DNA of 35,014 nucleotides, from assembly GCA_001788215.1 (NCBI GenBank), contig MGAO01000043.1, positions 29,176-64,189 on the forward strand. The letters are read 5' to 3'. The position numbers and the translations under genes are program-made. This DNA comes from Candidatus Roizmanbacteria bacterium RIFCSPLOWO2_01_FULL_40_14 (GTDB lineage Bacteria; Patescibacteriota; Microgenomatia; GCA-001788215; 2-01-FULL-40-14). Positions 1 to 35,014 of the stretch are shown here, piece by piece; positions within the stretch are counted from its first letter, which is position 1; every line of letters begins with the position of its first letter. The notes below the pieces were generated by a model. That model had not been told where the DNA came from, ran no database searches, and saw only the letters and a list, made by a program, of their open reading frames with translations.

Positions 1-1075
1 TTCCTAAATGGCCGCACGGACAGGGATTTGCTGCTGCTATCAGAATAAACTGCGCCGGATAGGTTACTTGTCCGGCTGCACGCGCTATGGAAACAATACC
101 GTCCTCTAAAGGCTGACGCAGCGCTTCGAGAACAGTTCGAGGAAATTCGGGCAACTCGTCCAAAAATAATACGCCTCGATGCGCCAATGAAATTTCACCC
201 GGCATGGGATTACTCCCACCGCCAATAAGTCCAATTCGAGAAGTGGTATGGTGAGGTGATCTAAACGGGCGTGATTTTACGACAGATTCACCGGGAGGTA
301 AATTTCCCGTAATTGAATATATCTTGGTCACTTCAAGCGCTTCCAACTCAGTAAGCGTGGGGAGAATAGAGGGAAATGCGCGCGATAACATCGTTTTACC
401 GGCCCCGGGAACTCCTTTCAGTAGGACATTATGTCCACCCGCTGCTGCTATCTCGAGTCCCCGTTTCGCCTGTTCTTGCCCTTTTACATCTGCCATATCA
501 AATACTGCATGCGTCTCTGTTTGAAGGGATGAAAATAAAATATGCGGCTCAGATGATATTTCAATAGTATTGGTCAAATAGCCGAATATTGTTAAGAGCG
601 AATCAAATCCGAATATTGAAATACCGGATATAATCGCCGCCTCTTTTGCATTTGATTTCGGCAGAAATAGCCGTTTGAATTTTTTCTCTCGTGCCATAAT
701 AGCAAGAGGCAATACGCCATTGGTATGCCGTACCGTTCCATCAAGAGATAATTCACCAATAACAATAGCGTCTGAAGTATCTGCGGCCAGTTGTTCAGAA
801 GCGAGCAATATTCCCAACGCAATAGGTAAATCATAGGAGGGGCCTGCCTTCGGGAGATCTGCAGGTGCTAGATTAACAATGATACGATACGCGGGGAACT
901 CAGCATTAATATTTAAAATGGCTGATCGGACACGTTCTTTTGCTTCTGAAACCGCTTTGTCGGGAAGACCGACGATCGTGAAAGAAGGAAGACCTTTTTT
1001 AATTACCGTTACTTCGACTTCAACAGGGACCGCGGTAAGTCCCACTATTGCTCCCGATGTTACTTTAGCAATCAT
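1..1075 (-). CDS. comM: ComM/YifB-like Mg-chelatase-type AAA+ ATPase, 3' end cut by window
   Basis: An open frame of 358 codons starts at ATG 1075 (protein begins [13 protein letters not shown]) and runs off the window edge. The first ~140 residues match the ChlI-like N-terminal domain of YifB/ComM. The AAA+ module follows, with Walker A GVPGAGKT near residue 222, Walker [12 protein letters not shown] near residue 302, and the family motif ANPCPCG near residue 347, just before the cut. Known ComM proteins are hexameric helicases that promote branch migration during natural transformation. That role is known for the family; activity in this organism is inferred. The C-terminal domain is outside the window. 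No frameshift is seen in the visible part. Confidence 0.9.
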
Positions 1076-1125
1076 TGAAAAAAGTATATCAAAAAATTGA
1101 ATGGAAAATCGATATCAAAAGCGTA

Positions 1126-1392
1126 CTACTTTTCTTTCGTCTTTTGATACCACGTAAAAAGATCGGCGGCTGGTTTATTGATTTCGGGTAATATCTTTAG
1201 TAATTTATTCCGAATAGAAAGGGATGTTATTTCTTTCTCTCCTTGTGACGTTAGCCATTCGTTAATTCTGCTGACGACCTGTTTTGTTTGTTCACTGGTC
1301 AGACCCGCTGCTCCCATGACCCGCGCTATTTTAACTTCACTAAATAGTTCCTTCGATCCATCTCGTTTTATAACAATATATTTTTCCATCAT
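1126..1392 (-). CDS. Small ATP-cone domain protein
   Basis: The 88-residue protein (starting MMEKYIVIKRDGSKELF) is almost entirely one ATP-cone domain, the nucleotide-sensing module of NrdR and class I/III ribonucleotide reductases. The pattern 'ivIKRDGSkElFs..Ki' followed by a helical half is typical. It lacks the NrdR zinc ribbon and any reductase domain, so it is a stand-alone ATP-cone. Two ATG codons are adjacent (1392 and 1389); AGGA lies just upstream. It lies between comM and divergent rnpB. Whether it regulates nucleotide metabolism by binding another protein or DNA is unknown. Confidence 0.75.
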   Translation of the reverse strand: MMEKYIVIKRDGSKELFSEVKIARVMGAAGLTSEQTKQVVSRINEWLTSQGEKEITSLSIRNKLLKILPEINKPAADLFTWYQKTKEK

Positions 1393-1473
1393 CCTATCCT
1401 ACCAAATAACAAATAATAGAACAATAAGACTCACCCGCATATTCTCTTTCGAGCTGAGCGGGTTGATATAATT

Positions 1474-1482
1474 TGATATACT
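1474..1482 (+). promoter_or_regulatory. Extended -10 promoter of rnpB
   Basis: TGATATACT is an extended -10 element (TGN plus TATACT). The first paired base of RNase P RNA helix P1 lies at 1489, seven bases downstream, where transcription should start. No good -35 hexamer is seen, as is usual for extended -10 promoters. Confidence 0.6.
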
Positions 1483-1488
1483 ACACAT

Positions 1489-1876
1489 GAGGATACCGGA
1501 TAATCACCCGCTCAGGATTAGGCACTCTGTGCCTAGCTCTGAGCGGGAGGAAAGTCCAGACAGCATGAATATGTGGGGTGGCGACGTAAGTCGCCTAGTC
1601 GTAAGACAGGGTGTCCCACTCAGGAAACTGAGCGGGGACAGATACTGAATTAACCGTATCTGAGAGCCATAGAGACGAGCTAGATCCTAAACCTTCCGAT
1701 TCGGAGGACACGGAACTAGAATGTGAGACGATAGCAATCCCACCCGCTGCAACCACCGATCGGCTCGTCATACCGTTTGCATATTCCGGAAGAGCCAAAG
1801 CTTGTGGGCATAGACAAATGATTATTTATCCTGAGTTTATCGAAGGAAAAACAGAATCTGGCTTACGAGTATCCTC
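1489..1876 (+). ncRNA. rnpB: RNase P RNA (catalytic RNA of ribonuclease P)
   Basis: The ends pair as helix P1: GAGGATAC at 1489-1496 with GTATCCTC at 1869-1876. P2/P3 forms a strong hairpin (CCCGCTCAG ... CTGAGCGGG, 1508-1547). It is followed by the universal core GAGGAAAGTCC, and near the 3' end by ACAGAATCTGGCTTA (1850-1864), the conserved 3' core. Total length is about 388 nt, normal for bacteria. The RNA matures tRNA 5' ends. Just before the 3' core, the segment 1829-1847 (TCCTGAG ... CGAAGGA) resembles a dispersed repeat found elsewhere in the window, suggesting that one peripheral hairpin was replaced by repeat sequence. Confidence 0.93.
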
Positions 1877-1877
1877 T

Positions 1878-1926
1878 AGAGATTCTTTCCAAACTGAAAA
1901 CTTTGAAGTTTGGAATTAGAATCTCT
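1878..1926 (+). repeat. 18-bp hairpin immediately after rnpB
   Basis: 1878-1895 pairs perfectly with 1907-1926, apart from a two-base bulge (TT at 1916-1917), leaving an 11-nt loop. It starts two bases after the last P1 base of RNase P RNA. No T-run follows, so it is not a normal intrinsic terminator. It could be a processing signal, a remnant of a miniature element, or part of a further RNA. Confidence 0.7.
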
Positions 1927-2009
1927 TGAGTCCTTCCGAAATGAGTACTTCAGCAGCGTGGACGTAGACCACGGGCTGAACACGAATGAAGGAGGACACT
2001 TTACATCGA

Positions 2010-2127
2010 AAAGCCGAGTGCTAAGATATGGCGGGCAACATGATAATCCCAAATCTAATTCGAACGTGAGTAAAGTTGAGCATCTCCCAGAATAGAACAG
2101 AAAGCCGAGTGCTAAGATAGGACGGGC
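2010..2127. repeat. Direct repeat pair of 27 bp (2010-2036 and 2101-2127)
   Basis: Both copies begin AAAGCCGAGTGCTAAGATA and end CGGGC; 25 of 27 positions are identical and the offset is 91 bp. The second copy abuts the stop codon of the AI-2E permease gene (2133). The stretch 1877-2132 holds no convincing gene: the frames through it are low-complexity readings of the hairpin and these repeats. It may be a non-coding RNA downstream of rnpB or repeat debris. Confidence 0.7.
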
Positions 2128-2132
2128 TATAT

Positions 2133-3119
2133 TCAAGAACTTTTTTCAGGAGTATTCAGAGGTCGTATCGTTTCTTCAAATAATACTTGAAGACATACGA
2201 AAAAAGGAACGGCGAGAATCGCGCCGATAAATCCGGCCAGTCGCGCTCCAATAAGAATAGAAATAATACTCACCATGGGAGGAACGCCGACGGCACGTTT
2301 CATAACCAGCGGAACTGCTAAATGGTTTTCTATTTGTTGCACTATAAAATAAAGTAGTGCAACAGCGGCTGCTAACCATGGTGAAATCAACGATGCAACA
2401 ATAATAGCGGGAATAGCCGAAATGATTGGTCCTACCATGGGTACAATCTCAAGAAATCCGGCTAAAATAGCAAGAGGCAACGCAAAGTCTATGCGCAGTA
2501 ACACAAGACCAGTATATGTTAAGAGACCAATTAAAATCATCAACGAAATTTGACCGCGTGTCCAGGCACCGAGCCGGTCTTCAATTTTGAGCAGTACTTG
2601 CACAATACGCTCTTTATATTCTTCTCCGAGAAGATTTCTTAAAAATATGCGCAGATGACGTCGTTCAAGAAGCATATAAAAGGTGAGAGCAAAAAAGGTA
2701 AATACATTGACGAGCGATGAAACAATGCCGAACGTCGCTTTTACAATATTTCCTGAAAGTGAAGTGAGTTGATCAGTAAGCCGTGTCGGTGAAATATCAA
2801 TATACGGCGAAATATTTTCAATCACATTTCCAAGGACTAATACTAATCGTTCTGTTTCTCGTCCGAGTATGGGCGCAATGCCGGCTACGGTAAAAAAGAC
2901 AAAGGCTATCAATGCTGAATACACAATAAGAATTGCGACAATGCGCGGCATTTTGAAAGATTCTAGTGCGTCAACAGGTGCTCGTAAACCAGAAGCGGCA
3001 ATAACAGAGAGTGAAACCAGAAAAACTATCTCACGAATCTGGACAACAAGCCAGAGTAGCAGTAAAACTCCAATGGTAAAAAGAATTGTTTTATATGATA
3101 TTTCAACACGTTGCACCAT
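2133..3119 (-). CDS. AI-2E family transporter (PerM/TqsA-like permease)
   Basis: This is a 328-residue integral membrane protein, close to the usual family length (~340-370). Hydrophobic helices occur near residues 12-45, 60-85, 135-155, 195-225, 230-265 and 285-315. Family signatures include the N-terminal pair of helices ending in LRAPVDALE and the C-terminal block VPMVGPIISAIPAIIVA, then ENHLAVPLVMKRAVGVPP, typical of AI-2E/PerM proteins. Members export small molecules or ions (autoinducer-2 for TqsA, sodium/proton exchange for others), so the substrate cannot be named here. The gene is a single unit opposite to its neighbours. Confidence 0.88.
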   Translation of the reverse strand: MVQRVEISYKTILFTIGVLLLLWLVVQIREIVFLVSLSVIAASGLRAPVDALESFKMPRIVAILIVYSALIAFVFFTVAGIAPILGRETERLVLVLGNVIENISPYIDISPTRLTDQLTSLSGNIVKATFGIVSSLVNVFTFFALTFYMLLERRHLRIFLRNLLGEEYKERIVQVLLKIEDRLGAWTRGQISLMILIGLLTYTGLVLLRIDFALPLAILAGFLEIVPMVGPIISAIPAIIVASLISPWLAAAVALLYFIVQQIENHLAVPLVMKRAVGVPPMVSIISILIGARLAGFIGAILAVPFFVCLQVLFEETIRPLNTPEKSS

Positions 3120-3151
3120 GCCATACGTAGTTTAGATGAGAATGTGTATTT

Positions 3152-3181
3152 TTGCAAGCTGACAGCTTCGTCTGATACAAT
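3152..3181 (+). promoter_or_regulatory. Promoter for tRNA-Ser and downstream genes
   Basis: TTGCAA (3152-3157), an 18-bp spacer, and TACAAT (3176-3181). The tRNA begins at 3202. The promoter can also drive the MazG-like and NUDIX genes that follow without another clear promoter. Confidence 0.6.
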
Positions 3182-3201
3182 AGAGTAATCTGAAGGGTAA
3201 A

Positions 3202-3287
3202 GGAGGGTTGGCTGAGCGGTTCAAAGCGGCGGTCTCGAAAACCGTTCTCTCGTAAGAGAGGCACAGGTTCGAATCCTGTACCCTCCG
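3202..3287 (+). tRNA. tRNA-Ser(CGA)
   Basis: Acceptor stem GGAGGGT (3202-3208) pairs with ACCCTCC (3280-3286), with discriminator G at 3287. The anticodon loop CTCGAAA gives anticodon CGA. The long variable arm TTCTCTCGTAAGAGAG and T arm ACAGGTTCGAATCCTGT are standard for serine tRNA. CCA is not encoded, so it must be added by a tRNA nucleotidyltransferase. Confidence 0.95.
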
Positions 3288-3292
3288 CATTT

Positions 3293-3613
3293 ATGAAACT
3301 ATTGCGCGATTATCAAAAAGAGGTTGAAGAGCTAACAATTAAATTTAATTTTAATTGGTCAACATATGTTGAATTTATTCATTTAGTAGAAGAGGTTGGA
3401 GAACTCGGAGAAGCTTTAACTGTTCATCACGGCGACAGACAAGAAGGGGATGGTCAACAAGCGTTAGCTGATCACAATGATATAGAGGAAGAAATTGGGG
3501 ATATACTGTTTACGCTGTTAGCGTTAACCAACCAGTTAAATATTGATTCATCAAATAGTCTTGAGAAAGCATTTAAAAGATATAAGGGAAAAATTATCAA
3601 ATCACAAAAATGA
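3293..3613 (+). CDS. MazG-like nucleotide pyrophosphohydrolase
   Basis: The 106-residue all-alpha protein has the metal-binding signature of the MazG/dUTPase-like NTP pyrophosphohydrolases: EE..E at residues 33-37 (EEVGELGEAL) and E..D at residues 67-70 (EEIGDILFTL). Such enzymes cleave NTPs or dNTPs to NMP plus PPi, often for nucleotide-pool cleaning. The length fits a single-domain member rather than the tandem E. coli MazG. The gene starts six bases after tRNA-Ser and overlaps the NUDIX gene by four bases (ATGA), so the two are translationally coupled, probably as a small house-cleaning unit. The exact substrate is unknown. Confidence 0.85.
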   Translation: MKLLRDYQKEVEELTIKFNFNWSTYVEFIHLVEEVGELGEALTVHHGDRQEGDGQQALADHNDIEEEIGDILFTLLALTNQLNIDSSNSLEKAFKRYKGKIIKSQK

Positions 3614-4062
3614 AAAAAGAATTTTCAGCGGGAGGCATTGTATTCAAAAGATCAACAGATCAAAAGATCAAAGGAGCAAATATTCTTTGGTTAATCTGTC
3701 AGCATTCGCAACATAAAGGTTGGGTATTCCCGAAAGGATTGATCGGTGATTCAATTGACAATGAATCGCGTGAAGATACGGCTGTTCGTGAAGTAAAAGA
3801 AGAAACGGGGACTGATGCAGAGATTATAAGGCAATTGCCAACACCGATACAATACTGGTATCAACTTAAAGGTCAGAAAATATTTAAGACCGTTTATTTC
3901 TATCTCATGAAGCATCTCGGAGGAGATTTTAAAGATCGGGACCATGAAATGATGGATGTACGTTGGTCGACAGAAGAAGAAGTAAAAAAAACGTTAACCT
4001 ATGACAATGACAAGAAAGCGTTTGAAGAAGCATTGAAGATATTTCAACAATTGTCACCCTGA
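3610..4062 (+). CDS. NUDIX hydrolase
   Basis: The 150-residue protein has an exact Nudix box (G-x5-E-x7-RE-V-x-EE-x-G-T): GDSIDNE near residues 47-53, then REVKEETGT near residues 61-69. The N-terminus (KEFSAGGIVF) and 'GWVFPKG' resemble the Ap4A/diadenosine-type and MutT-like bacterial members. These enzymes hydrolyse nucleoside diphosphates linked to other moieties; the substrate here is not known. Its start overlaps the MazG-like gene. The stop codon lies inside a dispersed repeat (GTCACCCTGAG...CGAAGGATC, 4053-4077), so the last two or three residues come from repeat DNA. Confidence 0.92.
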   Translation: MKKEFSAGGIVFKRSTDQKIKGANILWLICQHSQHKGWVFPKGLIGDSIDNESREDTAVREVKEETGTDAEIIRQLPTPIQYWYQLKGQKIFKTVYFYLMKHLGGDFKDRDHEMMDVRWSTEEEVKKTLTYDNDKKAFEEALKIFQQLSP

Positions 4063-4077
4063 GCAAAACGAAGGATC
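4053..4077 (+). repeat. Dispersed CCTGAG...CGAAGGATC repeat, partial copy
   Basis: GTCACCCTGAG followed by CGAAGGATC has the same two blocks as the reverse complement of the repeat end at 29707-29738 and the piece at 1829-1847 inside rnpB. It supplies the NUDIX stop codon. Confidence 0.6.
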
Positions 4078-4103
4078 TATACAATTTTTGTTTTAATTTT
4101 TTC

Positions 4104-4176
4104 GTTCCCGTAGCTTAACTGGATAGAGTACAGCCCTCCGAAGGCTGTGATGCGAGTTCAACTCTCGCCGGGAACA
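4104..4176 (+). tRNA. tRNA-Arg(CCG)
   Basis: Acceptor GTTCCCG (4104-4110) pairs with CGGGAAC (4169-4175), discriminator A. Anticodon stem CAGCC/GGCTG with loop CTCCGAA gives CCG. The T arm GCGAGTTCAACTCTCGC is intact. CCA is not encoded (CCT follows the discriminator). Confidence 0.95.
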
Positions 4177-4196
4177 CCTGATATACTATGTCATCT

Positions 4197-4282
4197 GGAG
4201 AGGTGCGAGAACGGCTAATCGGTACGCCTGGAAAGCGTATGCCCTTCGGGGCTTGCAGGTTCGAGTCCTGTCCTCTCCGCCA
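4197..4282 (+). tRNA. tRNA-Ser(GGA) with encoded CCA
   Basis: Acceptor GGAGAGG (4197-4203) pairs with CCTCTCC (4272-4278), discriminator G. Anticodon loop CTGGAAA gives GGA. A long variable arm (TGCCCTTCGGGGCTT) confirms a class II serine tRNA. CCA at 4280-4282 is encoded, unlike the other tRNAs in this window. Confidence 0.95.
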
Positions 4283-4415
4283 GAAGCGATGCTGTCATCC
4301 TCAAACATACGAATAGATTGATATAAAGAGCTAATTACCTTTTTTATCATAAAATGTTAATCCTGCTCCAGTAATCTTTTTGGTGTTATTTAGCCTTAAA
4401 AAGTGTTCGAATCTC

Positions 4416-4434
4416 ACTCTCTTCGAGAGTTTTT
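4416..4434 (+). terminator. Intrinsic terminator after tRNA-Ser(GGA)
   Basis: ACTCTC-TTC-GAGAGT (4416-4430) is a perfect 6-bp stem with a 3-nt loop, followed by TTTT. It would end transcripts reading through the two tRNAs. The stretch 4283-4415 holds nothing else recognisable. Confidence 0.6.
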
Positions 4435-4452
4435 GAAGCTCATACGATGATT

Positions 4453-5234
4453 CTATAAATGCTCGTCCTTAACAACCTTGGGAAGATTATCCCAGATAGA
4501 TCGCCACATAAAAGTCATTAGGTCTACAATTTCCTTACTCTCAATAATTACCCCCATAAATGGTGTTTGCATCTTAAAGATCCATATTTTGGTTCCACAA
4601 ATTAATATGAGTGCTTCAAAATCGTTTCTTGGAGGAAGTAACTTAATTTCTCGAAAATCGGTATCGCTAGTTGCAGTTCTACTCCAATGAGAAGGGAATT
4701 TATTAGAGATTATATATATCTTTGAGTTTTTAATTTGTCTTCTATAGTGAGTTAATTTTCGTGTGAATACTTGATCTCCAATAAAGTTATAAAAATTTTC
4801 AACATCTCCTATTTGATAGGCGACATTATTATCTCGTAATGTTCTAAAAAAATCTTTTTTCAGATTCCATATATTTTCAGCCCTTCGTAAATTTCAATTT
4901 TCGATATATTGGCTTTATTGTTTATCACTGCTTTTAATTGAGGTACTATTGTTTCTAACTCTTTCTGACACTCGTGCCATTTCTCTTGATTAGTCTTGAC
5001 AATATCAATCAGTACATCAGGATCAACAGCTTTATATATTTTTTCTTTCTGAATCTTGCCTTCTGATAACAAACCTTTCTCTTTAAGATTAGAAACACAG
5101 GAATAGGTAGTTGTCCTTTTTATGCCTGCATTTTTTGCTAGGGTAGTAATAGTAACGGGCCCGTTTCTTAAAGCTACTATATATAACTTAGCCTCATTAT
5201 CGGTTAATCCAATTTTTTTAAGAATTTTCTTCAT
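4453..5234 (-). pseudogene. TrmB-family transcriptional regulator split by a single frameshift
   Basis: The N-terminal half (from ATG 5234, MKKILKKIGLTDNEAKLY...) is a TrmB winged helix: LTDNEAKLYIVALRNGPVT, then a recognition helix near KRTTTYSCVSNLKEKG. The frame reaches a stop after EGLKIYGI. In another frame, continuing without stops to TAG at 4453, lies a clean TrmB C-terminal effector domain (NLKKDFFRTLRDNN..., then KLLPPRNDFEALILICG and PFMGVIIESKEIVDL). The break is at the AAAA run at 4874-4877 (coding strand); restoring one A joins EGLK to NIWNLKKDFF. Intact, it would be ~261 residues, the usual length. Either a recent pseudogene, a sequencing/assembly error, or slippage at the A-run. 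As sequenced, the 124-residue product keeps only the DNA-binding part and linker helix. Confidence 0.85.
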
Positions 5235-5335
5235 AACGACGACGACTATCGTCAAAGAATGGTAAGTAAATTAGATTGTTATTATAACATAATTCTATTA
5301 TATACGAACTATTTTAGACGTATTATTAGAAGTTA

Positions 5336-5363
5336 TTGACTCACAGCAAGGAAAAAGTAAAAT
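5336..5363 (+). promoter_or_regulatory. Promoter of the VTT gene, close to its ATG
   Basis: TTGACT (5336-5341), 16-bp spacer, TAAAAT (5358-5363). The ATG follows after 10 bases with no Shine-Dalgarno site between, which predicts a leaderless or nearly leaderless mRNA. Confidence 0.55.
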
Positions 5364-5373
5364 AAGCATTCAT

Positions 5374-6033
5374 ATGCAAAAGACTAAACTCTTTTGGTAC
5401 GTATTAACTATCGCTCCAATACTCTTATTGGTTATCGGCTATTTGTATCCTAGTTCATTTTTCTCCAACCAGCAAAAACTGAGAAACTTTATTGTCTCTT
5501 TTGGGTCTATGGCACCTCTGGTTTTTATAACCATACAAATTATCCAAGCAGTTTTAACACCCATTAGTCACTATGTAGTTGGGCTATTAGGAGGGTTTAT
5601 GTTTGGTGTATGGCCAGGATTTTTATATAACTGGATCGGGAGAATGATTGGATCATTAATTGCATTTTATCTTGGCAGAAAGTTTGGAAGAAATATTGTT
5701 AAGCATGTTGTGAAGGAAAAAAATATAGATAAGTACGATAATTTTTTTGCAAAAGGAGCACTTGTCCTTTTTCTCATGTATTTTTTACCTGCATTTCCCG
5801 ACGATGAACTTTCTTATTTAGCTGGATTTTCTACTATGAAGGCACAAGTTTATATCCCTATTATGATGATTGGTCATGTTGGTGGTAGTTTGGGACTTGC
5901 CTATGCAGGAAACGGAATTTCTTACAAAGATCCATTATTTATTTTTCTGTCTCTAGTAACATTCTTGGGAGGGGCGGTTTTTGTCTTCAATTATAAAAAA
6001 TTACAGATCACTCATAGTATATATGATAAATAG
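5374..6033 (+). CDS. VTT/DedA-like (TVP38/TMEM64 family) membrane protein
   Basis: The 219-residue protein has about six hydrophobic segments: residues ~8-27, 45-65, 67-90, 95-105, 130-170 and 190-208. The VTT core is visible as GLLGGFMFGVWPGFLYNWIG, then GSLIAFYLGRKFGR, and later the re-entrant block FLMYFLPAFPDDELSYLAG. VTT/DedA proteins act in lipid scrambling, undecaprenyl-phosphate recycling or membrane homeostasis; which of these applies here is not known. It overlaps the next gene by 11 bases, so the two are likely co-expressed. It is divergent from the broken TrmB regulator gene, which may once have controlled it. Confidence 0.88.
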   Translation: MQKTKLFWYVLTIAPILLLVIGYLYPSSFFSNQQKLRNFIVSFGSMAPLVFITIQIIQAVLTPISHYVVGLLGGFMFGVWPGFLYNWIGRMIGSLIAFYLGRKFGRNIVKHVVKEKNIDKYDNFFAKGALVLFLMYFLPAFPDDELSYLAGFSTMKAQVYIPIMMIGHVGGSLGLAYAGNGISYKDPLFIFLSLVTFLGGAVFVFNYKKLQITHSIYDK

Positions 6034-6871
6034 AGAGCTGCTTACTCATGAAGATTTTCGTCCTCCATCGGAAGAATACGTGGAGGCAGTAAATAATTTT
6101 TTTGAAATAGAAAGTGATCAGGTGTTGAATTTTAATTTATTACCAAAGCGAATTCCTCTTCAAAAGCTTTGGCAAGAAGCTTTACCACTTATCGATCAAA
6201 ACCCTCAAGATAGGGAACTATACATTGGATGGGATTTAATTGATAGGAAACTTCAGATAACTGAAGTAACCGAAGGCTTAAAATACGAAGAAATTGTCCA
6301 AGATCCTATCCAAAAGAGCTTGAGTTTTCAAACAGGTGGAGAATTACAGCCGCTGAATACTCATTTAATAGATTTTCATACCCATCCTTTCGTTCCTGAT
6401 TTAGAGCGATCAACTCGTAAAAAACATTTACAAATTTATAGAATGCCACGATCTACTGTTTCTGACCTATTTGGTTTTTCTAAAGATTCAGGACGTCTTG
6501 CACGAGTAATAGTTGATATATCGCAAAGGAAAAATGAGAAAGTTGGTTCATCTTTCGTTGCAATGAAAACAACCGCTTCATGGAATACAAACCAGCCAGG
6601 ATGGCAGACTTATCTTTGGGAACTTCTGAATTCGGAATACTTGGGTCTCCCCATTCATATCCATGAAACCGTGGATGAAGTATTTTGTGGTCATCTTGTA
6701 ATTGAAAGAAGACTTCAGCCAGATGAACAATGGAGTAGAACAGCAGGTTTAGCAATTTACCGAGGGCTAGTTTGGGAAGATACTGACAAACCTCAGTATG
6801 CGATAAGATATGATGAATTTTATCGACGGCTTTTAGCCATGAAGAAAAGTAGGTTTTTCGGACTGTTATAA
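6023..6871 (+). CDS. Hypothetical protein with a JAMM/JAB-like motif
   Basis: A 282-residue soluble protein starting at ATG 6023 (MINRELLTHEDF). A longer TTG start at 5981 would overlap the VTT gene much more and is less likely. It has IDFHTHP at residues ~107-113, with an upstream ELYIGWDL and a downstream RSTVSDLFGF. This order matches the JAMM metalloprotease layout E...HxHP...S/TxxD, although the spacing between HTHP and TVSD (~22 residues) is longer than the usual ~10. JAMM enzymes are zinc isopeptidases or peptidases. No ubiquitin-like partner is visible. Assignment is tentative; the family of the rest of the protein was not recognised. Confidence 0.45.
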   Translation: MINRELLTHEDFRPPSEEYVEAVNNFFEIESDQVLNFNLLPKRIPLQKLWQEALPLIDQNPQDRELYIGWDLIDRKLQITEVTEGLKYEEIVQDPIQKSLSFQTGGELQPLNTHLIDFHTHPFVPDLERSTRKKHLQIYRMPRSTVSDLFGFSKDSGRLARVIVDISQRKNEKVGSSFVAMKTTASWNTNQPGWQTYLWELLNSEYLGLPIHIHETVDEVFCGHLVIERRLQPDEQWSRTAGLAIYRGLVWEDTDKPQYAIRYDEFYRRLLAMKKSRFFGLL

Positions 6872-6951
6872 AAATGAGTATTTTCTCAACTACAAAAAGT
6901 TTATTGTTTTAATATCTATATCAAGTTCTTTCGTTCAATTTAATTTTTTCG

Positions 6952-7054
6952 TATAATATCCTTGGGAGAAACCGTTGTACTTTGAGGTTAGAAATTGACT
7001 ATCTTTAGCTTCGTTATGCTCTGGGTAGGCAAGCATTATTTTGCAGACCCAAGG
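6952..7054 (+). promoter_or_regulatory. Promoter -10 and possible structured 5' leader of the MFS gene
   Basis: TATAAT at 6952-6957 is followed by a ~140-nt untranslated region before ATG 7104, unlike the very short leaders of neighbouring genes. CCTTGGG (6960-6966) can pair with CCCAAGG (7048-7054), closing a ~95-nt domain that includes GCAA/TTGC near 7029-7044. This could be a small RNA or riboswitch-like leader. I could not match it to a known class. Confidence 0.3.
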
Positions 7055-7103
7055 CAGGAAGTGTTCGAAACAAAGTGCATCCTCCCCGCAAGATTTACTC
7101 ATA

Positions 7104-7724
7104 ATGAAACGACGTTCTATTAAACTGCACCATTATTTTCTGTTGGATATTAACCCAGTTATTCGCTTTCTTATTTTGTCTGATACCGTTCTGATTGGAG
7201 CCGCAGGGCTACTTGGACCCATCTTTGCTCTCTTTATTGAAGAATTTATTCAAGGAGGCAATGAAGCTATTGCCGGACTTGCCGCGGGTATTTATCTTTT
7301 TACCAAAAGTCTTATGCAAATCCCCGTTGCGCATATCATTGATAAAGTTCGAGGTGAAAAAGATGATTTCTGGTTAATGTTTGTTTTTACATTACTTATT
7401 GCGTTTACTCCGCTATTATATCTTTTTATTAATACGCCGATGCAACTCTATATTGTCCAATTTATTCTCGGACTTTTTTCGGCATTCACCTTTCCAAGCT
7501 ATATGGCGATATTTACCCGGCATATTGATAAGACAAAGGAGGGAACTGAATGGGGTATTTATTTTACGCTGACCGACTTAATTAGCGCTGCTTTTGCAGC
7601 CGTTGGTGGCTATATAGCAGTTTCTGAAGGGTTTCCAACCTTAATCATTTCAGTTGTGATTTTGTCAATTATTGGTGCACTGCTTTTATTACCGATCAAA
7701 CCCTATATTAAAATTTTCCGCTGA
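7104..7724 (+). CDS. Half-size MFS-like transporter
   Basis: From ATG 7104 (MKRRSIKLHHYF) the protein has 206 residues with about six transmembrane helices. It resembles one six-helix half of a major facilitator: LIGAAGLLGPIFALFIEEF, then the cytoplasmic loop PVAHIIDKVRGEKDDF (the D-x-x-R/G-type loop after helix 2), and GLFSAFTFPSYMAIFTRHID. A TTG start at 7041 would add 21 unconvincing residues. A full MFS has 12 helices, so this protein would have to dimerise or be a reduced form; nothing downstream supplies the second half. Substrate unknown. Confidence 0.7.
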   Translation: MKRRSIKLHHYFLLDINPVIRFLILSDTVLIGAAGLLGPIFALFIEEFIQGGNEAIAGLAAGIYLFTKSLMQIPVAHIIDKVRGEKDDFWLMFVFTLLIAFTPLLYLFINTPMQLYIVQFILGLFSAFTFPSYMAIFTRHIDKTKEGTEWGIYFTLTDLISAAFAAVGGYIAVSEGFPTLIISVVILSIIGALLLLPIKPYIKIFR

Positions 7725-7761
7725 TTTTATTCTTCATCTATTTATTTTTATCCGTAATTGA

Positions 7762-7767
7762 TATGAT
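7762..7767 (+). promoter_or_regulatory. -10 box six bases before the ATG at 7774
   Basis: TATGAT at 7762-7767 directly precedes GTGTTT-ATG. No Shine-Dalgarno site is present, which fits leaderless expression. Confidence 0.4.
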
Positions 7768-7773
7768 GTGTTT

Positions 7774-8187
7774 ATGGCCGGAAAAACAGGGTATGTACTA
7801 TTGTATAGTGGAATAATCGTTGTCATCTTTGCTGCCGTAAGTATGGTTTTGGCATTAACGGCAACTATTAAACCCGTACAATTTTACCAGCCCGAAGATA
7901 TATCCCTTGATTTCTCACGTATGGTTCCTTCCTATCAAATTCCTGGTTTGCCTGAAGCAATACGTCCTGATGAAAATCTCAACACTGATTTAGCTTCTTC
8001 TGAAGTGTTGAGCGATTCGTTTAATTTACTAATCCATATGTTTCTCATGGGATTTCTCGTGAATGTCGGTACGAAGTTGGCTACTCTTGGAGGTAATCTG
8101 GTCCGTCCTATTGTCGTTAAAGTAAACAAACAAGAACAAGTCATTTCACCAAAACAACCGGATAATTCTGCCAATTCACCACAGTGA
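7774..8187 (+). CDS. Small membrane protein of unknown function
   Basis: 137 residues from ATG 7774 (MAGKTGYVLLYSGI). Two hydrophobic helices are visible: residues ~7-28 (VLLYSGIIVVIFAAVSMVLA) and ~88-108 (LIHMFLMGFLVNVGTKLATL). About 60 polar residues between them are probably outside the membrane, and the tail is Lys/Gln-rich. I do not recognise a characterised family. The stop overlaps the GTG start of the C39-like gene (GTGA at 8184-8187), so the two are translationally coupled and may work together at the envelope. Confidence 0.65.
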   Translation: MAGKTGYVLLYSGIIVVIFAAVSMVLALTATIKPVQFYQPEDISLDFSRMVPSYQIPGLPEAIRPDENLNTDLASSEVLSDSFNLLIHMFLMGFLVNVGTKLATLGGNLVRPIVVKVNKQEQVISPKQPDNSANSPQ

Positions 8188-8834
8188 TATCTTTTTATTT
8201 ATCCAGTTTTCTAGCCGAAATACAATCACGAATTTTTCCGACAAGATTATCTTTTCATCATGCAGTTCCCTACTTTTCACAGTATGAATCGCGTGAATTA
8301 GTTGACGATCCGAAATGGAAGCAGTCGGGTGCAAAAACAAAAGATGAATATGCATATTGGAGTCATAACTCGTGCGGCATGGCGTGTCTGAAAATGATTT
8401 TGAAATACAAACTGAATAAAGAAATTCCAATAGTAACTCTAGCGAAAAAATGCACGGAATACGGCGGATACATTTTGAAAAAGGATGAAGCTGAGGGATT
8501 GTTTTACGAACCATTCTGCCTGTTTGTGAAAGAAGAATTTAATATTAATGCTTCTGTTGCACCTTTTTTAACTCTGAAAAGAATATTGTTTGAAATAAGC
8601 AAAAATAACTTAGTAATTACATCTGCTCATCCGGATATCAGAGATAGAAATAATCCAAAACCAAAAGGCTCTGGCGGTCATCTCGTGTTAATCACCGGAT
8701 ATGATTTGAAAAAGAAAACAATAACCATCCACAATCCCAGCGGTTCTTACCAAAAATCACAGGAACATTATGAAATGAGTTTTAAAGAGTTTAAAAAGTT
8801 TTTCGCGGAAAGAGGGATAGTAATATATATGTAA
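8184..8834 (+). CDS. C39-like (papain-fold) cysteine protease domain protein
   Basis: 216 residues from a GTG start coupled to the upstream stop codon. The papain-like triad is visible: Cys64 in HNSCGMACLKM, His166 in GSGGHLVLITGYD, and Asn184 in IHNPSG. This is the peptidase_C39_2 pattern, which includes peptide-processing and effector-type cysteine proteases. No signal peptide or ABC-exporter domain is present, so the protein is either cytosolic or carried by its small membrane partner upstream. The target is unknown. The catalytic residues are intact. Confidence 0.8.
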   Translation: MISFYLSSFLAEIQSRIFPTRLSFHHAVPYFSQYESRELVDDPKWKQSGAKTKDEYAYWSHNSCGMACLKMILKYKLNKEIPIVTLAKKCTEYGGYILKKDEAEGLFYEPFCLFVKEEFNINASVAPFLTLKRILFEISKNNLVITSAHPDIRDRNNPKPKGSGGHLVLITGYDLKKKTITIHNPSGSYQKSQEHYEMSFKEFKKFFAERGIVIYM

Positions 8835-8845
8835 TGCCGTATATC

Positions 8846-8909
8846 ACGTAGTTAATTGCCGATTACTAATCGGCACTACGTCTCAAAGGTGTAGCAGCAC
8901 TTGTGCTGC
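8846..8909. repeat. Two hairpins after the C39-like gene
   Basis: Hairpin 1 (8846-8881): outer arms ACGTAG/CTACGT and inner arms TGCCGATT/AATCGGCA with loop ACT. Hairpin 2 (8894-8909): GCAGCAC-TT-GTGCTGC. Neither is followed by a T-run, so they look more like dispersed palindromes than an intrinsic terminator, although they may still slow transcription or stabilise the 3' end. Confidence 0.6.
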
Positions 8910-8972
8910 ACAATTGCATATTTATTAAAATGATTCAAATCATTTCAATAGATTCAAAATTAAGTTTTGTGA

Positions 8973-8978
8973 TATAAG
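8973..8978 (+). promoter_or_regulatory. -10 box nine bases before the ATG at 8988
   Basis: TATAAG at 8973-8978, then nine bases to ATG with no Shine-Dalgarno site. Confidence 0.35.
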
Positions 8979-8987
8979 TAAATTACC

Positions 8988-9683
8988 ATGGAACCTCAAC
9001 AACCAACTTCTTCTCAACCACCAGACCCGATTCCACCAGCAGAACCCGCTCATCATACACCGTTAAAAATTATTCTGATTGCAATTGGCATTCTCCTTGC
9101 GGGTGCTATTCTGGTATTTGTGTATCAAACAATTCAGGCCAATCGAAGTTGGCGCTTCACCGAACCGCCAGACATGATGGGATCAATTAACCAAGTATCC
9201 CCTTCTCCCATACTTGATGAAACTGCAGAGTGGAAGACGTATACAAATACTAACAGTATTTCTGGATTCCAAATAGATATTCCTTCTATCTGGAAAGAAT
9301 TAGAACATTCTTCAAGTTTTGAAAATTCGAGTATGTTTCAGGCACCTGATGGCAGCCAGATTGACTTGACGGTAGAGCAAACTACTTTCAATGATTTAGA
9401 TTCATATCTTAGTGATCTTGATAAAACTAATACTACTGCCTGGGAAGGAAAGCCTTCTAAAACGATCAAGCAAACTCAACTAATTACGATTGGAAATGCA
9501 AAAGGCATTATTCGCGTAGAAGATTGGTTGGCGGCTGGATTTACTACGAAAGTAACATACATTATAAACGATAATAAGGTCTTTTCTATAACGCTTCTTC
9601 CATATGGTGACGGTAATTTTGAAACACAGGAGGCTGCAAAGAAGTACGACCATATCCTCTCCACGTTCACATTCCTCGAATAA
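8988..9683 (+). CDS. Membrane-anchored extracytoplasmic protein (PsbP-like fold suspected)
   Basis: 231 residues. A Pro-rich cytoplasmic N-terminus (residues 1-26) is followed by one transmembrane anchor (~27-47, IILIAIGILLAGAILVFVY), and then an extracytoplasmic domain. The domain begins around TYTNTNSISGFQIDIPSIWKEL and ends with KYDHILSTFTFLE, the pattern of PsbP-like or DUF-type proteins in which 'F.i.yP..W' opens the fold and 'i.sTF.f' closes it. The protein at 27074-27907 has the same architecture. The function is unknown; probably a cell-surface or periplasm-like-space protein. Confidence 0.65.
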   Translation: MEPQQPTSSQPPDPIPPAEPAHHTPLKIILIAIGILLAGAILVFVYQTIQANRSWRFTEPPDMMGSINQVSPSPILDETAEWKTYTNTNSISGFQIDIPSIWKELEHSSSFENSSMFQAPDGSQIDLTVEQTTFNDLDSYLSDLDKTNTTAWEGKPSKTIKQTQLITIGNAKGIIRVEDWLAAGFTTKVTYIINDNKVFSITLLPYGDGNFETQEAAKKYDHILSTFTFLE

Positions 9684-9778
9684 AAGCACACCGAGAGAGC
9701 GCGGCTACAAAAAAGTCCAGCAAGCTGTCCCACTACAAATTTGTGAAAATTCGTTATGATTCGTGGAAATCCTGAAGT

Positions 9779-10255
9779 TTACCTCTTTGGAGATGATTTC
9801 TTTTTACGAGCTTTACCAGCAAGACCTGCTTTACGACGCTCTTTAACCCGAGGATCACGCGTCAAGAATCCGCTTTTCTTAAGTAGTGGTCGATATTCAT
9901 CGTGATTTATGGTATCAAGCGCACGCGCCATACCATGAACAACAGCATCAAGTTGTCCATTTTTCCCGCCGCCATATACGAGCACCGTAACCGCATAGTC
10001 ATTGAGCGTCTTTGTCACACGCAATGGTCCCCGATAGGCTACTTTATTTACTTCTCCGGGAAAGTAGTCGGCAACATCTTTTTTGTTTACCAGAAAATCG
10101 CCAGCTTTGATATTTTGACCGTGGACAACCACTGACTTCTTGTCAGATAGAGGGTATAGTCGTACCTGCGCACTTGCTTCCCGACGACGACCAACGGCTT
10201 GATAATATGTTTTTTGAGCTGTTGGTTTTGATGTTACTTTACTTGTTTGTACCAT
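9779..10255 (-). CDS. rpsI: Ribosomal protein S9
   Basis: 158 residues. Core from YYQAVGRRREASAQVRLYP through GGKNGQLDAVVHGMARAL and RDPRVKERRKAGLAGKARKK. S9 binds the 3' domain of 16S rRNA; its C-terminal arm reaches the P-site tRNA, and the terminal Lys-Arg is kept (PKR). The N-terminus is extended by ~17 residues (MVQTSKVTSKPTAQK) against E. coli. It is the last gene of the long ribosomal operon, 33 bases after rplM, and meets the plus-strand gene ending at 9683 tail to tail. Confidence 0.95.
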   Translation of the reverse strand: MVQTSKVTSKPTAQKTYYQAVGRRREASAQVRLYPLSDKKSVVVHGQNIKAGDFLVNKKDVADYFPGEVNKVAYRGPLRVTKTLNDYAVTVLVYGGGKNGQLDAVVHGMARALDTINHDEYRPLLKKSGFLTRDPRVKERRKAGLAGKARKKKSSPKR

Positions 10256-10288
10256 ATTGAATATACGTCGTAATTAATAACTCGTAAA

Positions 10289-10708
10289 TTATTTCTGTTT
10301 AATCTTATCGCTGTAGGGGTGTTTTTCGTCAGCATAAATATATAATCTGCTTAACCATTGATCCCGTAATTTATTTTTTGGTAACATACCCGATACGGCA
10401 TGTCGAACAATCTCATCAGGCTTTCTCTCTCGTAACTGACCCAGCGTTTCTTTCCGTAAACCGCCCGGATATCCGGAATATCGTGTATATACTTTTTGGT
10501 CTTCTTTTCGGCCCGTTGCTTTTACCTGTTTTGCGTTAATGACCACAACAAAGTCACCGCAATCCATATGTGAAACAAAGTATGACTTATTTTTTCCACG
10601 GAGTAAATTCGCAATGACAGTTGCCTCTCGTCCTATTACTTTATCAGCAACATCAACGAGATGCCACGTTCTTTGTATTTGATTTTGTTTTGTGTTGGTG
10701 AGCGGCAT
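10289..10708 (-). CDS. rplM: Ribosomal protein L13
   Basis: 139 residues, normal length. Signatures include TWHLVDVADKVIGREATVIANLLRGKNK, split here by DCGDFVVVINA, and the C-terminal MLPKNKLRDQWLSRLYIYADEKHPY. L13 is an early assembly protein of the 50S subunit. The start at 10708 is supported by AAAGGAG seven bases upstream. This start lies inside the end of rplQ, giving an unusually long 56-base overlap. Confidence 0.95.
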   Translation of the reverse strand: MPLTNTKQNQIQRTWHLVDVADKVIGREATVIANLLRGKNKSYFVSHMDCGDFVVVINAKQVKATGRKEDQKVYTRYSGYPGGLRKETLGQLRERKPDEIVRHAVSGMLPKNKLRDQWLSRLYIYADEKHPYSDKIKQK

Positions 10709-10943
10709 CGCGCTTCTCCTTTGTTAAATCGCTAATTTCAAGAGTCACTTGTGGTGCATTATCTCCCCGTCTTGCGGGTGCCGGCTGTATGGTTACCTGC
10801 TTACGAAGCACTTTTCGTACGTGCTCAACAATATGTTTACCTTTCGATCTTGTTGTCTGAATTTTCTTATATACCAGAAGGTTTTTGACGAGGTTTTCCG
10901 TAAGAGCTGCACGATACGATGCGCCACGTCCGATCTTTTTCAT
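10653..10943 (-). CDS. rplQ: Ribosomal protein L17, internally shortened
   Basis: 96 residues, against ~115-127 in most bacteria. The N-terminal half (GRGASYRAALTENLVKNLL, IQTTRSKGKHIVEHV) and the C-terminal ARRGDNAPQVTLEISDL are clear L17. Between them, the region that normally holds the second helix pair and the GGYTRI motif is missing (about 25-30 residues). A short tail follows. The start ATG overlaps the rpoA stop (ATGA). L17 sits near the polypeptide exit tunnel in 50S subunits. The frame is intact, so this looks like a real reduced protein rather than a broken gene. Confidence 0.88.
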   Translation of the reverse strand: MKKIGRGASYRAALTENLVKNLLVYKKIQTTRSKGKHIVEHVRKVLRKQVTIQPAPARRGDNAPQVTLEISDLTKEKRDAAHQHKTKSNTKNVASR

Positions 10944-11857
10944 GATACCAGCACGACTCCTTTTTTCTTTAATTGGTCTTGGATCTGATCGATCGATTTC
11001 GCCCCAAGGTTTCGTACTTTCTCAACATCAGTTCGTGATTTTCCTTCAAAATCAGCAAGGGTAGCAAAACCACCTTTCTTAAGCGCATTGGTTATACGGA
11101 TAGGAAGTTCTAATTCTTCAACTGATGATTTAAGAACCGTTTGTGATGTTGAGACAGATTGCTTCGGCTGATTGTTATTTCCTTCTTGTGGATTGTACAT
11201 ATGCTGAAAGTATGATACGAGTGTCTGAGATGCGTAAGTCAAGGCTGTTTCTGGATCAATAGCACCATTAGTCCATACATCAAGAATAAGCTTATCAAAA
11301 TTAGTTTCTCGACCTACTCGAGTTTCTTCAACAGAAAAATTTACCCGTCGAACAGGAGAGTATAAACTATCCACGGGTATGGAACCCATCTCAGATAGTA
11401 AACGGTCTTCTGAAGGTACATATCCCATACCCTGTTCGACCCATATGGTCATTTCAAGCTTTGTATTCTTATCGGTCAGTGATGCAATATATTCATCAGG
11501 ATTAGATATAGTCACCTCAGCGGGAAGCGTTATATCTTTTGCAGTGACTTCGCCTACTCCCTTTTTCTCAAGAGTAAGTTTTGCTTCTTGTTCACCTTCA
11601 AGGTGAAAGTTTACTTTTTTAAGATTCAGAATAAGCTCGACAATATCTTCTCGCAAACCTTTCAAGGTAGAAAACTGATGCTTGGCTCCCTTAATCTTAA
11701 GTTTTGATATCGCTGTTCCGGGAATACTGGACAATAGTATGCGGCGCAAGCTGTTTCCCAACGTTGATCCATATCCCTGCGGAAGTGGCTCAATTTCAAA
11801 TTGAGCATAGTTTGCAGTTTTTTCTTTTGCGGTAACGGTAAAGAATGGTTCGTTCAT
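10940..11857 (-). CDS. rpoA: RNA polymerase subunit alpha
   Basis: 305 residues. The N-terminal dimerisation domain has the hallmark QGYGSTLGNSLRRILLSSIPG; the middle has VDSLYSPVRRVNFSVEETRVG; and the C-terminal helix-hairpin-helix domain is at ~245-300 (LELPIRITNALKKGGF, VRNLGAKSIDQI). All parts needed for assembly of the core enzyme and for promoter UP-element or activator contact are present. It overlaps rplQ by four bases and follows rpsD by eight bases, the usual alpha-operon order. Confidence 0.96.
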   Translation of the reverse strand: MNEPFFTVTAKEKTANYAQFEIEPLPQGYGSTLGNSLRRILLSSIPGTAISKLKIKGAKHQFSTLKGLREDIVELILNLKKVNFHLEGEQEAKLTLEKKGVGEVTAKDITLPAEVTISNPDEYIASLTDKNTKLEMTIWVEQGMGYVPSEDRLLSEMGSIPVDSLYSPVRRVNFSVEETRVGRETNFDKLILDVWTNGAIDPETALTYASQTLVSYFQHMYNPQEGNNNQPKQSVSTSQTVLKSSVEELELPIRITNALKKGGFATLADFEGKSRTDVEKVRNLGAKSIDQIQDQLKKKGVVLVS

Positions 11858-11865
11858 ACTAGTAT

Positions 11866-12486
11866 TTATCGTGAATAGTATTCTACTATAAGCTGTTCTT
11901 CTATGTCTTCACTAATATCTTCTCTTTTCGGATAAGCTGTAATTTTACCAGCTGTTGCCTTTTTTTGCAACCACCCTGGTGTCATGAGAGTTTTTTCCGA
12001 TAACGACTTCTCAATGACCGGTATCCTAACACTTTTCGGCTTTAAACTAACGATATTGTCGATTGAAACTTGGTAGGATGGAATGTCTACCCGACGATCT
12101 GAAACTCGTATATGTCCGTGTCGTACTAACTGTCGGGCCGCTGCACGAGTCGGGGCAAATCCGAGTCGGTAAACAACATTATCCAACCGCCGCTCTAAAT
12201 GAGACAATAAAGCCTCTCCCGTAACTCCTTTGGTTTTGGCAGCTTCTTGATAATATCGTTTAAACTGATTTTCCATTATACCATACATTCTTTTTACTTT
12301 TTGTTTTTCTCGCAATTGTTTCCCATAGTCAGATGGTTTTCTTCCCATTCTTTGACCATGCTGTCCAGGGCGTATCTTTGCTCGTTTGAGAAATGATGCA
12401 TGTGCCTTTGATCCCGCTGTTTTCAAGCCCAGATCTACTCCCTCACGTCGTGCTAGTTTATTTCGTGGTCCTCGGTAACGTGCCAT
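11866..12486 (-). CDS. rpsD: Ribosomal protein S4
   Basis: 206 residues, usual length. The start MARYRGPRNKLARREGVDL and the S4 RNA-binding domain (LERRLDNVVYRLGFAPTRAAARQLV...GHIRV) are clear. The zinc-binding cysteines found in some S4 proteins are absent, so this is the zinc-free form. S4 nucleates assembly of the 30S 5' domain. In E. coli it also represses the alpha operon; no equivalent pseudoknot was identified here. Confidence 0.96.
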   Translation of the reverse strand: MARYRGPRNKLARREGVDLGLKTAGSKAHASFLKRAKIRPGQHGQRMGRKPSDYGKQLREKQKVKRMYGIMENQFKRYYQEAAKTKGVTGEALLSHLERRLDNVVYRLGFAPTRAAARQLVRHGHIRVSDRRVDIPSYQVSIDNIVSLKPKSVRIPVIEKSLSEKTLMTPGWLQKKATAGKITAYPKREDISEDIEEQLIVEYYSR

Positions 12487-12488
12487 GG

Positions 12489-12875
12489 TTATACTCTTCG
12501 TTTCTTCTTTGGCCGCACGCCGTTGTGCGGAATTGGTGTAATGTCGGCAATTAGACTTAATTTAATACCCGAATTTTTGAGTGCTCGAAGCGCTGCTTCT
12601 CGACCCATACCAGCCCCTTTGAGATATACTTCTAGTTCGTTTGTTTGGAATGGCTTCATGCTCTCAAGTAGTTGGGTAACAATTTTTGTGGCCGCATACG
12701 GCGTTGCCCGACGGGCGCCTTGAAAACCAACACTCCCTGACGAACCAGAGCATATTACATTTCCCTCGTGGTCAGTTACCGTAACCAGAGTATTATTGAA
12801 GGTAGACGTAATATACATGCGTCCTTTTGAGACGGTTTTTTCTTCTTGTTTCTTTTTTGATTTTGCTTGTGCCAT
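12489..12875 (-). CDS. rpsK: Ribosomal protein S11
   Basis: 128 residues. Typical motifs: GRMYITSTFNNTLVTVTD, SSGSVGFQGARRATPYAA, GMGREAALRAL and the C-terminus ITPIPHNGVRPKKKRRV. It forms part of the 30S platform. It lies two bases before rpsD and eight bases after rpsM on the coding strand. Confidence 0.96.
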   Translation of the reverse strand: MAQAKSKKKQEEKTVSKGRMYITSTFNNTLVTVTDHEGNVICSGSSGSVGFQGARRATPYAATKIVTQLLESMKPFQTNELEVYLKGAGMGREAALRALKNSGIKLSLIADITPIPHNGVRPKKKRRV

Positions 12876-12882
12876 AGGTTAA

Positions 12883-13284
12883 TTATTGTTGCGGTGCTTC
12901 TACTTTTGCACGCTCTTCTTTCTTAAGTGCACCGACCGTCTTTCTTTTTCCCCGTTTCGTACGGGCATTTGTTTTCGTACGCTGTCCACGTACCGGGAGT
13001 CCTTGCGCGTGACGTTTTCCTCGATAAGAACCGATTGTTTGTAAACGCTTTATGTTATCAGCTATTAATCGACGCAAATCTCCCTCAACCATATAGTCAG
13101 CTTCAATTACTTTTTGAATACGTGCAATCTCTTCCTCTGTAAGCTCGCGAACCCGTTTTGCCGGTTCAACCTTTGCTTTTTTAAGAAGACTTTGTACATT
13201 ATTCCTCCCAATACCATAAATTGCTGTTAATGCAAAATGCACTGGTCTTCCTTCTGGTAAATCTGTTCCTGCTATTCTTGGCAT
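12883..13284 (-). CDS. rpsM: Ribosomal protein S13
   Basis: 133 residues. N-terminus MPRIAGTDLPEGRPVHFALT and the C-terminal signature SYRGKRHAQGLPVRGQRTKT, then NARTKRG. S13 contacts the P-site tRNA and forms the bridge to the 50S subunit. It starts two bases after the infA stop, leaving no room for rpmJ (L36), which usually lies here. Confidence 0.96.
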   Translation of the reverse strand: MPRIAGTDLPEGRPVHFALTAIYGIGRNNVQSLLKKAKVEPAKRVRELTEEEIARIQKVIEADYMVEGDLRRLIADNIKRLQTIGSYRGKRHAQGLPVRGQRTKTNARTKRGKRKTVGALKKEERAKVEAPQQ

Positions 13285-13285
13285 A

Positions 13286-13525
13286 TTATTTTATTCGAAA
13301 TACAATGCGTCCTTTTTCGCGATCGTAGGGCGTCATCTCTATACGAACTCGGTCACCGGGCATAACGCGGATATAATGCATGCGCATTTTACCGGACAAA
13401 TGACACAACACGTTCGTATTGAGTAATTCTTTATCTTCTGCATTGTCAATCGTAACCCGAAACATAGTATTAGGAAGTGCTTCAGTCACGGCTCCCTCTA
13501 CTAGAAAAGTTCCTTTATGATTCAT
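13286..13525 (-). CDS. infA: Translation initiation factor IF-1
   Basis: 79 residues, a single S1/OB-fold: [17 protein letters not shown], then [20 protein letters not shown] and [16 protein letters not shown]-1 occupies the 30S A site during initiation. The first residues are [11 protein letters not shown] rather than the common M(A)KxD.I. The gene follows map by 12 bases and directly precedes rpsM. Confidence 0.95.
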
Positions 13526-13537
13526 CGATCGTTTCGC

Positions 13538-14317
13538 TTATGTCAAAACAAGTAACCCACCGCGCGTTAAAGCGATGGTCTTCTCGAAACAAGAAGCAAT
13601 TGTACCATCTTTAGTTCGGATTGTCCAACCATCAGCCTCGTCTATATACACGTCTGGTTTGCCCATGACATATATTGCTTCAATGGCCAATGTCATGCCT
13701 ATTTTTAATTCTGGTGTTTTTGAAAGTGGCCTCATAAGTAGTCCGGGAACTTCAGGATCTTCATGTAATTTCTTCCCTACTCCATGGCCTACTAATTCTT
13801 CAACAACCCCATACCCTTCCGGTTCAATAGTATTCTGAATCGCTTGTGAAATATGACCAATGCGATTACCCAATTTAACTTGAGCAATTCCATTTTTTAA
13901 TGCTCTCTCTCCTGTTTTCAAAAACTTATTAATTTTATCATTTGGATCTTTGTCCGCCAGCTGGCGGATTGGATCTTCTACTCTAACCGTCCAACTCATA
14001 TCCGTATGAAATCCCTGATAGTACATACCGAGATCAACCGTAACAACATTGTCTTCTTTCAGAATTATTTCTTTATGAGGAATACCATGGACAACACAAT
14101 CGTTGATACAAATACAGCTTGCCCATCGATATCCTTTCACCCGCTTAAATGACGGCTCTCCACCTTCTTTTCTGATCAGATCATCGGCAAACTTATCAAT
14201 CTTAGCCGCCGAAATACCGGGTTTAACTTGTATAAGTGTTTCTGTAAGGACGCGCTTAAGCTTTTTTCCGCCTTCCTGCATAGTTGCAATTTCTTTTTCA
14301 GATTTTAGATGGATCAT
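13538..14317 (-). CDS. map: Methionine aminopeptidase, type I
   Basis: 259 residues. Metal ligands of the pita-bread fold are present: Asp in VTVDLGMYY, Asp in FHTDMSW, His in LVGHGVGKKLHEDP, Glu in TLAIEAIY, and Glu in CFEKTIALT. It removes N-terminal Met from new proteins. The loop after HTDMSWTVRVEDP carries an insertion (IRQLADKDPNDK) relative to the E. coli enzyme; part of it (IRQLADK) is encoded by a perfect 16-bp palindrome (13953-13968). The gene overlaps cmk by four bases. Confidence 0.95.
   Translation of the reverse strand: MIHLKSEKEIATMQEGGKKLKRVLTETLIQVKPGISAAKIDKFADDLIRKEGGEPSFKRVKGYRWASCICINDCVVHGIPHKEIILKEDNVVTVDLGMYYQGFHTDMSWTVRVEDPIRQLADKDPNDKINKFLKTGERALKNGIAQVKLGNRIGHISQAIQNTIEPEGYGVVEELVGHGVGKKLHEDPEVPGLLMRPLSKTPELKIGMTLAIEAIYVMGKPDVYIDEADGWTIRTKDGTIASCFEKTIALTRGGLLVLT
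13953..13968. repeat. 16-bp perfect palindrome inside map
   Basis: TCCGCCAGCTGGCGGA is fully self-complementary. It is flanked by the near-direct repeats TTTGGATCTTTG and TTGGATCTT. It stays in frame in the methionine aminopeptidase gene and falls in a surface loop insertion. Confidence 0.8.
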
Positions 14318-14994
14318 ATCTTTTTTTCTTTGATAATTTCTACAAGTTCATTAATTACTTGCTCGATAGACATATTGCTCGTGTCGAACTCAATCGCATC
14401 AGATGCTTTTTTGAGTGGATTAATCGCGCGCGACATATCCCGATTATCTCGCTCGATTGTTTCTTGCAAGACCTTCTCAAACGAGACATACTCTCCTTTT
14501 TCTTCAAGCTGCTTCTGTCGTCTCAAAGCCCGCGTCTTCTGATCAGCTATCAAATATATCTTGATATCGGCATTTGAAAGCACCACAGTACCTATATCTC
14601 TTCCTTCCATAACAACACTAAATTTTGAGGCTATTTCCTTTTGTATTTTCACAAGATATGATCTGATCTTAGGATATTGAGCAACAACAGCAGAACCACG
14701 GCTCACCTCTGATGTTCGTATGTTATCTTGAACATTTTCATCGTTGAGATACACGTCAAAAGAAAATTTGTCCCGAGCAGGTCTAAGACGTAAGGGGACT
14801 TTCTTAAGTTCTAAAAGAAGTTCGACAGGATTTTCGAGCGATATATTTTTTCGTAAACCAAGAACAGCAACGGCACGATACATAGCTCCAGAATCAACAT
14901 ATCGTGCATTGATTTTTTTTGCAAGCAATCGAGCAATTGTCCCTTTTCCAGCGGCCACTGGACCGTCAATTGCTATTTGCATATGTTGTTTCAT
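14314..14994 (-). CDS. cmk: Cytidylate kinase
   Basis: 226 residues. Motifs: P-loop AIDGPVAAGKGTIARLLAK, YVDSGAMYRAVAVLGL, VVMEGRDIGTVVLSNADIK and the Arg-rich lid RDNRDMSRAINPLKKASDA. The enzyme phosphorylates CMP/dCMP with ATP. It sits between adk and map with four-base overlaps (ATGA) on both sides, so two nucleotide kinases are translated in tandem inside the spc operon. This position is uncommon in model bacteria, where cmk is usually near rpsA. Confidence 0.95.
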   Translation of the reverse strand: MKQHMQIAIDGPVAAGKGTIARLLAKKINARYVDSGAMYRAVAVLGLRKNISLENPVELLLELKKVPLRLRPARDKFSFDVYLNDENVQDNIRTSEVSRGSAVVAQYPKIRSYLVKIQKEIASKFSVVMEGRDIGTVVLSNADIKIYLIADQKTRALRRQKQLEEKGEYVSFEKVLQETIERDNRDMSRAINPLKKASDAIEFDTSNMSIEQVINELVEIIKEKKI

Positions 14995-15533
14995 TTCACC
15001 TTGAGGTGTTTGAGGATATCCTGATGAACCTTTTTAATGGATTGTTGACCATTAATTTCAACCAATAATTTTTTCCGTTTATAATGTGATATAACGGGCC
15101 TCGTATATTTATGAAAGCTTTCAATACGGACTCGTATGGCTGCAATGGTTTCATCTTCACGAACGATATCGTTTCGGTACGCAAGACGCCAAAGCGCTTC
15201 TTTATCTGAAATGTTTATATAAAATACGTTATCTATCTTGTGTGTAAACTCTTTTGCCTGCATTGCGGTTCGGGGAAAACCGTCGAGAATAAAACCAATT
15301 TGATATTCTGGTTTTTTTAAGTACTCTTCAATGATTTGGATTGTTTTTGAATCAGGGATTAAAACACCCGCATTCATCGTTTCTTTCACATAGCGGCCCC
15401 ATGACGTTTTTTCTTTTGCCATCTCGCGAAATATATGCCCTGAGGATAAGTAGGCAATTTTAAATTTTTTGCTCAGCAGATTTCCTTGTGTTGATTTGCC
15501 GGATCCTTGGATCCCCATGAGAATGATTTTCAT
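14991..15533 (-). CDS. adk: Adenylate kinase, short form
   Basis: 180 residues. P-loop MGIQGSGKSTQ, AMP-binding part YLSSGHIFREMA, and the signature GFILDGFPRTAMQAKEF. The lid region between YRNDIVRED and the C-terminus is short, with no zinc-lid cysteines, which explains the small size (standard bacterial Adk is ~214). It balances AMP, ADP and ATP. It begins two bases after the secY stop and overlaps cmk by four bases. Confidence 0.92.
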   Translation of the reverse strand: MKIILMGIQGSGKSTQGNLLSKKFKIAYLSSGHIFREMAKEKTSWGRYVKETMNAGVLIPDSKTIQIIEEYLKKPEYQIGFILDGFPRTAMQAKEFTHKIDNVFYINISDKEALWRLAYRNDIVREDETIAAIRVRIESFHKYTRPVISHYKRKKLLVEINGQQSIKKVHQDILKHLKVK

Positions 15534-15535
15534 AA

Positions 15536-16822
15536 TTAATTCAAAAACCCTTCATAATTTCTCGTGATCAGTTGTGCTTCCATTGCTTTCATGGTTTCAA
15601 GCACCACTGATACCACAATCAAAACACCCGTTCCTCCCAATAATAATACTGAAATACCGGTAACGCCTTGTACTAATGCGGGAAGAATTGCTATTGTACC
15701 AAGAAATAAAGCTCCTGCCAAGGTAATACGGGTCAGAATATAATTGAGATAGTTAGCGGTCGCACTCCCGGGACGAATTCCCGGAACAAATCCCCCGTAT
15801 TTTTGTACTTCTGATGCTATTTTTTCAGGATTGAAAGTGATTGCGGTATAAAAGTAGGTAAATCCGACGACGAGCAAGAAATACAGGAGATTGTACGTGA
15901 TGCTACTTGGATCAAAGAAACGGGCAAGACTCGTAAAAAAATTAGCAATAGCAGGATTGGGTACTTGCCCTAAAAAGTTGGCCAACATAGACGGAAGCAA
16001 TACTAATGAAACCGCAAAGATGATCGGAATGACGCCGGCCTGATTTAATCGCAGGGGTAAATGGGTTGTCTGGCCCCCATACAAAGCTTTTCCCCGCACC
16101 CGTTTTGCGTACGCTATGGGCACTTTTCTCGTTGCTTCATTGACGAGAACAATACTGGCTACGACAAATACCGCAAGTGCGGTAAAAAGAACGAACTGCA
16201 GTATATTTTCTCCGGTCACGACGGTTTTTGCCTGCCAAACCATCACCGGCAATCGACCGACAATGCCACCAAAAATAAGAAGAGATATACCGTTTCCAAC
16301 GCCATGTTGCGTTATCAGCTCACCCAGCCAAATAAGAAGCATAGATCCGGCCGTCATGGTAACCACCAACGCAATAATCTCATGTACCGCCAAGGTGCTG
16401 ATAACCTGTTGGCTTCTTAAGAGAAAGTACATACCGGTACTTTGCAGGAGTGCAAGAGGAATAGTAAGAAGTCTCGTATATTGATTGATTCTTTCACGAC
16501 CCGCTTCTCCTTCTTTCTGCATTTCCTCCAGTGCCGGAAACACTTGAGTCAGTAATTGAAAAATGATAGAAGCGTTAATGTAAGGATTTAATCCGAGCGC
16601 CATGACAGAAAAGTTAACCAATGTTCCTCCGGAAAAAATATCAAGGAGTGCTAAAAATTGGTTTTCGCTAAAAAACTGGGCAAGTCGCGATGTGTCCACA
16701 GCGGGAACTGGAATGTGGGCGAAAATACGAAAGATAAGAAAAATAAGTGCCGTAAAGTACACCTTTTTCTTTAACTCGGGTGTTCGCAAAATGTTAATAA
16801 TGGGAGAGAGAATAGAATTCAT
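15536..16822 (-). CDS. secY: Protein translocase subunit SecY
   Basis: 428 residues with ten predicted transmembrane helices. Recognisable blocks: RIFAHIPVPAVD near the start, the plug-region block DIFSGGTLVNFSVMALGLNP, ELITQHGVGNGISLLIFGGI, and the cytosolic ribosome-binding loop KRVRGKALYGGQTTHLPL, then LNQAGVIPIIFA. SecY forms the protein-conducting channel with SecE. The start MNSILSPIINILRTPELKKKV is standard. Upstream to rplO there is a 121-bp AT-rich inverted-repeat stretch. Confidence 0.96.
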   Translation of the reverse strand: MNSILSPIINILRTPELKKKVYFTALIFLIFRIFAHIPVPAVDTSRLAQFFSENQFLALLDIFSGGTLVNFSVMALGLNPYINASIIFQLLTQVFPALEEMQKEGEAGRERINQYTRLLTIPLALLQSTGMYFLLRSQQVISTLAVHEIIALVVTMTAGSMLLIWLGELITQHGVGNGISLLIFGGIVGRLPVMVWQAKTVVTGENILQFVLFTALAVFVVASIVLVNEATRKVPIAYAKRVRGKALYGGQTTHLPLRLNQAGVIPIIFAVSLVLLPSMLANFLGQVPNPAIANFFTSLARFFDPSSITYNLLYFLLVVGFTYFYTAITFNPEKIASEVQKYGGFVPGIRPGSATANYLNYILTRITLAGALFLGTIAILPALVQGVTGISVLLLGGTGVLIVVSVVLETMKAMEAQLITRNYEGFLN

Positions 16823-16826
16823 CTTA

Positions 16827-16945
16827 AATTCCTAATTTTAAATTGACCTAATTTCTAACAAAATTTCAAATTTCCAATGTCTAACGGTTTATTTGTTTTG
16901 AAATTAGTCATTTGGCATTTTATTAGTCATTAGTAATTAGGAATT
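16827..16945. repeat. AT-rich inverted repeat between rplO and secY
   Basis: AATTCCTAATT (16827-16837) is the exact reverse complement of AATTAGGAATT (16935-16945). The interior is AT-rich with many AAATT/AATTT steps. It is the only sizeable gap inside the ribosomal operon, and its end overlaps the rplO stop codon. It looks like a dispersed element inserted between two operon genes. Confidence 0.7.
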
Positions 16946-17459
16946 ATTTCAGTTTCTGGGTAGATTTGATCGATGGGGATTTTGTTTCTTTTCTAGCAAC
17001 TTGTTTCTCTTTCTGTTCCCCAACGGTCCCTCCTGCTTTTTCAATTTTCTCTCGCGCCCCTTTGCTCGTCGGCAGTGTAACGGCAAGCGCAACAGACAAT
17101 TCACCATCGCCTAAAATTTTCACGCCCGTTTCCTTTGCTTTCTCCCCGACAATATGATGCTTGATGAGCGTTTCAATCGTTACCTGAGTATCTTTTTTGA
17201 GAATATTTAAATATTTTACATTGACACCAACAATTTTCTTGGTGTCTGGCTTTAACTTTCCTTTTCCTCGAAGAAGAGGAAGTCGTTTATAAAAACTTGA
17301 ACCAGCGGCAACTCCTTCAAACTGGAGAGGTACTTTTCCACGGGCTTTGCGGCCTTTTGTTCCACGTCCCACAGTGTGTCCGCCTTTACCTGAGCCGTAT
17401 CCGCGACCCAATCGTTTTTTACTTCCCTCTGTTGTTTTTGGTCTATTTGATAAATTCAT
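16944..17459 (-). CDS. rplO: Ribosomal protein L15
   Basis: 171 residues. N-terminus GSKKRLGRGYGSGKGGHTVG, GRGTKGRKARGKVPLQFEG, then FYKRLPLLRGKGKLK. The tail after ~150 is a Lys/Thr-rich extension. L15 is a late 50S assembly protein. The Shine-Dalgarno GGAG is inside the end of rpsE (ACGGAGTGA), seven bases before the ATG. The gene follows rpsE directly, so rpmD (L30), which usually lies between, is missing. Confidence 0.95.
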   Translation of the reverse strand: MNLSNRPKTTEGSKKRLGRGYGSGKGGHTVGRGTKGRKARGKVPLQFEGVAAGSSFYKRLPLLRGKGKLKPDTKKIVGVNVKYLNILKKDTQVTIETLIKHHIVGEKAKETGVKILGDGELSVALAVTLPTSKGAREKIEKAGGTVGEQKEKQVARKETKSPSIKSTQKLK

Positions 17460-17463
17460 TAAG

Positions 17464-17931
17464 TCACTCCGTTCGTAGCTTTCCCAATGCCTTCATTGTA
17501 GCATAGACATTGGTAATTTTATTGTTTGTTCCCAGTATTTTCCCTACTACATCTTTTATTCCCGCTAACTCCAAAACGGTTCGTACGGAACTTCCCGCAA
17601 TAATACCAGATCCTTTCGGTGCCGGTTTAAGAAAAATTTTTGCTGCACCAAATTTAACTTCAACGCGATGCGGTATGGTTCTTCCATCTTTTAACGGAAC
17701 TTTCAATAGATGCTTTTTTGCATATAACGATCCTTTTCTAATACCCGATATAACATCCTTTGCTTTACCCAATCCTGCTCCAACATTTCCTTTACGATCA
17801 CCGACGACTACCAGCGTTGAGAACCCAATACGGTTTCCCCCGCTTGTTTTTTTTGAAGTGCGGTTCACCTGAACAACGCGGTCCTCGAATGAACTTTCTG
17901 GTTGATTAATATGATCAGATCTATTTCTCAT
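17464..17931 (-). CDS. rpsE: Ribosomal protein S5
   Basis: 155 residues. S5 double-stranded RNA-binding domain: FEDRVVQVNRTSKKTSGG, then FSTLVVVGDRKGNVGAGLGK, KDVISGIRKGSLYAKKHL; C-terminal domain GSGIIAGSSVRTVLELAGI. S5 contributes to decoding fidelity and the mRNA entry tunnel. It ends ...LRTE with a stop that doubles as part of the rplO ribosome-binding site. Confidence 0.96.
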   Translation of the reverse strand: MRNRSDHINQPESSFEDRVVQVNRTSKKTSGGNRIGFSTLVVVGDRKGNVGAGLGKAKDVISGIRKGSLYAKKHLLKVPLKDGRTIPHRVEVKFGAAKIFLKPAPKGSGIIAGSSVRTVLELAGIKDVVGKILGTNNKITNVYATMKALGKLRTE

Positions 17932-17934
17932 AGG

Positions 17935-18276
17935 TTAAAAATCTAACCCTTCCTCTCGAGCGCCTTCTGCGAGCGCTTTGATGCGTCCGTGATATTTGTA
18001 CCCGCGCCGATCAAAATAAGCTTTTCCGACTTTCTGTTTTTTTGCCTTTTCGGCGAGTAATTTTCCAACCATTCGTGCAATTTGCATTTTCTGTGTTTCC
18101 TGAAGTTTTTGCGCTTCTGTGTTTTTTGTTCCTTTGATCTCATGGTCTGACGCACTTACCAACGTTGCGCCCTTCGAATCATCGATAATTTGTACATAAA
18201 TATGCTGATTGCTTCGAAATACCACGACCCTATTTCGCTTATAGTTTTTCACTGTTTTTTTTGTTGCTTTTTTCAT
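17935..18276 (-). CDS. rplR: Ribosomal protein L18
   Basis: 113 residues. Typical: [31 protein letters not shown] and the C-terminus [21 protein letters not shown]18 brings 5S rRNA to the 50S subunit together with L5. It is three bases upstream of rpsE and six bases after rplF. Confidence 0.95.
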
Positions 18277-18282
18277 ATCGTT

Positions 18283-18831
18283 TTATGCTGCACCGGCTGC
18301 CTTAGCTGCTTTACCGGGCTTGATTCTGACATATTCACCCTCGTAGCGGATACCTTTTCCTTTGTAGGCATCAGGTGGTCTAACTCGTCTAATCTGTGCT
18401 GTAATCTCGCCTACGTGCTGCTTATCAATTCCTGAAACCATAATTTTTGCGCCTTTTGTCTGAAAGGTTATTCCTGGCGGTTGTTCAATTTCAACCGGAT
18501 GAGAAAATCCAATAGTTAGGACAAGCTTATCTCCGGCAATCTTTGCGCGATACCCTACCCCTTTAATTTCTAGTGTTTTCGCAAAACCTTCCGTAACTCC
18601 TTTTACGGCATTGGCGACTAAGCTTCGCGCCAAACCATGCAATGCCTTTTCGTTAATTGAATCGCCGCTTCGAGTCATTACTATTTGACCGTCTTCCTGT
18701 TTTGTCGTGATCTCTTTTGGCACGACAACTGACAGCTCCCCTTTTGGGCCTTTGACCATAATCCGCTTATCCGATTGGGTAATCGTGACATTTTCTGGTA
18801 TTGATATTGGTTGATTTCCTATCCGTGACAT
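18283..18831 (-). CDS. rplF: Ribosomal protein L6
   Basis: 182 residues, usual length. MSRIGNQPISIPENVTI, KGPKGELSVVVP and the C-terminal signature PDAYKGKGIRYEGEYVRIKPGK (read in two halves of L6 beta-sheet repeats). L6 sits at the GTPase-associated region of the 50S subunit. The ribosome-binding site AACGGAGCGATT precedes ATG and nearly repeats the sequences before rplV and rplO. Confidence 0.95.
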   Translation of the reverse strand: MSRIGNQPISIPENVTITQSDKRIMVKGPKGELSVVVPKEITTKQEDGQIVMTRSGDSINEKALHGLARSLVANAVKGVTEGFAKTLEIKGVGYRAKIAGDKLVLTIGFSHPVEIEQPPGITFQTKGAKIMVSGIDKQHVGEITAQIRRVRPPDAYKGKGIRYEGEYVRIKPGKAAKAAGAA

Positions 18832-18844
18832 AATCGCTCCGTTC

Positions 18845-19255
18845 TTACCATATCTGACAGATCAGTTCTCCACCCATTCCCTGTTTTCGCGCTTCTTTGT
18901 CCGTCAGTAATCCTTTGGATGTTGAAATAACCGCTGTTCCATATCCGGAAAGAACTGATGGAATATGATCTTTATCAACATATATCTTTCTTCCCGGCTT
19001 ACTGACGCGCTTGGCGTTTTCCATTGCCGGTTTAGTACCGGTATATTTTAAATCTATCTCTAATACTTTTTGTTCTGATTTTCCACTCTTTGAAACCTGA
19101 CTTTTAACTTGCAATCTTTTAATATATCCCTTTCTCTCGAAAATATTTGCCAGTTCTACTTTCAGTTTTGAATGCGGTACCACAACACGTTGTTTACCGG
19201 CCATATAACCATTTCTAATATGAGTTAATAAATCTCCAATTGGATCGTTTACCAT
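18845..19255 (-). CDS. rpsH: Ribosomal protein S8
   Basis: 136 residues. [41 protein letters not shown], and the C-terminal [28 protein letters not shown]8 binds the central domain of 16S rRNA. Its start overlaps the end of rpsN by seven bases. Confidence 0.96.
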
Positions 19256-19434
19256 GATGCTTTGGTCACACCGGGAATTTCTCCCTTATGTGCTAACTCT
19301 CTAAAACATAATCGACAAAGGCCAAATCGCCGCATATAACCACGCGGTCGACCACAAAGTTGACAGCGGTTAATTTTCCGTGATGAAAATTTTGGTTTTC
19401 GTTTTGCTTTTATGATCAGTGATGTTTTTGCCAT
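19249..19434 (-). CDS. rpsN: Ribosomal protein S14, zinc-binding (type Z)
   Basis: 61 residues from ATG 19434 ([20 protein letters not shown]). This start is preferred because AGGAG lies 11 bases upstream and 61 residues is the standard type-Z length; a longer frame from 19458 adds eight unlike residues. The zinc site CQLC...CRLC is intact, followed by [17 protein letters not shown]. It sits on the 30S head. A small repeat-like spacer separates it from rplE. Confidence 0.95.
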
Positions 19435-19454
19435 AAGTCGCTTCGCTCCTAAGA

Positions 19455-19533
19455 ACACGGGATGAAACGGGATTTAAACTGGAATCAACGGGAAATTATA
19501 TCCTGTCATCATCCTGTTTTATCCTGTGTGCTT
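19455..19533. repeat. Repeat-like spacer between rplE and rpsN
   Basis: CACGGGATGAAACGGG near 19463-19478 can pair, with a few G-T wobbles, with CCTGTTTTATCCTGTG near 19512-19527. ATCCTGT occurs three times in the second arm. The repeat provides the rplE stop codon (protein ends KHTG instead of the usual PF(R/K)). It looks like an inserted small element. Confidence 0.5.
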
Positions 19534-20064
19534 CTGGAATGGCATACCCATTTTTTCTAATAATACCTTTCCCTGCTTGTCATCGGTAGCCGTCGTAACA
19601 ATTACTACTTCCAGACCTCTTATTTTATCAAGTGATTCAAAATTCACTTCGGGAAACACAATCATCTCAGAAAATCCAATACTAATATTGCCATGGCCGT
19701 CAAACGTTCCTGCATTAATACCGCGGAAATCGCGGACCCGCGGCAAAACGATTTTAATGAGTCTTTCTAGAAATTCATACATGCGCTTACCCCGCAGGGT
19801 TACTTTTAATCCAATAGGCATACCGGCCCGTAATTTGAAGGCCGAAATTGACTTTGTGGCACGGGTTACTTTTGGTTTTTGTCCGGTTATAAGGGCCAAT
19901 TGTTCAGCCATTTTATCGATAATCTTTTTATCTTTGAGTGCCTCACCAAGCCCCATATTGACAATTATTTTTTTTACCTTCGGTACCATATGAACATTGG
20001 CTATCGAAAGCTCTTTTGACAGAGCCGGTATGGTTTCTGATCGGTATGTTTGAAGTAGTGTCAT
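19519..20064 (-). CDS. rplE: Ribosomal protein L5
   Basis: 181 residues. VPKVKKIIVNMGLGEA, TGQKPKVTRATKSISAFKLR, GMPIGLKVTLRGKRMYEFL, then DFRGINAGTFDGHGNISIG. It binds 5S rRNA and contacts P-site tRNA. The C-terminus (MGMPFQKHTG) extends a few residues past the usual end because the stop codon falls in the adjacent repeat-like spacer. Confidence 0.96.
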   Translation of the reverse strand: MTLLQTYRSETIPALSKELSIANVHMVPKVKKIIVNMGLGEALKDKKIIDKMAEQLALITGQKPKVTRATKSISAFKLRAGMPIGLKVTLRGKRMYEFLERLIKIVLPRVRDFRGINAGTFDGHGNISIGFSEMIVFPEVNFESLDKIRGLEVVIVTTATDDKQGKVLLEKMGMPFQKHTG

Positions 20065-20067
20065 AGG

Positions 20068-20373
20068 TTAAATTTGTTTATTCCCTTTCTTTGTAATTCG
20101 CTTTTTCTCTCCTTTTACCAGCGTGTATCCAATTCGTGTAGCAGTTTTAGTTACGGGATCAACAAGCGCTACTTTTGACGCATCGATCGGTCGTGGGATA
20201 TCGATAATACCTCCCGGATTTTTTTCATCACGGCGCTTAATATGACGCTTATATATATTGATTCCCGCAATACGAACCGTGTTTTTCTTTGGGTATACCC
20301 TTTCTATCTTTCCCGTCTTACCTTTATCCTTTCCGGTTCTGACAATAATGTTATCTCCTTTTTTTAATTTCAT
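20068..20373 (-). CDS. rplX: Ribosomal protein L24
   Basis: 101 residues, normal length. KOW motif at the N-terminus: KKGDNIIVRTGKDKGKTGKI; then IAGINIYKRHIKR and PGGIIDIPRPIDASKVALVD. L24 starts 50S assembly at the 5' end of 23S rRNA. It lies between rplN (four bases) and rplE (three bases). Confidence 0.95.
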   Translation of the reverse strand: MKLKKGDNIIVRTGKDKGKTGKIERVYPKKNTVRIAGINIYKRHIKRRDEKNPGGIIDIPRPIDASKVALVDPVTKTATRIGYTLVKGEKKRITKKGNKQI

Positions 20374-20377
20374 AGTT

Positions 20378-20752
20378 TTAATAGACCTCCTTGGCCATGC
20401 TCGCTATTTTGTTGTACCCTAAGTCTTTAATTTCCCGTGCAATCGGTCCAAACACTCGAGTACCTTTTGGTAATTTTTCTTTTAAATTTTCTAAAACAAC
20501 ACCGGCGTTATCGTCAAATCGGATTACTGAACCATCGACTCGTCGTGTTTCTTTCTTAGTCCGCACGATTACTACCAATACTTTTTCATGCTCCTTTACT
20601 GAACCGACAGGCGAAGCTTTTTTAACAATGCAACGAACCACATCACCGACACGGGCTATCTTCAAATTACCCTTGCCAGGTATGCCAATTACGTGTAATA
20701 TTTTTGCGCCTGAATTATCAGCTGCGTTTATATTTGATCTCAGTTGTAACAT
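20378..20752 (-). CDS. rplN: Ribosomal protein L14
   Basis: 124 residues. MLQLRSNINAADNSGAKILH, VGDVVRCIVKKASP, RVDGSVIRFDDNAGVVLE, GTRVFGPIAREI and the C-terminal SMAKEVY (usual ending SLApEVl). L14 lies at the subunit interface and contacts 16S rRNA. Confidence 0.96.
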   Translation of the reverse strand: MLQLRSNINAADNSGAKILHVIGIPGKGNLKIARVGDVVRCIVKKASPVGSVKEHEKVLVVIVRTKKETRRVDGSVIRFDDNAGVVLENLKEKLPKGTRVFGPIAREIKDLGYNKIASMAKEVY

Positions 20753-20759
20753 GGTCGTT

Positions 20760-20990
20760 TTACTGCTTCTTTGTAACTTTAAATCTCTTGTCTTTACTCA
20801 TTGGTCTTGTCTCTTGAATCTCAACCATATCTCCATCTTTAAGCTTCATTCCCTCAACATGTGCTTTATATTTTTTGCTGCGCGTAACAGTCTTTTTGTA
20901 AATGGGATGCTGTATGGTACGCACCACAGACACTACTACTGTTTGATTCATTTTGGTCGATACGACGGTACCGGTAAGAAGTTTACTCAT
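20760..20990 (-). CDS. rpsQ: Ribosomal protein S17
   Basis: 76 residues from ATG 20990 ([20 protein letters not shown]). The strong site GGAGG lies eight bases upstream, so this start is preferred over the GTG at 20999. OB-fold motifs: [17 protein letters not shown], then [18 protein letters not shown]. It binds the 5' domain of 16S rRNA. The start overlaps the end of rpmC by eight bases. Confidence 0.95.
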
Positions 20991-21207
20991 GCGTACCACC
21001 TCCTGCCGCTTCTTCTAGAATTTGCTGTTCTCGCAAAACGGTAAGCATCAATGCAATCTCATGCTTTAGATTACGGACAATATTTTTGTTTTTTTCTTCA
21101 CTTGTCTTCAATTGCATACGCGCTACCTCTTCACGTTTTTTTTCAATGAGTGTTTCAAGCTCTTTTGCTTTCTTCTGCATAATTTGTTGTTTTGCTTTCT
21201 TTTTCAT
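20983..21207 (-). CDS. rpmC: Ribosomal protein L29
   Basis: 74 residues from ATG 21207 ([18 protein letters not shown]). An upstream extension of the frame to 21309 only overlaps rplP and is unlikely. The two-helix L29 hairpin is visible: [20 protein letters not shown] and [20 protein letters not shown]. It lies by the exit tunnel. The N-terminus is a little longer and the sequence more diverged than in E. coli. A Gly-rich end (AAGGGTHE) is encoded by the rpsQ ribosome-binding region. Confidence 0.85.
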
Positions 21208-21211
21208 ATTG

Positions 21212-21619
21212 TTATTCTTTGCTGACAATTTTTGTCTTAATCGGCATTTTATGTCCGGCTTGTCTGAGTGCGTCAAGTAATATAGCATCATCGAGACCGC
21301 CCACTTCAAAAAGAACTCTTCCCGGTTGGATTACCGCAACATAGTTTACTATGTCTCCTTTTCCGCCTCCCATACCTGTTTCATTTGGTTTACCTGAAAT
21401 AGGCTTGTCGGGAAATATACGAATCCATAATTTACCGCCTTTTCTGGTTCGTCGCGAAATGGCAACACGGGCTGCCTCAATTTGATTTGCCGTAATCCAT
21501 CCGCACTCAAGTGCCTTTAGTCCCATTTCTCCAAATGAAACGTTCATACCTCGACTTGCATTTCCCGGCATTTTTCCTCTGAATTGTTTTCTGTGTTTTT
21601 GTCGTTTTGGTTGTAACAT
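21212..21619 (-). CDS. rplP: Ribosomal protein L16
   Basis: 135 residues. MLQPKRQKHRKQFRGKM, GLKALECGWITANQIEAARVA, then RKGKLWIRIFPDKP-like text RKGGKLWIRIFPDKPISGKP, and GKGDIVNYVAVIQPGRVLFE. L16 shapes the A-site tRNA contact in 50S subunits. Confidence 0.96.
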   Translation of the reverse strand: MLQPKRQKHRKQFRGKMPGNASRGMNVSFGEMGLKALECGWITANQIEAARVAISRRTRKGGKLWIRIFPDKPISGKPNETGMGGGKGDIVNYVAVIQPGRVLFEVGGLDDAILLDALRQAGHKMPIKTKIVSKE

Positions 21620-21626
21620 ACGTTTT

Positions 21627-22262
21627 TTATTTCCTGCAAACCCATACTTTCACACCAACATATCCTGATTTCGTCAAAGAGGGCGCAATAGCAAATTGAA
21701 CATCTTCCCGTATGGTTGTTAAGGGCACCGAACCCATAGCGTACTTTTCGACTCTACCGATTTCTGCTCCGCCTATTCTACCAGACAATACTATTTTGAC
21801 TCCTTTTGCACCGGCGTTCATAACTCTCTGCATAGCTTGATTCACCACTCGCTTATGATGCATACGTCGTGCGATTTGATCAGATATCATTTGTGCAACA
21901 AGCCGAGCTTCAAGGTCCGGCTTTTTCACTGGTTCTATTCGAATATCAATTTTGATATTGCCTCCGTCTTTTTTAAGGAATGTTTCCACTTCCTTTTTAA
22001 GCTTTGTCAATTCTTCACCGCCGCGCCCAATGGCGACTCCCGGCCGCGCAACGTGAAGCGTTATCGTAATCTGTCGAATTGATCGCTCTATTTCTACCCG
22101 CGCCAAACCCGCATTTTGCATTTCACGGTGCAGCATGCGCCGCAACCGCACATCTTCTACGAGTGTTTTTCTAAAATATTTTTTATCTTCGGAAAACCAC
22201 CGAGAATCCCAAGTATGTAATACCCCGAGTCGTAATGCATTTGGATTTACTTTTTGTCCCAT
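21627..22262 (-). CDS. rpsC: Ribosomal protein S3
   Basis: 211 residues. MGQKVNPNALRLGVLHTWDS; a KH domain with the loop IGRGGEELTKLKKEVE; and the C-terminal domain RRMHHKRVVNQAMQRVMNAG and GAKGVKIVLSGRIGGAEI. S3 forms part of the mRNA entry channel. The basic C-terminal tail found in longer S3 proteins is missing. Confidence 0.96.
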   Translation of the reverse strand: MGQKVNPNALRLGVLHTWDSRWFSEDKKYFRKTLVEDVRLRRMLHREMQNAGLARVEIERSIRQITITLHVARPGVAIGRGGEELTKLKKEVETFLKKDGGNIKIDIRIEPVKKPDLEARLVAQMISDQIARRMHHKRVVNQAMQRVMNAGAKGVKIVLSGRIGGAEIGRVEKYAMGSVPLTTIREDVQFAIAPSLTKSGYVGVKVWVCRK

Positions 22263-22268
22263 ATATTT

Positions 22269-22841
22269 TTATTTACCTCCAATAACTTTTCGTGTTACAG
22301 TTGCTTTCTTCTGATACTGATTACTTTTCATCCGCTGTTTACTTTCCATTCCTATCTTTTCCCGATAACCTTTCTTTACTTCAACGATTTTCTTTTCACC
22401 TTTCTTAGGTTCTTCTTTTGGCGTGATTTTTTCAACTTTTAACCCGCCTGCAACGCTTTGCGTAGCAATGCGGGCAGGTTTTTCATTTTTAATTTTTACT
22501 TTGCTTTCCTTCATTTCATCTAAAATAACGGTAATATGACTCGTTTGTTTCTGATACTGATGGGCCGTACCGCGCGAAGCGGCGCGCCATCGTTTAAATC
22601 GCGGACCTTCATCTACCGTCAGTTGTTTGATATACAATCTATCTTTTGATAGTTTTGCATTATTTTCTGCATTGGCGATGCCACTTTCAATCGTTTTTTT
22701 GATAAAAAATGCTGCACGTTTTGGTAGACGTTCAAGCGTTATCAAAGCTCTCTCAAGCGGTAAATGCCGAACAGCAGATGCGACAAGCCGCGCTTTTCTT
22801 GGTGTTATACGAATATAGTTACTTTGTGATTTAATTTCCAT
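22269..22841 (-). CDS. rplV: Ribosomal protein L22 with long C-terminal tail carrying a repeat
   Basis: 190 residues from ATG 22841, chosen because GGAG lies five bases upstream; a GTG at 22847 overlaps that site. Residues 1-110 are the L22 core (YIRITPRKARLVASAVRHL, TVDEGPRFKRWRAASRGTAH, SHITVILDE). The remaining ~80 residues are a Lys/Glu-rich extension absent from ordinary L22 (~110-115 residues). Inside it, a 38-bp GC-rich palindromic repeat (22442-22479) encodes about PARIATQSVAGGL. L22 lines the peptide exit tunnel; the tail probably lies on the ribosome surface. Confidence 0.93.
   Translation of the reverse strand: MEIKSQSNYIRITPRKARLVASAVRHLPLERALITLERLPKRAAFFIKKTIESGIANAENNAKLSKDRLYIKQLTVDEGPRFKRWRAASRGTAHQYQKQTSHITVILDEMKESKVKIKNEKPARIATQSVAGGLKVEKITPKEEPKKGEKKIVEVKKGYREKIGMESKQRMKSNQYQKKATVTRKVIGGK
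22442..22479. repeat. 38-bp GC-rich palindromic repeat inside rplV
   Basis: ACCCGCCTGC (22442-22451) and GCGGGCAGGT (22470-22479) form imperfect inverted ends around an internal segment with CGCTTTGCG. On the coding strand it starts CCTGCCCGCATTGCTACG, which matches the + strand of the repeat in rplD (CCTGCCCGCCATCGCTGCG). It is in frame. Confidence 0.75.
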
Positions 22842-22866
22842 AGTCACTCCGTTCCTGTGTGCTTCA

Positions 22867-23154
22867 TCACGTTTTCTCCAGTACCCGCTTTGTTACCTTT
22901 CCGTGTCCTCTAAACGTACGAGTCGGTGCAAATTCTCCCAGACGATAGCCAACCATATCTTCACTGATAAATACTTCAGTAAATACCCGGCCATTGTGAA
23001 TAGCAAACGTATGTCCGACAAATTCTGGAGCCACTTGACTGGCACGAGCCCATGTTTTGATTGGCATTTTTTTAGCAGATTCTTTTTGCTGTAAAACTTT
23101 TTTGAGCAATTTTGGATCTACGTATGGTCCTTTTTTACTGGATCGTGTTGACAT
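22867..23154 (-). CDS. rpsS: Ribosomal protein S19
   Basis: 95 residues. [70 protein letters not shown]19 binds the 30S head and contacts A-site tRNA. Length is normal. It lies 2 bases after rplB and 25 bases before rplV. Confidence 0.96.
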
Positions 23155-23156
23155 AG

Positions 23157-23912
23157 TTATTTTCTCCTCTCAATAATTAATCGGTCGCTCGACTTTTTTC
23201 GTCGGGTTCTGACACCCATTGCTTTTTTACCCCAGGGCGTTTTAGGACTCGGCATACCAATACCGCTTCTTCCTTCTCCTCCACCGTGCGGATGAGAACC
23301 AGGATCTTGCGCAACACCCCGTACCGTTGGTCTTACTCCCATATGGCGCTTTGTTCCTGCTTTACCGATATTCCGATGTTTGCGTTCGGTATTTGAAAGT
23401 TGTCCAATAGTTGCATAACACTCTTTTCGTACCATACGAACTTCACCGGAAGGAAGTTTCATACGAACATATTCGCCCTCTTTTCCCATAATAGTTGCAT
23501 AGTTTCCGGCGCCGCGCGCCATCTGACCGCCTTTTCCCGGCGTCAATTCAATATTGTGAACTTGTGTTCCAATCGGCATATGCGATACGGGAAGTGCATT
23601 ACCAATGGTCATTTCTGCTTTTTCACCTGAAATAACAGACGCCCCTTCCTGCAATCCATCGGGAGCTAAAATATATCGTTTATCTCCATCCTCGTACACA
23701 ACGAGTGCAATATCAACGCCCCGATTGGGATCATATGCAATATGGTCAACTCGGGCAAGGATATCATGTTTACTTCGGTTAAAGTCAATAATACGATACA
23801 TTCGCTTGTGCCGTCCTCCTTTATGGCGCATAGAGACTTTTCCCGTCGCATCTCGCCCAGCTTGATAAGATAAATTTTTGTGTAATTTTCTCGGATAATT
23901 GTGCTTATTCAT
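23157..23912 (-). CDS. rplB: Ribosomal protein L2, short N-terminus
   Basis: 251 residues, against ~275 typical. It begins [20 protein letters not shown], aligning to about residue 33 of E. coli L2 (LLEKNSKSGGRNNNGR), so the usual first ~30 residues are absent. The rest is intact: [32 protein letters not shown], and the peptidyl-transferase-side motif [17 protein letters not shown] with its conserved His. L2 is needed for subunit association and peptidyl transfer. No in-frame start exists upstream because rplW ends three bases before. Confidence 0.94.
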
Positions 23913-23914
23913 AG

Positions 23915-24217
23915 TTATTTCGTCTGCTCAGGTGTAATACTGAATGCATCAATCGTCTGATCCTTTGCAATTTTCACCAGCGCATATCGCCGATTAGCCA
24001 TCTGAGTTGCCCGTCTCATCCGGCCAACTCGTTTTTCTTTTCCGACACGATTTATTGTTTTAACCGATTTCACATTTACTGAAAAAAGTTTCTCAACAGC
24101 TTCTTTTATCTGATGCTTATTGGCTCCCTTCTCAACTTCAAACGTATACAGCTGATCGCGTACGCGATTGATTGATTTTTCGGTAATGACTGGTTTTACT
24201 AAAATAGTTTGGGTCAT
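23915..24217 (-). CDS. rplW: Ribosomal protein L23
   Basis: 100 residues. [57 protein letters not shown]23 lies at the tunnel exit and docks SRP and trigger factor. It overlaps rplD by four bases. Confidence 0.95.
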
Positions 24218-24987
24218 GATTTTATGATCGTTTCTTGTAATACACTAATAGCATCTTTGCTGAAAATGAGTCGTTTCGTGTTTAACACGTCATAGGTATG
24301 TAATAGCCGTGCATCCTGCACCGTAAGATTTTCAATGTTGCGACCAGCTCGATAGAGCACGTCAATCTTTTTAGGCGTCGCGACGATCATTTTCTCTTGA
24401 ACTTTTCCGTGTTTTACGTGGCCGGTAATACTGTTTAATGCTTTGATAAATGCCTTTGTCTTTGCTTCCAACTTTTCAAATCCTTCAACCACGATAACAC
24501 GCTCATTTTTAAATTGAGACGTCAGTGCTGAACAAAGCGCCAATTGTTTCATCTTTCTGCTCATCGATTTCTCAAATGGACGAGGTCGGGGACCGTGTGC
24601 TTTTCCGCCGCCGACAAAAATTGAGGCATAGCGATCACCGTGCCGAGCACGACCGGTACCTTTCTGACGCCAGATTTTCCGGCGGCTCCCCGTTACTTCA
24701 CCACGTGTTTGCGCTATTGCGCCGCCCTGTCGTTGATTTATTTGATATACCCGAACTGCCTGCGCCATAAGGGATGTATTCACCGCAGCATCAAACAATT
24801 CTTTGGGCAATTCCATTGTCCCTTTTTTCTTCCCTGCAATATCAACGACGTCAACGGTAAGATTTGACGTTTTTGTCGCTGATTTTTGTTTCTGTATTTT
24901 CTTTGGTTCTTTGGATCCCTGCCCGCCATCGCTGCGTTTAGGCGCTGGCAGGCGGGTTTGGATCTTTGGATCTTTTATTTTTGCCAT
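24214..24987 (-). CDS. rplD: Ribosomal protein L4 with repeat-bearing N-terminal extension
   Basis: 257 residues, against ~201-207 typical. The L4 core starts near residue 42 (LTVDVVDIAGKKKGTMELP) and holds RQGGAIAQTRGEVTGSRRKI, then WRQKGTGRARHGDR. The extra 40 N-terminal residues are Lys/Gln-rich and contain RLPAPKRSDGGQG, encoded by a 40-bp GC-rich palindromic repeat (24918-24957). AAAGGAG lies before the ATG, so the long start is real. L4 reaches into the exit tunnel; in E. coli it also represses the S10 operon. Confidence 0.94.
   Translation of the reverse strand: MAKIKDPKIQTRLPAPKRSDGGQGSKEPKKIQKQKSATKTSNLTVDVVDIAGKKKGTMELPKELFDAAVNTSLMAQAVRVYQINQRQGGAIAQTRGEVTGSRRKIWRQKGTGRARHGDRYASIFVGGGKAHGPRPRPFEKSMSRKMKQLALCSALTSQFKNERVIVVEGFEKLEAKTKAFIKALNSITGHVKHGKVQEKMIVATPKKIDVLYRAGRNIENLTVQDARLLHTYDVLNTKRLIFSKDAISVLQETIIKS
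24918..24957. repeat. 40-bp GC-rich palindromic repeat inside rplD
   Basis: CCTGCCCGCC (24918-24927) and GGCAGGCGGG (24947-24956) form imperfect inverted arms around ATCGCTGCG...GGCGCT. TTTGGATC occurs on both sides (24910-24917 and 24957-24964) and again a few bases on, like a target duplication or part of the element. The frame through rplD is kept. Confidence 0.75.
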
Positions 24988-24990
24988 ACG

Positions 24991-25794
24991 TTACTCCTTT
25001 TGTTGTTTTACTGTACTTTCACCAGGTTTTTCTTCAATCTTCTTTTCGACGTGTCCTGCTGGTTGACTTTCTTCTACAGATTTTTCTGCGACCTGTTCTT
25101 TTGGCTGTTCAACTAATTGTTCTTCTTCCACAAGCGGCTTTTCAAGCCTCTCTAAGAGAGTAATACGTAAAAGTCCCCTTTTTGGACCGGGGACGGTGCC
25201 TGAGACTACTAATTCGTTATGATCTTTATCGATGCTAATAACGCGAAGGTTTTTAACCGTGACCGTCTCGCCTCCCATTCGACCTGCCATATGCTTTCCT
25301 CGATAGACGCGTCCTGGCGTGGTACCCGGACCTATCGACCCCGGAGCGCGCAAACGATCAGATTGGCCATGGGTTGCCGGACCGCCCTTAAATCCCCATC
25401 TTTTTACCACACCGGCAAAACCTTTTCCTTTTGATGTTCCGGTTACTGAGACAACATCTCCAGGTTGTAATACCTGACCAACCGATACCGCGTCGCCCGT
25501 TTTCATTTTTTTGTCGGCAAAAAGTGCGGAATCCACATGAACTTCTCTAAAAAAACGCGGCGCTTGTTTATCAAGCCCCGCTTTTTTAAGATGTCCTGTT
25601 TGTGGTTTGGAAATGCTACGTTTTGACTTTTCACCAAATCCAAGTTGAACAGCTGTATATCCGTCGGTGTCCACTGTTTTAACTTGAGTAACCCAACACG
25701 GACCAGCAGAAATAACCGTCACCGGCATACGTTGTCCTTTTTCATCAAAGGCTTGTGTTTGCTTTATTTTAGTACCGAGAATTGAGCCAATCAT
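24991..25794 (-). CDS. rplC: Ribosomal protein L3 with acidic/lysine-rich C-terminal tail
   Basis: 267 residues. Core (1-~212): MIGSILGTKIKQTQAFDEKG, GDVVSVTGTSKGKGFAGVVK, FKGGPATHGQSDRLRAPGSI, GRVYRGKHMAGRMGGETVTV. The last ~55 residues form a low-complexity Glu/Lys/Gln/Val tail (EEEQLVEQPKEQVAEKSVEE...) not found in standard L3. It is the first gene of the operon; rpsJ (S10), which usually precedes rplC, is not here. No clear Shine-Dalgarno site: the bases before ATG are the T-run of a terminator-like hairpin. Confidence 0.95.
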   Translation of the reverse strand: MIGSILGTKIKQTQAFDEKGQRMPVTVISAGPCWVTQVKTVDTDGYTAVQLGFGEKSKRSISKPQTGHLKKAGLDKQAPRFFREVHVDSALFADKKMKTGDAVSVGQVLQPGDVVSVTGTSKGKGFAGVVKRWGFKGGPATHGQSDRLRAPGSIGPGTTPGRVYRGKHMAGRMGGETVTVKNLRVISIDKDHNELVVSGTVPGPKRGLLRITLLERLEKPLVEEEQLVEQPKEQVAEKSVEESQPAGHVEKKIEEKPGESTVKQQKE

Positions 25795-25800
25795 AACGAC

Positions 25801-25826
25801 AAAAAAATCACCCCAAATAGGGTGAT
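25801..25826 (-). terminator. Terminator-like hairpin in the rplC leader (possible attenuator)
   Basis: On the minus strand, ATCACCC-TATTTG-GGGTGAT (25826-25807) is a 7-bp stem followed directly by TTTTTTT (25807-25801). It ends six bases before the rplC ATG and ~65 bases downstream of the predicted transcription start. It could end transcripts from capA, or control entry into the ribosomal operon. AATAGG upstream (minus strand, 25843-25838) can pair with CCTATT (25821-25816), which overlaps the hairpin, giving a possible antiterminator. Confidence 0.65.
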
Positions 25827-25896
25827 CGTGGCGACTACCTATTCAGGAATGTTACAGCAACGTGTTAAGCGTATTCGCTGTTCATTATTAAAATCG

Positions 25897-25925
25897 ATTG
25901 TACCATCTTCGTTTCAGCCTGTCAA
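25897..25925 (-). promoter_or_regulatory. Near-consensus sigma-70 promoter of the ribosomal operon
   Basis: On the minus strand: TTGACA (25925-25920), exactly 17 bp, TACAAT (25902-25897). Expected start near 25890, giving a leader of ~95 nt before rplC. The -35 overlaps the last bases of the capA gene. This is the best promoter match in the window. Confidence 0.8.
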
Positions 25926-27052
25926 CGCACTGATAAGCGGCTGCTTTCTATGAAAAGTGTCTGGAGTATATGGTTTGATTCTTCTGCTGTTGCTCTTCTC
26001 GGCTGTCCGAAATCTTCAATTAATATAGGAATATATTCCGCGTCGATTAATCGATCGTCATAAAACACATAGCGTCCCACAATACCTTCCCGCGTTTTCT
26101 GAGACCACATTTGGTCAAATATGAAATTGCCATGGGAATAGACAATCAATTTGTCCTGATAAATCTCAGGAGGCTGAATCCAGTGGGGATGATTACCAAT
26201 AATCAAATCGGCGCCGGCGTCAATGGCACGACGGGCTATCTCAATCTGCCGGGAAGTAGGTTGATGCGTATACTCAACACCCCAGTGAAATGAAACAATA
26301 ACCACATCTGACTGACTTTTTGCTAATCTGATTTCTTCTTCATACTTCTCATCGTCAACATGAGAGACACCGACTTGTCTTCCAATGTCGTTGTACCCTA
26401 AAAAGGAAAATTTCATGCCATTTACTTCTTTATAAACAGAATTGGTAACACCAGCCGGCAATAATTCAGCGTCTTGCAGTACTCTCACCGTCATATCAAC
26501 TCCTTCTTGTCCCCAATTTCCCATGTGATTATTGGCAATGTTTACCACATCAATGCCTGCAAATAGTAACCCATCTACATTTCGGGTGTCTCCACAAAAA
26601 ATCATACCCGTATTGGTCGTCGGACAATCTTCAACCAAGGGTGTTTCCAGATTAATAATAGTAATATCGCCTGATCGCAGTAAATCTGCTGTTTTTTCAA
26701 ATGCCCAGTGAAAATTGTTTTTCTCTACGGTCTTTGCATTTACGCTGCGTGCGGTCAAAATATCACCCGTTGCGATAACCGTTGTTATCCGTTCAGCTGA
26801 TAGTGTCGCGGTCCAGTCATGGTCTGTTGAAAAAATAGAATCTAAAGAAATAGGTTGGGGGGTAAAGTCTGCTTTCTTAGGGTTGGAAGAAATGAAATTA
26901 GTCTTATAATCTAAATCAGTAAGACTGATTTTTCGGTTACGAGGATATAAAGCAAGAAGTATGAGTACTCCTTCAATGAAAATAATCGTGATTAACACAA
27001 TAACGACCGCAGGCGAATTATTTTTCATGAATCGATGTTGAAGTAATGTCAT
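25922..27052 (-). CDS. CapA/PgsA-family (poly-gamma-glutamate-type) membrane-anchored protein
   Basis: 376 residues from ATG 27052 (MTLLQHRFMKNNSPAVV). ATG 27028 is an alternative; ATG 27136 would extend into the divergent gene. One N-terminal anchor at ~residues 16-36. The calcineurin-like PGA_cap domain has the full motif set: ATGDILTAR, INLETPLVED, NIANNHMGNWG, SFHWGVEYTHQPT, IIGNHPHWIQ and YSHGNFIFDQ. Members take part in capsule polymer (poly-gamma-glutamate) synthesis or act as metallophosphatases; no pgsB/pgsC genes are nearby, so the role is open. A -10 box (TATTAT, 27068-27063) lies 10 bases before ATG 27052. Confidence 0.9.
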   Translation of the reverse strand: MTLLQHRFMKNNSPAVVIVLITIIFIEGVLILLALYPRNRKISLTDLDYKTNFISSNPKKADFTPQPISLDSIFSTDHDWTATLSAERITTVIATGDILTARSVNAKTVEKNNFHWAFEKTADLLRSGDITIINLETPLVEDCPTTNTGMIFCGDTRNVDGLLFAGIDVVNIANNHMGNWGQEGVDMTVRVLQDAELLPAGVTNSVYKEVNGMKFSFLGYNDIGRQVGVSHVDDEKYEEEIRLAKSQSDVVIVSFHWGVEYTHQPTSRQIEIARRAIDAGADLIIGNHPHWIQPPEIYQDKLIVYSHGNFIFDQMWSQKTREGIVGRYVFYDDRLIDAEYIPILIEDFGQPRRATAEESNHILQTLFIESSRLSVR

Positions 27053-27068
27053 CCTGACGTGTATAATA
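27038..27068. promoter_or_regulatory. Shared divergent promoter with overlapping -10 boxes
   Basis: Plus: TTGAAG (27038-27043), 18 bp, TATAAT (27062-27067), then six bases to ATG 27074. Minus: TATTAT (27068-27063), then 10 bases to ATG 27052. The two -10 boxes share five bases, so the polymerase can fire only one direction at a time. GTCATCCTGAC (27049-27059) is a small inverted repeat between the starts. Confidence 0.55.
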
Positions 27069-27073
27069 AAATC

Positions 27074-27907
27074 ATGAATGATGCTAATGGCATACAAAAG
27101 CAAGAAAATAATAACTCTGAAACACGTGATACGCAAATAAATTCCCCAGAAAAAAATACTAACAAATCTCGCAAAGGGAGAAAAAATTTGACGATCGTCA
27201 TTCTCAGTATGCTAGTACTCACAATACTAGTCGCTGGATATTTTTTATATCAGGACTGGCAAATAACAATGAGAAAAGCTCGGCAAAATATGGAGCTTGC
27301 CTCGGGTACTCCCACTCCTGATATAACGGCGATTCCAACAATAGATATCTCTCCCAAAACGCCAACTAATTTTCCGAACAGTTTTACATATAACAATTTT
27401 ACTGTTAGTTACCCTGATGACTGGCATCTACTAGATGCATCGACAGATGAAAATTTTCCAATAAGCCGCCGACTTACGCCACTTTATCCTGCAGATTCCA
27501 GCAAGGTAATTGCGCTGCAAAAAGACGATGTAAATTTAATTCTAACAATACAAGAGGTTGATGGGAGTTCTGCAGGAGGAATATTTTTTGATAACAAAGA
27601 GTATAACGAGTATGTTTCGAACAGGGATGTTGTACATATTGGAAATTCAACATTCTATCTATCAAGAAATATTCATTCTGCTTCAGCATTGGTAGACTCA
27701 CATGGCGGTCCCTATACATGGAGTGCTTTATCTGAATATTTTCCAAATAAAGAAACACGTCCAGGGACCTTCTTTAAAGGCTACAATGATGTTATAACCA
27801 GAAACGGTTATCTGTATAATTTTATACTTGTTAGTGAAAATGGTGGTCAGACAGATTCAGAAATTCAAAACGAAATGGTGAGTATTCTTGAGTCAATAGA
27901 ATGGTAA
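27074..27907 (+). CDS. Membrane-anchored extracytoplasmic protein, same layout as the 8988-9683 product
   Basis: 277 residues from ATG 27074 (MNDANGIQKQENNN). Polar N-terminus of ~33 residues, one transmembrane helix (~34-55, LTIVILSMLVLTILVAGYFL), a Pro/Thr-rich linker (TPTPDITAIPTIDISPKTP), and a folded domain opening with FTYNNFTVSYPDDWHL and closing with EMVSILESIEW. This resembles PsbP-like surface proteins. It contains no enzyme motif I recognise. It may share a role with the divergent CapA-like protein because they share one promoter. Confidence 0.65.
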   Translation: MNDANGIQKQENNNSETRDTQINSPEKNTNKSRKGRKNLTIVILSMLVLTILVAGYFLYQDWQITMRKARQNMELASGTPTPDITAIPTIDISPKTPTNFPNSFTYNNFTVSYPDDWHLLDASTDENFPISRRLTPLYPADSSKVIALQKDDVNLILTIQEVDGSSAGGIFFDNKEYNEYVSNRDVVHIGNSTFYLSRNIHSASALVDSHGGPYTWSALSEYFPNKETRPGTFFKGYNDVITRNGYLYNFILVSENGGQTDSEIQNEMVSILESIEW

Positions 27908-27963
27908 TCTAATTTACCCATAGGTGAAGGGAAACACGTACGCTCCCATCTATAGCCATAGTA

Positions 27964-28554
27964 CTACAAATCGTTAACTACCTTTTCAACCGCCTCCACA
28001 AATCGAGGTGTTGTCCATGCTTCGGAAGACCGCAACACTTCTTCGCCATCAACTAATACCAGTTTTGTATGCTGCGTATCTATTTCGAACTTTTCTACGA
28101 GCTCTTTTTCATACGCACTCATCGTTTCTTGTTGATAATCAATCTGAAATCCAACCACATTAGATACGGTTAATTTATCAAATCCTTCTGCAATGTCGGG
28201 TGATTCTACCTGGCAGATAGGATCTTCGTCTGAACAAAAATAGAGAACAATAACGCTTTTATCAGAAACTGCTTGCTCGTACAGGCCAGAATCAAACATT
28301 CGATACGGTGCATTTTCTTCACCAGAGATGATTGTACCCGATTCACCTGCATGCGCACTGTCTACCATACCCCCAATGGCACGATCAATTTCGGCTGTCG
28401 GAGAAGCCTGAATAGAACTTTCCGATACTACTTCTGAAGTTTCTCTATATAGATCAGCTTTTTCTGAAAGAAGATTAAATCCTACATAACTGCCCAATCC
28501 GCCCATGAGGAGCCCCAGGAAAATAACGGTAAAAGTTTGTAGCGTTTGTTTCAT
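27964..28554 (-). CDS. Membrane-anchored thioredoxin-fold protein lacking CxxC
   Basis: 196 residues from ATG 28554 (MKQTLQTFTVIFLGLLMGG); the promoter at 28574-28602 lies inside a longer reading, so that longer start is excluded. N-terminal anchor ~7-27, a polar stalk, then a thioredoxin-like domain from ~95: VIVLYFCSDEDPICQVESP, then FQIDYQQETM, HTKLVLVDGEEV and a C-terminal helix. The usual CxxC active site is replaced by C-x6-C (CSDEDPIC), so redox activity is doubtful. It could be a redox sensor or a structural thioredoxin fold. It follows recA on the same strand. Confidence 0.7.
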   Translation of the reverse strand: MKQTLQTFTVIFLGLLMGGLGSYVGFNLLSEKADLYRETSEVVSESSIQASPTAEIDRAIGGMVDSAHAGESGTIISGEENAPYRMFDSGLYEQAVSDKSVIVLYFCSDEDPICQVESPDIAEGFDKLTVSNVVGFQIDYQQETMSAYEKELVEKFEIDTQHTKLVLVDGEEVLRSSEAWTTPRFVEAVEKVVNDL

Positions 28555-28573
28555 GGAAGATCGTGTAAGAAGT

Positions 28574-28602
28574 ATAATACCGTTATTGAGAAGCAGATTC
28601 AA
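28574..28602 (-). promoter_or_regulatory. Promoter of the thioredoxin-like gene
   Basis: Minus strand TTGAAT (28602-28597), 17 bp, TATTAT (28579-28574), then 19 bases to ATG 28554. No Shine-Dalgarno site. Confidence 0.55.
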
Positions 28603-28611
28603 ATGTCTTTT

Positions 28612-29667
28612 TTACTGTCCCCTTTTCTTTTTCCAAATCTCTTTATAGAGCTTCTTTGCCGTTTCAGGATTTTCTTTTAAATAGTCCATAGCCGCTTCTC
28701 TTCCTTGTCCAATAACCGTATCTTCATACTTTACAAATGCCCCAGAGCGCGTGAGCACTTCCGTTTCAAGACCCATATCAATCAACTCTCCCTCCCGATT
28801 AATACCAGTCGGCAAAATGTCAAATTCAGCAATTTTAAACGGCGGTGATACTTTGTTTTTAACGATTTTAGCCCGATGACGGCTCCCAATTACATCATCT
28901 CCCCGCTTTAATGTCTTAATTTTTCTGACATCCATGCGAATAGACGCGTAAAATTTCATCGCGAGCCCTCCGGGGGTTGTCTCAGGATTGCCAAACATGA
29001 CACCGATTTTTTGCCGAATTTGATTGGTAAAAATAGCAATGGTTTTTGATTTGGAAATCACACCGGTAAGCTTGCGGAGTGCTTGACTCATCAGCCGCGC
29101 CTGTACGCCCATCTGTGCTTCTCCCATTTCCCCTTCAATTTCAGAGCGCGGGACGAGCGCCGCAACAGAATCGACGACGATAACATCAACGCCTCCTGAA
29201 CGAATAAGCGTTTCGGCAATTTCAAGTGCTTGTTCTCCGGTATCCGGCTGTGAAACGAGAAGATCATCAAGTTTTACGCCGACAATTTCAGCCCAGGTAG
29301 GATCCATTGCATGCTCTGCATCGATAAATGCCGCAACTCCTCCTCTTCTCTGTACTTGGGCAATAATGGAAAGAGCCATGGTGGTTTTACCCGAAGCTTC
29401 AGGACCGAATATTTCAATGATTCGGCCGCGAGGAACGCCGCCGACTCCGAGAGCAAAATCTACTGTATACGATCCGGTTGGCACCACATCTTCTTCAGAT
29501 GGTGGTTTTCTCTCACCAAGCCGCATAATAGCGCCGGTTCCATACTGTTTTTGGATTTGCTCCATCGCCATCTTAACCGCTTGAAGTTTTGGACTATCTT
29601 TTTCATCGGTTTTTTCTGGAGAACTTTCTTTTGATGGTCTTCCGCGTGTCATAAAATCAATCGTCAT
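28612..29667 (-). CDS. recA: Recombinase RecA
   Basis: 351 residues. Walker [20 protein letters not shown], the [10 protein letters not shown] motif, Walker [21 protein letters not shown], loop L1 [20 protein letters not shown], and loop L2 [20 protein letters not shown]. It forms filaments on single-stranded DNA for recombination and SOS control. The first ATG (29667, MTIDFMTRG) overlaps the end of a dispersed repeat; ATG 29652 ([11 protein letters not shown]) is equally possible. The C-terminal acidic tail of E. coli RecA is missing; the protein ends IWKKKRGQ. Confidence 0.97.
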
Positions 29668-29738
29668 TGCGAGGGTGTAAATGACGAAGCAATCCCTTAC
29701 TTTAATAGGATCCTTCGGATTTCATCCTCAGGATGACA
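29663..29738. repeat. Dispersed GTCATTGCGAG...CTCAGGATGAC repeat upstream of recA
   Basis: Ends GTCAT/ATGAC and GAG/CTC are inverted. Inside are TGACGAAGCAATCCC and GGATCCTTCGG...CATCCTCAGG. Its second half is the reverse complement of the block found at 4053-4077. The left end overlaps the first recA start codon. Confidence 0.7.
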
Positions 29739-29803
29739 GTAATACCTGTCAAATATTTTTACCCAATACTAGAGGATTTTGTGATAAAATGCAAGGGGTA
29801 AAT

Positions 29804-29874
29804 CGGGGAATAGTTTAACAGTAGAATGCGCGGCTGGGGGTCGTGCGGCGGCAGTGCAACCCTGCCTTCCCCGA
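29804..29874 (+). tRNA. Atypical tRNA-Pro(GGG)
   Basis: A full cloverleaf in 71 nt: acceptor CGGGGAA/TTCCCCG with discriminator A (the C1-G72, A73 set is typical of bacterial proline tRNA); D stem GTTT/GAAT with loop AACAGTA; anticodon stem CGCGG/TCGTG with loop CTGGGGG (anticodon GGG); variable CGGC; T arm GGCAG-TGCAACC-CTGCC. Two normally invariant bases differ: G18 is A and U55 is G, the pair that forms the tRNA elbow. G19, C56, T54 and A58 are kept. CCA is not encoded. Could be a functional decoding tRNA, a special-purpose tRNA, or a decaying copy. Confidence 0.7.
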
Positions 29875-29930
29875 CAAACTAGAGTAGAAAAGCATATACA
29901 AATGCTGTATGTGTATACTAGGCTACATAT

Positions 29931-30515
29931 ATGAAAGATAGAATGTTTGGAATCATCGGCAAAATAAATGACGCACTGACCGTTTTTGGATATAGCATAT
30001 GGAAACCTGTAATGGAACGTGCAGGTATTGAGACAAAGCTTACCAAATCAACAGAAGAAAGAATAGAATACTTAGCAAACGTTATAAGAACAATTCATGA
30101 AGCAGGAGGGATCAAAGAAATTCGTGCGGCACTGGGTGGAGATGATGGGGATATGGATGAGTTGGCAGAAGCGCTCATCCGAGCAGGCATAGTTCCACCA
30201 CCAGGAGTTCAAATCTTACGAATTAAAATCACGCAGGCACCAATGGGTCCTGCTCCTGAAAATGTGAGAAGTGCATGGGTTGGCACGGAACTGTTAGCCG
30301 TTAACCTTCCACCTTCTATAGGAGAGGAAGATTTTACAACGGGACAAGCAGGACCGCCACGAGAATCTTATGCCGTGTTGACAGAATCCGCAATCGCGGC
30401 ATTACAAGAAAAGTCCCCAGAGGCAGCAGAATGGTTTTATGAAAACGTACCACCTGATTTACCAGTGCTCACTTTTGGCGCAAATGAGGTTGAAATAATT
30501 ACGGAAACAGATTAA
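29931..30515 (+). CDS. Hypothetical protein, unrecognised
   Basis: 194 residues, acidic, soluble, no signal peptide or membrane helix. The N-terminal part is helical (MFGIIGKINDALTVFGYSIW, ERIEYLANVIRTIHEAGGIK); the middle has a Pro-rich turn (AGIVPPPGVQ) and beta-like text. Codon use looks normal, so it is probably real. TATACT at 29914-29919 lies 11 bases before ATG. I do not recognise a family. It may be expressed with the SET-domain gene 18 bases downstream. Confidence 0.6.
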   Translation: MKDRMFGIIGKINDALTVFGYSIWKPVMERAGIETKLTKSTEERIEYLANVIRTIHEAGGIKEIRAALGGDDGDMDELAEALIRAGIVPPPGVQILRIKITQAPMGPAPENVRSAWVGTELLAVNLPPSIGEEDFTTGQAGPPRESYAVLTESAIAALQEKSPEAAEWFYENVPPDLPVLTFGANEVEIITETD

Positions 30516-30533
30516 TAATATTGATAGCTTTAT

Positions 30534-30956
30534 ATGTATCTTCCCATTAAAATCGGCTTATCTCCCACCCTCAAAATCAGAGGGATTATTGCGGTGGAAG
30601 ATATTTGCAAAGATCAAATTATCGAGCGCTGCCCTATACTTCTTATTGAAGTAAAACAGGAATCTCTGATCAAAGACACACCGCTGAACAATTACATATT
30701 TGAGTGGAATAAAGAATATATAGCAATCGTACTGGGGTATGGCAGTTTATACAATCACTCATATAGACCGAATGCACGATATGCTCATAACTATCAGGAT
30801 AAACTCACTATTTTCCGGGCAATCAAAGATATTAAAAAAGGAGAAGAAATTTTTGTAAACTACAATTATGTGCCCACAAGCAAAGCAAAACTCGATCTAG
30901 AGATTTCATCCCTCGATAAAACATATAATACGAAACGCTTGGGAAAAGTGAGATAA
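30534..30956 (+). CDS. SET-domain protein (putative lysine methyltransferase)
   Basis: 140 residues, essentially one SET domain. N-terminal RGIIAVEDICKDQIIE matches the opening 'GrGvfA.e.I..ge.I'. The catalytic core is GYGSLYNHSYRPNARY (NHS..PNA, cofactor binding) and the end is RAIKDIKKGEEIFVNYN (GEE(I/L)..(N/D)Y). Post-SET cysteines are absent, as in most bacterial SET proteins. Such enzymes transfer methyl from S-adenosylmethionine to protein lysines. The target is unknown; ribosomal or secreted proteins are possibilities. SET genes in bacteria are patchily distributed and often transferred. Confidence 0.85.
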   Translation: MYLPIKIGLSPTLKIRGIIAVEDICKDQIIERCPILLIEVKQESLIKDTPLNNYIFEWNKEYIAIVLGYGSLYNHSYRPNARYAHNYQDKLTIFRAIKDIKKGEEIFVNYNYVPTSKAKLDLEISSLDKTYNTKRLGKVR

Positions 30957-30966
30957 TCCGAAAAGA

Positions 30967-33138
30967 TTAGTTTATATACGGCCGTATGAAGAGAAAGTCG
31001 AAACTGTTTATTCTTGCATCACCATTCGTATCGTAAGAAGCAGTATTGGTGTAATAACTTCGTAAGATTGCAGAGAGTTCAGTAGCTGATATCTTCCCGT
31101 CTTTTGGATTGTTGTCTCCGGGAATAGGAATGGTAGTTGGTGTAGGAGTATTGGTAGGAGTAGGGGTATTTGCTGGAATGCAGTCTTGAATAAACGGAGC
31201 AAGTTTAAGGAAATCAAAACCCGCATGCATAAAGGTATCACCACCAACATTCCAGTTGGGATGTATGAAAACACTTTGCGGATAGGTACTAGTATCCTCA
31301 AGCTGAATATTCCCCGCTAAATAGACAGCACCTAGGTTGTTGTTCTGACCGAAACTGACCGGGCCTGCGCTGCTCTGCCAGTTGAAGGTTTTAAGCAAAT
31401 CTGCGTTTATTAGATTTATCTGTTGTCCATACCAGTCAAGTACTAGTTCAGGAAAATAGATTTGGTCGAAACCAGGATCGCCGTTTGATTCAATTCCCCA
31501 GACAAGAGCCGGTTTGTCCAGAAAACGAGTAATATCTATTGAGAACGACGAAACCTGGCCGTTATATGTTTTTAAAATGTTCGTAGATGTAGTCCAATTA
31601 AAGTTGTCACTGCGGGAACTAGGCGTTACAGTACTATAATCATCGTTGTTATACATGAATGTTAAGCGCGCCCCATTCGTTTGTGTTGCTCCCTTGGCAA
31701 ATCCGAATTTCCCTCGCAGCAGTACTTTACCCCCAGTAAATTCTTTATGTCTGCAATACCGAAGCAAAGGCTCGTCCAGGGTATTTAGAGGCGGGTACGT
31801 AAACTGCGGGTTGCTTATATTTTTTATCTCCGAAATCCGCCTGAGTGCCGCAAAGTGATCGCCGTACTCAGAATAATTGGCAAAATTAAAACCTGGTTCT
31901 ATCTGATGTTGTTCATTCCAGTCATTCCAAGACTCAAGAAATACATCTTTATCGTATTGTTTTGCCATATCAAGAGACACTTTTAAAAATCCCTCTTTTT
32001 CAGGAAACATCCCGTTTCCGGTCCGTGTTATGACCGTACGAGGTATTGAAAGACCGGATCCTCTATCGCTCGTAGTCGGAAACAGTGCCCGCTCGTCAAA
32101 AGCCGGATACACATGGAAAGCCATCTTCCCAGCAGCATCGCCAACTGCAAAATTTATACTGTTTCGATAATTAGCAAGATACGTATCGCGGTTGGTTGAT
32201 GAGTTTAACAGTGGGGTAATTTGCTTGTCAACACCGAAAGTATTAAAAAATACACCAATGTTTTCTGCAGTTGCAATTCTATATATCTCCGGAATAGATG
32301 CGAAACTTTCTCCCCGATAATCCTTGGTTGACCCGGTCATGACCAGGTAAAAATCTCCTGCCTGCGCTTTTACTTCACTGATCCACTTTTTCATATCGGC
32401 AACATTTCCCCAGTTATATATTGTCTGGTTTGAAGGTGTAGGACAATCCGATTGAGGATATAGAGAATCTCCATGTTTATATAGTGCACTCCACGTTTGT
32501 CCAGTTGGATAATTTGCAATCCAGAAAACAGGCTTTCCGTCAATCCGTAAATAGGCCGGATTACTTGCAAACGACTGGAGGTGCGAAATAATTACTTGTT
32601 TGTTCCCCTCATAAAAAAGGCGGCATCCGTTACTTTGCATCGGGAGACCGCGCGCATTTGCTAATCCGTGTTTGGGATGATCGATCCCTACTCCTCCATA
32701 CGCCTCTATTCCAAGTTTCATCCCCACTTGGTTGGCAATAGTTAGATGATTGGTAAACGTCTGGTTCCACGCCCCGTCATAAACGGATGCAAACATCCCA
32801 TCAATTCCCGCGGCTTTGGCAAGTTCAAAATGATACTTAATAACATCATTTTGTGTAAACGAGCTGTACGGACCGGTCAACGGAAGTCCCAAGCGGGAAG
32901 CGGTTTCACGCCTCCATGGACTTAAAAAAGTAGTCCCGTCGCTTCCACCTGTAACACTCCATGATTTTTTGCTCCAGTTCTGCCAGGTTTGATGCCGCCA
33001 GTCAGGACTTACGTCATACGTTGAGTACCATAGATGGTATTGCACATAGACGTTCGTTACGGCAAAAGCTGACCGGGCACTAAATAGAAATAACAGTAAT
33101 ACAAAAATTGATTTGAAAAGACAGGAAGTTCTTTTCAT
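30967..33138 (-). CDS. Secreted GH99-like glycoside hydrolase with C-terminal dockerin-like module
   Basis: 723 residues from ATG 33138, which begins a clear signal peptide (MKRTSCLFKSIFVLLLFLFS, cut after SAFA). The TIM-barrel part (~25-470) resembles GH99/WbsX-type proteins: YVQYHLWYSTYD at its start, AAGIDGMFASVYDG, and FLESWNDWNEQHQIEPG, the equivalent of the family's WNEWHEGTQIEP. A beta-rich domain follows (~480-650), then a PTPTNTPTPT linker (~652-673) and a ~50-residue end with two EF-hand-like loops; the second, DTNGDARINSFD, is a perfect calcium loop. GH99 enzymes cut alpha-mannans; WbsX-like proteins occur in surface-glycan clusters. A cohesin partner is not in this window. Confidence 0.8.
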   Translation of the reverse strand: MKRTSCLFKSIFVLLLFLFSARSAFAVTNVYVQYHLWYSTYDVSPDWRHQTWQNWSKKSWSVTGGSDGTTFLSPWRRETASRLGLPLTGPYSSFTQNDVIKYHFELAKAAGIDGMFASVYDGAWNQTFTNHLTIANQVGMKLGIEAYGGVGIDHPKHGLANARGLPMQSNGCRLFYEGNKQVIISHLQSFASNPAYLRIDGKPVFWIANYPTGQTWSALYKHGDSLYPQSDCPTPSNQTIYNWGNVADMKKWISEVKAQAGDFYLVMTGSTKDYRGESFASIPEIYRIATAENIGVFFNTFGVDKQITPLLNSSTNRDTYLANYRNSINFAVGDAAGKMAFHVYPAFDERALFPTTSDRGSGLSIPRTVITRTGNGMFPEKEGFLKVSLDMAKQYDKDVFLESWNDWNEQHQIEPGFNFANYSEYGDHFAALRRISEIKNISNPQFTYPPLNTLDEPLLRYCRHKEFTGGKVLLRGKFGFAKGATQTNGARLTFMYNNDDYSTVTPSSRSDNFNWTTSTNILKTYNGQVSSFSIDITRFLDKPALVWGIESNGDPGFDQIYFPELVLDWYGQQINLINADLLKTFNWQSSAGPVSFGQNNNLGAVYLAGNIQLEDTSTYPQSVFIHPNWNVGGDTFMHAGFDFLKLAPFIQDCIPANTPTPTNTPTPTTIPIPGDNNPKDGKISATELSAILRSYYTNTASYDTNGDARINSFDFLFIRPYIN

Positions 33139-33148
33139 AACTTCTATT

Positions 33149-33154
33149 ATTATA
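33149..33154 (-). promoter_or_regulatory. -10 box 10 bases before the GH99-like ATG
   Basis: TATAAT (minus strand, 33154-33149), then 10 bases to ATG 33138. No -35 is seen; the gene may also be reached from the upstream lytic-transglycosylase-like gene. Confidence 0.4.
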
Positions 33155-33157
33155 TCT

Positions 33158-33691
33158 TTATCTCCCACATGCCGGCCAGGCGCCTGCCCCGCCACGAGAG
33201 ATTTTAAAAGCTGCAGTTTTAATAGATTCTTCTGGATTAAACCGAAGATCCAGATTCGGATCTGCTCCCATCGCATTTCTTGTACTGATCCAGGTGCCCG
33301 CAGCAAACTGATACATGCCACCGTAATTGTTTTTTGCATTATATGACGTTGCATTAAATCCGGACTCGCATTGCGCTATGTTGTGAAGCAGACTCCGGTC
33401 AATATGATATTCGTCACTATAACGGGTAAACCAGCTATCCAGATCTGTTCCAGTATATGAATATTGTGTAGGAGTTGGCGGCATAGGTGTTGGTGTATTG
33501 GTTGGAGTAGGTGTATTCGTCGGGGTGGGAGTATTTGTCGGCGCCGGGGTATTGGTGGGCGTGGGGGTTATATCATAGCTCTCAATATGGGCACTTAATA
33601 CGGGAGATTCCTCATGATGACGTGACCTTGTAGAAATAATCGTGCTAAAAAGCACGATCCCGGCAGCCGCAATGATACCTATTGCTGGCAT
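33158..33691 (-). CDS. Secreted lytic-transglycosylase/Rpf-like cell-wall enzyme
   Basis: 177 residues from ATG 33691 (MPAIGIIAAAGIVLFSTIIS); a TTG at 33712 adds seven residues but overlaps the -10 box. N-terminal anchor or signal (~1-20), then a Thr/Pro repeat linker (about five copies of PTNTPT, encoded by 33480-33567), and a C-terminal domain: LLHNIAQCESGFNATSYNAK, NNYGGMYQFAAGTWISTRNA, RFNPEESIKTAAFKISRGG and AWPACGR. The Glu in CESGFN is the likely catalytic acid. These enzymes cleave peptidoglycan. It lies 20 bases upstream of the GH99-like gene and shares its linker type. Confidence 0.85.
   Translation of the reverse strand: MPAIGIIAAAGIVLFSTIISTRSRHHEESPVLSAHIESYDITPTPTNTPAPTNTPTPTNTPTPTNTPTPMPPTPTQYSYTGTDLDSWFTRYSDEYHIDRSLLHNIAQCESGFNATSYNAKNNYGGMYQFAAGTWISTRNAMGADPNLDLRFNPEESIKTAAFKISRGGAGAWPACGR
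33480..33567 (-). repeat. Tandem Pro/Thr-coding repeat
   Basis: Tandem ~18-bp units encode PTNTPT repeats in the lytic-transglycosylase-like linker. A shorter version encodes the linker of the GH99-like protein near 31131-31180. Such tracts can change length by slippage. Confidence 0.7.
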
Positions 33692-33697
33692 ATACAG

Positions 33698-33703
33698 ATT
33701 ATA
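33698..33703 (-). promoter_or_regulatory. -10 box six bases before ATG 33691
   Basis: TATAAT (minus strand, 33703-33698), then CTGTAT and ATG. No room for a Shine-Dalgarno site, so the transcript is probably leaderless. Confidence 0.5.
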
Positions 33704-33756
33704 CACTAACAAAATTTATGACCATCTTGACAACGATATGTCTATGAGTCCAAAAT

Positions 33757-33788
33757 AAAATACTGCGTATTAACATACGTAGTATTTT
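33757..33788. repeat. 14-bp hairpin in a divergent intergenic region
   Basis: AAAATACTGCGTAT (33757-33770), loop TAAC, ATACGTAGTATTTT (33775-33788); one G-T wobble. It lies upstream of both flanking genes, so it is not a terminator for either; more likely a dispersed palindrome or operator. Confidence 0.65.
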
Positions 33789-33800
33789 GCACGTTCTGTG

Positions 33801-33817
33801 TCCCGCCTCAGGCGGGA
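33801..33817. repeat. GC-rich palindrome (intergenic copy 1)
   Basis: TCCCGCCTCAGGCGGGA: 8-bp arms around a single C. Same CCGCC...GGCGG type as the palindrome inside map. Confidence 0.75.
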
Positions 33818-33836
33818 ATATTTGTATCGTTTCTCC

Positions 33837-33850
33837 CCCGCCATGGCGGG
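33837..33850. repeat. GC-rich palindrome (intergenic copy 2)
   Basis: CCCGCCATGGCGGG is a perfect 14-bp palindrome, 20 bp from copy 1 and 30 bp before the tspO start. Confidence 0.75.
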
Positions 33851-33866
33851 TCGGGATTCACTATCT

Positions 33867-33875
33867 TGTGATAAT
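33867..33875 (+). promoter_or_regulatory. Extended -10 promoter five bases before tspO
   Basis: TGTGATAAT (TGN plus GATAAT); ATG follows at 33881, so transcription should begin at or next to the start codon. Confidence 0.5.
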
Positions 33876-33880
33876 TCTGT

Positions 33881-34372
33881 ATGAATAATTTTATTAAACT
33901 CGTAGGAGCAATTGCTCTTTGTCAGACAGCTGGTATCATAGGCTTATTTTTTACCGTATCTGCAATTCCCACGTGGTATGCACAACTCGAAAAACCAGTT
34001 TTTACTCCTCCCAACTGGATATTTGGTCCTGTTTGGATAGTATTGTATACCCTTATGGGAATTTCTCTTTTTCTCATATGGAAAAAAAGGCAGTACATGC
34101 AGAAAACAGAAGATGCAACTATAGTCACCTCTTTATTTCTGTTTTATGTCCATCTCGTTATAAACGCATATTGGTCCATCGTTTTTTTTGGTATGAAGGA
34201 TATAGTGAGCGCGTTACTCATTATCGTCATTTTAGCAGAAATGATTCTTCTTCTGATAGTAAAGTTTTTTCGTATCGACCGAATAGCAGGACTTCTTCTT
34301 ATCCCCTATTATTTTTGGGCATTGTACGCTTCGTTTCTCAATTTTTCTATTTGGCAACTAAATCGTACATAG
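33881..34372 (+). CDS. tspO: TspO/MBR family membrane protein
   Basis: 163 residues, five transmembrane helices (about 5-27, 45-67, 80-102, 105-128, 133-155). Family signature: TWYAQLEKPVFTPPNWIFGP, then VWIVLYTLMGISLFLIW, and the Trp/Tyr-rich INAYWSIVFFGMKDI. TspO proteins bind porphyrins and related ligands and act in stress or tetrapyrrole handling. No heme-synthesis gene is nearby. The usual A(xx)N-W helix elements are present; nothing is truncated. Confidence 0.93.
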   Translation: MNNFIKLVGAIALCQTAGIIGLFFTVSAIPTWYAQLEKPVFTPPNWIFGPVWIVLYTLMGISLFLIWKKRQYMQKTEDATIVTSLFLFYVHLVINAYWSIVFFGMKDIVSALLIIVILAEMILLLIVKFFRIDRIAGLLLIPYYFWALYASFLNFSIWQLNRT

Positions 34373-34507
34373 CCGGGATCGCCACGATATATTTAGTGAT
34401 TCGTTTTGTATATATTTGTATATATATGATGGCCGCGTTAAAACCGTTCCACTTGCCACTATATGTTTCAAATCACCCTCTATACTACCCCCTTTGATAG
34501 AAATAAA

Positions 34508-34539
34508 CACAAAAAGCCCGTCGTAACGGTCTTTTTGTG
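34508..34539 (+). terminator. Bidirectional intrinsic terminator after tspO
   Basis: CACAAAAAG (34508-34516) pairs with CTTTTTGTG (34531-34539), with an inner CCGT/ACGG stem. T-rich on both strands. It lies 135 bases after the tspO stop; 34373-34507 holds no recognisable gene. Confidence 0.65.
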
Positions 34540-34626
34540 ATATTTGCGAACTGCTTTGCAGTATAACAAACACCCTTTTTTCTGACAATATGGTATTTAT
34601 ATATCGCACCCGATCAATTCACGCTC

Positions 34627-34655
34627 TTGCATGAACATCGTCACTTCGTTATAAT
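34627..34655 (+). promoter_or_regulatory. Promoter of the DsbA-like gene
   Basis: TTGCAT (34627-34632), exactly 17 bp, TATAAT (34650-34655). ATG 34664 follows after eight bases with no Shine-Dalgarno site, so the mRNA should be leaderless or nearly so. Confidence 0.7.
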
Positions 34656-34663
34656 CATCTGCA

Positions 34664-35014
34664 ATGGACTCAGACAATAAAAAACTTACCAAGAAAGAAC
34701 GTCGAGAGTTAAAGCGACAACAGCGTTTAGAAATCGAAGAAAAAAAACAAAAACAGGATTCCTCAAAGAAATATATCGGATGGGGAGTTGGTATTGCTGT
34801 ATTAATTGGACTCGGTTTTTTTCTAAAAGTTGCATTTACTCCACCTCCTCCCGGAACCATCCCGGAAATTCAATCAATCAACGCAACTGATCATACAAAA
34901 GGTGCAACTGAATCCGCAACACTCCTTATAGAATATAGCGATTTTCAGTGTCCGGCTTGCCGTCAGTACTATCCCGTTGTTAAGCAGCTCGTCGAAGAAA
35001 AAGGAGACCAATTT
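34664..35014 (+). CDS. DsbA-family thiol oxidoreductase, 3' end cut by window
   Basis: 117 codons visible from ATG 34664 (MDSDNKKLTKKERRELKR). A highly charged cytoplasmic N-terminus (~35 residues, Lys/Arg/Glu-rich, probably helical) is followed by one transmembrane anchor (~37-56, YIGWGVGIAVLIGLGFFLKV), and then the start of a thioredoxin fold: TLLIEYSDFQCPACRQYYPV, with active site CPAC. This layout matches membrane-anchored DsbA/BdbD-like proteins that form disulfides in exported proteins, such as the Cys-containing secreted enzyme encoded nearby. The rest lies beyond the window. Confidence 0.88.
   Translation, partial: MDSDNKKLTKKERRELKRQQRLEIEEKKQKQDSSKKYIGWGVGIAVLIGLGFFLKVAFTPPPPGTIPEIQSINATDHTKGATESATLLIEYSDFQCPACRQYYPVVKQLVEEKGDQF

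Follow-up and report, generated by a model that had tools for sequence, protein, structure and literature searches.

A proline tRNA gene with A18 and G55 in place of G18 and U55: a probable alternative elbow pair in Roizmanbacteria and beyond

Introduction

What becomes of the tRNA elbow when the two bases that normally meet there are both replaced? G18 and U55 are taught as invariant bases of tRNA. In terms of base chemistry, G18 carries hydrogen-bond donors at N1-H and N2-H, and U55 or C55 carries acceptors; A18 has an acceptor at N1 and no donor there, and G55 has donors at N1-H and N2-H. A section of one review describes the normal elbow as residue 18 inserted between residues 57 and 58 and joined to pseudouridine-55 by a single-hydrogen-bond pair (PMC4810234).

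The question is raised by a tRNA-Pro(GGG) gene of Candidatus Roizmanbacteria bacterium RIFCSPLOWO2_01_FULL_40_14, which lies in a stretch of 35,014 nucleotides (contig MGAO01000043.1, positions 29,176 to 64,189 of the forward strand; hereafter the window). A preliminary description, made from the sequence, recognized a complete cloverleaf with proline identity marks in which G18 and U55 are both changed, took the double change for compensation rather than decay, and hinted at a role outside the ribosome like that of certain Staphylococcus glycine tRNAs. Here, the gene is examined in its genome, against its nearest relative, and in wider surveys of bacteria and archaea.

Results

The gene is called by ARAGORN as tRNA-Pro(ggg) at 29804-29875 (+), and the Rfam tRNA model RF00005 matches it end to end (Table 1) with 44.5 bits, above the gathering score of 29, in the covariance-model scoring suggested in the preliminary description. 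All 21 stem pairs form (7/7 acceptor, 4/4 D, 5/5 anticodon and 5/5 T), four of them G-U, which bears out the complete cloverleaf. Numbering of the D-arm gives A14 A15 C16 A18 G19 U20 A21 and that of the T-arm G53 U54 G55 C56 A57 A58 C59 C60. Both near-invariant bases are thus replaced as described, and the usual G18-U55 elbow contact is absent, with A18/G55 there instead. G19-C56, U54-A58, U8-A14, C1-G72 and A73 are normal, and the variable loop has four bases; besides A18/G55, the tRNA has a non-standard Levitt pair, A15-C48. C1-G72, A73, G35 and G36 serve as identity marks of bacterial proline tRNAs, and all of them are present, together with G34, in agreement with the earlier reading. Most tRNA genes of the source genome likewise lack an encoded CCA. 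Thermodynamic folding of the single sequence gave z = -1.14 with the D-stem not predicted, and a search for a promoter-like site upstream of the gene found none.

Table 1. Coordinates of the tRNA-Pro(GGG) gene and its diagnostic positions within the window.
Feature	Position	Strand	Evidence
tRNA-Pro(GGG) gene, positions 1-73, CCA not encoded	29804..29874	+	ARAGORN, Rfam RF00005, 21/21 stem pairs
A18, replaces near-invariant G18; D-loop AACAGUA, 7 nt	29820	+	Direct reading and numbering; covaries with 55 in relatives
G55, replaces near-invariant U55; T-loop UGCAACC	29856	+	Direct reading and numbering; covaries with 18 in relatives
Anticodon GGG (reads CCC/CCU), then G37	29836..29838	+	ARAGORN, position numbering

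On one side of the gene lies recA (28612-29667, minus strand) and on the other, at 29931, an ORF of unknown family. It stands alone, as stated previously; the other tRNA genes of the window number three and not two, since ARAGORN calls, besides the pair at 4.1-4.3 kb, a tRNA-Ser(CGA) at 3202-3288. Other features of the neighborhood are a single copy, within the window, of CGTCATTGCGAG...GACGAAGCAATCCC (29660-29740), which we take to resemble a dispersed repeat element of other bacterial genomes; a small SET-domain protein (30534-30956, +; E = 9.5e-15), unusual for a reduced bacterial genome; and a large WbsX-like protein (30967-33354, -) with a weak C-terminal dockerin-like match, both matches lying below the Pfam cut-offs.

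The source assembly (853 kb in 48 contigs, rated 83% complete) has 24 intact, full-length tRNAs, of which two are for proline, one with anticodon CGG and normal G18/U55 and the present one with GGG and A18/G55. The latter has the lowest Rfam score of the 24. A loose pattern combining the GGG anticodon arm and the T-loop returned from this 83%-complete assembly only this gene and one site that is not tRNA-like, and the genome-wide listing of proline tRNAs proposed in the preliminary description thus reveals no second Pro(GGG). Pro(UGG) was not found either; many other expected tRNAs are missing from the same assembly, so its absence tells little. In window ORFs 200 codons or more in length, 133 of the 282 proline codons are CCC or CCU, so there would be work for a GGG reader.

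The nearest relative, tRNA-Pro(GGG) L027 in genome G001 of the same family, resides on a fragment carrying genes other than those that flank the gene studied here. The two tRNAs share the cloverleaf, the anticodon, C1-G72, A73, the 7-nt D-loop and the 4-nt variable loop, and position 18 is the sole difference between positions 8 and 46. L027 has G18/U55 where the window gene has A18/G55, and the stems differ by compensated changes at 7-66 (A-U vs. G-C), 49-65 (G-C vs. C-G) and 51-63 (C-G vs. G-C). Compensated stems and near-identity to L027 indicate that the gene exchanged its elbow pair while under selection and is not a decaying copy. Judged from these two members of the family, the A18/G55 state is not conserved within it, and the pair toggles. 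The preliminary description had proposed aligning orthologues to see whether A18/G55 is conserved and had named orthologues with G18/U55 as evidence against its reading. Literally, L027 is such a case; it indicates, however, that the pair toggles and not that the gene is dead.

A decaying pseudogene, in which two chance elbow substitutions struck an unneeded gene, would fit the covariance score of the gene, which no intact tRNA of the genome undercuts, and the normal G18/U55 of the nearest relative. It is nevertheless very improbable in view of the fully paired stems, the compensated nature of the differences from G001, the lack of another Pro(GGG) in the 83%-complete assembly and the joint recurrence of the same two substitutions in different families and amino-acid classes, where single mutants are nearly absent. 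Assembly error was rejected along with the pseudogene because of the compensated stems and the occurrence of the same pair in independent genomes.

This recurrence was followed with patterns in which other conserved tRNA positions were fixed and position 18 was left free (A or G), and matches were filtered for fold (at least 3/4 D pairs and 5/5 anticodon pairs). When G55 was fixed, 33 matches in 137 genomes of the class fold as tRNA, and all 33 have A18 and none G18. Fixing both U55 and A18 in the same 137 genomes left one folding match, a doubtful one, as this Ser(GGA)-like gene lacks the long variable arm that a serine tRNA should have. For C55, there were at least 92 matches, and 79 of the 92 listed fold strictly, all with G18. 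At the level of the phylum (240 genomes, 20 of them common to the class set), every one of the 29 strict matches with G55 has A18. A single G18/G55 tRNA-Met, in genome G481, misses the strict fold filter by one pair, yet is tRNA-like.

A survey of tRNA-Pro(GGG) itself in 374 genomes, admitting A or G at position 18 and U or G at position 55, yielded 123 genes, 114 with G18/U55, nine with A18/G55 and none mixed (Fisher test, p = 7.6e-14, or 2.4e-12 on unique sequences, both values ignoring relatedness). The A18/G55 form occurs in five families, and normal sisters are found alongside it in four of these (f1, f2, f12, f17). Of 409 tRNAs taken from all loci, a set in which the variant is over-represented, 276 are G18/U55, 17 are G18/C55, 85 are A18/G55 (one of them an Ala gene that the script misparsed) and one is A18/U55. 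These comparisons strongly support the proposition that positions 18 and 55 change as a pair and only very rarely one at a time, and the near-absolute covariation favors compensation over decay, as had been surmised. As a separate observation, tRNAs with G18/C55 (T-loop UCCRA) are common in the class, where they include Thr, Gly, Lys, Ala, Gln and Arg tRNAs (L202, L168, L187, L193 (G192), among others).

The swap extends well beyond proline. It is seen also in Gly, Cys, Val, Ala, Arg, Tyr, Ile, Met, Thr and Gln tRNAs, and is found in at least eleven amino-acid classes, with other phyla and DPANN archaea included. Named genomes with similar tRNAs belong to Levybacteria, Daviesbacteria, Roizmanbacteria and other Patescibacteria. 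When 84,980 genomes were scanned with a proline-like D-arm pattern, 70 loci were obtained. Among them are tRNAs for Gly(GCC), Pro, Val and Ile in many Patescibacteria, for Ala on archaea-labelled contigs (one from Parvarchaeota), for Met in WOR-3, for Pro in a Poribacterium and for Gly in a single Streptomyces. About 17 of the 70 correspond to a Gly(UCC)-like gene of Streptomyces whose T-stem is broken; these were left out of the A18/G55 counts. The scan pattern is narrow, and the true spread of A18/G55 is therefore larger than 70 loci suggest. Two apparent restrictions were discarded. The first search of the class seemed to confine the swap to proline tRNAs only because its pattern demanded G36 G37, and with freer patterns Gly, Val, Ala, Cys and other tRNAs appeared; a limitation to 7-nt D-loops is contradicted by 8-nt examples of A18/G55 (Thr; Pro(GGG) L053).

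Two further groups of genes came to light in these searches. Several of the loci come from arrays in which highly divergent tRNA genes are densely packed, with as many as approximately 27 in 8 kb. The arrays, several with A18/G55, occur in Myxococcales, cyanobacterial, alphaproteobacterial and verrucomicrobial bins (L047, L053, L080, L087, L096, L067, L107), and look like the tRNA arrays of phages or mobile elements. The Streptomyces Gly(UCC)-like gene is near-identical at 17 loci (L050, L057, L068, L072, L081, L088, L092, L093, L095, L097-L099, L105, L108-L111); its acceptor, D and anticodon stems are good, whereas its T-stem is shifted or broken, and it has no ARAGORN call. Streptomyces peptidoglycan has a glycine branch. 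The conservation of the gene means that it is possibly a dedicated non-ribosomal glycine donor.

Two single-contig relatives appear to depend on A18/G55 tRNAs, with the reservation that counts of sole isoacceptors rest on tRNA searches, which can miss genes. In G192, a single contig of 841,695 bp with 44 tRNAs, the only Pro(GGG) and the only Gly(CCC) are A18/G55. In G105, a single contig of 1,084,101 bp with 46 tRNAs, this holds for the sole Cys, Tyr, Gly(GCC), Gly(UCC) and Arg(CCU) tRNAs. As the only Cys and Tyr tRNAs of G105 are of this kind, the cell must translate with them. The recurrence of A18/G55 as a covarying pair in sole isoacceptors implies that G18-U55 is not defining for tRNA function in these lineages. 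The Rfam search of G192 omits its only Pro(GGG), which is found by both the pattern search and ARAGORN (G192:C1:431690-431762); tRNA finders under-score genes with the alternative elbow, and such tRNAs may be under-annotated.

Discussion

The gene in the window very probably encodes a functional elongator tRNA-Pro(GGG) in which the contact between the D-loop and the T-loop is made by an alternative tertiary pair, A18-G55. Taken singly, it is most likely a rare but ordinary translating tRNA, and the interest lies in the rule behind the pair. The tRNA would be charged with proline and read CCC and CCU. Its purine 18 would still insert between residues 57 and 58 and still pair with residue 55, the direction of the hydrogen bonding being reversed so that N1 and N2 of G55 donate and N1 of A18 accepts. 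In an A18-U55 combination, two acceptors would face each other, and in G18-G55, two donors. Such a reversal of polarity would account for the association of A18 with G55 and of G18 with U55 or C55, and for the near absence of mixed forms. A further consequence of A18/G55 is that the substrate bases for pseudouridine-55 and Gm18 are missing from the tRNA.

One could also imagine that the tRNA functions without contact between A18 and G55, that G19-C56 alone holds the elbow, and that the two bases co-occur owing to shared ancestry or the lateral spread of a few genes. The fact that many of the variants belong to one type, tRNA-Gly(GCC), is in keeping with such a scenario, but we give it a very slim chance, as the variants arise in differing isoacceptor and lineage backgrounds, with normal sisters in families f1, f2, f12 and f17, and as free positions should produce common single mutants, which is not what is seen.

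A dedicated aminoacyl donor that escapes both EF-Tu and the ribosome is known from the non-ribosomal tRNA-Gly of S. aureus (PMC4052509; PMC9976931), and a changed elbow is what led to this comparison. In the non-proteinogenic tRNA-Gly of S. aureus, G18G19 is replaced by UU or CU, and the pairs A49-U65 and A51-U63 make for weak binding of EF-Tu (PMC4052509). Both this tRNA and the one studied here depart from G18 in the D-loop. Here, however, G19 is kept together with its partner C56, the change at 18 is matched at 55, and the T-stem has G49-C65 and C51-G63 in place of the weak A-U pairs; on these grounds, a peptidoglycan-type identity was rejected. In relatives, moreover, Cys, Tyr and Pro(GGG) tRNAs are each represented by a single gene of the A18/G55 type, and the swap spans at least eleven amino-acid classes. 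A non-ribosomal role for tRNA-Pro(GGG) is accordingly highly unlikely. The interpretation in the preliminary description is, as far as sequence comparison can tell, partly supported: compensation yes, the non-ribosomal hint no.

Returning to A18-G55 as an alternative elbow pair, we suggest, only tentatively, a broader reading in which it is an undescribed and evolutionarily reversible second solution to the elbow that has arisen repeatedly, both in bacteria and in DPANN archaea, follows a donor/acceptor rule (A18 with G55; G18 with U55 or C55) and defines a set of essential translating tRNAs without pseudouridine-55 and Gm18. If so, the A18-G55 class may alter translocation, turnover or recognition by elbow-binding enzymes. 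The recurrent paired swap, with single mutants nearly absent, amounts to a natural experiment on the requirements of the elbow contact, and A18-G55 gives a direct prediction of hydrogen-bond polarity. Essential tRNAs that lack the targets of pseudouridine-55 and Gm18 formation would be useful for probing the role of these modifications and of the 18-55 pair in translocation.

A literature search, which did not reach older subscription papers, found no description of A18-G55. Suppressor-tRNA work of the Steinberg group from 2003-2004, including selections by Doyon, Steinberg and colleagues in 2004 ("specific and non-specific purine trap"), reportedly treats alternative combinations at 18/55. 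The passages on G18/U55 in two reviews of the elbow and the T-loop mention no natural A18-G55 pair (PMC4810234; PMC7912444).

The pair can finally be placed beside the T-loop motif. G is frequent at the second position of T-loops in other RNAs. The tRNA-Pro(GGG) resembles the T-loop motif with an intercalated purine, as outlined in part of one review (PMC4810234), in that U54-A58 and G19-C56 are kept and purine 18 is available for the slot between residues 57 and 58. It differs in that the second base of the T-loop is G and not U or pseudouridine, and in that the purine to be inserted is A and not G.
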